Positions 1-30,130 of a DNA stretch of 30,130 bases are shown piece by piece (positions within the stretch are counted from its first letter, which is position 1; each line of letters opens with the position of its first letter). The notes below the pieces were generated by a model. The model had not been told where the DNA came from. It did not search any database and worked only from the letters and a program-made list of their open reading frames with translations. The stretch covers positions 1-30,130 of IMG/VR virus record IMGVR_UViG_3300031951_000855. One strand, written 5' to 3'. The stretch is from a virus. The position numbers and the translations under genes were made by a program.

Positions 1-1089
1 GTCGTAGAACGCAGCAGTCACGTTCAAATCTTGCGACAGCTCCATGTACTTGTTCGCCACGTCCGACATCGTGTAGATCTTGTCGTCCCCACGCCAATGC
101 CGAAACACCCGACCATAGCGGTAGTCTGGCCTCACCGCCACGAACGTTATCGCGCTCGGGTGGTTCTCATCTCCACCAGCCCCGATGTCCACCCCAACGT
201 ACACAGGCCAATGCGCCGGAACATTCATCGGAGCCTGGATGTTGCGCCCCCGATCAAACGACGGGTACTTCAAGCCCTCGTCCTTCACAAACCGCCCGTA
301 AACCCGACGCTGTACCTCGGCCTCTGACTTACACATTGCGATGGTCCGGTGGATCTTCTCAAGCGTCCAGTGAGATGCTGTACCGTCCAAGAAGTACTGG
401 CAGTCAAACAGACTAGCCCGTAGCTTCTTCGCGAACGGCATCGCCTCCGTCTCTCCAGCCTTCGGCTCCATGCAAAGCCTCCAGAACTCCTGCCCCAAGG
501 TAGCCGTGAACACCATACTAAAGTAGCCATCTACGGCGTTTCGCCTGAAGTTGATCTCGTCCCACAACTCTAGCGGCAACTCCTCATCGCAAGCCACATA
601 ATCTACCGTACCAGACTGCAAGTGCTGCGCATCCTGAGCGTACGTCTTAAAGTAGAGCGCAACTCCGCTATTAAAGTAAATAGCACTGATGTCCCCTCGG
701 TTCTTGAACTCCGCCCTCCACCCATACTGCGGGTCATCCTTGAAATCGTCCTTCGGCAAGATGTCAGGCTTCCACTTCGTATGAAACTCCGCAGTCGCTA
801 TCTGCGCCGTAGGATACAAATACCAAAACTGCCTAGGCTGCCGCCTAAACCGCTTAGGCCACGCCTGCACATTGGTAGCATACTCCACTACCTTCCTAAT
901 CTGTGACGTGGACTTACCTAACTGGTTCGCCGCCGTAAGTAGCACTGTTCTATCGTCCGAGTCCAAGAACTCCCGACTCCACGTATAGTCCTTAAACCCA
1001 TAAATGTGAGGAAGCCCCCGAACCAACTTGGCCTTCTCTTGGAGGAGCTTGTACTTCTCAAGCTTTATCTGCTCAAGTTGATCACTCAA
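1..1089 (-). CDS. Terminase large subunit (ATPase-nuclease), C-terminus outside window
   Basis: DNA-packaging motor that translocates phage DNA into the procapsid and cuts it. The 363 residues visible hold a Walker A-like TAANQLGKST at about 52-61, a Walker B with catalytic acids VDYVACDEE at about 162-170, and the start of the RNase H-like nuclease domain, VYVGVDIGAGG, with the first metal-binding Asp near 301. The frame has no ATG before the Walker region and a stop just upstream, so the start is taken as TTG at 1089. An AAGGA lies 9 nt upstream, and the start overlaps the stop of the preceding gene by 4 nt (TTGA). The gene continues past position 1, so the rest of the nuclease domain is not seen. 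The identification is firm; the start codon is inferred. Confidence 0.93.
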   Translation of the reverse strand, partial: MSDQLEQIKLEKYKLLQEKAKLVRGLPHIYGFKDYTWSREFLDSDDRTVLLTAANQLGKSTSQIRKVVEYATNVQAWPKRFRRQPRQFWYLYPTAQIATAEFHTKWKPDILPKDDFKDDPQYGWRAEFKNRGDISAIYFNSGVALYFKTYAQDAQHLQSGTVDYVACDEELPLELWDEINFRRNAVDGYFSMVFTATLGQEFWRLCMEPKAGETEAMPFAKKLRASLFDCQYFLDGTASHWTLEKIHRTIAMCKSEAEVQRRVYGRFVKDEGLKYPSFDRGRNIQAPMNVPAHWPVYVGVDIGAGGDENHPSAITFVAVRPDYRYGRVFRHWRGDDKIYTMSDVANKYMELSQDLNVTAAFYD

Positions 1090-2096
1090 ACAAGTTCATC
1101 CTTATGGTTGGCCGTCACTTCTATGACATCTTGGATCGGTGGACCGGAGGACTGATGCGAAATCCCAGGCACCGCAGCCATCTCCTTCTCAAGTGCTGCA
1201 ATCTTCTCATCAATGTTCGCCGCAATAGATGCAAGGTCAGTAGTCTTAGTACTAGACGCTGCATTAAACACAGTAGTGTAGCTTGTAGTCTCCTGCTTCA
1301 TCATCGTAAGGTTCTTCGTCTCCGACCGCTGCACGTAGCCGCCCTTCGCACGAAGATCAACCATCGCAGCCGCTTTCAATACAAGCTCGATGATCTTAGC
1401 GTCCTGAATCGACCCATCCGCCTTCTGAAGCGGAATGTTGAGCACGTCCCGAATCCTCCGAGTCGAAAGGTTAAGCAACCCCTTCATTACCGCCTCATAC
1501 TCAGGCGGCCTACACAAAATATACGCAAGCACATGCGTCCCACTGTTGCAAAGGTTGTGAAAGTGCTCTCTCGATATGACTCCCAAATACACATTGCTCT
1601 GGTTCATAACCTCATTCCGAGTAGTAGCCACTCGGTCATGCTCCATCCAGAAGTTAGTGCGCAGTGCCTCCACCGATGCGGTGGGTTTATAGCTGTAGCG
1701 CTCCTCAAGCGTTCTAAGAAGCGTGTCCTCATCCTGGTTAATCATGTCCTCCGGGATCGACACTACAGACTTCTTCATCGACTCAGGAAGCAGATTGATA
1801 AAGGACCGAGGCTCTTCTAACTGCTGAATATATGTGTTGAAGGTGAGCTCTTTCTTTACCGTCGTGTCTTCTGCGAGCTTGCGTCTCCCAGTCTTTAAGC
1901 CGATCGGGTCTTGGTCAAGCGCTCGCTTTGCGTGGCTGATCTCAGCGTAGTGGGCTCGGGGGGATTCAAGGATGCCAGATTTCTTTGCCTCAAGTTCCTG
2001 CCTTGTTCTTTCGCAGTTCTCGTCGATGCGCTTGCGCTTCTCTGCCTCACGTAGTTGCCGTTTTTCCTCAGGTGTCATTAAGCACAGCATAGCCAC
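1086..2096 (-). CDS. Terminase-partner protein, possible small terminase subunit
   Basis: 336 residues, not recognised as a family. The N-terminal ~50 residues are highly charged and helical (TPEEKRQLREAEKRKR). The middle includes a possible DNA-binding helical stretch (STRRIRDVLNIPL), and the C-terminus has a coiled-coil-like IDEKIAALEKEMAAV segment. It is translationally coupled to the terminase large subunit, its stop overlapping that gene's TTG start. That is the classic position of a small terminase subunit, which recognises the packaging site, though 336 residues is long for one. The start is uncertain: GTG at 2096, ATG at 2090 and ATG at 2078 are all in frame and none has a clear Shine-Dalgarno sequence. 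The function is inferred from context only. Confidence 0.6.
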   Translation of the reverse strand: MAMLCLMTPEEKRQLREAEKRKRIDENCERTRQELEAKKSGILESPRAHYAEISHAKRALDQDPIGLKTGRRKLAEDTTVKKELTFNTYIQQLEEPRSFINLLPESMKKSVVSIPEDMINQDEDTLLRTLEERYSYKPTASVEALRTNFWMEHDRVATTRNEVMNQSNVYLGVISREHFHNLCNSGTHVLAYILCRPPEYEAVMKGLLNLSTRRIRDVLNIPLQKADGSIQDAKIIELVLKAAAMVDLRAKGGYVQRSETKNLTMMKQETTSYTTVFNAASSTKTTDLASIAANIDEKIAALEKEMAAVPGISHQSSGPPIQDVIEVTANHKDELV

Positions 2097-2140
2097 AAAT
2101 CAAGTCTTGTAAATCAAAAAAGTAAAAGTTGGATGGCGCA

Positions 2141-2161
2141 CGTTATTTAGACCAGGGCGAT
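2141..2161. repeat. Imperfect direct repeat, copy 1 (operator/promoter candidate)
   Basis: Reads CGTTATTTAGACCAGGGCGAT. It matches copy 2 at 2236-2255 except for a 1-nt insertion and two substitutions. The copies lie 95 bp apart upstream of the terminase gene pair. The function is unknown; a protein-binding or promoter element is possible. Confidence 0.5.
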
Positions 2162-2235
2162 TCGATTACGACCACGGGGCCACCGCGCACCCCCACCCCC
2201 CCGTATCCCTTTGTTTTTATTGGGCTTTTCAGTGT

Positions 2236-2255
2236 CGTTATTTTACCAGGGCTAT
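2236..2255. repeat. Imperfect direct repeat, copy 2
   Basis: Reads CGTTATTTTACCAGGGCTAT, in the same orientation as copy 1 at 2141-2161. The shared core is CGTTATTT followed by ACCAGGGC. Confidence 0.5.
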
Positions 2256-2350
2256 CCTGTTGTTATCATTGCACAATCCACCGAGTCGATCGGCTGGAGA
2301 TTTTACGGGGTTTGGGCTCGGGGGGTTCGGTTCCGACTTTGGTTCGGAGG

Positions 2351-2390
2351 GCACCGAGGCACCGAGGCACCGAGACACCGAGGCACGGAG
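2351..2390. repeat. Five tandem 8-bp units (GCACCGAG)
   Basis: Five back-to-back octamers: three GCACCGAG, then ACACCGAG, then GCACGGAG. The array is in non-coding DNA and is followed 14 bp later by a different octamer array. Such arrays expand and contract by slippage; a binding role is possible. Confidence 0.9.
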
Positions 2391-2404
2391 GACCTATTTG
2401 CGAG

Positions 2405-2449
2405 GGTTCGGGGGTTCGGGGGTTCGGGGGTTCGGGGGTTCGGGGGTTC
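2405..2449. repeat. Five tandem 8-bp units (GGTTCGGG) plus a partial copy
   Basis: Five perfect GGTTCGGG units followed by GGTTC. The G-runs recur every 8 bp on the plus strand, so this strand could form a G-quadruplex-like structure. The unit length equals that of the neighbouring GCACCGAG array although the sequence differs. Confidence 0.9.
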
Positions 2450-2651
2450 TATGCAAGGACTAAGCCAAGGACCAGGTCATTATTTTTTCTACTTGAAGTA
2501 TCTTTTCTAAGTACTTGTAATCATTCAGGGTTTACATAATTACCCTTATCAGAAGTAGAAGTCTTACTTATGACCCTTGTTTTTATTAGGTTTTTCCTGG
2601 TCGGTTGGTTCGGGTGTCTACTATATAGAGAGGACCGAGAGCTCTGCGATT

Positions 2652-2679
2652 TTGGTTGAGAGTGTAAAATTTATATACA
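2652..2679 (+). promoter_or_regulatory. Candidate sigma70-type promoter for the rightward small-gene operon
   Basis: TTGGTT (2652-2657), a 16-bp spacer and TATACA (2674-2679), followed by an A-rich stretch. It lies about 120 bp before the first credible start codon at 2797. It was assigned by eye against the TTGACA/TATAAT consensus only. Confidence 0.4.
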
Positions 2680-2796
2680 TGTCTAAAAATAATACAAAAA
2701 AGTGATGGTGTGTCTTTTGAGATGTGTTTGATTTTATTAGGTTTTGACTTTGGCATGGTCTCTGCATTATATCCTTATGAAAGCGAGGACTACAGA

Positions 2797-3084
2797 ATGA
2801 AAGTAATAACTACAGTTAGAACAAACGAGTATCAGTTAGTCGGCAAGCGTGTCGAGTTAGCATGCTCAAGCATTGAAAATGCTTCAAAGGTTTTCAGAGA
2901 CTTCATTGAGTCGAACGATTTCGGGGCATCTCTATGCGCTGAGGCATTTATCAAGGAAGGACGCAAAATCATTGCAAGGATTAGCTATAACGGCAAGGTT
3001 TGGGAATTTGACGGAACAATCCACAACTATGATTCTGCTAAACTATTGTTCAACCCATTCAAAACAAAAGGAGAAAAACTGTGA
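2797..3084 (+). CDS. Hypothetical early protein, 95 aa
   Basis: First gene of the rightward operon, function not recognised. The frame is open further upstream (GTG at 2710, ATG at 2722). ATG 2797 is chosen because it follows GAGGACTA (2785-2792), the ribosome-binding cassette that recurs in front of many genes here, and because the residues upstream look unlike a gene start. The protein is mixed alpha/beta in character, with no signal peptide, membrane segment or catalytic motif. Its stop overlaps the next gene's GTG start by 4 nt, with AAGGAG just upstream, indicating translational coupling. Confidence 0.7.
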   Translation: MKVITTVRTNEYQLVGKRVELACSSIENASKVFRDFIESNDFGASLCAEAFIKEGRKIIARISYNGKVWEFDGTIHNYDSAKLLFNPFKTKGEKL

Positions 3085-3410
3085 ATACTCAAACAAAAAT
3101 CGCAAAAGAGTTTTCACGAATTGTCACCGAATGGCTAGGAAAAGAAACGATGCTCAAAGTCATTCGGGAGAATCAAGACAATGTCGGCACAATGTATGAG
3201 GATTGTTGTGCGACGGGAAATTATTGTGATTCCAATATGGCAATGCTTGAAGCTTTCGAAAACACTTTGGAAAGAGAGTTTCAAGTTTCTTACGGAATCA
3301 ATGGAGAGGAAACTCCGGAAACTTTGAAGGCTCATGATGCGGATTGCGATTTGTGGAATGCAGCGTGGGACATGGCAAAAAAGAATCTGTATTGGATTGG
3401 AAAGGAATAA
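3081..3410 (+). CDS. Hypothetical phage protein, 109 aa
   Basis: Starts at GTG 3081 overlapping the previous stop (GTGA), with AAGGAG 7 nt upstream. The protein is acidic and mostly helical. Its middle stretch, CDSNMAMLEAFE, followed by an Asp/Trp-rich C-terminal helix (DADCDLWNAAWDMAKK), resembles small uncharacterised proteins common in phage early regions, which I recognise only as a style. No enzyme motif is seen. Three Cys lie close together (CCATGNYC), but the spacing does not make a standard zinc site. Confidence 0.75.
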   Translation: MNTQTKIAKEFSRIVTEWLGKETMLKVIRENQDNVGTMYEDCCATGNYCDSNMAMLEAFENTLEREFQVSYGINGEETPETLKAHDADCDLWNAAWDMAKKNLYWIGKE

Positions 3411-3412
3411 AT

Positions 3413-3529
3413 ATGAAAACATTGGGGGGTTTTGATTTCGGGGGTGTTTTGATTTTTGGATTAGGAATTGCGTCGATCATTTGCACGGTGCAAGTGTTCG
3501 GGAACGCAATTCAATTTTTGAACAAATGA
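3413..3529 (+). CDS. Small single-pass membrane protein, 38 aa
   Basis: ATG 3413 follows AAGGA (3402-3406) at a good distance; a longer in-frame version from 3344 would sit inside the previous gene. The product has one hydrophobic segment, about residues 10-30 (GVLIFGLGIASIICTVQVFG), flanked by few charges, so it is probably a membrane peptide. The function is unknown. It ends 7 nt before the next start codon, and the GAGGACTA cassette of that gene overlaps its stop. Confidence 0.6.
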   Translation: MKTLGGFDFGGVLIFGLGIASIICTVQVFGNAIQFLNK

Positions 3530-3536
3530 GGACTAT

Positions 3537-3830
3537 ATGACACAAGCACAGATTGAAAGAATCGAAGAGAGACTGAACAAAATCGACACCGAGCAAGCGT
3601 ATTTGGAAATGCTGAATGAGTGTTACGAAACTGTAGAAATTTGCGGGCACACTTATGATGCCGGATACGCTTTGAAGGAAATTGATCCCGTGGCTTTCCG
3701 TTGTGGCCACGCTGATTACATTTCCTCGATGCTTGACGACGAATGGATTGAGGTTTCCGGAGAGTTCTATCTCCAAACCGAAGTCCAAGAGCTCTTGGAA
3801 GAGTTCGAAATGAACCTAGAAAACAACTAA
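3537..3830 (+). CDS. Hypothetical early protein, 97 aa
   Basis: Preceded by GAGGACTA (3528-3535) directly before ATG. The N-terminus is a predicted helix (IERIEERLNKIDTEQAYLEML). The centre, AGYALKEIDPVAFRCGHADY, is a pattern I associate with uncharacterised phage proteins, and the C-terminus is an acidic helix. No catalytic motif is seen. It is part of the same closely spaced small-gene run. Confidence 0.75.
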   Translation: MTQAQIERIEERLNKIDTEQAYLEMLNECYETVEICGHTYDAGYALKEIDPVAFRCGHADYISSMLDDEWIEVSGEFYLQTEVQELLEEFEMNLENN

Positions 3831-3850
3831 CTAAAAAGAAAGAGGACTAT

Positions 3851-4099
3851 ATGAACAAGAACGAGCTGGAGAAATTTTTAAAAGGCAAATGGTGTGACTT
3901 ACAACTCCTGGTCTTGGATTACAAAACCGAGAAAGAGCGAACAGAAAGACTCGATGAGTTGGATTCGGTAAACTATCGGGGTGCAACCCTTGGCAGAGAA
4001 GTCCGATACTTCGACTTGAAAACCAAATCACTGAACGATTCAAGAAAAGGAATTCCCGTAGTTCTTTCATCTTGGGAAATGAAAAAGGAGGTTGTATGA
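3851..4099 (+). CDS. Hypothetical early protein, 82 aa
   Basis: ATG 3851 follows GAGGACTA (3842-3849). The protein is charged and mixed alpha/beta, with no recognised domain, signal or membrane segment. The stop TGA overlaps the ATG of the next gene (ATGA at 4096-4099), and the next gene's Shine-Dalgarno AAAGGAGG lies inside this gene's last codons, so the two are coupled. Confidence 0.7.
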   Translation: MNKNELEKFLKGKWCDLQLLVLDYKTEKERTERLDELDSVNYRGATLGREVRYFDLKTKSLNDSRKGIPVVLSSWEMKKEVV

Positions 4100-4344
4100 G
4101 TCAACTTTATTCTGCCCCCTACCACGTACTCTCAAGACATTCGAAAAAAATGGATTCGATCTTTAAGAAACATTCTCTCGAATGGGAAGTTGAGGAAGTC
4201 CTAACCACTGATGACAATGGCAACCCGAAAGAGGTTGCCGGAACCCTTACAGGTGAATTGCATAACCTCAAAAGCTTCTTCAAAGGAGCGGGGTTCAGTG
4301 TGTCTGAAGTAACGGCTATGGTAACCAAATATGACAACACTTAA
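4096..4344 (+). CDS. Hypothetical early protein, 82 aa
   Basis: ATG 4096 is chosen over an in-frame ATG at 4072 because a strong AAAGGAGG sits just before it and it overlaps the upstream stop. The protein has a Lys/His-rich N-terminal half and a small hydrophobic C-terminus. No family is recognised. It overlaps the start of the XRE regulator by 14 nt, so it may be co-expressed with the regulator. Confidence 0.7.
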   Translation: MSQLYSAPYHVLSRHSKKMDSIFKKHSLEWEVEEVLTTDDNGNPKEVAGTLTGELHNLKSFFKGAGFSVSEVTAMVTKYDNT

Positions 4345-4765
4345 GCAACTCAGGAAGGGGCGGGGCATCTCTCAGGGTGCCCTTGCCCAACTCCTTCAGG
4401 AGAAGAGGGGCGGGAAGGGTTTGCAAGGTCCGATTTCGGTCATCGAAGCCGGAAAGATCTCACCCACCGTCAAGAGACTAGCGGACATATTAGATGCCCT
4501 TGGATACCGTCTAGAATTGACAGCCAAGACTCGGGGTGCTGCCCCGATACCCCTAGACCTAGCGTCTTTGCTAGGAAACGGACCGGGAAAAACTCCAGCC
4601 GAAGGTCCCCCGCGCGGAAAGGATGCCCCCGAAAAGGAAGCCAACGCCCTGGAAGCTACTCCAAACCAGAGCTCCGAAGTTCCCTTGGAAAACCCCATAG
4701 AGACTTCCCCGGTTCAAAATGTTGAAGGACTAGAATCGTTACTTTTGACGATTCTAAACAAATAG
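4331..4765 (+). CDS. XRE-type helix-turn-helix regulator, 144 aa
   Basis: Residues 3-65 fit the Cro/C1 (XRE) fold: LKQLRKGRGISQGALAQLL, then a loop, ISVIEAGKISPTVKRLADIL, then ALGYRLELTAK. The pattern 'S-Q-x-x-L-A ... S-x-I-E-x-G-K-x-x-P-x-x-x-x-L' is diagnostic. The first two helices are separated by a slightly extended Gly/Lys-rich insert. Residues ~75-144 are Pro/Ala/Glu-rich and probably disordered, with a short hydrophobic tail (GLESLLLTILN) that could mediate oligomerisation. A perfect 16-bp palindrome (4763-4778) overlaps its stop and could be an operator. No integrase is in the window, so an early-gene switch is as likely as a lysogeny repressor. Confidence 0.85.
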   Translation: MTTLKQLRKGRGISQGALAQLLQEKRGGKGLQGPISVIEAGKISPTVKRLADILDALGYRLELTAKTRGAAPIPLDLASLLGNGPGKTPAEGPPRGKDAPEKEANALEATPNQSSEVPLENPIETSPVQNVEGLESLLLTILNK

Positions 4766-4778
4766 GGTTCGAACCCTA
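4763..4778. promoter_or_regulatory. Perfect 16-bp palindrome after the XRE gene
   Basis: TAGGGTTC followed by GAACCCTA, perfectly two-fold symmetric, with the XRE gene's stop codon inside it. The size and symmetry suit a dimeric HTH protein. The core GGTTCGAACC also matches a tRNA T-arm, but no acceptor or other arms surround it. Confidence 0.45.
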
Positions 4779-4793
4779 AAGAGAGGACTAACT

Positions 4794-4979
4794 ATGAAAA
4801 CCAAACCATTTAAATATCTAAAGCATAAGGGACTAACCATTTACATTGATTGGAGCATACCCGGTGAGCTCACTGTAGACACTTGGGGCAAGGACTCCGA
4901 GGGCAAGACCTGGACTCTGAAAACTCCAGTCAAGAAAACCCCTCCCAAGAAGACTACCCGTGCGCAAAGGATGCGCTGA
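4794..4979 (+). CDS. Small basic protein, 61 aa
   Basis: ATG follows GAGGACTAAC (4783-4792). Residues 1-40 look beta-stranded (YLKHKGLTIYIDWSIPGELTVDTW). The last 20 are Lys/Pro/Arg-rich (VKKTPPKKTTRAQRMR), suggesting nucleic-acid contact. The final codons are formed by the first copy of a hairpin repeat (4962-4976), so the C-terminus may be shaped by that DNA element. The function is unknown. It is the last gene of the rightward cluster and faces the leftward tRNA-like gene. Confidence 0.6.
   Translation: MKTKPFKYLKHKGLTIYIDWSIPGELTVDTWGKDSEGKTWTLKTPVKKTPPKKTTRAQRMR
4962..4976. repeat. GCGCA-AAGGA-TGCGC hairpin repeat, copy 1
   Basis: Perfect 5-bp arms GCGCA/TGCGC around the loop AAGGA, at the 3' end of the 4794-4979 gene. 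The same unit recurs at 5092-5105 and 5627-5641. Confidence 0.75.
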
Positions 4980-4983
4980 AGAA

Positions 4984-5062
4984 TGGCAAGGGGAGAGGGA
5001 CTCGAACCCTCCACTGACCAACCCGTTTCGGTGGCTGCTCTCGACCCCTGAGCTATCCCCCT
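4984..5062 (-). tRNA. tRNA-like gene with encoded CCA and an atypical anticodon arm
   Basis: Read on the minus strand from 5062: a 7-bp acceptor stem (AGGGGGA with TCCCCTT, one G.U), TA at 8-9, a D-arm stem GCTC/GAGC, a perfect T-arm GAGGG-TTCGAGT-CCCTC, discriminator G and an encoded CCA. These fit a tRNA well. The anticodon region does not. No standard 5-bp stem with a 7-nt loop carrying U33 can be drawn; the nearest reading is CCGAAAC, which would give GAA (Phe) with C in place of U33. The arm instead folds as an extended hairpin. It is either a decayed or unusual tRNA, or a tRNA mimic. Its 5' end overlaps the stop of the 5053-5304 gene. Confidence 0.6.
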
Positions 5063-5304
5063 TTGGGTAGACTATCTCGCCGAGCGTTCGCGCGCAAAGG
5101 ATGCACGGGTCTAGTTCGGTACATTTTAAAAAGATCCTTCATGGCTTGAATAACAAAAGGGTCAGAAGTTTGACTCAATACATGACTTTTTATGTACGAC
5201 CTGGTGTATTTTACATGGGGGTAGGACTTGTCATTTAGTAGGTCAAAAGCGAGGTCACCGACGGGTGATGGGTCATTTTTCAGGGCAGATAGAAATTTTT
5301 TCAT
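5053..5304 (-). CDS. YozE-like small helical protein, 83 aa
   Basis: Residues 1-65 resemble the YozE SAM-like helical domain: FLSALKNDPSPVGDLAFDLL, then a D-x-x-YP segment, an aromatic Y-I turn, and a last helix (AMKDLFKMY). That family is small and of unknown function. ATG 5304 has GGAG upstream. The last ~18 residues (RPVHPLRANARRDSLPKGG) look non-native. They are encoded by the hairpin repeat at 5092-5105 and by the 5' end of the tRNA-like gene, which suggests the original stop was lost by rearrangement. Confidence 0.65.
   Translation of the reverse strand: MKKFLSALKNDPSPVGDLAFDLLNDKSYPHVKYTRSYIKSHVLSQTSDPFVIQAMKDLFKMYRTRPVHPLRANARRDSLPKGG
5092..5105. repeat. GCGCA-AAGGA-TGCAC hairpin repeat, copy 2
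   Basis: Second copy of the unit, with one arm mismatch, inside the last codons of the minus-strand 5053-5304 gene. Confidence 0.7.
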
Positions 5305-5586
5305 GTCTTCATCTCCAATATAACTATAGCAGGGCAGATAGGGCAGATAGGGCAGATATTTGCCTGAAAGTAATACAGCGTTTGTAGCTCGCTGTACACC
5401 CCTCTAGCTATATTCTTATAACTAAAGTTATATATATTATCTGTCCTATGTGCCCTATATAGGTAAGTACTATGTAACTACTAAGAAATTACAGGGCAGA
5501 TGGGTCAAAATCTATCTGCCCTGATCTGCCCTATCTGCCCTTGAACCCCCGATCCACCGACTCAACTATCCACGCACCCCCCAAAC
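5305..5586. other. Candidate replication origin: inverted iterons around an AT-rich palindromic core
   Basis: Three tandem GGGCAGATA units at 5332-5358 (another at 5283-5291) face inverted units TATCTGCCC at 5513-5521 and 5532-5540, with GATCTGCCC between them. A lone forward copy lies near 5494. The intervening ~150 bp is AT-rich and holds the palindromes TATAACT-AA-AGTTATA (5417-5432) and CCTATATAGG (5454-5463). No gene fits here, and the primase-helicase gene lies next to it. Iterons plus an AT-rich unwinding region beside the initiator gene are the usual design of a phage or plasmid origin. Function is inferred. Confidence 0.55.
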
Positions 5587-5617
5587 AAAAAACCCCCCGA
5601 GCCACCGACTCGGAGGG
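5587..5617 (-). terminator. Intrinsic terminator of the primase-helicase gene
   Basis: On the minus strand, CCCTCCGAG pairs with CTCGGGGGG (one mismatch) around a short loop and is followed by TTTTTTG. It lies 24 nt past the primase-helicase stop codon. Confidence 0.8.
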
Positions 5618-5626
5618 TCTTCATAC

Positions 5627-5641
5627 ACGCAAAGGATGCGC
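5627..5641. repeat. ACGCA-AAGGA-TGCGC hairpin repeat, copy 3
   Basis: Third copy of the unit, immediately after the stop codon of the primase-helicase and before its terminator. The arms are 4 bp (CGCA/TGCG). Confidence 0.7.
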
Positions 5642-7938
5642 TACATATCTTGAGTTATTCTTTGGTCGGTATCTGAGATGTCTTTAGCGAACACCAAGTA
5701 CCCTCGAACTCCTCTCTCTTTGGTCCTATCGACTTTGAGATGGGCTAGTGTAGCTCGTAGGCGTGTGAAGTCGCCTCTGGTTGGGTTCTTGATCTGGAAG
5801 GATTCGAGGATATTTAGGGAAGATCTAAAGGAGGGCAGCATTTTTTGTTTCTCGCCTTCCTCTTTAGAATAGTAGCGTTCCAGGAACATTTCCTCGAATG
5901 GATCGGTGGCTTGGAATTCCATGTTATGGGTATTGAGCTGTTTCATTTCCTCAGTTGTGAGGAAGTGGCTCTCGCCTTTTTTCCATAGGAGGTAGAACTC
6001 AGCCCAAACTTGTTGCATGGGCAGGCCGTGGGTATGGTTGATGGAGGTACACTCAATCGTCCAAAACCTCCGGTTCCCCGTAGGGTCGCTTAGGTAGTCC
6101 ATTTGGTTGACGGATGCGAAGAAGACGGTGCGACGGGCGAACTCGGAGGTTTTACGGCCATAGGCTAGGCGTAGGATGTCGGTGTCTTTGGTCAGGAAGG
6201 CTTTGAGCTGGGCGATGTCGGCCTTTCTGAAGGTGGCATCGACTTCTCCGAGTTCGACGAGCCAGTTGGTCACGCATTGGTATACGCTGTCTTTGTCTTT
6301 AGGGTCGAGCATCATACCGTCTTTGGTGACTTCGAGTTCTGCTGGGACGAGTTCTTTGAACCATTTGGTTTTGCCGAGGTATTGCTCGCCCTGGAGGACG
6401 AGGATGCCGGAGCCGGCCGAGCCGTTAGGGGAGAACGCTGCTGCGATAGCGGAGAGCATCCACTTCTTCATGAGAGTCCGCTTTAGGGCTTCGTCGCCTG
6501 GTTTGGTTCGGATGGTTTCGTAGAACTGTTCAAAGCGGCTAACACCGTCCCATTCGGTTCCGGTAATCCACCGAGCCACGGGGTTGACGGGGTTTTGTCC
6601 GGCGAGGTAGCTGACAAATTCTTCGATGTCGCCACGGGGGATGCGGTGTTGCTTGGCGAGGGAGACGATGTGGGTGAGTCGGCCTTCTTTGGCGGTGTCC
6701 TTTAGGAAGCTAGTGGAGGGGATGCTTATTTGAACGTCCTTTTTGATGACATCGTAGGCGATGGTAATTCCATAAGCTTCGGTGAGGGCTTTGATGTTTG
6801 CGACGGTGGACAGGGGGCCTGACTTGGCCATGTCTGGGAAGTTGGGGGTACTTAAATCCCCCGAGCCATTGGTAGAGACCGGGTTAGGTGACTCGGGGGA
6901 CGCTACGGGCTGTGAGGCTCGCTTGCTTGGGTCTAGTTTAGCGTAGAGTTTGCAGGAGTTGGAGCAGAACTTTTGCTTGATTTTCGAGTAGCATCCATAG
7001 GAGTAGGCTGCTTTTCCGGAATACGCATCCGAGATAGCTCGGAGGTAGTCTCGCTCGTAGCGGTCAGAAATGCCTTGGGTTTCGCAGAAGGTGCGGAGCT
7101 TCTCTTCGGTAAAGGAGCGTGGTTCGCCTCGGTGGAAGTACTCGGAGATGAGAGCTAGAGCGGTCTCGTGGCGAGCGCCTTCCTTGTGTTTGGTGGTTTC
7201 GAGAGCCGAGATGCAGGGCTTTTCCTTAAAGGAGGCGAAGACGTTCGACTCGGGGGTTGAGGTCAGGCCGTAGTCGGAGGGTTTCAAAGCCACCGAGCCG
7301 CTCGGTCTAACGGAACCTTTGGCGTACTTGGTGGTAGGGGTGACGTAGGATGCGAGGCTCGTAGGGTGTGGCTGCTTTGCCAGGGTGCGGATGTCGTCGA
7401 GAGGTAGGGCTTCCAACTGATCGAGCGTCAGCTCTACTTTGTAGAGTCCTGTTTTGGGGTGGCGGGAGTTGGGGATGCGCATTTTGCGGTTGGCTTGGTA
7501 GATCGAGTCGTCGAGCGTCGGGAGGTCGTGGGCTTTGGCGATTTCAAGGGCGATGCGTTCGAAGTCTTTAGCGACGGTTTGGCTCGGGGTGAGTGGGAAG
7601 AACTCTTGCCTGACGTAGAGGTGGAAGCCTTTTGAGCCGCTAAAAAAGATTTTATATGTGCCAGATTCAAGCCCGAGCTTTTGAATAGTGGTGAGGCAGT
7701 CAAGTCGAGCAAGCTCCACGTCTTCGGAAGAGTCGAAATCAAAGACATAATAGCCGAGTGCGGGTTGGAGGCATCCTTGGTACTGCTTGAAGGTGTCTCT
7801 TGGTTCGAGGTCGAAGAGGCAGTAGTAACCCTCCGAGCCGCTGAAGTTTTGGATCTTGTCTTGTAGCTCTTCGGCATTGACGTGTCCTTTGGTGAGTGGC
7901 GTGTTTAATGTCGGTACAATGTAGTTGATGAGTTTCAT
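5641..7938 (-). CDS. AEP primase fused to VapE/VirE-type superfamily 3-like helicase, 765 aa
   Basis: Bifunctional replication protein. Residues ~30-190 are an archaeo-eukaryotic primase domain with metal-binding YVFDFDSS (D67, D69) and SGSKGFH (100-106). Cys 242, 316, 325 and 329 (PCI, YGC, FCSNSC) form a probable metal or Fe-S site, as in related primases. A low-complexity linker (about 340-375) leads to a VapE-family ATPase: Walker A GEQYLGKTKW (517-526), Walker B NWLVELGEVD (558-567), and ASVNQ...SDPTGNRRFW (608-626) with the polar sensor and arginine finger. ATG 7938 follows GGGGACTAAT, a variant of the phage ribosome-binding cassette. A promoter-like site lies upstream (7971-7998) and a terminator downstream. 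It probably initiates replication near the iterons at 5305-5586. Confidence 0.9.
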   Translation of the reverse strand: MKLINYIVPTLNTPLTKGHVNAEELQDKIQNFSGSEGYYCLFDLEPRDTFKQYQGCLQPALGYYVFDFDSSEDVELARLDCLTTIQKLGLESGTYKIFFSGSKGFHLYVRQEFFPLTPSQTVAKDFERIALEIAKAHDLPTLDDSIYQANRKMRIPNSRHPKTGLYKVELTLDQLEALPLDDIRTLAKQPHPTSLASYVTPTTKYAKGSVRPSGSVALKPSDYGLTSTPESNVFASFKEKPCISALETTKHKEGARHETALALISEYFHRGEPRSFTEEKLRTFCETQGISDRYERDYLRAISDAYSGKAAYSYGCYSKIKQKFCSNSCKLYAKLDPSKRASQPVASPESPNPVSTNGSGDLSTPNFPDMAKSGPLSTVANIKALTEAYGITIAYDVIKKDVQISIPSTSFLKDTAKEGRLTHIVSLAKQHRIPRGDIEEFVSYLAGQNPVNPVARWITGTEWDGVSRFEQFYETIRTKPGDEALKRTLMKKWMLSAIAAAFSPNGSAGSGILVLQGEQYLGKTKWFKELVPAELEVTKDGMMLDPKDKDSVYQCVTNWLVELGEVDATFRKADIAQLKAFLTKDTDILRLAYGRKTSEFARRTVFFASVNQMDYLSDPTGNRRFWTIECTSINHTHGLPMQQVWAEFYLLWKKGESHFLTTEEMKQLNTHNMEFQATDPFEEMFLERYYSKEEGEKQKMLPSFRSSLNILESFQIKNPTRGDFTRLRATLAHLKVDRTKERGVRGYLVFAKDISDTDQRITQDM

Positions 7939-7939
7939 G

Positions 7940-7949
7940 ATTAGTCCCC
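7940..7949 (-). promoter_or_regulatory. Ribosome-binding cassette of the primase-helicase (GGGGACTAAT)
   Basis: Minus-strand GGGGACTAAT then CATG. It differs from the common GAGGACTAAT by A to G, which would still pair by G.U with the ATTAGTCCTC loop of the adjacent small RNA. Confidence 0.6.
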
Positions 7950-7950
7950 T

Positions 7951-7978
7951 TTTCCAGAAAGTTTGGACAGCTTATAAA
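7951..7978 (+). promoter_or_regulatory. Candidate promoter for the small RNA
   Basis: TTTCCA (7951-7956), a 16-bp spacer, TATAAA (7973-7978). It would start an RNA near 7985. It shares its TATA core with the opposite-strand promoter at 7971-7998, so the two may compete. Read by eye. Confidence 0.35.
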
Positions 7979-7998
7979 AAACAGTTGTGCAAAGGCAA
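7971..7998 (-). promoter_or_regulatory. Candidate promoter for the primase-helicase
   Basis: On the minus strand: TTGCCT (7998-7993), a 16-bp spacer, TATAAG (7976-7971). The predicted start, near 7964, leaves a ~26-nt leader before the ATG at 7938. Confidence 0.45.
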
Positions 7999-8097
7999 AT
8001 AAAATCTTACTTTGACTTTGCGGCGTTCGCCGCTTCTGAATTAGTCCTCAGAATTTCGGGAGTAGAGAGGGATCTCTGCTCCCGTTTTTATTTTTTG
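7985..8097 (+). ncRNA. Probable structured small RNA with anti-ribosome-binding-site loop
   Basis: No gene fits this stretch. The plus strand can fold into three consecutive hairpins. Hairpin 1 (8020-8033) is GCGGC/GCCGC with a 4-nt loop. Hairpin 2 (8034-8053) is TTCTGA/TCAGAA with loop ATTAGTCC. Hairpin 3 (8057-8084) is a 12-bp terminator stem followed by T5-A-T6. The segment ATTAGTCCTC (8040-8049) is perfectly complementary to GAGGACTAAT, found before the starts at 9982, 12464, 12820 and 14834. The next plus-strand gene to the left ends 3 kb away, so a dedicated terminator here implies a local transcript. The alternative is an attenuator leader for the operon starting at 8131. The 5' end is uncertain; the structured part is 8020-8097. 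Confidence 0.6.
8057..8097 (+). terminator. Strong intrinsic terminator
   Basis: 12-bp stem (CGGGAG, one T.G pair, AGAGA matched on the other side) with loop GGGA, followed by TTTTTATTTTTT. It is upstream of the 8131 gene rather than after a gene, which points to a small RNA or an attenuator. Confidence 0.85.
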
Positions 8098-8130
8098 ACT
8101 TCGAGGGCTGTCGTGTGGTTATGTTTTTTC

Positions 8131-8334
8131 ATGGTTACTTTTAAAGAGGTTACGGTTGGTGGGAAGGTCGGGGCTTACTTCAAGGGTAGTAGCAAATCGG
8201 AAGTGGAGCAAGCGGCCATGGACTACATGGCGGAGTATCCGTTCGCTGGATACTTGACCGAAGTGGAGAAGAAGGGGGAGAACATGGACGGTGGATACTA
8301 TATCCACATCTGGAGGAGGGCGAGCTGTGACTGA
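8131..8334 (+). CDS. Hypothetical early protein, 67 aa
   Basis: First gene of the long rightward operon. ATG 8131 is preferred; GTG 8113 in frame has GAGGG better spaced, so the start is uncertain. A beta-like N-terminus (FKEVTVGGKVGAYFKG) is followed by a helix (EVEQAAMDYMAEY) and a C-terminal strand (GGYYIHIWRR). No recognised family or catalytic site. The last codons contain GGAGGAGGG serving the next gene, which overlaps by 8 nt. Confidence 0.65.
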   Translation: MVTFKEVTVGGKVGAYFKGSSKSEVEQAAMDYMAEYPFAGYLTEVEKKGENMDGGYYIHIWRRASCD

Positions 8335-8497
8335 GGAACGGATCAAGGCGTACATGGAGAAGTTGCAGAAGTTAGACGCAGAGCAGGATAACCTGAAGGG
8401 CGACTACTATTTGCAGTCGAGGATTGAAGCGCACCTGGAGATGCTGTGTTTGCTGGGCTTCATGGAAGTGCTAGAACAGACGAAGAAGAAAAAGTAG
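8327..8497 (+). CDS. Small helical protein, 56 aa
   Basis: GTG 8327 is chosen because GGAGGAGGG lies just upstream and the start overlaps the previous stop region; an in-frame ATG at 8291 would sit deep inside that gene. The product is almost entirely helical (ERIKAYMEKLQKLDAEQDNL), with a Lys-rich tail. It is probably a coiled-coil or accessory protein of unknown function. Confidence 0.6.
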   Translation: MTEERIKAYMEKLQKLDAEQDNLKGDYYLQSRIEAHLEMLCLLGFMEVLEQTKKKK

Positions 8498-8542
8498 TGG
8501 GCAAAAACCACCGAGCCTTTAGACTTGTTATAGGGGGAACCT

Positions 8543-8662
8543 ATGGAAGCACAGAAGGTAAAGATTGAGATAGGCAAAGTAGAGCTGATTGTTTGTGGGA
8601 TGATCTTCGGAGCTGCGATGAAGCTTGGGGAGATCCTGCTGATCAAGCTGCTCATTAGTTAG
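8543..8662 (+). CDS. Small membrane-type protein, 39 aa
   Basis: ATG 8543 has AGGGGGA upstream. A polar N-terminus (MEAQKVKIEIGKVE) is followed by a hydrophobic helix (LIVCGMIFGAAMKLGEILLI), so it is probably membrane-associated. The stop lies close to the AGGGGGAG Shine-Dalgarno of the next gene. The function is unknown. Confidence 0.55.
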   Translation: MEAQKVKIEIGKVELIVCGMIFGAAMKLGEILLIKLLIS

Positions 8663-8670
8663 GGGGAGCG

Positions 8671-8910
8671 ATGGCGGAGAAGAAGTTTAGCAAGACTATT
8701 GTGAATCCCGAGACAGGGAGAGAGAAGACTGTGCGCTACGGAGCGAAGGGCTACTCTATTGCTCCTGGTACTGACAAAGGCGACAGATATTGTGCAAGAT
8801 CCTGGGGACAGATGCTGAAGCACCCGAAAGCGGCGAAGGATCCGAACAGTCCGCTTAGGTTAAGTCGTGCCAAGTGGGACTGTGTGGCGAAGAAGTCGGT
8901 GAAGAAGTGA
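8671..8910 (+). CDS. Basic phage protein resembling DUF6321, 79 aa
   Basis: Very basic. Its ordered motifs are TGREKTVRYGAKGY, IAPGTDKGDRYCARS, and HPKAAKDPNSPLRLSRAKW near the C-terminus. I recognise this layout from small uncharacterised phage proteins (DUF6321-like); the family name is from memory. Its charge suggests DNA or RNA binding. ATG has AGGGGGAG just upstream. The stop TGA overlaps the GTG start of the next gene. Confidence 0.75.
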   Translation: MAEKKFSKTIVNPETGREKTVRYGAKGYSIAPGTDKGDRYCARSWGQMLKHPKAAKDPNSPLRLSRAKWDCVAKKSVKK

Positions 8911-9371
8911 AGATTCTTCCCAAGCAATTTCTGGAATTGCAAGCCCATTGGATGCAGATCAGAGATGAGTACGATCAGATAAAAAATGATCGTGTAAGTT
9001 GGCACGAACCGATTCACAACGGCGGATGGTATGTCATCGGGTTTAAGTATCAGGGGAAAGACTTACCAGATAAGAGCAAAGCACCCTTAACCACAAAACT
9101 TTGCGAGGCTATTCCAGGGATTTATACATTCGGGTTTTCTATCATGAAGCCTAGTTGTGAGATTATTCCTCACATTGGGTATTCAGGCGATGTGCTGCGA
9201 GTTCATCTTGGGCTATACACAAATCCTCAAGCAGCCATCAAGGTAGAGGACGAACAGCACGTTTGGGAAGACGGGAAGCTATTTGTGTTTGACGACACCA
9301 AGGTTCACTCTGCATGGAACCGAGGTGGAAAAGACAGAGTTATACTATTGGTTGATTATTTAAAACCATGA
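8907..9371 (+). CDS. Aspartyl/asparaginyl beta-hydroxylase-like 2OG-Fe(II) oxygenase, 154 aa
   Basis: Small double-stranded beta-helix oxygenase of the Asp_Arg_Hydrox type, which hydroxylates side chains using 2-oxoglutarate, O2 and Fe(II). Seen: PHIGYSGDVLRVHLGL (Fe ligand H89, then R98 and H100), W-E-D-G-KLFVFDDTKVHSAWN (D129/D130, second Fe ligand H134, N138) and R144 as the likely 2-oxoglutarate carboxylate contact. The HxG...H pair and FDD-x3-H-x-A-x-N signature match the family. The start is GTG 8907, overlapping the previous stop. The substrate is unknown; it may act on a phage or host protein. Its stop overlaps the ATG of a metallopeptidase-like gene. Confidence 0.85.
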   Translation: MKILPKQFLELQAHWMQIRDEYDQIKNDRVSWHEPIHNGGWYVIGFKYQGKDLPDKSKAPLTTKLCEAIPGIYTFGFSIMKPSCEIIPHIGYSGDVLRVHLGLYTNPQAAIKVEDEQHVWEDGKLFVFDDTKVHSAWNRGGKDRVILLVDYLKP

Positions 9372-9661
9372 AGCTACCTAAGATCCCCCCGCATCTTAAG
9401 ATCAAAAACAAAACGGTCTACGAGGTTGTGTGGGTGGACGAGTTTACCGCTCCAGACACGCTTGGGGAGTGCCGCTTTGATAGTCGGCAGATTGCGCTGA
9501 AGATCGGACAGAGTGACAAGCAGGAGTTTAAGAGCCTCATTCACGAAATGCTCCACGCCATTTGCGAAGAGCGGGAAATCGAAATAAGCCACCGAGCCAT
9601 TTATCAGTTGGAAGACGCTCTCTTTTATATATTATTCCATAACGACTGGGGGAAAAAATGA
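9368..9661 (+). CDS. SprT/HExxH-type small metallopeptidase-like protein, 97 aa
   Basis: Contains HEMLHAI (H59, E60, H63), the HExxH zinc-binding and catalytic motif, preceded by a beta hairpin with DSRQIALKIG, as in SprT-like domains where an exposed strand precedes the active-site helix. The third ligand is not obvious; a later His or Glu in ISHRAIYQLEDALF is possible. It is minimal compared with typical proteases, so it may be a peptidase or an inactive zinc protein. It is coupled to its neighbours by ATGA overlaps on both sides. Confidence 0.75.
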   Translation: MKLPKIPPHLKIKNKTVYEVVWVDEFTAPDTLGECRFDSRQIALKIGQSDKQEFKSLIHEMLHAICEEREIEISHRAIYQLEDALFYILFHNDWGKK

Positions 9662-9960
9662 TTCAGGAATGGCCTTACGACGATAAAGATACGACATACA
9701 TAGTGAGTTCGCCTCGATGTATTAAGCTGTTGCTAAAGAGCAGGAAGAAGTTTGTCGAGGAGCTGCGTTCGTTTGGCGATGTGCCGATCAAGCGGACAGT
9801 AGAGTTTGTCGAAGACGATGCATTGACGGATGAGTTTGTCTACATTGTTGATGACGAGGGCATCCAGTTAGTTGTTGACATGGTGTGGAACGAACCCAAG
9901 AAGAAGAAAAAAGTTTCAAAATCAAAAAAAGATTTTGACTTTACGAAGTACGACGCATAA
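9658..9960 (+). CDS. Hypothetical acidic protein with basic tail, 100 aa
   Basis: ATG 9658 overlaps the previous stop (ATGA). Residues 1-80 are acidic and alternate strands and helices (FVYIVDDEGIQLVVDMVW). The C-terminus is a Lys cluster (EPKKKKKVSKSKKDFDF) that could contact nucleic acid. No recognised domain. Confidence 0.7.
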   Translation: MIQEWPYDDKDTTYIVSSPRCIKLLLKSRKKFVEELRSFGDVPIKRTVEFVEDDALTDEFVYIVDDEGIQLVVDMVWNEPKKKKKVSKSKKDFDFTKYDA

Positions 9961-9973
9961 GTTCGGTGCATCG

Positions 9974-9983
9974 GAGGACTAAT
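9974..9983 (+). promoter_or_regulatory. Perfect ribosome-binding cassette GAGGACTAAT
   Basis: GGAGGACTAATG directly at the start of the 9982 gene. Ten nucleotides are complementary to the small-RNA loop at 8040-8049. Confidence 0.8.
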
Positions 9984-10131
9984 GAAAACTTGTGAATGTA
10001 TCTGGGAAGAAGAAGAGTGTTGTGGTGAGTGTGAAGATGCACTCACGGATCGGTTGTTCTTTGGTAGTGAAGCTGCCAAGCATGACCACAGTTGTCTGAT
10101 TTATTTGTGTACTTGTGGAGGTGGCAAATGA
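9982..10131 (+). CDS. Cys-rich mini-protein, 49 aa
   Basis: Preceded by the perfect GGAGGACTAATG cassette. Eight Cys: CEC near the start, CCGEC at about 14-18, and a late C with CTC (CLIYLCTC). This arrangement suggests binding of one or two zinc ions, but no named finger fits. An acidic WEEEE patch lies between. The stop overlaps the next ATG by 4 nt. Confidence 0.6.
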   Translation: MKTCECIWEEEECCGECEDALTDRLFFGSEAAKHDHSCLIYLCTCGGGK

Positions 10132-10271
10132 GCGACTACATGGAGTATGCGGAGTACTACAAGAAAGCCTGGGAGAAGTCGCTGTCTGAACAAACATCGG
10201 AACTGCAAGCGGAGATTGCCAGGCTTAAAGAAGAGAACGCAAAACTGCGTGAAGCGTTGGGAGAGAAGTGA
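10128..10271 (+). CDS. Coiled-coil mini-protein, 47 aa
   Basis: ATG 10128 overlaps the previous stop. It is almost entirely a charged amphipathic helix; ELQAEIARLKEENAKLREAL shows clear heptads with Leu/Ile at core positions, so it probably dimerises or docks on a partner. It overlaps the next ATG by one base at its stop (TGATG). Confidence 0.65.
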   Translation: MSDYMEYAEYYKKAWEKSLSEQTSELQAEIARLKEENAKLREALGEK

Positions 10272-10426
10272 TGGCTTGCATGGAACACGTTTGCGTAAAG
10301 TGCGGACACATGACGTTCAACAACAACTCGCAACTTGCTTGTCCCAAATGTAATTCTACGGAGATCATCTCTCACTGGGACGAGCAGGACAGCTACGACC
10401 GTGATGACGAGGGGGACGAAGAATGA
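10271..10426 (+). CDS. Zinc-ribbon mini-protein, 51 aa
   Basis: CVKCG near the N-terminus and CPKCN about 16 residues later form a classic two-knuckle zinc ribbon. An Asp/Glu-rich tail follows (DEQDSYDRDDEGDEE), reminiscent of a nucleic-acid mimic or a partner-binding tail. The start overlaps the previous stop (TGATG) and its own stop overlaps the next start (ATGA). It may bind a host polymerase or nuclease; this is inference. Confidence 0.65.
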   Translation: MACMEHVCVKCGHMTFNNNSQLACPKCNSTEIISHWDEQDSYDRDDEGDEE

Positions 10427-10527
10427 GGTGGGGGGAGAAGATGTTTATGCGAGTTGAAAGAGGGATGGTTTTCTTCCACTTGGTTTCTTTCGGGTACTGC
10501 TTCTTCGAGGGGATGAGGACATTATGA
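10423..10527 (+). CDS. Mini-protein, 34 aa
   Basis: An ATG overlapping the previous stop opens a 34-codon frame whose stop overlaps the next start. The sequence is Met/Phe-rich with a hydrophobic C-terminal half (MVFFHLVSFGYCFFEG), so it may be membrane-associated. It is supported mainly by the unbroken chain of coupled starts and stops. An unusually short gene, so moderate confidence. Confidence 0.4.
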   Translation: MRWGEKMFMRVERGMVFFHLVSFGYCFFEGMRTL

Positions 10528-10613
10528 AATATTTACAGATAGGGCTTTTGACTTACGCAGTAGTTAGTTTGATCCTAATTGCAGTGTGGTTTGTGGATGA
10601 GTTCATACTATGA
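10524..10613 (+). CDS. Single-pass membrane micro-protein, 29 aa
   Basis: ATG overlaps the previous stop and its stop overlaps the ATG of the PAPS-reductase-like gene. It is nearly all hydrophobic (IGLLTYAVVSLILIAVWFV) with acidic residues after the segment. It resembles the 27-aa protein at 12728-12811 (GFLTFAVVLVVYYL), suggesting a duplicated micro-gene. The function is unknown. Confidence 0.5.
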   Translation: MKYLQIGLLTYAVVSLILIAVWFVDEFIL

Positions 10614-11344
10614 GAAACGTATCTTGGTTTAGCTGTGGAGCAGCTTCTGCTGTAGCCACTAAAAAAGCCCTTGAAAAGTACGGCGCTGAGAACTTTATCA
10701 TCGCCTCCTGCGTTGTCGAGAACGAACACCCCGACAATGAACGCTTCTTGCAGGATTGTGAGAAGTGGTATGGGATGCCCATTCTTAGACTGCGGTCGGA
10801 GAAGTACAAAGACTGCTGGGAAGTATGGGAAAAGACCAAGTATCTAGTCGGCCCTATGGGTGCGCGTTGTACTACCGAGATGAAGAAGCTTGTCAGGCAG
10901 CGGTTCCAAAAGGTTAGTGATAAACAGATCTTTGGATTTACAGCAGAGGAAAACCACCGGGCCGACCGCTTCAGAGAACAGAACCCAGAGGTAGATTTGT
11001 CCACTCCTCTTATTGATCTTGGGTTGACCAAGAAGGATTGCTTCATTGAACTTCAGAAGGCAGGGATTGAACTTCCTGCTATGTATAAACTCGGATACAA
11101 GAACAACAACTGTGTCGGCTGCGTCAAAGGTGGTGCAAAGTATTGGTCGTCGATTCGGAGGGATTTCCCAGATGTATTTAAAAAGATGGGAGAGCTTGAA
11201 CGAAAGCTTGATGTGAAGATTTTAAAGGTTAAGGGTAAGCGTATATTTTTAGACGAGCTGCCACTTAATTATCGCAGCAACCAGGTAGAGCCTGACATGG
11301 AGTGTGGCCTTTGGTGTAAAGGAGATGACAATGGAGCAGAGTGA
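10610..11344 (+). CDS. PAPS reductase-like / PP-loop enzyme, 244 aa
   Basis: Adenine nucleotide alpha-hydrolase fold: the N-terminal SWFSCGAASAVATKKAL is a PP-loop (S-G-x-x-S type), CVVENEHPDNERFL is the usual second strand, and GARCTTEMKK is the PAPS-reductase-type region. C-terminal NNCVGCVKGG provides a Cys pair that with other Cys may hold an Fe-S cluster. Phages often carry such genes; proposed roles include sulfur transfer or DNA modification (DndC is a relative), but the substrate cannot be read. It continues the ATGA-coupled chain, and its last codons hold the AAGGAG of the next gene. Confidence 0.85.
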   Translation: MRNVSWFSCGAASAVATKKALEKYGAENFIIASCVVENEHPDNERFLQDCEKWYGMPILRLRSEKYKDCWEVWEKTKYLVGPMGARCTTEMKKLVRQRFQKVSDKQIFGFTAEENHRADRFREQNPEVDLSTPLIDLGLTKKDCFIELQKAGIELPAMYKLGYKNNNCVGCVKGGAKYWSSIRRDFPDVFKKMGELERKLDVKILKVKGKRIFLDELPLNYRSNQVEPDMECGLWCKGDDNGAE

Positions 11345-11513
11345 ACTTGAGCGTGAGAACGCAGAGCTTCGGATGCTTTTGAAAGAACAGCTTAAAATCA
11401 GCGGTAAATGCTGCTATGCCAAGGCTCCAGCGTATGCGGAGATTAGAAACAGACTTATAAATTTGGGATATGGGCCGGAGATAATCACAGAAATCTTAGG
11501 AGAAGATTTATGA
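11331..11513 (+). CDS. Small coiled-coil protein, 60 aa
   Basis: ATG 11331 is preferred over 11325 because AAAGGAG (11318-11324) then has a 6-nt spacing. An N-terminal leucine-zipper-like helix (LERENAELRMLLKEQL) is followed by a helical pair ending LGYGPEIITEILGEDL. No recognised function. The stop overlaps the next start (ATGA). Confidence 0.65.
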   Translation: MEQSELERENAELRMLLKEQLKISGKCCYAKAPAYAEIRNRLINLGYGPEIITEILGEDL

Positions 11514-11704
11514 ACGTAAAAGCAAATAAGCCTCGGTACGTGTTCGTACTGAAGCGAGACGGTAAACCTTACAGATACATGGCGAGAGTGACGGTCAAGT
11601 TTAGAAAGATCTACCTTGGTTGCTACAAGACTCAAACCGAAGCAGTCGCTGCGGTCAAAAAGTATTTTGAAAACCCAAAAAGTTATGAGAGAAGGTATCT
11701 ATGA
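11510..11704 (+). CDS. AP2-like DNA-binding mini-protein, 64 aa
   Basis: Three predicted strands and a helix: RYVFVLKRDGKPYRYMARV, then FRKIYLGCYKTQTEAVAAVKKY. The 'x-A-R-V ... K-x-x-L-G-x-Y-x-T-x-x-E-A' pattern is that of the AP2/ERF-like domain. In phages that domain occurs in homing endonucleases and in integrase N-termini. Here it stands alone with no nuclease motif, so a small regulator or a relic is likely. ATG overlaps the previous stop. Confidence 0.65.
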   Translation: MNVKANKPRYVFVLKRDGKPYRYMARVTVKFRKIYLGCYKTQTEAVAAVKKYFENPKSYERRYL

Positions 11705-12153
11705 GATTACTTGCGAATCACAAACTGAGCAAAGAGCAACTTGCTGCGCATCACATGGTTGAGAAGATCCTGAACACCACGGATTTTGAAGCGTGGTTTG
11801 TAAGAGCCAGGTTCACCGAGATGAACAAGAACCTCACAACCATTGGCATCCTTGAGCACTGCTTCAGGCAGCAGCAGTATCGCTTCGAGTGGAAGGTGAT
11901 CCCACGGCCCTGGTACAAGTTCCTATCCAAGGAGATCGGCGAGCGTGAAGGATTCACGATCAAAACCTACAAGCACAAGTTCGAGAAGATGGACACAGCA
12001 GAGAGAGCAGCGCACCTTGCTCACGAACTGATGCACATGATGGGGTTCGAGCACAGCGAGAAACCCTCCGTATCACGGAATCGGTCGTTACCCTATCAGG
12101 TTGCAGATTACGTATATAAGGCTGTAGCACATTATATTAAAAGTAATGAGTGA
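11701..12153 (+). CDS. Zincin metallopeptidase-like protein, 150 aa
   Basis: HELMHMMGFEH at 108-118 is the extended HExxHxxGxxH zinc motif of metzincin-type peptidases: three His ligands and a catalytic Glu. A helix precedes it (DTAERAAHLA), and a C-terminal helical part contains YQVADYVYKAV. No signal peptide is visible, so it would act in the cytoplasm or virion. It is the second zinc peptidase-like gene of this operon, and unrelated in sequence to the one at 9368-9661. ATG overlaps the previous stop. Confidence 0.75.
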   Translation: MRLLANHKLSKEQLAAHHMVEKILNTTDFEAWFVRARFTEMNKNLTTIGILEHCFRQQQYRFEWKVIPRPWYKFLSKEIGEREGFTIKTYKHKFEKMDTAERAAHLAHELMHMMGFEHSEKPSVSRNRSLPYQVADYVYKAVAHYIKSNE

Positions 12154-12181
12154 GAGAGTTCCATTTCCAAAGGAGGAAAAG

Positions 12182-12364
12182 ATGCCATTTAAAAGCGAAG
12201 CACAGCGTAGGAAGTTTGGGTCGATGGTGAAGAAGGGGGAGATCTCCCAGAAGACTTTCGACGAGTGGAACTCGGAGACTCCGAAGAACATTCCGGAGCG
12301 AAAGAGCAAGCCTAAGACGCTTAACGATCTGAAGAAGATCGCCAAAGCAAAGATGAAGAAGTAA
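12182..12364 (+). CDS. Small basic phage protein (DUF3008-like), 60 aa
   Basis: ATG 12182 follows AAAGGAGG with good spacing; an in-frame ATG at 12146 lacks one. The sequence MPFKSEAQRRKFGSMVKKG, then a T-x-x-E-W-N-x-x-T-P segment, is a common small-phage-protein pattern that I recall as DUF3008-like (name from memory). It is very basic, with a Lys-rich C-terminal helix. Function unknown; DNA or virion association is plausible. Confidence 0.75.
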   Translation: MPFKSEAQRRKFGSMVKKGEISQKTFDEWNSETPKNIPERKSKPKTLNDLKKIAKAKMKK

Positions 12365-12370
12365 ATTCAC

Positions 12371-12445
12371 TGCGCCTTAGCTCAGCGGTAGAGCAGAGAG
12401 CTGTTAACTCTAAGGTCCGTGGTTCGATCCCACGAGGCGCAGCCA
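12371..12445 (+). tRNA. tRNA-Asn (GTT)
   Basis: A full cloverleaf: a 7-bp acceptor stem TGCGCCT/AGGCGCA, D-arm GCTC/GAGC, anticodon loop CTGTTAA with anticodon GTT, T-arm CGTGG-TTCGATC-CCACG, discriminator G and an encoded CCA. It starts 6 nt after the stop of a small gene and would be cut from the early polycistronic transcript. Confidence 0.95.
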
Positions 12446-12455
12446 TTAGATAAGG

Positions 12456-12465
12456 GAGGACTAAT
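12456..12465 (+). promoter_or_regulatory. Perfect ribosome-binding cassette GAGGACTAAT
   Basis: GGGAGGACTAATG at the start of the 12464 gene, complementary to the small-RNA loop. Confidence 0.8.
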
Positions 12466-12589
12466 GCAATTTGAGGAATTTCTGTTTTTGTGTGGGTTAT
12501 GTATTTGTTACGGGCTGTGCATCACCTTCGGGGGACTGCTCGGCATTGGGATTTTTGCAGTGATAAGAGAGGCATTTAAACGTAGTTAA
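12464..12589 (+). CDS. Small membrane protein, 41 aa
   Basis: Follows the GGGAGGACTAATG cassette. It has a short acidic start (MQFEEF), then a long hydrophobic stretch with four Cys (FLFLCGLCICYGLCITFGG) running to IGIFAVI, and a basic tail (KRS), consistent with one long or two short membrane segments. The function is unknown. Confidence 0.6.
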   Translation: MQFEEFLFLCGLCICYGLCITFGGLLGIGIFAVIREAFKRS

Positions 12590-12606
12590 ACTGAACTGGG
12601 GGGAGC

Positions 12607-12717
12607 ATGAGGTACTTGCTAGTAGCTGTAATGTTGTGCAGTTGTTCAAGTCTTAAGAAGTCGTCCATTCGGACGGAAGATCAGAGGACGCTAAACTATG
12701 TGGTATTTACATTCTAA
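12607..12717 (+). CDS. Small putative lipoprotein, 36 aa
   Basis: ATG with GGGGGGAG upstream. A short signal peptide (MRYLLVAVML) leads to a lipobox-like LCSC, so processing would leave a lipidated ~21-residue peptide. It lies in the early operon, far from the lysis cassette, so a host-envelope role such as superinfection exclusion is as likely as lysis. Both are inference. The lipobox is minimal, hence the modest confidence. Confidence 0.5.
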   Translation: MRYLLVAVMLCSCSSLKKSSIRTEDQRTLNYVVFTF

Positions 12718-12727
12718 GAGGGGACAT

Positions 12728-12811
12728 ATGATTCAGGACTTGATTGATTTGGGGTTTTTGACATTCGCAGTAGTACTTGTGGTTTATTATCTCAACGTGA
12801 TTTGCATCTAG
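12728..12811 (+). CDS. Single-pass membrane micro-protein, 27 aa
   Basis: ATG with GGGGAC upstream. Acidic start (MIQDLIDLG), then a transmembrane segment (FLTFAVVLVVYYL). It looks like the 29-aa protein at 10524-10613. Its stop TAG overlaps the GGAGG of the next gene's cassette. The function is unknown. Confidence 0.45.
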   Translation: MIQDLIDLGFLTFAVVLVVYYLNVICI

Positions 12812-12821
12812 GAGGACTAAT
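12812..12821 (+). promoter_or_regulatory. Perfect ribosome-binding cassette GAGGACTAAT
   Basis: GGAGGACTAATG at the start of the methyltransferase-like gene, complementary to the small-RNA loop. Confidence 0.8.
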
Positions 12822-13389
12822 GAAAGTTTTAATCGCTTGCGAATATTCTGGAAGGGTTAGAGACGCTTTTATTAAATTAGGTCACGAAGCCATGTCTTGT
12901 GATTTATTGCCCACTGATTCTCCTGGTCCACATTATCAAGGGGATGTTTTTGACATCATTGATGGGAATTGGGATTTAATGGTTGCTCATCCTCCCTGCA
13001 CATATCTTTGTAATTCTGGCGTTTGTTGGCTTTATAAAGATGAATCTCGCTGGGATAAAATGAGAGAAGGGGCGTTGTTTTTTAAAAAATTACTAGAGGC
13101 AAATATCCCTAAAATAGCCATTGAGAACCCGATTATGCACAAATATGCCAAAGAGATTATTGGCATGGACAATACCCAAGTAGTGCAGCCTTGGATGTTC
13201 GGACATGGGGAAACAAAGGCGACTTGTTTTTGGCTTAAAAATTTATCCCCATTAAAACCTACTAACATTGTTAGTGGTAGAGAACAGCGTCTTCATAGAC
13301 TTCCTCCCAGCAAAGACAGGTGGAAACTTAGAAGCACAACATACCAAGGGATTGCCGACGCTATAGCAGCTCAGTGGGGAGTTCAGTAA
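12820..13389 (+). CDS. DNA cytosine methyltransferase-like protein, 189 aa
   Basis: A short Rossmann-type enzyme. VLIACEYSGRVRDAF resembles C5-methyltransferase motif I, HPPCTYL with C60 resembles catalytic motif IV, and IENP (101-104) resembles motif VI (ENV). It lacks the target-recognition domain and is roughly half the usual length, as seen in a phage group commonly annotated as DNA cytosine methyltransferase; activity is unproven. The gene is visibly richer in A/T-ending codons than its neighbours (many TTT, TTA, AAA), suggesting separate acquisition. ATG 12820 follows the cassette GGAGGACTAATG. Its stop overlaps the helicase ATG (TAATG). Confidence 0.75.
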   Translation: MKVLIACEYSGRVRDAFIKLGHEAMSCDLLPTDSPGPHYQGDVFDIIDGNWDLMVAHPPCTYLCNSGVCWLYKDESRWDKMREGALFFKKLLEANIPKIAIENPIMHKYAKEIIGMDNTQVVQPWMFGHGETKATCFWLKNLSPLKPTNIVSGREQRLHRLPPSKDRWKLRSTTYQGIADAIAAQWGVQ

Positions 13390-14804
13390 TGGATAACTTA
13401 CCGCCACTTTGGAAGCACCAACAAGACGGTATTGAACTAGGCAAGAGCAACCCTGATTGTGCGTTGCTGTTTGAGATGGGGACAGGGAAGACGAGGACTG
13501 CCCTTGAAATCCTCCGAGCCAGAATAAACGAGAACCGCAAGATCTTACGGACGCTGATTGTCGGTCCGTCTGCGGTCGTCTATAACTGGAGGGACGAGAT
13601 CAAGAAGTACACGAAGATCCCTCTTGAGAAGGTATTCGTGCTCCAGGGTTCGATTGCCAACCGGATGCAGATGGTTAAGGTTCTGCCGAAGGACAGCATC
13701 TTCATCACGAACTATGAAGCGTTTGCGAACTCGAAGTTTGTGGAGGCGTTTTTGTACCATCCTCCGGAGTTCTTGATTCTTGATGAAAGCCACCGGGTCA
13801 AGGGACCAGCGGCAATTAGAACGAAAGCCCTCTTTAAACTGTCTGACCAGATGAACAATAACTCGGTGAAGTACCGAATGATCCTGACTGGGACTCCAGT
13901 GCTGAACAACGAGATGGACCTGTTTGCACAGTATCGGATTCTCGATGGGGGCAAGCGACTCGGGAAGAACTTCTTTGAGTTCCGAGCTAGGTACTTTGAG
14001 GATAAGAACAAGTTCATGCCCAAGCACTCGCACTTTCCCAAATGGATAACTAAGCAGAGTTCTAAAGAGGCATTGAAGAAGTTGATCTCGCAGATCTCGA
14101 TTCATGCGTCTAAAAGTGAGTGCTTGGATCTCCCACCGCTTGTCAGGACCACCGTGTCCATCGACATGGGAGCCGAGCAGAAGAAGGCGTACATGGACAT
14201 GAAGAATGACTTCCTTGCTTACTGTAAAACTGGAGTTGCTGTTGCCACTCTTGCGATTACAAAAGCACTCCGGATGCAGCAGATTCTGTCGGGGTTCATG
14301 AAGCTTGAGGATGGGACAGTTCACAGGTTCAACACAAATCCGAGGGCTGATGCCTTGGAAGAGTTGCTTGAAGATGTGACACCGACGAACAAGGTAATCG
14401 TGTGGGGCATTTATCATGAGGACCACGAAGTAATCCGCAATATCTGCAAGAAGCTCAAGATCGGCTACTCTGAACTCACTGGGGAAATCAAGGATAAACA
14501 AGCACAAATCGACTCTTTTCAAACGGACGATTCTATTCGGGTAATGGTTGCCTCACAAGCAGCGGGCGGTACTGGAGTAAATCTCACGGCTGCGAGCTGC
14601 ATGATTTACTACAGCCGTGGATATAGCTTAGAGCACGATTTGCAGTCAGAGGCGCGCGCGTATCGTGGTGGATCTGAGAGGCACACGAGCATTACTCGGA
14701 TTGATCTTGTCAACGAAGGCACACTCGATGTTGCAGTGTTGAAAGCGCTGCAGTCAAAAAAAGATTTGTCGCAAGACATTTTGCAGCTTGCAAGTATGCT
14801 CTGA
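13389..14804 (+). CDS. SNF2/DEAD-like superfamily 2 helicase, 471 aa
   Basis: ATP-dependent DNA translocase or helicase with the full motif set: Walker A GTGKT (31-35), DESH (132-135) as motif II, LTGTP (166-170) as motif III, then the second RecA domain with SQAAGGTGVNL (about 389-399, motif V) and QSEARAYRGG (about 419-428, motif VI arginine finger). The length suits small phage SNF2 proteins. It probably remodels recombination or replication intermediates. ATG 13389 overlaps the upstream stop (TAATG). A downstream cassette separates it from the 14834 gene. Confidence 0.9.
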   Translation: MDNLPPLWKHQQDGIELGKSNPDCALLFEMGTGKTRTALEILRARINENRKILRTLIVGPSAVVYNWRDEIKKYTKIPLEKVFVLQGSIANRMQMVKVLPKDSIFITNYEAFANSKFVEAFLYHPPEFLILDESHRVKGPAAIRTKALFKLSDQMNNNSVKYRMILTGTPVLNNEMDLFAQYRILDGGKRLGKNFFEFRARYFEDKNKFMPKHSHFPKWITKQSSKEALKKLISQISIHASKSECLDLPPLVRTTVSIDMGAEQKKAYMDMKNDFLAYCKTGVAVATLAITKALRMQQILSGFMKLEDGTVHRFNTNPRADALEELLEDVTPTNKVIVWGIYHEDHEVIRNICKKLKIGYSELTGEIKDKQAQIDSFQTDDSIRVMVASQAAGGTGVNLTAASCMIYYSRGYSLEHDLQSEARAYRGGSERHTSITRIDLVNEGTLDVAVLKALQSKKDLSQDILQLASML

Positions 14805-14825
14805 TGTGATAATCAAAATCTACTG

Positions 14826-14835
14826 GAGGACTAAT
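14826..14835 (+). promoter_or_regulatory. Perfect ribosome-binding cassette GAGGACTAAT
   Basis: GGAGGACTAATG at the start of the 14834 gene, complementary to the small-RNA loop. Confidence 0.8.
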
Positions 14836-15301
14836 GGAAGACATGGATTTTGGCTTTTCTGAAAAGCCGCTCGATCAAACAACAATTCAAGAACTAGATG
14901 CAATGGTGAAGAAGTGCTTTGAGCTTCGTGCAGAGTACGAAGAATTAAAGGACAAGGCATCTGAAAAGCATGGTGAGTATGAAACCATGCAAGCAAAGGT
15001 ACAGAGTATTCTCGAAGCCACCGGGCGCTTGAATCACAGCACTCCCGGTGCTGGGACAATCAGCATGAAGACGCAGTACACTGTGGCGTTCCCAAAAGAT
15101 TCGGAAAGAGCCGCAGAGTTTCGTCAGTATCTTGTGGACAACGGACTCGATTCAATGCTTACAATGAACCATCAAAGTTTGAACGCATTTTTTAAATCAA
15201 AGCTTGAGGAGGCTGGAGAGGGAGCCGATCCGAGTCAGGTGCTACCAGGCATCGGAGCACCTGAACAACGCATTACCCTCTCAATGAGAAAAGGAAAATA
15301 A
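14834..15301 (+). CDS. Coiled-coil DNA-metabolism-associated protein, 155 aa
   Basis: The N-terminal half is a long charged helix (MVKKCFELRAEYEELKDKAS) continuing to ILEATG. The C-terminal half has a beta segment (GTISMKTQYTVAFPKD) followed by helices ending in AFFKSKLEEA. No enzymatic motif. It is placed between an SNF2 helicase and the SSB-like gene, so a replication or recombination accessory role is likely, but the family is not recognised. Confidence 0.75.
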   Translation: MEDMDFGFSEKPLDQTTIQELDAMVKKCFELRAEYEELKDKASEKHGEYETMQAKVQSILEATGRLNHSTPGAGTISMKTQYTVAFPKDSERAAEFRQYLVDNGLDSMLTMNHQSLNAFFKSKLEEAGEGADPSQVLPGIGAPEQRITLSMRKGK

Positions 15302-15305
15302 GAAC

Positions 15306-16037
15306 ATGGGAAAAAAAGAAGTAGCAGTAAAAGAAACAATGGACATTCAAACAGCAGTAGAAATTCCTAACGGGATGTCGTTCGGCCTCGAAACCGTGAC
15401 ATCTAAGGACATCAAAATCCCCCTGATCTACGTAGCGCAAGCTATGTCGAAGGTATGTGCAGACGGATTGGCAGCGCAGGGGGATATTGTTGAGAACATG
15501 GAGAATAAAGTTCTTGGCGGTAAGAAGGGACCAGCGAAGGTCATCCCTTTCTACTTCCAGAAAAGCTACCAAGTCCAGAAGCTCGTGAACGGAAAGAAGG
15601 AGTTCCACGCTATTCAGCCGTACGACTCCGAGCGTCCGTATGAAGAAGAAAAGGATGGGACTACGTACTTTAACTACCCATGCTTCAACTTCTTCGTGCT
15701 AGTTCACGGCGACGAAACCAAATCAAAGTATATGCTCAGTTTCCGTGGAAGCCGAAACATTAACTCTGCTGGTCGTCCAATGCTGACGCAGTTGATGAAT
15801 TCAGTGCAGCGTGGAGTCCCCCCTTACGCTTGCACTTATGACATCGGTGTGAAACAGGTGGAGAACGAAAAGGGTAAGTGGTTCGTCTTTACGGCTAACG
15901 CTGACCGTGACACCAAAGTACCAACTGATGTCATGAGCAGTGCCGCTCTTGAGGCTAAAAACCTCCAGAGCATGCTTTCTCAAGGAGCCTCGATCCAAAC
16001 AGGTGAAGAGGCAATCGACGAGGAAGCACCGTTCTAA
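15306..16037 (+). CDS. Single-stranded DNA-binding-like protein with acidic tip, 243 aa
   Basis: The core is beta-rich (VIPFYFQKSYQVQKLV, then YPCFNFFVLVHGDE and YMLSFRGSRNINSAG) with an aromatic/basic mix suited to an OB-like ssDNA-binding surface. The C-terminus ends in EEAIDEEAPF, an acidic tail with a terminal hydrophobic residue, like the partner-recruiting tip of SSB (DDIPF). It is encoded between replication genes. The fold is inferred, no SSB signature was recognised, and the tail is the main evidence. Start ATG 15306 has AAGGAA upstream. Two hairpins follow the stop. Confidence 0.6.
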   Translation: MGKKEVAVKETMDIQTAVEIPNGMSFGLETVTSKDIKIPLIYVAQAMSKVCADGLAAQGDIVENMENKVLGGKKGPAKVIPFYFQKSYQVQKLVNGKKEFHAIQPYDSERPYEEEKDGTTYFNYPCFNFFVLVHGDETKSKYMLSFRGSRNINSAGRPMLTQLMNSVQRGVPPYACTYDIGVKQVENEKGKWFVFTANADRDTKVPTDVMSSAALEAKNLQSMLSQGASIQTGEEAIDEEAPF

Positions 16038-16099
16038 TTAGTGGTTGCCATTAATTAGATAACAAGCCCCCGATCCGGAAGATGGAGCCGGGTCGGGGG
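16034..16099 (+). promoter_or_regulatory. Tandem hairpins between the SSB-like and exonuclease genes
   Basis: Hairpin A: CTAATTA (16034-16040) with TAATTAG (16052-16058), including the stop of the SSB-like gene. Hairpin B: a 12-bp GC-rich stem (16067-16078 with 16088-16099, one T.G pair). No T-run follows hairpin B, so it is not a standard intrinsic terminator. It could block exonucleolytic decay, separate expression of the two genes, or bind a protein. Confidence 0.6.
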
Positions 16100-16119
16100 A
16101 ATTAAAAGTCGGGGGACAT

Positions 16120-16836
16120 ATGCACGGGTTATTCTTAGATTTTGAAGCAACAGACAAAGACGTAAAGACAGCACGGATTACTCAGATTGCGTTCAGTGTT
16201 TGGGACACTGAAGATAAAAAAGAGCTTTTTCACTACAGTTCGTTGATACTTCCAGAGGGGGAGTATGAGATAGATCCGGTTGCGGCTAGAATCACGGGCA
16301 TCTCAAAAGAACAACTTGAACGATTCGGAATTGCGCTTTCTAAAGCTCTTGATGTTTTGGGGCGGCATCTTAGTGGGGTGGATTTTCTTGCAGCTCATAA
16401 CCTGCATAATTATGATTATCCCCTATTAACCAATGAGATGTTGCGGATCGGCAGGGATGCGTTTCAGCTTCCGCAGTTAGTAGATACCAGGTTCGATATA
16501 CCGTGGCCTGAGCATATCGAAACTCGGAAGCTGACGTATCTAGCCGCAGAGTTCGGCATCGTGAACCCTTCGGCCCACAGTGCTAGGCATGACGTGGATC
16601 TAATGGCGAAGCTATTCTTCATGTTCCCCATCGAGGTGACTATGGAGCGAGCCAAAAGCCCACAGATCTGGGTGCGGGCCAATGTAAGCTACGACCACCG
16701 GGAGAAGGCGAAGGCTCGCAAGTTCCTCTGGGACGGAGGCAACAAGTGGTGGGTCAAGTTATTCAAGCAGTGCGACTTTGAAAAAGAGACGTTTGAATTT
16801 CCAACCATAATTCTAAAGGACTATAAGGGGCCATGA
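16120..16836 (+). CDS. DnaQ-like DEDDh 3'-5' exonuclease, 238 aa
   Basis: Exo I LDFEAT near the N-terminus, Exo II in AAHNLHNYDYPLL and Exo III HSARHDVDLMAKLF (H-x4-D) are the complete DEDDh set. The C-terminal ~60 residues (KARKFLWDGGNKWWVKLF) are an extra Trp/Lys-rich module seen in some ExoX-like proteins. It may trim 3' ends in recombination or proofread. This is notable because the polymerase right after it has its own exonuclease domain. The stop overlaps the polymerase ATG. GGGGGA precedes its start. Confidence 0.88.
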   Translation: MHGLFLDFEATDKDVKTARITQIAFSVWDTEDKKELFHYSSLILPEGEYEIDPVAARITGISKEQLERFGIALSKALDVLGRHLSGVDFLAAHNLHNYDYPLLTNEMLRIGRDAFQLPQLVDTRFDIPWPEHIETRKLTYLAAEFGIVNPSAHSARHDVDLMAKLFFMFPIEVTMERAKSPQIWVRANVSYDHREKAKARKFLWDGGNKWWVKLFKQCDFEKETFEFPTIILKDYKGP

Positions 16837-18842
16837 TTGTTACTACTGAGGACTTTGAAAGCAGCGTTGAAACTATCCGTAATTGTACTTCTCTCAGCCT
16901 TGACACAGAGACAAGCGGCCTCCGACCTTATCATGGTGATAGGCTTTTCGCTATTACGGCTGCTGGAGCTTTCGGTGAGCTTTATTTTGGGTTTGGTGCT
17001 TCAGGCTTAGACCATGCACTAATCCCCCGAATCTACGATGCAGTGAAGGGTAAGACAGTTGCATTTGCGAACGCCAAGTTCGATATGCACTTTCTATGTA
17101 ATGAAGGTTGGGGGACCGATTATGAACCGTGGGATATTCTGGTTGTCGATAAGTGTATTTACAATAGGCATCTATCATACAGCCTCAATGCCGTGGCTGA
17201 ACGGATGGGCTTTGGGTCTAAAGATGGAGGAGTTATGGCCTACATCAGCGAACACGGTCTATACGACAAAGAGGAAATACCGGGGAAAAAGACGGTCAAG
17301 AAGAACCCCCGATTCGACCGAGTCCCCTTGGAGATTATCTCAAAGTACGCCCTGCAAGATGCACGGCTTACCTATCAGATTTACGAAGCACAGCTTGTAA
17401 AAGTGCAGGAGTTGACGGAGAAGTATTCCAAGATTAAAGGCTACCCGGTGCGGTTTTCAGATCTCGTAGCAGATGAGAGAAAGCTCACTAAGGTGTTGTT
17501 TGACATTGAACGCAGAGGAATGGGGTTAGATCGTGGCTACATCGAAAAAGCAAAGAAGAGGGAAGAGTACAGGATCAACAAAGCGAAAGCGAAGTTCACC
17601 GAACTTACTGGCGCAGAGCTTGTTGACAGCAATAAACAGTTATCCCAGATCTTCGGAGCAAATGGGATTGTGGGAGGTACTACCGCTAAGGGCAATGCAA
17701 GCTATACAGACGCAGTTCTCGAAACCATCGAACACCCCATCGCAGGAGTAATCCGTGAGTACCGAGATGCCACCAAACGACTCAACACCTATTACAATAA
17801 TTTTACCTATTGCGGAGATAAAGAAGGAGTTGTGCGCCCTTCTATCAGACAAACTGCCGCAGACACCTTTAGATTCTCTATCACCGACCCTGCACTTCAA
17901 ACTCTTAACAGTGAGGACGATGGAGACTGGAGGGTTCGGGATTCATTTAGGGCTCGACAAGGTTTCGTTTACATTTCCATCGACTACCAAGCCCAAGAGT
18001 ACCGCCTTACGGCTGATTACGCCGGAGAACGAGGGCTCATCCAACAAATTAACGAAGGAGTAGATGTCCACTCCGCAACGGCTAAGATGATGGGGGTAGA
18101 TCGCTATTCAGCCAAGGTGCTGAACTTTGCGCTATTGTATGGTGCAGCAGCGCCGAAAATTGCCACAATGCTGAAGGTATCGGTTGATAAAGCCACCGAG
18201 CTTAAGAATCTATACTTCTCAAAGCTTGGTAGAGTGAGTAGTTTAATTAATAATATCAAATCAACTATTGATAGCCGTGGGTACATCTTCAACTTCGCAG
18301 GGCGGATCTTGCACTTTCCAGTGATCGAGTTCGACCAGGACGGGGTGAAGAAGCGGGGGAACTTTGCGTATAAGGGACCAAACTACATCATCCAATCCTC
18401 CGGTTCGGAGATTATGCGGAGAGCATTGATCGCTGTGGATGGGTTTCTTAAGCCCTATCAGTCTAAGATCGTGCTGTCGATTCACGACGAGTTACTGCTC
18501 GAAATGACAGAGGATGAGCTGTATCTAATCCCCCGAATCAGAGAGCTTATGGTTGGCGTGTATACCCCTAAAAATGGACTACCGATGAGTACATCAGTTG
18601 CCATTGGCGAAAGTTGGGGTAGACTAAACGACATCAATGAAGACGAACTTGCCAAAAGAATCGACGTTCAAAAAGCGTGTGCTGTCGAGACTGCGAAAGC
18701 TGCCACGTACAGTGACGTTCACGATTCAGCAAACGTCGATCAGGGGAACCCCAGACTTGTTGCTTTGTGTGAACGGGAGGTTCGTGGGACTGGAGCTGAA
18801 GCGGAGTCGGACTGCCCCAGCAACCGAGCTACAGCTATATAA
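16833..18842 (+). CDS. Family A DNA polymerase with 3'-5' exonuclease domain, 669 aa
   Basis: The replicative polymerase. The exonuclease domain has LDTETSGL (D24, E26), NAKFDMHFL (D84) and YALQDARLTYQIY (D176). Polymerase motif A is SIDYQAQEYRL (D384), motif B is RYSAKVLNFALLYG (K428, Y436) and motif C is SIHDELLLE (H551, D552, E553). The phenylalanine/tyrosine switch position carries Tyr (LLYG). Family members usually end soon after the S-x-x-W-G segment (here ~residue 596). This frame runs ~70 more residues, and from codon ~602 overprints the N-terminal half of the VRR-NUC gene in another frame. ATG overlaps the exonuclease stop. Confidence 0.95.
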   Translation: MIVTTEDFESSVETIRNCTSLSLDTETSGLRPYHGDRLFAITAAGAFGELYFGFGASGLDHALIPRIYDAVKGKTVAFANAKFDMHFLCNEGWGTDYEPWDILVVDKCIYNRHLSYSLNAVAERMGFGSKDGGVMAYISEHGLYDKEEIPGKKTVKKNPRFDRVPLEIISKYALQDARLTYQIYEAQLVKVQELTEKYSKIKGYPVRFSDLVADERKLTKVLFDIERRGMGLDRGYIEKAKKREEYRINKAKAKFTELTGAELVDSNKQLSQIFGANGIVGGTTAKGNASYTDAVLETIEHPIAGVIREYRDATKRLNTYYNNFTYCGDKEGVVRPSIRQTAADTFRFSITDPALQTLNSEDDGDWRVRDSFRARQGFVYISIDYQAQEYRLTADYAGERGLIQQINEGVDVHSATAKMMGVDRYSAKVLNFALLYGAAAPKIATMLKVSVDKATELKNLYFSKLGRVSSLINNIKSTIDSRGYIFNFAGRILHFPVIEFDQDGVKKRGNFAYKGPNYIIQSSGSEIMRRALIAVDGFLKPYQSKIVLSIHDELLLEMTEDELYLIPRIRELMVGVYTPKNGLPMSTSVAIGESWGRLNDINEDELAKRIDVQKACAVETAKAATYSDVHDSANVDQGNPRLVALCEREVRGTGAEAESDCPSNRATAI

Positions 18843-18948
18843 CATTGGAAAGATCAACGAGAGCGGAGGCTACGCTACTCTCGTATATCCGGAGAACTTG
18901 GACGTAGTCATGCAACACTTGGAGGACATCGTAAATGGTAAAGCTTAA
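18637..18948 (+). CDS. VRR-NUC domain nuclease, 103 aa
   Basis: A minimal virus-type replication-repair nuclease. RGTPDLLLCVNGRFVGLELKRS carries the PD-(D/E)xK core: the Asp of TPD and the E-L-K of GLELK. The remainder, ELQLYNIGKINESGGYATLVYPE, matches the stand-alone phage form used as a Holliday-junction or flap nuclease. ATG 18637 lacks a strong Shine-Dalgarno. The first 206 nt lie within the polymerase gene in a different frame, so translation may be coupled to it. Confidence 0.85.
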   Translation: MKTNLPKESTFKKRVLSRLRKLPRTVTFTIQQTSIRGTPDLLLCVNGRFVGLELKRSRTAPATELQLYNIGKINESGGYATLVYPENLDVVMQHLEDIVNGKA

Positions 18949-19354
18949 AAATAGTATTTTGGTAAACGAACGGTTGTATAGCGTGTTTCAGGCGATGATG
19001 AATGAGAGGATGCCGTATGATGCTTCATACAAGATGAAGCGGTTTGCGGACAAGCTCGATCAGAAGCAGAAGGATCATATCAAGTTCATGTCTGATCTGC
19101 TGAAAGAACATGGCGAGATGGATGAGTCTGGGAACCCTATCTTTGAATTTGAAGGCGAGGGCGATGCCAGGAAAGCAGTAGGCTATAAGCTGAAAGACGG
19201 GGCTGCGTTCGAAGCTGAGATGAAGAAGTATCTGTCTACTGAGTTTGAAGTAGAGGTTACTCCCCTGTTTGCAGTGGAGCTTAAGAATGTGATGATTAGC
19301 CCCAATGACCTTACGGTATTGGAGCCATTCATCGCCGATTCTCAGAATCTTTAA
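18935..19354 (+). CDS. Phage protein resembling DUF1617, 139 aa
   Basis: A helix-rich N-terminus begins VKLKNSILVNERLYSVFQAMM and continues with charged helices. An acidic middle segment (PIFEFEGEGDA) and a C-terminal strand region (EVEVTPLFAVELKNVMIS) follow. I associate this layout with DUF1617-like phage proteins of unknown function (from memory). The start overlaps the VRR-NUC stop by 14 nt. It is the last gene of the rightward operon, and its stop directly abuts the stop of the convergent virion block. Confidence 0.7.
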   Translation: MVKLKNSILVNERLYSVFQAMMNERMPYDASYKMKRFADKLDQKQKDHIKFMSDLLKEHGEMDESGNPIFEFEGEGDARKAVGYKLKDGAAFEAEMKKYLSTEFEVEVTPLFAVELKNVMISPNDLTVLEPFIADSQNL

Positions 19355-19909
19355 TTACTTAGGTAACTTTGGTTTTGGCAGGGATCGTTCGTATCGAATA
19401 GCTCTAATCGCTGCTTCAATAGCATCCGATATATTGCCTTCTCTTACGGATTCTCCCTGCCCAATCGAAGTTCCCATTAGTTCTTTTACGGAAGAACCTT
19501 TAGATGCGTTTTTAGCTGCGGCCATTTCTTTTTTAATGTTTGGAAGTTGAAGTTCTCTAGCAGGGATAGATTCTCCACCCACTCTAAACATTCCCGGTCC
19601 TTGTGGAATAGCCGCCAATTCTTTAGCTCTAGCTAGTCTTGCTAGATCTTCTACCCCTGATCCAACCGCCCCAATCTCATTTCCAATAATTCTAGGAGCT
19701 GCGGATATGGCTGCTTTTGCACCTTTAGCTCCCATTTTAGCCATAGCATTCCAAGGAATAAGATCTATAGGACTAATTGTAGATTCAGTTACACCTTCTT
19801 CTGGTAAATACCCAGCAGGAATCGCGCTATCAGAGGCGTTTAAAAGCCGTTTGATATAGTTCAATTCATTCTGCCGAAGCATATCTGCGTACATATTTTT
19901 AGAAGGCAT
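19355..19909 (-). CDS. Ala-rich hypothetical protein, 184 aa, probable virion component
   Basis: The last gene of the leftward virion block; its stop (19355-19357) touches the stop of the rightward operon. The protein is Ala/Gly-rich with a helical N-terminus (LRQNELNYIKRLLNASD), a central AAISAAPRIIGNEIGAVG segment and a basic tail (YERSLPKPKLPK). No recognised domain. The composition and position suggest an internal virion or ejection-associated protein, but this is inferred from context. AAAGGAT precedes ATG 19909. Confidence 0.65.
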   Translation of the reverse strand: MPSKNMYADMLRQNELNYIKRLLNASDSAIPAGYLPEEGVTESTISPIDLIPWNAMAKMGAKGAKAAISAAPRIIGNEIGAVGSGVEDLARLARAKELAAIPQGPGMFRVGGESIPARELQLPNIKKEMAAAKNASKGSSVKELMGTSIGQGESVREGNISDAIEAAIRAIRYERSLPKPKLPK

Positions 19910-19914
19910 TGTGG

Positions 19915-20217
19915 TTATCCTTTCTTCTCCATCATCTTGTCTTTGCGAACAGCCATTAACTCTTCCATAGAGTCGATTGCTTTTTTCTTCTGGCCCAGGA
20001 TCTCAAGAGCCGCTTTCATGCGCATAGGATCTGCTTTGATCTCAGCAGCACGGAGAAGGTCGTTAGCATCGCACTGAGCTTTGTAGTCGGATTCTTCTTT
20101 AGATCCGTACTCTTCGCCTTCGGATTCTTCACCCTCAGACTCTTCCTTTTCCATCTCTTTGCCTTTTACCATATCTTCTTCGCCCATCTTCGCCATGTCT
20201 TCTTTGTTCATCTTCAT
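19915..20217 (-). CDS. Highly acidic/Met-Lys low-complexity protein, 100 aa
   Basis: Residues 1-40 are a run of Glu, Lys, Met and Ser (MEKEESEGEESEGEEYGSK), with a shorter helical part after it (DANDLLRAAEIKADPMRM). It is probably disordered and charged, as in DNA-mimic, scaffold-like or virion chaperone proteins. ATG 20217 overlaps the previous gene's stop (TAATG). No function is recognised. Confidence 0.65.
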   Translation of the reverse strand: MKMNKEDMAKMGEEDMVKGKEMEKEESEGEESEGEEYGSKEESDYKAQCDANDLLRAAEIKADPMRMKAALEILGQKKKAIDSMEELMAVRKDKMMEKKG

Positions 20218-21623
20218 TACTGTTCTCCTTCGGGTTTAGATCGTAACATTTCAAGCCAAACTTGTGGTGGGATCTTTGCTGCGGTGGCTTGGATGCCCCC
20301 TCCAGCAGCTTCCATCATAGGTCCAAGACGGGTTTTAGTGCCTGTAAGTCGCAAAATATCTCTGCCTTTTTTAGCAGCCATACCTCCTACAGCTAAAGGT
20401 TGCCCAGAAGCAAGAGCAGCGAATGTCCCCATAACATCAACAGCGCTTGGAGCTACCCCAGTTCTAATAGCTTCTTGATTAGCAAGAGTAGCTAATTGCT
20501 TTTGCCCATATTTAGTAGTTACTCCGTACTCTTTTTTAGTTTTAAGATAGTCAGCATATTCTTTTGGAGATAACGCTTGTTTAACTGCTGAATCCTCCGC
20601 TTCACCGAGACTCTTTCCAAGAGCCCTACGAAGTTCTGACTCAGCCCGATCTGGAGAAGATTTAAGCATATCAAATGCAGTGTCCCCTCCTGCCATATCA
20701 AGATTAACCCTTTTTACAGTAGCTAGTTCTGTAGCTGTTTTAGGAGGCATGTTCTTATAGCTATCAAGAACATCTTGAAGATTATCCGCAATCGACATCA
20801 TTTTAGGATCTGAAGCTGACCTATATTTTTGAATTACTTTTTCAGCAGCATCAAAATTTAAAGGTTTTTCTAAAATCCCAGAAGCATCAGCAGCGGTTCT
20901 ATAATTACCAATTTTAGTTCCAAAAGACTGATTAAGCTCTGCGGTCTTAGCTAAAGCTTCTTCCGCAGATCCTTTGAACCCTTCAGATTTTAAAATATCT
21001 GCAATAGAACCTTTTCCATATCGAGTTGCAAGAGCACGATCTGCTTTTTCAAATGCGGATTTATAAAGAGCTTCTCCACTCTTTTTAAGACCTTTTCCTG
21101 CTGCTCCTACGGCTTCCCCAAGAGGATTTATAAGGATCTCACCTAGTTTTAGAGCCTTGCCTGCGGTAGTTCCAGCTTTAGCAAGTTGAGCTGCTTTCAA
21201 AGGAGCTGCCAGATAGGTGGTAGGGTCTAATGCAATGTCGGCTACAAGACCCGCTGCCCCCCGAGCCGTAAGGTCAAACATTCCCCCTTTTTCAAGGGCA
21301 AGTCCTTCACCTGTCTCGGAGTACATCTGAGGAAGCACTTCTGAAAGAGCCACGTTGGGAACTCCAGCCTTTTCCATGATTTCAGCAGATCCTGGGACTT
21401 CTCCCTTAAGAGCTTGTTCCATAGAGACAAGGTCTTTTCCAACAATAGGCTCCATGGCTCCTGCAACAGCCGCTCTTCCAAGTCCCCCAGCATAGTTAAG
21501 CCCACGCATAGCGTAGTCCAACATTCCAGGCTCTTGTACTTCTGGAGCTTCGAGTTCTGCAAGCCTTGCTTCTATTTTTGCAATCCGAGCTTGTTTTTCT
21601 TCAGGAGTCATCTTGGTCGCCAT
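20217..21623 (-). CDS. Large Ala/Gly-rich internal virion-type protein, 468 aa
   Basis: Coiled-coil-like N-terminus (TPEEKQARIAKIEARLAELE), then hydrophobic Ala/Gly segments (GGLGRAAVAGAMEPIVGKDL; AARGAAGLVADIALDPTTYL; GEILINPLGEAVGAAGKGL), ending in a helical charged region and a Gly/Ala tail. The composition suits podovirus internal or ejection proteins that line the DNA tunnel across the envelope. It follows the other virion proteins in an operon, and stop/start overlaps link it to both neighbours. Confidence 0.6.
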   Translation of the reverse strand: MATKMTPEEKQARIAKIEARLAELEAPEVQEPGMLDYAMRGLNYAGGLGRAAVAGAMEPIVGKDLVSMEQALKGEVPGSAEIMEKAGVPNVALSEVLPQMYSETGEGLALEKGGMFDLTARGAAGLVADIALDPTTYLAAPLKAAQLAKAGTTAGKALKLGEILINPLGEAVGAAGKGLKKSGEALYKSAFEKADRALATRYGKGSIADILKSEGFKGSAEEALAKTAELNQSFGTKIGNYRTAADASGILEKPLNFDAAEKVIQKYRSASDPKMMSIADNLQDVLDSYKNMPPKTATELATVKRVNLDMAGGDTAFDMLKSSPDRAESELRRALGKSLGEAEDSAVKQALSPKEYADYLKTKKEYGVTTKYGQKQLATLANQEAIRTGVAPSAVDVMGTFAALASGQPLAVGGMAAKKGRDILRLTGTKTRLGPMMEAAGGGIQATAAKIPPQVWLEMLRSKPEGEQ

Positions 21624-22643
21624 TTATTCTCCTTTAAGAGCTTTTAGTTCTTCACGAAGTTTTTGCGCTTCTGTTTTTGGAACTTCTAGTTTCTTTTCAA
21701 GATCTTTAAAAATAGGATCTGCTACAGCATAAGGAAAAGTAACCATAACATTTTCCAAGTGCCCACGCCCCTCATCCGAAGCTCTTTGTCTTGCGCCTCT
21801 AATTTTAGAAAGAAGACCTTCTTTTCCTCCAGAGATACCGTATCTTCCAATACCTCTAATAGAAGTAGGGCTTTCTCCAAGAGCGCCACGAATCATTTCA
21901 ATGTCTGGACCTTGCAAAGCACCAAGATTTGCGGCTTCTTTCCAAGCAACTTCAGCGTCTTTAAAAGCACTGTCAAGAGCAGCTTTTTCTTTACCTGTAA
22001 GTTCTGCCCCTGTCTTTTGAACTAGCTCTTCTAGCCCTGCTAGTTTTTTATTTAAAGACCCGATGTTACGAATTTTTTTAGCTTGTTCTGAAGTATTTAC
22101 AAGACTTCTAATTCTAAGCTGTTGGTTGCTTTCAGACATAGCTGCTTGAGCATTTCTTTTATCTTCCATCATGGTTCTAAGGAACCCGATCTGATCCTGG
22201 GTAAGCCCACGCTGGCCTCTTTGAATCTGCTCTCGTAATTTTTCTACTACAGACATATCTTCAGTCGGAGCAGAAGTTGGAACTACTACAGTTGTAGCTC
22301 CGTACTTTTCAAGAGCCTGAGCAAATGGACGAAGATCTAATCTACCGAGAACTCCAAGATTTTTTTGGCGTTCCATTTCTTGATTAAGAAGATTTTGTTG
22401 TTGTTTTATTTGCTCTTCTTGTTGAGCTTGCGCCTCCATAAATCTTTGACGAATAGCACTTTGAATATCTTTCTCCGACTTAGGCATTTCAGTCATAGAG
22501 AAAGAAGCAGACATAGACGGAGCTTCAATTCCCTGCACTTGAGGCTGCATTGGAATATCCGACTGAGCTGCCATAGCTTGCTGCATTTGCAGCAAGAAGT
22601 CTGGATCCTCTAACATCTGAGCATAGTTGATTGGAGTTGCCAT
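21624..22643 (-). CDS. Gln-rich coiled-coil virion-type protein, 339 aa
   Basis: An N-terminal Met/Gln-rich segment (LLQMQQAMAAQSDIPMQPQV) is followed by a Gln-rich coiled coil (EAQAQQEEQIKQQQNLLNQE). A second coiled-coil region covers the middle (EKAALDSAFKDAEVAWKEAA), and the C-terminus is charged. No catalytic motif. It lies between other internal-virion candidates and, like them, is rich in Ala and Gln, so a role in DNA ejection is plausible. The stop/start overlap with the 20217-21623 gene indicates coupling. Confidence 0.6.
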   Translation of the reverse strand: MATPINYAQMLEDPDFLLQMQQAMAAQSDIPMQPQVQGIEAPSMSASFSMTEMPKSEKDIQSAIRQRFMEAQAQQEEQIKQQQNLLNQEMERQKNLGVLGRLDLRPFAQALEKYGATTVVVPTSAPTEDMSVVEKLREQIQRGQRGLTQDQIGFLRTMMEDKRNAQAAMSESNQQLRIRSLVNTSEQAKKIRNIGSLNKKLAGLEELVQKTGAELTGKEKAALDSAFKDAEVAWKEAANLGALQGPDIEMIRGALGESPTSIRGIGRYGISGGKEGLLSKIRGARQRASDEGRGHLENVMVTFPYAVADPIFKDLEKKLEVPKTEAQKLREELKALKGE

Positions 22644-22644
22644 G

Positions 22645-23091
22645 TTATCGCCCCATCAAAGTAGGATTATAAGACATTCTATTCCACATACTTGGACCTT
22701 GTCCTTGAAAGTAGGAATAAGAATTATTTGTAGGATAACTTTGATTCATTTGCTCATAATCAAGCTCTGGATCCATAGCCATAGGAGCTGGGAGCGAGCC
22801 CTTCTGAAGTGCCGCAGCTTGCGCTTCAGCAAGAGTTTGAGCAGCTTCGGCTCTTTGCAAAGCCTGCGCTTGGCTAAGCCCACTGAGTCCTCCCCCAAGC
22901 ATTGAAGCCCATATACTTGGAGCTTGAGTAGTTACTTGAGTTTTTTGAACATCTTTTTTCATATACGGTTGATTTTCTATTTCAGCCGCTTTCATTCGCA
23001 TTTCGTGCGCTCGTTGTTTTCTCTGCTCGTTAGACGAAAGAAGTCCGCCTACGACATTTCCACCGATCAATGCTAATGTTAATGGATCCAT
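22645..23091 (-). CDS. Internal virion/ejection-type protein, 148 aa
   Basis: The N-terminal MDPLTLALIGGNVVGGLLSS is a hydrophobic glycine-rich membrane-active helix, the style of small podovirus ejection proteins (T7 gp14-like position). It is followed by a charged coiled coil (NEQRKQRAHEMRMKAAEIE) and an Ala/Gln-rich stretch (LQRAEAAQTLAEAQAAALQ). The C-terminus is Asn/Tyr-rich. ATG 23091 overlaps the previous stop (TAATG). The assignment rests on composition and order. Confidence 0.6.
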   Translation of the reverse strand: MDPLTLALIGGNVVGGLLSSNEQRKQRAHEMRMKAAEIENQPYMKKDVQKTQVTTQAPSIWASMLGGGLSGLSQAQALQRAEAAQTLAEAQAAALQKGSLPAPMAMDPELDYEQMNQSYPTNNSYSYFQGQGPSMWNRMSYNPTLMGR

Positions 23092-23504
23092 TATTCTCTC
23101 CTCTTTAAAAAATTAACAAATAACTCGTTTTCATTTAATACTATACAGCCCACTATCTTAAACCCTACATTCAACCCCAATTTAATCATGGGAATATTCG
23201 TGTTTCGAGTTTGAAATGTAACTGTTTTATAATGCTTTAGAAGAAGATCTGTTCCTTCTTGAAATACTTTTTTAATCCAGAATCCTCTAGTTTCTTTAAA
23301 AGATCCACCCCAAGTAATTTCCACAGTGTCTGATGTAGTTTCTTTTATAAGAATATACGCCAACAAACACTGATCATTCTCTGCAATTAAACATTCATCA
23401 AATTTGAAAAAATCTCCTGGAACAACTTCATTAAAAACATTTGTATGAATGTTTTGAATAAAGCTCGGAGTTATTTTTTCTTTTGGTAAATGAGTAATTA
23501 CCAC
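23091..23504 (-). CDS. GNAT acetyltransferase-like protein in the virion block, 137 aa
   Basis: Resembles the GNAT fold by layout: an N-terminal helix-strand with a PGDFFKFDECLIAENDQC segment, a core strand YILIKETTSDTVEITWGG, a helix after FWIKKVFQEGTDLLLKHY, and a late G-x-x-V-G-F-K-x-V-G repeat-like strand typical of GNAT C-termini. The canonical R/Q-x-x-G-x-G/A acetyl-CoA loop is not clear, so the enzyme may be inactive. I recall GNAT-like proteins in the internal-virion region of T7-group phages. The start is GTG 23504 with AAGGT upstream. Confidence 0.5.
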   Translation of the reverse strand: MVITHLPKEKITPSFIQNIHTNVFNEVVPGDFFKFDECLIAENDQCLLAYILIKETTSDTVEITWGGSFKETRGFWIKKVFQEGTDLLLKHYKTVTFQTRNTNIPMIKLGLNVGFKIVGCIVLNENELFVNFLKRRE

Positions 23505-23509
23505 TATTA

Positions 23510-24139
23510 TTACCTTCTATAAGCAGCCGCAATTTCTTTAGCTGCAAGTTGTTCTTGAATAGACTTGTACTTATCAAGATTGTAGTCTTCAATCCGCTTA
23601 ACTTCTGCCATCAAATTAGCGAGGTTTTTGGCTTTAATATCTTGAGAAAGAGCTTGCCCTTTAGATTCCAATTCACTTTTCATTGTTTGGAAGTCTTTTG
23701 CTTGTTGCTGCTTACCTAACAAGGCATCTCGCATAGAGTATCGTTGAAGAAGCATAGGATTAGCTCCCTTAAGACCACCCCGAGTAGCTAGATTTGATCT
23801 TGCCTGCGCTTGTTGCTGGGCCATTTGTTTTTGAAGAGTATCCGCTGCTCCTGCCTGTTCTTCAGCAAGACGAGCGCGTTCTGAAGCTATGTACTGTTCT
23901 GGTCCTTCCATTTGAAATTCTTTTCGAAGACCAATGGTTTTCTTACCGTCTGGACCAACAGTTTCTTCAACAGGTTGATAAGTAAGGTTAGGACCATACT
24001 TCATTCTCTCAGCCATTTGTTCGGCTTCTTTTTTAATCTTATCTAATTGTCTCTGTTGAATTAGATCCTGCCCCTGTTGATATGTAATTTGCTGCCCTGT
24101 TGCCAAATCTTTAGTAGACTCAGTTGTTGATGTACCCAT
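23510..24139 (-). CDS. Gln/Ala-rich coiled-coil virion-type protein, 209 aa
   Basis: Ser/Thr/Gln-rich N-terminus (QQITYQQGQDLIQQRQLDKI), a long coiled coil (ERARLAEEQAGAADTLQKQM and QQQAQARSNLATRGGLKGA) and a C-terminal helical region. No catalytic motif. It is translated immediately after the head-tail adaptor (start overlaps its stop) and precedes the GNAT-like gene, suggesting an internal or portal-associated virion component. Function is inferred from position. Confidence 0.6.
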   Translation of the reverse strand: MGTSTTESTKDLATGQQITYQQGQDLIQQRQLDKIKKEAEQMAERMKYGPNLTYQPVEETVGPDGKKTIGLRKEFQMEGPEQYIASERARLAEEQAGAADTLQKQMAQQQAQARSNLATRGGLKGANPMLLQRYSMRDALLGKQQQAKDFQTMKSELESKGQALSQDIKAKNLANLMAEVKRIEDYNLDKYKSIQEQLAAKEIAAAYRR

Positions 24140-24834
24140 TAGTAATTCCCTCCAAATCTCCAGTCATCGAAGTCTCGATAGAATGAAGTGTCCTTTAAAA
24201 CGTAGTTGTCTTCATCTGGGATACGAGCAGTGAGAGTATCTACCATCTCCTGCTTCATACGGTCCAAGTCTGACCCAGCCTGGTTTGCATCAGGATGCCC
24301 TTCCTTGCTCAAGCACTTCCAACGAACGAACTGAACAAGTACATTAGTAAACTCAGGAATATCACAAACGTCAGTATCTTGAGTAAACCTTTTTGCATTA
24401 CGAATGTACCAAATCGTAGCGTACGGTTGACTAGCCTGCGGTGTCGGAAATAGGTTAATCTTAAGACCGGCCGTAGCGTCATTTGTAATGATATAAGAAT
24501 AGAGATCAGGAGCCACAATGAACATGATCTCTTCGAGTTTCTTGACCCTTTTGATCTCGTACTTGTACGCCCCACCGTCATTGTAGAGAATCCTCCGAAT
24601 CTTCTGCGCATAGATGTCTGAAGGCAGCGAGTAGGCTGCTTGCCCGTTCACGATGTTCAAAGAAGTGTATGTGATGAAGTAATCTTCGTAGATGTTGTGA
24701 ATGGCACTCTCGATCATGTCCACCGCTTCGTTGAAGTAGGACATCATCTCATTCGGAGTGATGAACGTCTCATCCTGGAGGTCAAGCTCCTGCTCCAAGT
24801 AGGTTTTCAGCTCTGAGTAAGTAGGGCTATACAT
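24139..24834 (-). CDS. Head-tail adaptor protein (tail-tubular A / phage adaptor-like), 231 aa
   Basis: Four-helix-type adaptor that docks under the portal. The N-terminus is YSELKTYLEQELDLQDETFI, then MMSYFNEAVDMIES, then the diagnostic strand SLNIVNGQAAYSLPSDIYAQ followed by IRRILYNDGG, as in podovirus adaptor proteins. A later I-W-Y-I-R-N-A-K segment and the helix RWKCLSKEGHPD are also typical. It sits next to the nozzle-like gene in the usual order. ATG 24834 overlaps the stop of the 24827-25165 gene by 8 nt. Confidence 0.85.
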   Translation of the reverse strand: MYSPTYSELKTYLEQELDLQDETFITPNEMMSYFNEAVDMIESAIHNIYEDYFITYTSLNIVNGQAAYSLPSDIYAQKIRRILYNDGGAYKYEIKRVKKLEEIMFIVAPDLYSYIITNDATAGLKINLFPTPQASQPYATIWYIRNAKRFTQDTDVCDIPEFTNVLVQFVRWKCLSKEGHPDANQAGSDLDRMKQEMVDTLTARIPDEDNYVLKDTSFYRDFDDWRFGGNY

Positions 24835-25165
24835 TTACAGTCTCCTCTGTGTACCTGCCAATAAGTGCCCGAACGGTCATCGGAGCGGTAGTTACGGTAG
24901 CGTCAAAAACTAGAAAGTTCTTATCAAAACTAGCGTACTTGAATGTAATTGTACCGTTAATCACCGAAGTTACAATCACATCAGCCGGTGTAAAGTTAAA
25001 ATTATGGGCTAGTTTAATATCGGTCCCAGAAGTCGTTACTTCAAAAGTCAGAAAGCGCCATTGCCCCTTCAGAAAAGGGTTGGTAGAAAACACCTCCCCA
25101 ATGGTGATCATGTTGGCCTTCATGTAAGGGTCTTCTAGCTGAGAGACGTAGAGCTTCTTCTTCAC
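24827..25165 (-). CDS. Small beta-rich tail/collar-type protein, 112 aa
   Basis: Mostly strands (WRFLTFEVTTSGTDIKLAHN, NFTPADVIVTSVINGTITFK, then VRALIGRYTE). The pattern 'H-N-x-x-F-x-P-x-D-V-I-V-T-S-V' occurs in small phage structural proteins that I know only as hypothetical. Encoded between the nozzle-like and adaptor genes, so a tail accessory or decoration role is likely. The start is GTG 25165, overlapping the nozzle gene's stop (GTGA). Confidence 0.65.
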   Translation of the reverse strand: MKKKLYVSQLEDPYMKANMITIGEVFSTNPFLKGQWRFLTFEVTTSGTDIKLAHNFNFTPADVIVTSVINGTITFKYASFDKNFLVFDATVTTAPMTVRALIGRYTEETVNV

Positions 25166-27432
25166 GTATTACCCCCAGTCGAATCCTGCTCGGCTCGGAA
25201 GGTCTTGTAAGACTGGTCGGTAAGAGGTGCGTAATAGACGATATAGGAAAGGATGTTGAAGATCTCGCCCTTTGGATAGCCTTTGATTAGCCACTTCACA
25301 TTGGACTGAGTAGGCTGAGTAGTCGCAGGGTCGAGGTAGGTAAGCTGCGTGGTGGTGATGGCTGTGACAAGGTACTGCTTTACGTAGTTATCCGAGTCAA
25401 AAGAAATGTAGTAATCCACCGAATCAGCGGGCCAGTTATTCACGATAGTCGCCACTTTGGTGACGCTGTCAGTGTTCGCCGTACCGAACGTATCGGAGTT
25501 GTAGATGTTGGTATAGCTCTGGGTGATCTGGATCTGCTTGAACGAGCAGCGAAGCCCTCCGGCAGGAAAGCGGCGCATCTGTTCGATTAGGCTGTTGTCG
25601 TTCCAGTTCGGAGTTGCGCTGCCCCAGATGGAGTAGATGTCACCCCAAAGAAGGTTCCCTCGAACCCTGATCTCCAGGAGATCGTTCGATTCGGTGGAGT
25701 TGTCGTTGATCGAGCTAATCTGTACAGATACATCCGTCTCGTTTTGCATCGAGAGGAGCATCTTTGGAACCCATTTACGAACCATCGGATAGCCGAAGTT
25801 AAAGATTGTAGACTGATACAGCGGAGTGATGGTCTGTCTAGGCCAGGTGCTGTACGGTGCAAGGGTGTTGATCTTAGGGTCGGTAACAAAACTTGAGTTG
25901 TGCTTGAACACATACCCTCTACGATCGCAGCGGATAAAGTCATTTCCGTAGAAGATGATAGCTGTTGGAGCAAACGAACTGCCCCCTACACGAGTAGTAA
26001 ACGTGCTTGCATCTCTGATGCCCCAACGAAGGTCTAGGCTGTACAAGCAGTCGTTGTCGATAGCCGCATCGTCCTGAGCGCAAGCCCAGATTACCTTGTT
26101 CTCTACGGTGTCGAATGTAGCGTAAATGCGGGACTTCTTAGTGTCGGTGCGAACAAGCTCTTTGTAGCGTTCGTTCAAGCTGTCCGATACTTTTCTAAAC
26201 TCAAACCCATCGGTCCAATAGAACCCATCGTCTCCGGCCCAGAACACGCCATAACGAGTCTGGACGATGGAGTTATGGCTCATGCAGCCTACCGTCTTGG
26301 TGATGTCCTCGAATGTCACTTGGCCTTGGCCTAGTTCATCGTAAGCCCCGTTTAAACGGTAGACTCGCTTCTTAGAGAATACGATTGGGTTGTCGTTGTA
26401 CGACGAAATCCCCACAATCTCTTCAAGCAGGTCGATAGTTAGAATAGCGGGAGCAGAGTCAGGGTCGCCTGGAATAGACTGGCGGATCTGATTTGTGTAG
26501 AAATCTGATCCGTCTTTGATGTTTGCGTAGTACGCAATACCGTTTACCACGTGGACATATTTACACTGTGGAGGAGGGTCATAATCAAGCACATCTCCGT
26601 TAGTGTAAAGAAGCAAATTATTGACGATAGATGGATCGTCAAAGTTATCTGTAAACGTAGCTGTTCCGTTCGTTACTTCACCGATCTTGTAAAAAGTAAT
26701 GCCGTTATTGATAGTGCGATAAATAAATACTTTAATCGTCGCGGTGTCATAGTTAAGCGTCGAGCCGTTAGAGAGTGTGGGAATAACGGTAATAGAGACA
26801 GGCTGCCCCGCTGCGATAGCAGCTCCGTTAGTCATAGTCACATAAGTGACGGGACCAAAGTCTTGGAACGTAGTCGTACCAGCTATGTTGTAGGTGTATT
26901 CATAATGAAACGCATAAACATAACTATTAGCAGATCCTGCGGTTGTAGGTGTGCAGACAGGTGCACTAGCCAGATCAGGAAGACCAGCAGTACGAACAGC
27001 AGGTACTCCAGAAGAGTTTTTAAAGATTTTAATAGGTGTAGCATAGTCAGAGTTTACAGCGTATGTGTGCCCGTTCCACTCGGACGTAGCTACGAACGTG
27101 GCTGTAGAGCCTACAGAAAAAGCAGGATTTCCGGTAGGTCCGGTAAGCTCGGTCCAGGCTGAAGTATTTGGCCACCAGATCTTTCGGCTAGAGGTAACGT
27201 ACAACTGTGGATCGAGGCTCTTAAAAACTCCTGTGATCCTAGCGTTTCCATCTGGGATCTGTGGGTAAAGGGCGTTGTAGATGTCGCTTCCGTAAACCGT
27301 CTCAAGTTTCTTGTTCTTATTTACAACAAGATTCTCAAGCGTAGCAGACTGATTGGGATCGGCATCCAGAGTGTAGTCTGTAATCCCTCCCGTGAAGTCG
27401 CCTACTACGAGCTGTTGGTTAGCTAATGGCAT
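25162..27432 (-). CDS. Tail nozzle / tail-tubular B-like protein, 756 aa
   Basis: Large, beta-rich, with Gly/Asn/Asp-dense strands suggesting repeated propeller-like blades. The N-terminus (LVVGDFTGGITDYTLDADPN, then ATLENLVVNKNKKLETVYGS) is the form found in podovirus tail nozzle and stabilisation proteins, which build the tail tube end. The size matches (about 700-800 aa). It sits between the fibre-type gene at 27432 and the adaptor, the usual order. No signal peptide. ATG 27432 overlaps the previous stop (TAATG). Confidence 0.75.
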   Translation of the reverse strand: MPLANQQLVVGDFTGGITDYTLDADPNQSATLENLVVNKNKKLETVYGSDIYNALYPQIPDGNARITGVFKSLDPQLYVTSSRKIWWPNTSAWTELTGPTGNPAFSVGSTATFVATSEWNGHTYAVNSDYATPIKIFKNSSGVPAVRTAGLPDLASAPVCTPTTAGSANSYVYAFHYEYTYNIAGTTTFQDFGPVTYVTMTNGAAIAAGQPVSITVIPTLSNGSTLNYDTATIKVFIYRTINNGITFYKIGEVTNGTATFTDNFDDPSIVNNLLLYTNGDVLDYDPPPQCKYVHVVNGIAYYANIKDGSDFYTNQIRQSIPGDPDSAPAILTIDLLEEIVGISSYNDNPIVFSKKRVYRLNGAYDELGQGQVTFEDITKTVGCMSHNSIVQTRYGVFWAGDDGFYWTDGFEFRKVSDSLNERYKELVRTDTKKSRIYATFDTVENKVIWACAQDDAAIDNDCLYSLDLRWGIRDASTFTTRVGGSSFAPTAIIFYGNDFIRCDRRGYVFKHNSSFVTDPKINTLAPYSTWPRQTITPLYQSTIFNFGYPMVRKWVPKMLLSMQNETDVSVQISSINDNSTESNDLLEIRVRGNLLWGDIYSIWGSATPNWNDNSLIEQMRRFPAGGLRCSFKQIQITQSYTNIYNSDTFGTANTDSVTKVATIVNNWPADSVDYYISFDSDNYVKQYLVTAITTTQLTYLDPATTQPTQSNVKWLIKGYPKGEIFNILSYIVYYAPLTDQSYKTFRAEQDSTGGNT

Positions 27433-27809
27433 TAGCGGAATACCGCCGTGTAAGAAATTGTATTAAGGGGAGAGAAGATCTTAAACGAAGTCGAGCTAAG
27501 TTGCTGAATAGATGGTACTACGATTTCACCTGTAGAAAGGTAGAACATGATCGAATACTGAGTCATGTTAAACCCAGAAGGAGCGTTCACAGTCTGCTCG
27601 TATTTCCCCGCTTCAACTAGCGACCAAGACCCCGAAGGAATGCTTACGGATCCAGAAGTAATTGAAGTAGCGGCGATTGGGGCTGAAGTAACTCCATCGT
27701 GGTTATGGTTGTTAAGTTGCGTGATGTTAGAGTTTAACGCCGGAAACCAAGTAGAACCTGGATCCCCGTTCTGTGGATTAATATACCCGTATGAAAGTGT
27801 GGTTGCCAT
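27432..27809 (-). CDS. Short tail appendage/fibre-type protein, 125 aa
   Basis: An N-terminal ATTLSYGYINPQNGDPGSTW, then NNHNHDGVTSAPIAATSITS with the HNHDG pattern frequent in phage fibre and baseplate proteins, followed by beta-strand-rich C-terminal parts (FKIFSPLNTISYTAVFR). It probably attaches to the nozzle, whose gene follows at once. ATG 27809 has GGGAG upstream after a 72-bp gap from the endolysin. Confidence 0.7.
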   Translation of the reverse strand: MATTLSYGYINPQNGDPGSTWFPALNSNITQLNNHNHDGVTSAPIAATSITSGSVSIPSGSWSLVEAGKYEQTVNAPSGFNMTQYSIMFYLSTGEIVVPSIQQLSSTSFKIFSPLNTISYTAVFR

Positions 27810-27881
27810 CTTATCTCCCTATCCCCTATGGAGGCTATGATCGGCCCCTTGACTGTTATTTATCTTATATTACCCAAAAAA

Positions 27882-28265
27882 CTATGGAATAAAAAACCTT
27901 TTTCCCGACATCGGAGGCATTATCTGGAAGTGCATCCAGTTCGAAGTGTAGTCGGGGTGCTCACACCAAAGACCGATAGCCTTGAGCTTTTCCTCATTGG
28001 CTAAGCACCACTTGGCAAGCTCCTTCTTAGGATCTGAGATGTCACAAGCTGCTCCTGCTAGGTGCTTTGAGAACTTGGCGTTTGTCTTGCCCTGCGCTAT
28101 AAGCTCTGCCTGTTTCTCATCGGACCTAAGCCCAGAGGTGACGATCATAGGCTTTCCGTAGGCTTGGCGAAGCTCATTCATGCGGTCGAAGAGAATCTTT
28201 AGATTCTTCTCAACAGCTCCAGGCGTAGGCAAGTTGTGCGGGTTCAGTTCCTTCATGCTAATCAT
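27882..28265 (-). CDS. Endolysin, peptidase M15 (zinc D,D- or L,D-peptidase), 127 aa
   Basis: Cuts peptidoglycan peptide bonds. VTSGLRS, then KFSKHLAGAACDISD gives zinc ligands H68 and D75, and NWMHFQ gives H112; these with the E-H pair in LWCEHPDY form the M15A active site. There is no signal peptide, so a holin is needed for release. ATG 28265 overlaps the stop of the lipoprotein gene (ATGA). Lysis gene candidates lie directly upstream. Confidence 0.9.
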   Translation of the reverse strand: MISMKELNPHNLPTPGAVEKNLKILFDRMNELRQAYGKPMIVTSGLRSDEKQAELIAQGKTNAKFSKHLAGAACDISDPKKELAKWCLANEEKLKAIGLWCEHPDYTSNWMHFQIMPPMSGKRFFIP

Positions 28266-28540
28266 TCAGAGTTCTCCTGAGCTGATTTTAAATCTATCTG
28301 ACATTTTTGATAGGATTCTTTTAGCCGCATGAAAGCGGATGTGAACATGACCAGGCAAGGAGCCTTGTCCTGGTCAGTGGGTCGGCACATCGAAAGGACC
28401 GTGTCGTCAGCAGTCGTAGGGCCTTTTAAAGCCCCGTTGTACGAGTCTGCTTCTAGCGCATAGAACTTGTAAGGAAAAGTGGAGGCAACACAGGCCGAAA
28501 TAGTCACACCGAGTAGAAACCCGACGACTATTTTTCCCAT
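28262..28540 (-). CDS. Putative lipoprotein, spanin candidate, 92 aa
   Basis: The N-terminal MGKIVVGFLLGVTISAC is a lipoprotein signal with lipobox ISAC, so the mature protein would begin at Cys17, in the outer or inner membrane leaflet. The mature part is helical with two further Cys (CRPTDQDKAPC). Placed just before the endolysin, it is a candidate o-spanin or u-spanin acting after holin and endolysin. No Rz-like partner is recognised. ATG has GGGGAGG upstream. It overlaps the 28528 gene by 13 nt. Confidence 0.65.
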   Translation of the reverse strand: MGKIVVGFLLGVTISACVASTFPYKFYALEADSYNGALKGPTTADDTVLSMCRPTDQDKAPCLVMFTSAFMRLKESYQKCQIDLKSAQENSE

Positions 28541-28707
28541 GTTGGCCTCCCCTTGTTCTTAAGCCTTTCTGCTTCATCACTAATTTGCTTTGTGATGAGG
28601 GCAGCTTTTTGGGCCGGAGATTCTGAAAGCACCTTTATTAGTTTCCTAATTTCGGGTAAAAACTTCAAAATCCCAGACACCAACGCTAGTAGTTCGCCAA
28701 CCCCCAT
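28528..28707 (-). CDS. Small amphipathic lysis-cassette protein, 59 aa
   Basis: Hydrophobic N-terminus (VGELLALVSGILKFLPEI), then a charged coiled-coil-like helix (LITKQISDEAERLKNK). It may be a membrane-associated holin or antiholin partner. ATG 28707 overlaps the stop of the 28707-28847 gene (TAATG), and its 3' end overlaps the lipoprotein start. The function is inferred from its place in the cassette. Confidence 0.55.
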   Translation of the reverse strand: MGVGELLALVSGILKFLPEIRKLIKVLSESPAQKAALITKQISDEAERLKNKGRPTWEK

Positions 28708-28847
28708 TAGTCTTTCTTGCCGAGCAGAGCTTTCAGGATGTTTACTACTAGCTGAAACACTCCGTTAGCTTTTACTGCTGGAATAAGTGATAGTGCCTCA
28801 GAAACCCCGCCCAGAACTGCCATAACCAAAAGTACTTTACTGTCCAT
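28707..28847 (-). CDS. Putative holin, 46 aa
   Basis: Mostly hydrophobic: KVLLVMAVLGGVSEALSLIP, then a second hydrophobic stretch (GVFQLVVNILKALL) and a basic tail (GKKD). Two short membrane segments with a polar turn between them suit a small holin. GGGAG lies before ATG 28847. It sits in the holin/spanin/endolysin cluster. Confidence 0.55.
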   Translation of the reverse strand: MDSKVLLVMAVLGGVSEALSLIPAVKANGVFQLVVNILKALLGKKD

Positions 28848-28848
28848 A

Positions 28849-29016
28849 TTATCTCCCTCTTTCTAAAATTGAATCCACCTTAGACTCAATACGATCAAGT
28901 CGCGGTGCGACTTCTCGATACGTTACAAACGTCATGTGAGCATACGCTGTTACTGCCCCAACTGCTCCGATTACCCATAACAAAAGTTCTAATGAGGTCG
29001 CCCCTTTTGTTTTCAT
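28849..29016 (-). CDS. Membrane-anchored coiled-coil protein, holin-type candidate, 55 aa
   Basis: One transmembrane segment (ELLLWVIGAVGAVTAYA), then a charged helix (YREVAPRLDRIESKVDSIL), the layout of XhlA/holin-accessory-type proteins. GGGGGATGA precedes ATG 29016. With the genes at 28707 and 28528 it makes three small membrane candidates for lysis timing; which is the holin is not resolved. Confidence 0.55.
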   Translation of the reverse strand: MKTKGATSLELLLWVIGAVGAVTAYAHMTFVTYREVAPRLDRIESKVDSILERGR

Positions 29017-29024
29017 TCATCCCC

Positions 29025-29366
29025 CTACGGTTTTGGATACTTGGCTTTAACCGCAAGGCGTTTGGCCTGAAGCTCTGCGAGTGCTTGCTCTCCTCCATCA
29101 AAAAATGCGTTAAGAAATTCTTCAGCAGAAGGGTACTCAGACTTACGCTTAGAGATACATTCTTCCAGGGCGTGTTCTGCGGAGATGTCGGTGATCTCTA
29201 CGGTATATTCTGCTGGGAGAGTGTTACCTGTTGGATTACCTTCAGCATCGAGTTCTGGACGTTCTGGAAGTCCGTGACCCATAAGATGAAGGCGATTAAG
29301 AACTTCACCATCATTAATGTATTCGATAAATGCGCCTGATTTTTCAGTTACCTTGATCCTTTTCAT
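29025..29366 (-). CDS. Hypothetical protein downstream of the fibre gene, 113 aa
   Basis: The N-terminus is beta-rich (IKVTEKSGAFIEYINDGEVL). The C-terminal half is helical (YPSAEEFLNAFFDGGEQALA) and ends basic (VKAKYPKP). Such proteins lie just after fibre genes in many phages and are thought to be assembly or folding helpers. ATG 29366 overlaps the fibre gene's stop. Function inferred from position. Confidence 0.65.
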   Translation of the reverse strand: MKRIKVTEKSGAFIEYINDGEVLNRLHLMGHGLPERPELDAEGNPTGNTLPAEYTVEITDISAEHALEECISKRKSEYPSAEEFLNAFFDGGEQALAELQAKRLAVKAKYPKP

Positions 29367-30130
29367 TAGTTTCCAGTCCTTGTAATTGAAATATGAGAAT
29401 TTAGATTGCTAGCAAGAGAAGCATTCCCTTGATATGCCGTAGATACATTCGTGTAGATTCCGATATAATCTCCCGCATTTAATTTTAATGAAGTAGATGC
29501 AGTCACAAGACCAACGGTGCTTGGACAGTAAGCAATAGTCTTGTAAGCCGACGATGTACTATTTTTATAAATAAAATAATACGCTGAAGTTCCTGCGTTT
29601 TGATTTGAATATAAACTAACGAGATAGGTGCCACTTATGGGGGCAGTAAATTTCCAATTCGCTCCTGATGTGACAGCGCTGTGAGTATCATATTCTTTAC
29701 TATCAAAATTAATAGCAGTGGTCGTGGTAGATGTTCCATTTGCTGATGCCCAATAACTAGCCGCTACAGTCTCGCTCGCTGCCACGACTGAGGGGCCGGA
29801 TAGCCTATTGATATACAAACTACTAACATCGCCAAAACCAGCAGAGTCACCAAGAAGGCTCAATGATCCTGTTCCAGTGTTGTTTTGGAAAAAACGAATT
29901 TGAATGGTCTGCCCTGCGTTCAGGTATCTTTGAAAACCGTAGGTTAATCCAAGATTGGTAGATCCCCCCACAGATGGTCTGTTGTTTTGAGCTACACCTC
30001 CAATCGAACCATCAATTAAAAGGTCGGCTCGCATCTCACCAAAATTTCCGCCAAAAGTTAAAAGTAGCTCTCCATAAATTTCATACACTCCCGAAACGGG
30101 AACTCGATAAAGGAAATTTGTAGAGTCCCA
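29366..30130 (-). CDS. Tail fibre/receptor-binding protein with two C1q-like jelly rolls, 5' end outside window
   Basis: The open frame runs off the right edge (no stop up to 30130), so the true start lies beyond; a GTG at 30088 is in frame but interrupts a strand. At least two consecutive beta-sandwich units are seen. The first is VPVSGVYEIYGELLLTF...LNAGQTIQIRFFQNN. The second is FTAPISGTYLVSLYSNQN...LNAGDYIGIYTNVS. The repeated P-x-S-G-x-Y-x-x-x and L-N-A-G-x-x-I motifs match C1q/TNF-like trimeric domains that bind receptors. It ends with a short strand (HISITRTGN). Confidence 0.75.
   Translation of the reverse strand, partial: WDSTNFLYRVPVSGVYEIYGELLLTFGGNFGEMRADLLIDGSIGGVAQNNRPSVGGSTNLGLTYGFQRYLNAGQTIQIRFFQNNTGTGSLSLLGDSAGFGDVSSLYINRLSGPSVVAASETVAASYWASANGTSTTTTAINFDSKEYDTHSAVTSGANWKFTAPISGTYLVSLYSNQNAGTSAYYFIYKNSTSSAYKTIAYCPSTVGLVTASTSLKLNAGDYIGIYTNVSTAYQGNASLASNLNSHISITRTGN

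Follow-up and report, generated by a model that had tools for sequence, protein, structure and literature searches.

The replication origin of PICIs lies directly 3′ of the initiator gene and comprises AT-rich DNA flanked by two sets of iterons, according to passages of PMC6092414. Passages of PMC7581432 describe that the SaPI Rep protein recognises its origin via its C-terminal domain and that the C-terminal domain of the SCCmec helicase Cch2 binds direct repeats downstream of its own operon, while a portion of PMC8263062 reports that the origin and the DNA-binding domain of its initiator covary in the PLE satellites as well. In a tailed phage, a comparable place is annotated in the record of the Streptococcus thermophilus phage Sfi21 as 'origin of replication, 302 bp non-coding region, phage inhibitory sequence', directly 3′ of the primase gene. 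When we subjected this origin to a comparable scan as a positive control, it displayed a tandem pair of TAGTTAC on one side of an AT-rich core and an inverted pair on the other, the two facing each other. Phage P4 combines its alpha protein, a fusion of primase, helicase and origin-binding parts, with short iterons at ori and crr, a system that we liken to the present one by description only. Here, we analysed a 30,130-bp virus record (the window), in which positions 5281–5541 very probably represent the replication origin of a tailed phage that employs the 765-aa protein encoded next to it as its own initiator. This reading is supported because the placement, the inverted iteron blocks, the AT-rich core and the adjoining initiator-type primase-helicase all fit.

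The region is built from the 9-bp word GGGCAGATA, exact copies of which start at 5283, 5332, 5341 and 5350 on the plus strand and at 5513 and 5532 on the minus strand and nowhere else in the window, compared to a mean of 0.16 and a largest count of 2 in 100 shuffles of the window. Five of the six lie in the non-coding gap between the stop codon of the 765-aa gene and the start of an 83-aa ORF, and the sixth resides just inside this ORF. The original prediction of three tandem units on one side, inverted units on the other and a further iteron at 5283 within the neighbouring gene was thereby confirmed with exact copies. Close by are copies with one mismatch at 5523, 5438 and 5447 on the minus strand and at 5494 on the plus strand. 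When all 8-mers were considered, the top one by the end of the helicase gene occurred 8 times versus at most 3 times in 500 dinucleotide shuffles, and this cluster is the highest-scoring place of the whole window. The repeats are real, their number being far above chance expectation. Second in score is a tandem array of GGTTCGGG (2404–2443), which is confined to one strand, has an 8-bp period and is located beside repeated GCACCGAG units in a non-coding-looking stretch (2323–2443).

The iterons might instead constitute a binding reservoir or a copy-control site like crr of phage P4, with the true start of replication elsewhere. Another site is possible as the window covers about three quarters of the genome, and the copy number in several lineages exceeds the need of two facing pairs. 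We consider this improbable, since no second inverted cluster of at least four 8-mers was found within the 30-kb window, the facing blocks enclose an AT-rich core and the annotated origin of Sfi21 agrees in place and layout.

Read as an origin, the region can be divided into two facing arms, a core and outer copies. One arm is the block of three tandem GGGCAGATA iterons at 5332–5358 (plus strand), kept as an inverted pair in a relative, L004, whose helicase is 71% identical. The other arm is a degenerate pair, GGACAGATA / GGGCACATA, at 5438–5455 (minus strand), which aligns to a better-matching pair of L004. These nearest facing blocks form an inverted repeat with 79 bp between them, and the corresponding arms of L004 are 88 bp apart. 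Further outward are a single iteron with one mismatch, GGGCAGATG (5494–5502, plus strand), and an outer block of three minus-strand iterons at 5513–5540 (starting at 5513, 5523 with one mismatch, and 5532), the end of which is 100 bp away from the helicase stop codon. On the opposite side, the single plus-strand iteron at 5283–5291 overlaps codons for FLSAL, which are also encoded in L004. Alignment of both origins reveals that the iterons, a TATATAACTTTA stretch and the ribosome-binding region of the next gene are all kept. The original prediction had listed the triple at 5332–5358 and the inverted group at 5513–5540 correctly and had missed the degenerate pair at 5438–5455, perhaps because one of its units (5447–5455) overlaps the palindrome CCTATATAGG. 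Of the two perfect palindromes it had proposed, CCTATATAGG at 5454–5463 is indeed perfect, whereas TATAACTAAAGTTATA at 5417–5432 is imperfect, with 7-bp arms around an AA centre.

The core between the facing blocks (5359–5437), the proposed unwinding element, has an AT fraction of 0.67, which is the 96th percentile for its length in the window. The longer stretch 5359–5493 is likewise 67% AT versus 53% for the window. Hence, AT-rich DNA is enclosed by the iterons as anticipated, though it is not the richest place of the window, four or five others (the number varying with window size) being more AT-rich. The sequence CCCCCGAxCCACCGACTC is present twice beside the origin, at 5546–5563 and 5594–5611. 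The latter copy is contained in a strong hairpin followed by T6 (5588–5622, minus strand), a terminator-like element just past the primase-helicase gene (MFE -29.3 and z -5.1 for the folded 58-nt stretch 5583–5640) that is absent from the list of a simple scan; the former copy is degenerate and folds poorly.

Cumulative GC skew had been suggested as a check on the origin. Its minimum and maximum in the window fall at 2282 and 19299 and not at 5.4 kb, a result confounded by gene direction, and no extreme was found at the site in the relative G001 either. This check thus lends the origin no support. Over the helicase gene (5641–7938), which is on the minus strand, the plus strand has a GC skew of about +0.2 to +0.3, and it retains such a skew over the plus-strand genes located further to the right; this may reflect a leading-strand effect rightward of the origin.

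The 765-aa protein, an AEP-type primase fused to a VapE-like helicase and the proposed initiator, is encoded on the minus strand at 5641–7938, so that its stop codon at 5641 adjoins the repeat region as the original prediction had stated. Pfam matches the VapE-like domain (PF05272) at residues 459–676 with an E value of 3.9e-53 and an AEP primase model at residues 87–118 slightly below the cut-off. A Rep_3/RepA initiator of theta-type iteron plasmids was ruled out, Pfam giving only the VapE-like domain and the sub-threshold AEP match. A profile built from 23 relatives retrieved PDB entry 7pds with an E value of 1.1e-39, and the N-terminus retrieved primases, weakly. The AlphaFold2 model has a mean pLDDT of 72, the helicase and the C-terminus being better, and superimposes on 7pds ('PriRep1 with dsDNA') with a Z score of 25.8 over 380 residues within the span 361–755, followed by NrS-1 (Z 13.8) and the SaPI5 primase-helicase (7om0, Z 12.0). 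For the N-terminus, human Pri1 (Z 9.3) and an archaeal core primase (Z 9.2) were obtained. By profile as well as by fold, the 765-aa protein is a member of the PriRep1/SaPI Rep structural family of initiator helicases.

The last ~85 residues of this protein are modelled as helix, strand, helix, helix and a two-stranded wing, and when the C-terminus was modelled alone, 68 of 100 residues reached a pLDDT above 90. Within it, residues 700–752 (5683–5841, minus strand) are predicted by the structure models to form a winged-helix-like domain, the proposed reader of the iterons. Searched alone against the PDB, the domain yielded no Foldseek match at E ≤ 0.001; the best VIA Z was 5.8, 7pds reached Z 4.5 and the list contained many winged-helix DNA binders. 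These weak matches suggest a winged-helix fold only.

The locus shares with the rep-ori systems of SaPIs and PICIs (PriRep1 and SaPI5 Rep) the fold of the initiator, the position of the origin immediately 3′ of its gene and the two sets of iterons around AT-rich DNA. Unlike them, it belongs to a tailed phage that encodes a DNA polymerase of its own as well as endolysin-like and structural proteins, and the likeness was drawn from fold, place and layout. With Sfi21 it has in common that a tailed phage carries a non-coding origin 3′ of a D5/VapE-type helicase gene and facing iteron pairs (at 8-bp pitch in Sfi21) around an AT-rich core, but the Sfi21 helicase is Pox_D5/DUF5906 and not VapE, is devoid of a primase domain in the Pfam scan and is accompanied by the iteron TAGTTACT. 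The SCCmec Cch2 system is different in its 5-nt AAGTG iterons and its PolA-MP primase and does not belong to a phage.

PICIs are satellites that depend on a helper phage for particles. The window encodes an A-family polymerase (16833–18842), a second DNA helicase, a polymerase-exonuclease-like subunit, a methyltransferase, an endolysin-like protein and virion proteins. It is colinear with G001, a near-complete 41,981-bp contig of a relative that has ~60 bp repeated at its ends and encodes a terminase and a portal; mapped on G001, the window spans about three quarters of a ~41-kb genome with the packaging genes outside of it. Judged by this gene content, the replicon is a tailed phage and not a satellite, and a PICI was rejected as the type of element given PolA, the endolysin-like and structural genes of the window and the terminase and portal of G001. 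The window also harbours an auxiliary metabolic gene resembling phosphoadenosine phosphosulfate reductase (10610–11344), the G001 copy of which is 89% identical. Clustered iterons serve as centromeres too, and the repeats might hence be a partition or packaging signal. This is very unlikely, as the scanned ORFs, which are part of all ORFs of the window, include no recognisable ParA, ParB or terminase, and the repeat cluster is linked to the helicase gene.

At the other edge of the origin starts the 83-aa YozE/SAM-like ORF (5053–5304, minus strand; Pfam match below the cut-off), which is kept in L004 and G001. It has no relatives in a viral pattern scan, whose reach did not include this ORF, and in G001 it is found by tblastn. 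A tRNA-Phe gene (4984–5062, minus strand) follows and, as read by eye, is beside the origin in L004 too. Since the repeats are located upstream of the 83-aa ORF, with one of them within its start, they could be operators through which the helicase or an HTH protein (4331–4765) represses a promoter of this ORF starting at 5304. Iteron initiators often autoregulate, which likewise speaks for such a role. Nevertheless, we regard operators as quite improbable: L005 keeps the cluster, and tblastn, which detects the 83-aa ORF in G001, does not detect it in the L005 stretch; the iteron sequence follows the C-terminus of the helicase; and, as weak evidence, no sigma-70-like promoter was found in 4700–6000.

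A dispersed element, ACGCGCAAAGGATRCG, is found in the same neighbourhood on the strand opposite the helicase, with short inverted arms around AAGGA (4613–4626, 4961–4974, 5091–5104 and 5626–5639 in the window). It amounts to 35 copies in five contigs (the window, G001, L005, L101 and L201), all on one strand. Five weaker two-mismatch matches are excluded from this count, of which two are on that strand in L201 and the remaining three are either located elsewhere or on the opposite strand. Wherever a contig contains the helicase (four of the five), all copies lie within ~3.6 kb 3′ of its gene. In L101, many copies occupy the gap that separates a stop codon from the following RBS and ATG, and others are in an HTH gene in varied frames. 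Most variants are C-to-T changes on the helicase strand, so that, owing to wobble, pairing is better preserved in RNA of this strand than in RNA of the operon strand. The element could be a set of stoperator-like repressor sites or CsrA-like RNA hairpins.

We compared the window with the surroundings of related helicase genes, drawn from 37 loci, 80 more with alignment (the best 80 of 585, hence non-random, one of them repeated) and 8 loci of cultured phages. Left out of the 37 were L014, L022 and L028, which look like near-copies, and the fragments L035, L038 and L040. Together with the window, 119 loci entered the analysis, of which 73 were retained upon removal of 5 without downstream DNA and 41 near-duplicates. 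A cluster, defined as one 8-mer occurring at least four times within 450 bp at the 3′ end of the helicase gene, is present in 38 of the 73 non-redundant loci versus 19 of 987 control blocks taken from these loci, occupies both strands in 36 of the 38 and is the strict top of its locus in 37 of the 73. Where both flanks were available, the cluster is located at the 3′ end in 29 of 56 loci and at the 5′ end in none of the 56. No cluster of at least four exact 8-mers was apparent at the 3′ end of the other 35 of the 73 loci.

Six of the eight cultured-phage loci are without a 3′-end cluster, a clear one being restricted to Acinetobacter phage Alexa and a weak one to Aeromonas phage phiWae15. Escherichia phage ECO1230-10 (L095) and Pseudomonas phage Persinger (L099) have repeat clusters of GGGACTAT and AGTGACCA, respectively, ~2 kb downstream (both at ~6101–6550), in a non-coding gap ahead of a late activator gene, and these are candidates for displaced origins.

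The word itself varies by lineage, with TGCCCCAAG in L005, ATGGTGACA in L007, CAGTGCATC in L008 and AATGACGGT in L101. An exact 16-mer scan of IMG/VR with GGGCAGATAGGGCAGA returned 44 stretches, of which only L072, the contig of L004, contains it twice and on both strands; the others have one match apiece. Facing sites are 60–125 bp apart in 32 of the 40 loci whose word is clear (score at least 4), and the DNA between them falls into the top AT tenth of its own locus in 30 of these 32. A histogram of all gaps looks grouped at about 5–15, 30–50 and 80–115, and the 34–39 bin, picked post hoc, is occupied in 15 of 40 loci versus a null mean of 6.9 with a top null value of 15 in 2000; the scan statistic over all 6-bp bins revealed no preferred block spacing (p 0.37). 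L131 and L171 possess a doubled layout of four tandem iterons, an inverted pair, a facing pair and an inverted single one at nearly equal spacings, composed of different words (GGTTACACT and GGTGGCACT).

Is this variation of the word connected to the protein? Among 38 of the 40 loci with a score of at least 4 (L165 and L175 were dropped beforehand as their iterons were judged unclear), iteron distance correlates with the distance of the C-terminal domain with r 0.47 and with that of the helicase core with r 0.22. In partial Mantel tests, which remove shared ancestry incompletely, the correlation with the C-terminal domain is 0.43 when the core is held constant, a value reached by 0 of 1000 permutations (N 38), compared to -0.007 for the core when the C-terminal domain is held constant. 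Sliding windows of 40 residues give partial correlations near zero or negative over the motor and 0.40 at residues 716–755, which contain the recognition helix and the wing. Similar values were obtained for pairs with divergent cores (0.37, 0/2000; 0.30, 2/2000 at the strictest cut), for 17 thinned loci (0.48, 0/2000) and for the 23 best-scored words (0.47, 0/2000). Single positions are less clean, as residue 678 outside of the winged helix has the highest z (7.0) and several core positions reach z ~4. At the level of these sequence comparisons, the iteron word tracks the recognition helix and wing at the helicase C-terminus and not the motor core.

Tandem units can be enlarged by slippage, and the window has another tandem array with GGTTCGGG (2404–2443), but a chance or neutral expansion is contradicted by the presence of both orientations, the recurrence in 38 of 73 loci and the covariation with the protein, and we deem its probability negligible. 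The iteron origin put forward in the original prediction is supported by its recurrence at the 3′ end in other phages, the AT-rich cores, the covariation of iterons with the C-terminus and the layout of the Sfi21 origin.

Iteron binding, ring loading, melting, priming and direction we infer by analogy with SaPI Rep, Cch2 and the PICIs. The 9-bp iterons would be bound by the C-terminal winged-helix domain of the 765-aa protein, and helicase rings may assemble at the facing tandem blocks 5332–5358 and 5438–5455, with the outer copies acting as putative additional loading or handcuffing sites. The rings would then melt the AT-rich core between the facing blocks, primers would be made by the fused AEP primase, and the A-family polymerase of the phage would extend them, probably bidirectionally.

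This kind of origin is already known from bacterial islands and the dairy phage Sfi21. New are the repeat words, the setting beside an AEP-VapE fusion and the covariation of domain and word across uncultivated phages, for which no prior description was found in a limited search of the open-access literature. We argue that Sfi21 together with the loci presented here renders the layout wider than chromosomal islands. Beyond this, we see about an even chance that a portable and quickly changing origin module is widespread among phages with VapE-like helicases. In such a module, facing 9-bp iterons around an AT-rich core would be fixed, and the word would be rewritten jointly with the adjacent helicase's recognition helix and wing. 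If true, the origin of an uncultivated phage would be readable from its genome, the specificity of the reader would be set largely by ~35 residues, the words may diverge as an escape from competing satellites or defences, and the layout would not be peculiar to PICIs. With this locus, an uncultivated phage group gains a start site that can be put to the test, along with a simple rule by which others can be located. The origin layout known from chromosomal islands is thereby widened to many tailed phages. Because the covariation involves a single small domain, small proteins and short DNA would suffice for a direct test of a reader-word code of these initiators. Origin types common to phages and satellites bear on the competition between them for replication.

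Follow-up and report, generated by a model that had tools for sequence, protein, structure and literature searches.

The window analysed here, a virus record of 30,130 bases taken as a whole, belongs to a phage that encodes an A-family DNA polymerase and a primase-helicase and has its structural genes on the minus strand. Between the primase-helicase gene (5641-7938, minus strand) and a divergently oriented 67-aa ORF (8131-8334, plus strand) lies a gap that holds three adjacent plus-strand hairpins (8020-8084), the last of which, with its 12-bp stem and T-run, is an intrinsic terminator (Table 1); both the positions and this assignment agree with the original prediction. The predicted minimum free energy (MFE) was -37.1 kcal/mol, compared with -21.9 +/- 3.0 kcal/mol for shuffled sequences (z = -5.07; 0/200 shuffles as good), and the centroid fold of the three-hairpin RNA was identical to the MFE fold. 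The middle hairpin had been thought to expose positions 8040-8049 in full. We found that this holds for 8040-8047 only; the last two bases (TC) are paired in the stem, and a 10-bp duplex must therefore open the stem top. The computed opening cost of hairpin 2 is ~4.5 kcal/mol. No Rfam family was found for the RNA: a scan of the window returned only a tRNA, and the best weak match at the RNA locus reached 15.1 bits against a gathering threshold of 60. Among the traits of Hfq-dependent sRNAs, only the terminator U-run is visible.

No promoter for the RNA was detected by a sigma-70 scan, the upstream motif being conserved but a weak match to the consensus. We infer a transcription start near hairpin 1 from TTGTGCAA, which stands at a -35-like distance, and from the TA-rich hexamer that follows it. 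Every relative carries TTGTGCAA itself (7985-7992, plus strand; reverse complement TTGCACAA) unchanged in its divergent region, where it might act as an operator in addition to a -35 element. On the other side of the terminator, the conserved 67-aa ORF lacks a Shine-Dalgarno (SD) sequence in 6/6 phage sequences; a possible -10 element just upstream of it in some phages may indicate leaderless translation.

The 10-nt core of hairpin 2 is complementary to GAGGACTAAT, which was predicted to recur at the translation starts at 9982, 12464, 12820 and 14834. Exact copies were indeed found on the plus strand at 9974, 12456, 12812 and 14826, each leading into the ATG at these starts, and a minus-strand exact copy lies at 8049-8040, within hairpin 2. 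The near-matches claimed before the starts at 2797, 3537, 3851, 4794 and 7938 also proved real. With up to one mismatch allowed, GAGGACTAAT gave 10 matches versus 2.2 expected, a number reached in 0/100 shuffles. Predicted duplex energies were -13.9 kcal/mol for the four exact copies and -12.0 to -12.9 kcal/mol for the near-matches, compared with -4.2 to -7.2 kcal/mol at four late-gene SD sites, and the 8-mer GAGGACTA occurred at 0/18 late-gene starts in the window. The short target windows are barely structured (self-fold 0 to -2.5 kcal/mol). Cassettes were counted by an ATG-linked motif search, because short genes escaped a simple gene caller. Of the cassette-bearing ORFs, those scanned encode the primase, a methyltransferase-like protein or proteins without known function, and no match to an antirepressor was found among the scanned ORFs, which did not include all ORFs. 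The window also carries predicted genes for tRNA-Phe(gaa) (4984-5062, minus strand) and tRNA-Asn(gtt) (12371-12445, plus strand), the latter directly 5' of the cassette-bearing 41-aa ORF, and a phosphoadenosine phosphosulfate reductase-like ORF (10610-11344, plus strand; phrog_424, E 8e-50) that is kept in two relatives.

Table 1. Predicted elements of the RNA locus and cassettes at translation starts (window coordinates unless a relative is named)
Feature	Position	Strand	Basis or remark
Putative promoter: invariant TTGTGCAA, then ~17 nt later a TA-rich hexamer, ending just 5' of hairpin 1	7985..8018	+	alignment of 5 phages
Predicted small RNA, ~70-75 nt (5' hairpin, target-binding hairpin, intrinsic terminator)	8020..8090	+	fold z, covariation in 6 phage sequences, covariance-model score
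Hairpin 1, GCGGC-GTTC-GCCGC	8020..8033	+	covariation in outer stem pairs; no change in closing CG or loop GTTC
Hairpin 2 (predicted target-binding), TTCTGA-ATTAGTCC-TCAGAA	8034..8053	+	stem covaries
Antisense core ATTAGTCCTC, complement of GAGGACTAAT	8040..8049	+	8040-8047 loop, 8048-8049 stem top
Hairpin 3 (8057-8084, 12-bp stem, GGGA loop) and T-run TTTTTATTTTTT, intrinsic terminator	8057..8096	+	
Cassette GAGGACTACAGAATG, internal ATG start (95 aa)	2785..2799	+	near copy before 2797
Cassette GAGGACTATATG, 97-aa ORF start	3528..3539	+	near copy before 3537
Cassette GAGGACTATATG, 82-aa ORF start	3842..3853	+	near copy before 3851
Cassette GAGGACTAACTATG, 61-aa ORF start	4783..4796	+	near copy before 4794
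Cassette GGGGACTAATCATG, 765-aa primase-helicase start	7936..7949	-	GRGGACTA kept at gene in every relative
Cassette GAGGACTAATG, 49-aa ORF start	9974..9984	+	
Cassette GAGGACTAATG, 41-aa ORF start	12456..12466	+	
Cassette GAGGACTAATG, 189-aa DNA methyltransferase-like ORF start	12812..12822	+	
Cassette GAGGACTAATG, 155-aa ORF start	14826..14836	+	also at the orthologue in each RNA-bearing phage with a contig that covers it
CGCGCAAAGGATRCG element, relative L089	~16150-17700	-	
CGCGCAAAGGATRCG element, relative L095	17542, 18848		

Five further phage records were found to carry a homologue of the RNA 5' of a primase that shares 57-96% identity with that of the window: 3300044678_001503 (96%), 3300045999_007197 (72%), 3300016665_000375 (69%), 3300008267_000387 (57%, measured over the first half of the protein) and a contig binned into a Bdellovibrionales MAG (67%). 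The last of these, a 6.2-kb contig, came from an alignment-based search for the primase in viral and genome contigs, which otherwise added only 3300008448_002001, a near-identical contig (99.96% over the shared part). An alignment-based polymerase search added no closer relative, and when viral contigs were scanned with looser patterns of the RNA, nothing but coding-sequence noise emerged beyond the known members. The label of the MAG (Bdellovibrionales, REEB505; relative L114) may be a host hint or a binning error. Weak covariance-model matches in G002 (17.6 bits) and G004 (18.9 bits) were rejected as hairpins without the conserved loop, and a suspected hammerhead motif in the G004 leaders was unsupported by Rfam.

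The RNA is present in all relatives whose contigs reach the primase-adjoining site, and in all homologues it lies divergent to the primase and 5' of the 67-aa ORF. In the six-sequence alignment, 99.3% of the cells of its 23 pairs were paired and 14/23 pairs had changed on both sides, with compensatory changes in all three stems. The covariation score was 0.586, compared with 0.257 for shuffled alignments (0/500 reached the observed value) and 0.08-0.19, at most 0.186, with slid partners; the window RNA scored 90.6 bits against the covariance model, whose own sequences include it. The loop of hairpin 2 is nearly fixed while the stems covary, and the tetraloop of hairpin 3 is GNRA-type in every homologue (GGGA, GCAA or GAAA). 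We assign the RNA to the plus strand because nine G.U cells of the alignment would not pair on the minus strand and because a T-run follows hairpin 3 in every homologue. These observations bear on an alternative raised with the original prediction, in which the minus-strand copy GAGGACTAATTC is a degraded, leftover ribosome-binding site; the hairpins would then be a mere terminator region. In favour of that account, this copy is an exact cassette core, but in no phage is it followed after 4-20 nt by an ORF of at least 25 aa, and stems that covary round a nearly fixed loop, together with the G.U pairs and T-runs, mark the conserved structure as one of the plus strand. We regard a leftover site as very improbable.

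The cassette is shared by the phages that carry the RNA. GAGGACTA was the top start-proximal 8-mer in all four RNA-bearing phages tested (the window, G001, G004 and G005; tied-top in G001), which had 8, 8, 7 and 7 sites, and was found at 0 starts in nine unrelated contigs. At the orthologues of the primase and the 155-aa ORF, GRGGACTA is kept in every RNA-bearing phage where these starts are readable. In the relative G002, where cassettes are few, the start of the 155-aa orthologue is without it; loss of the RNA in G002 is unproven, as its contig does not contain the primase region. Early genes of G001 and G004 without a detectable homologue in the window also bear the cassette, which argues for repeated recruitment and not inheritance alone. 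In two relatives, a repeated intergenic element (CGCGCAAAGGATRCG), a potential small hairpin with an AAAGGAT-like loop, lies a few nt 5' of several GAGGACTA cassettes.

A comparison of the loop with the ribosome-binding consensus of each related phage had been set in advance as a test that could refute the antisense reading, should the two be found to change independently. The loop is ATTAGTCC in all homologues except 3300008267_000387, where it is AATAGTCC, and the cassettes of this phage have moved from GAGGACTAA towards GAGGACTAT, matching the loop. The base after GAGGACTA is T at six sites and A at one in 3300008267_000387, whereas the other three phages together have T at three sites and A at 18 (Fisher p = 0.0014; p = 0.0048 with the looser motif RRGGACTA). 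The antisense reading withstands this test, the only loop change being accompanied by a matching cassette shift. These p-values overstate independence, because a single event is involved and several of the 3300008267_000387 cassettes lie in similar repeated leaders; the apparent coevolution, resting on one event, is supportive and not conclusive.

We further ran a blind screen for any terminator-linked hairpin loop that is the complement of an 8-mer present at at least four starts. Across 66 contigs of at least 9 kb, including 46 outside the RNA family (668 kb), the only matches were the phage-family RNA described here in both of its loop variants, and the words recovered in the variant phage include AGGACTAT, its own form. 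A second test, in which only the 5' part of the loop was shuffled and strong duplexes at SD-preceded starts were counted, was weaker and separated the real loop less sharply than the screen: in three of four phages the observed count of strong sites was attained by 8-10% of shuffles, although only 1-4/150 matched the energy of the best eight sites. Some of the complementarity is to the SD itself, a sequence that may occur at any gene start. One alternative is that the complementarity is coincidental, with loop and cassette conserved for unrelated reasons, since SD-like words are common and CCTC would be expected to pair with many SDs. However, the match runs through ACTA(A), beyond GAGG, the screen found no other case in the 46 unrelated contigs, and loop and cassette changed together once. 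We find coincidence scarcely credible.

The original proposal of a trans-acting antisense RNA is supported by an RNA that is kept across relatives, by stems that covary and by a loop complementary to the dominant cassette of each phage. The fold and its covariation, the strand, the complementarity and the enrichment at starts are computed, as are the confinement of the cassette to non-late genes and the single matched change of loop and cassette; that the RNA is transcribed, that it pairs directly in vivo, that it represses rather than activates, and its timing are inferred. Judged from sequence alone, the RNA of this family of uncultivated phages probably turns early and replication genes down together by base pairing. 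We give a probability of roughly 0.78 to the reading that an independently transcribed ~70-nt RNA represses the translation of an early/replication regulon in trans. The RNA would be transcribed rightward from the divergent intergenic region adjoining the primase-helicase gene and would be independently terminated. Flanked by the 5' hairpin and the terminator, hairpin 2 would present its 8-nt loop AUUAGUCC, which, with the UC that follows, could pair over 8-10 bp with GAGGACUAAU, the segment from SD to start codon before a set of early and replication genes. With the SD and the start codon hidden by such pairing, 30S subunits would be kept from binding and translation of the whole cassette-bearing set would fall, while the late genes, which lack the cassette, would be spared. 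The RNA could serve to end early expression, to cap the amount of early proteins or to block an incoming related phage. A role in lysogeny is so far without support, because none of the larger proteins scanned from the most complete relative was recognisable as an integrase.

The main rival is that the hairpins form the leader of the 8131 operon, with a transcript from the same promoter that is mostly terminated and let through by antitermination or attenuation, the short RNA being a by-product. The lambda 6S RNA at the late promoter and the HK022 put leaders are comparisons for a terminated leader with antitermination. Consistent with a leader, the terminator lies ~20-80 nt 5' of the 67-aa ORF, which is conserved without an SD in any phage, and 3300008267_000387 leaves little space for a second promoter. 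Nevertheless, no fold competes with the terminator (the centroid fold being the MFE fold), so that the originally suggested attenuation, for which mutually exclusive folds are the criterion, is weakened; it is not excluded, given a terminator 5' of a small operon, and neither is protein-driven antitermination. A leader also leaves unexplained why an unpaired loop is kept as the exact complement of the start cassette. We consider the leader account unlikely, and a leader role and a trans-acting role are mutually compatible.

The sign of the effect is a separate matter, since it is not fixed by sequence and the pairing evidence would be identical if the RNA protected or activated the messages, or if the cassettes mainly soaked it up. 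The predicted duplex covers the SD and, at the exact sites, reaches the start codon, and known SD-binding sRNAs so placed repress (PMC3861533). The weak self-folding of the target windows noted above also leaves no obvious inhibitory structure to relieve. Activation or sponging thus appears improbable, and we retain repression. Under repression, ~7-10 genes per phage would apparently be controlled through a repeated ribosome-binding cassette on unrelated early genes of different phages. If confirmed, this would amount to an RNA switch acting on the translation of an entire class of phage genes, and the blind comparison of loops with start words can be applied to any phage genome for further cases.

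Several known systems resemble the predicted one in part. The c4 RNA of P1/P7 is phage-encoded and prevents translation by pairing of its loops with the ribosome-binding region of phage mRNA (PMC12197685). The RNA described here likewise has the defining trait of this type, a loop complementary to the ribosome-binding site of a phage message, and the predicted action on phage messages is alike; unlike c4, which controls the ant locus, it would reach about nine separate genes in trans via one repeated cassette, from its own promoter and with its own terminator. In Gram-positive bacteria, RNAIII, the Rsa family and LhrC use an exposed UCCC or C-rich hairpin loop to pair with the SD regions of many mRNAs (PMC3861533). 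As expected of such SD-binding sRNAs, the RNA has an unpaired site that is complementary to several start regions and conserved while its stem changes; its own terminator is present and conserved, although a transcript itself is not observable from sequence. Unlike these bacterial regulators, the phage RNA has a specific loop (AUUAGUCC), and its genome carries a matching dedicated cassette that reaches the start codon. Phage sRNAs acting on phage messages have mostly been described with one or few targets (review). P22 sar is a small phage antisense RNA that blocks translation initiation of ant (PMC12197685), and sar and lambda OOP are each described as antisense to a single phage message, whereas the RNA of this phage family matches many unlinked genes through a short loop. 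An earlier description elsewhere is not excluded, because only an open-access subset of the literature was covered. In logic, the RNA resembles T4 RegA/RegB, which shut off the translation of many early genes at a common start-site feature (PMC3014915); those agents are proteins, a repressor and an endoribonuclease, whereas here the agent would be an RNA. We lean, with less assurance than for repression in trans itself, towards the view that the early/replication gene set is in large part under one RNA address, in which a cassette shared by unrelated genes and a single reader RNA form a coevolving pair, an RNA counterpart of the T4 RegA/RegB shut-off.
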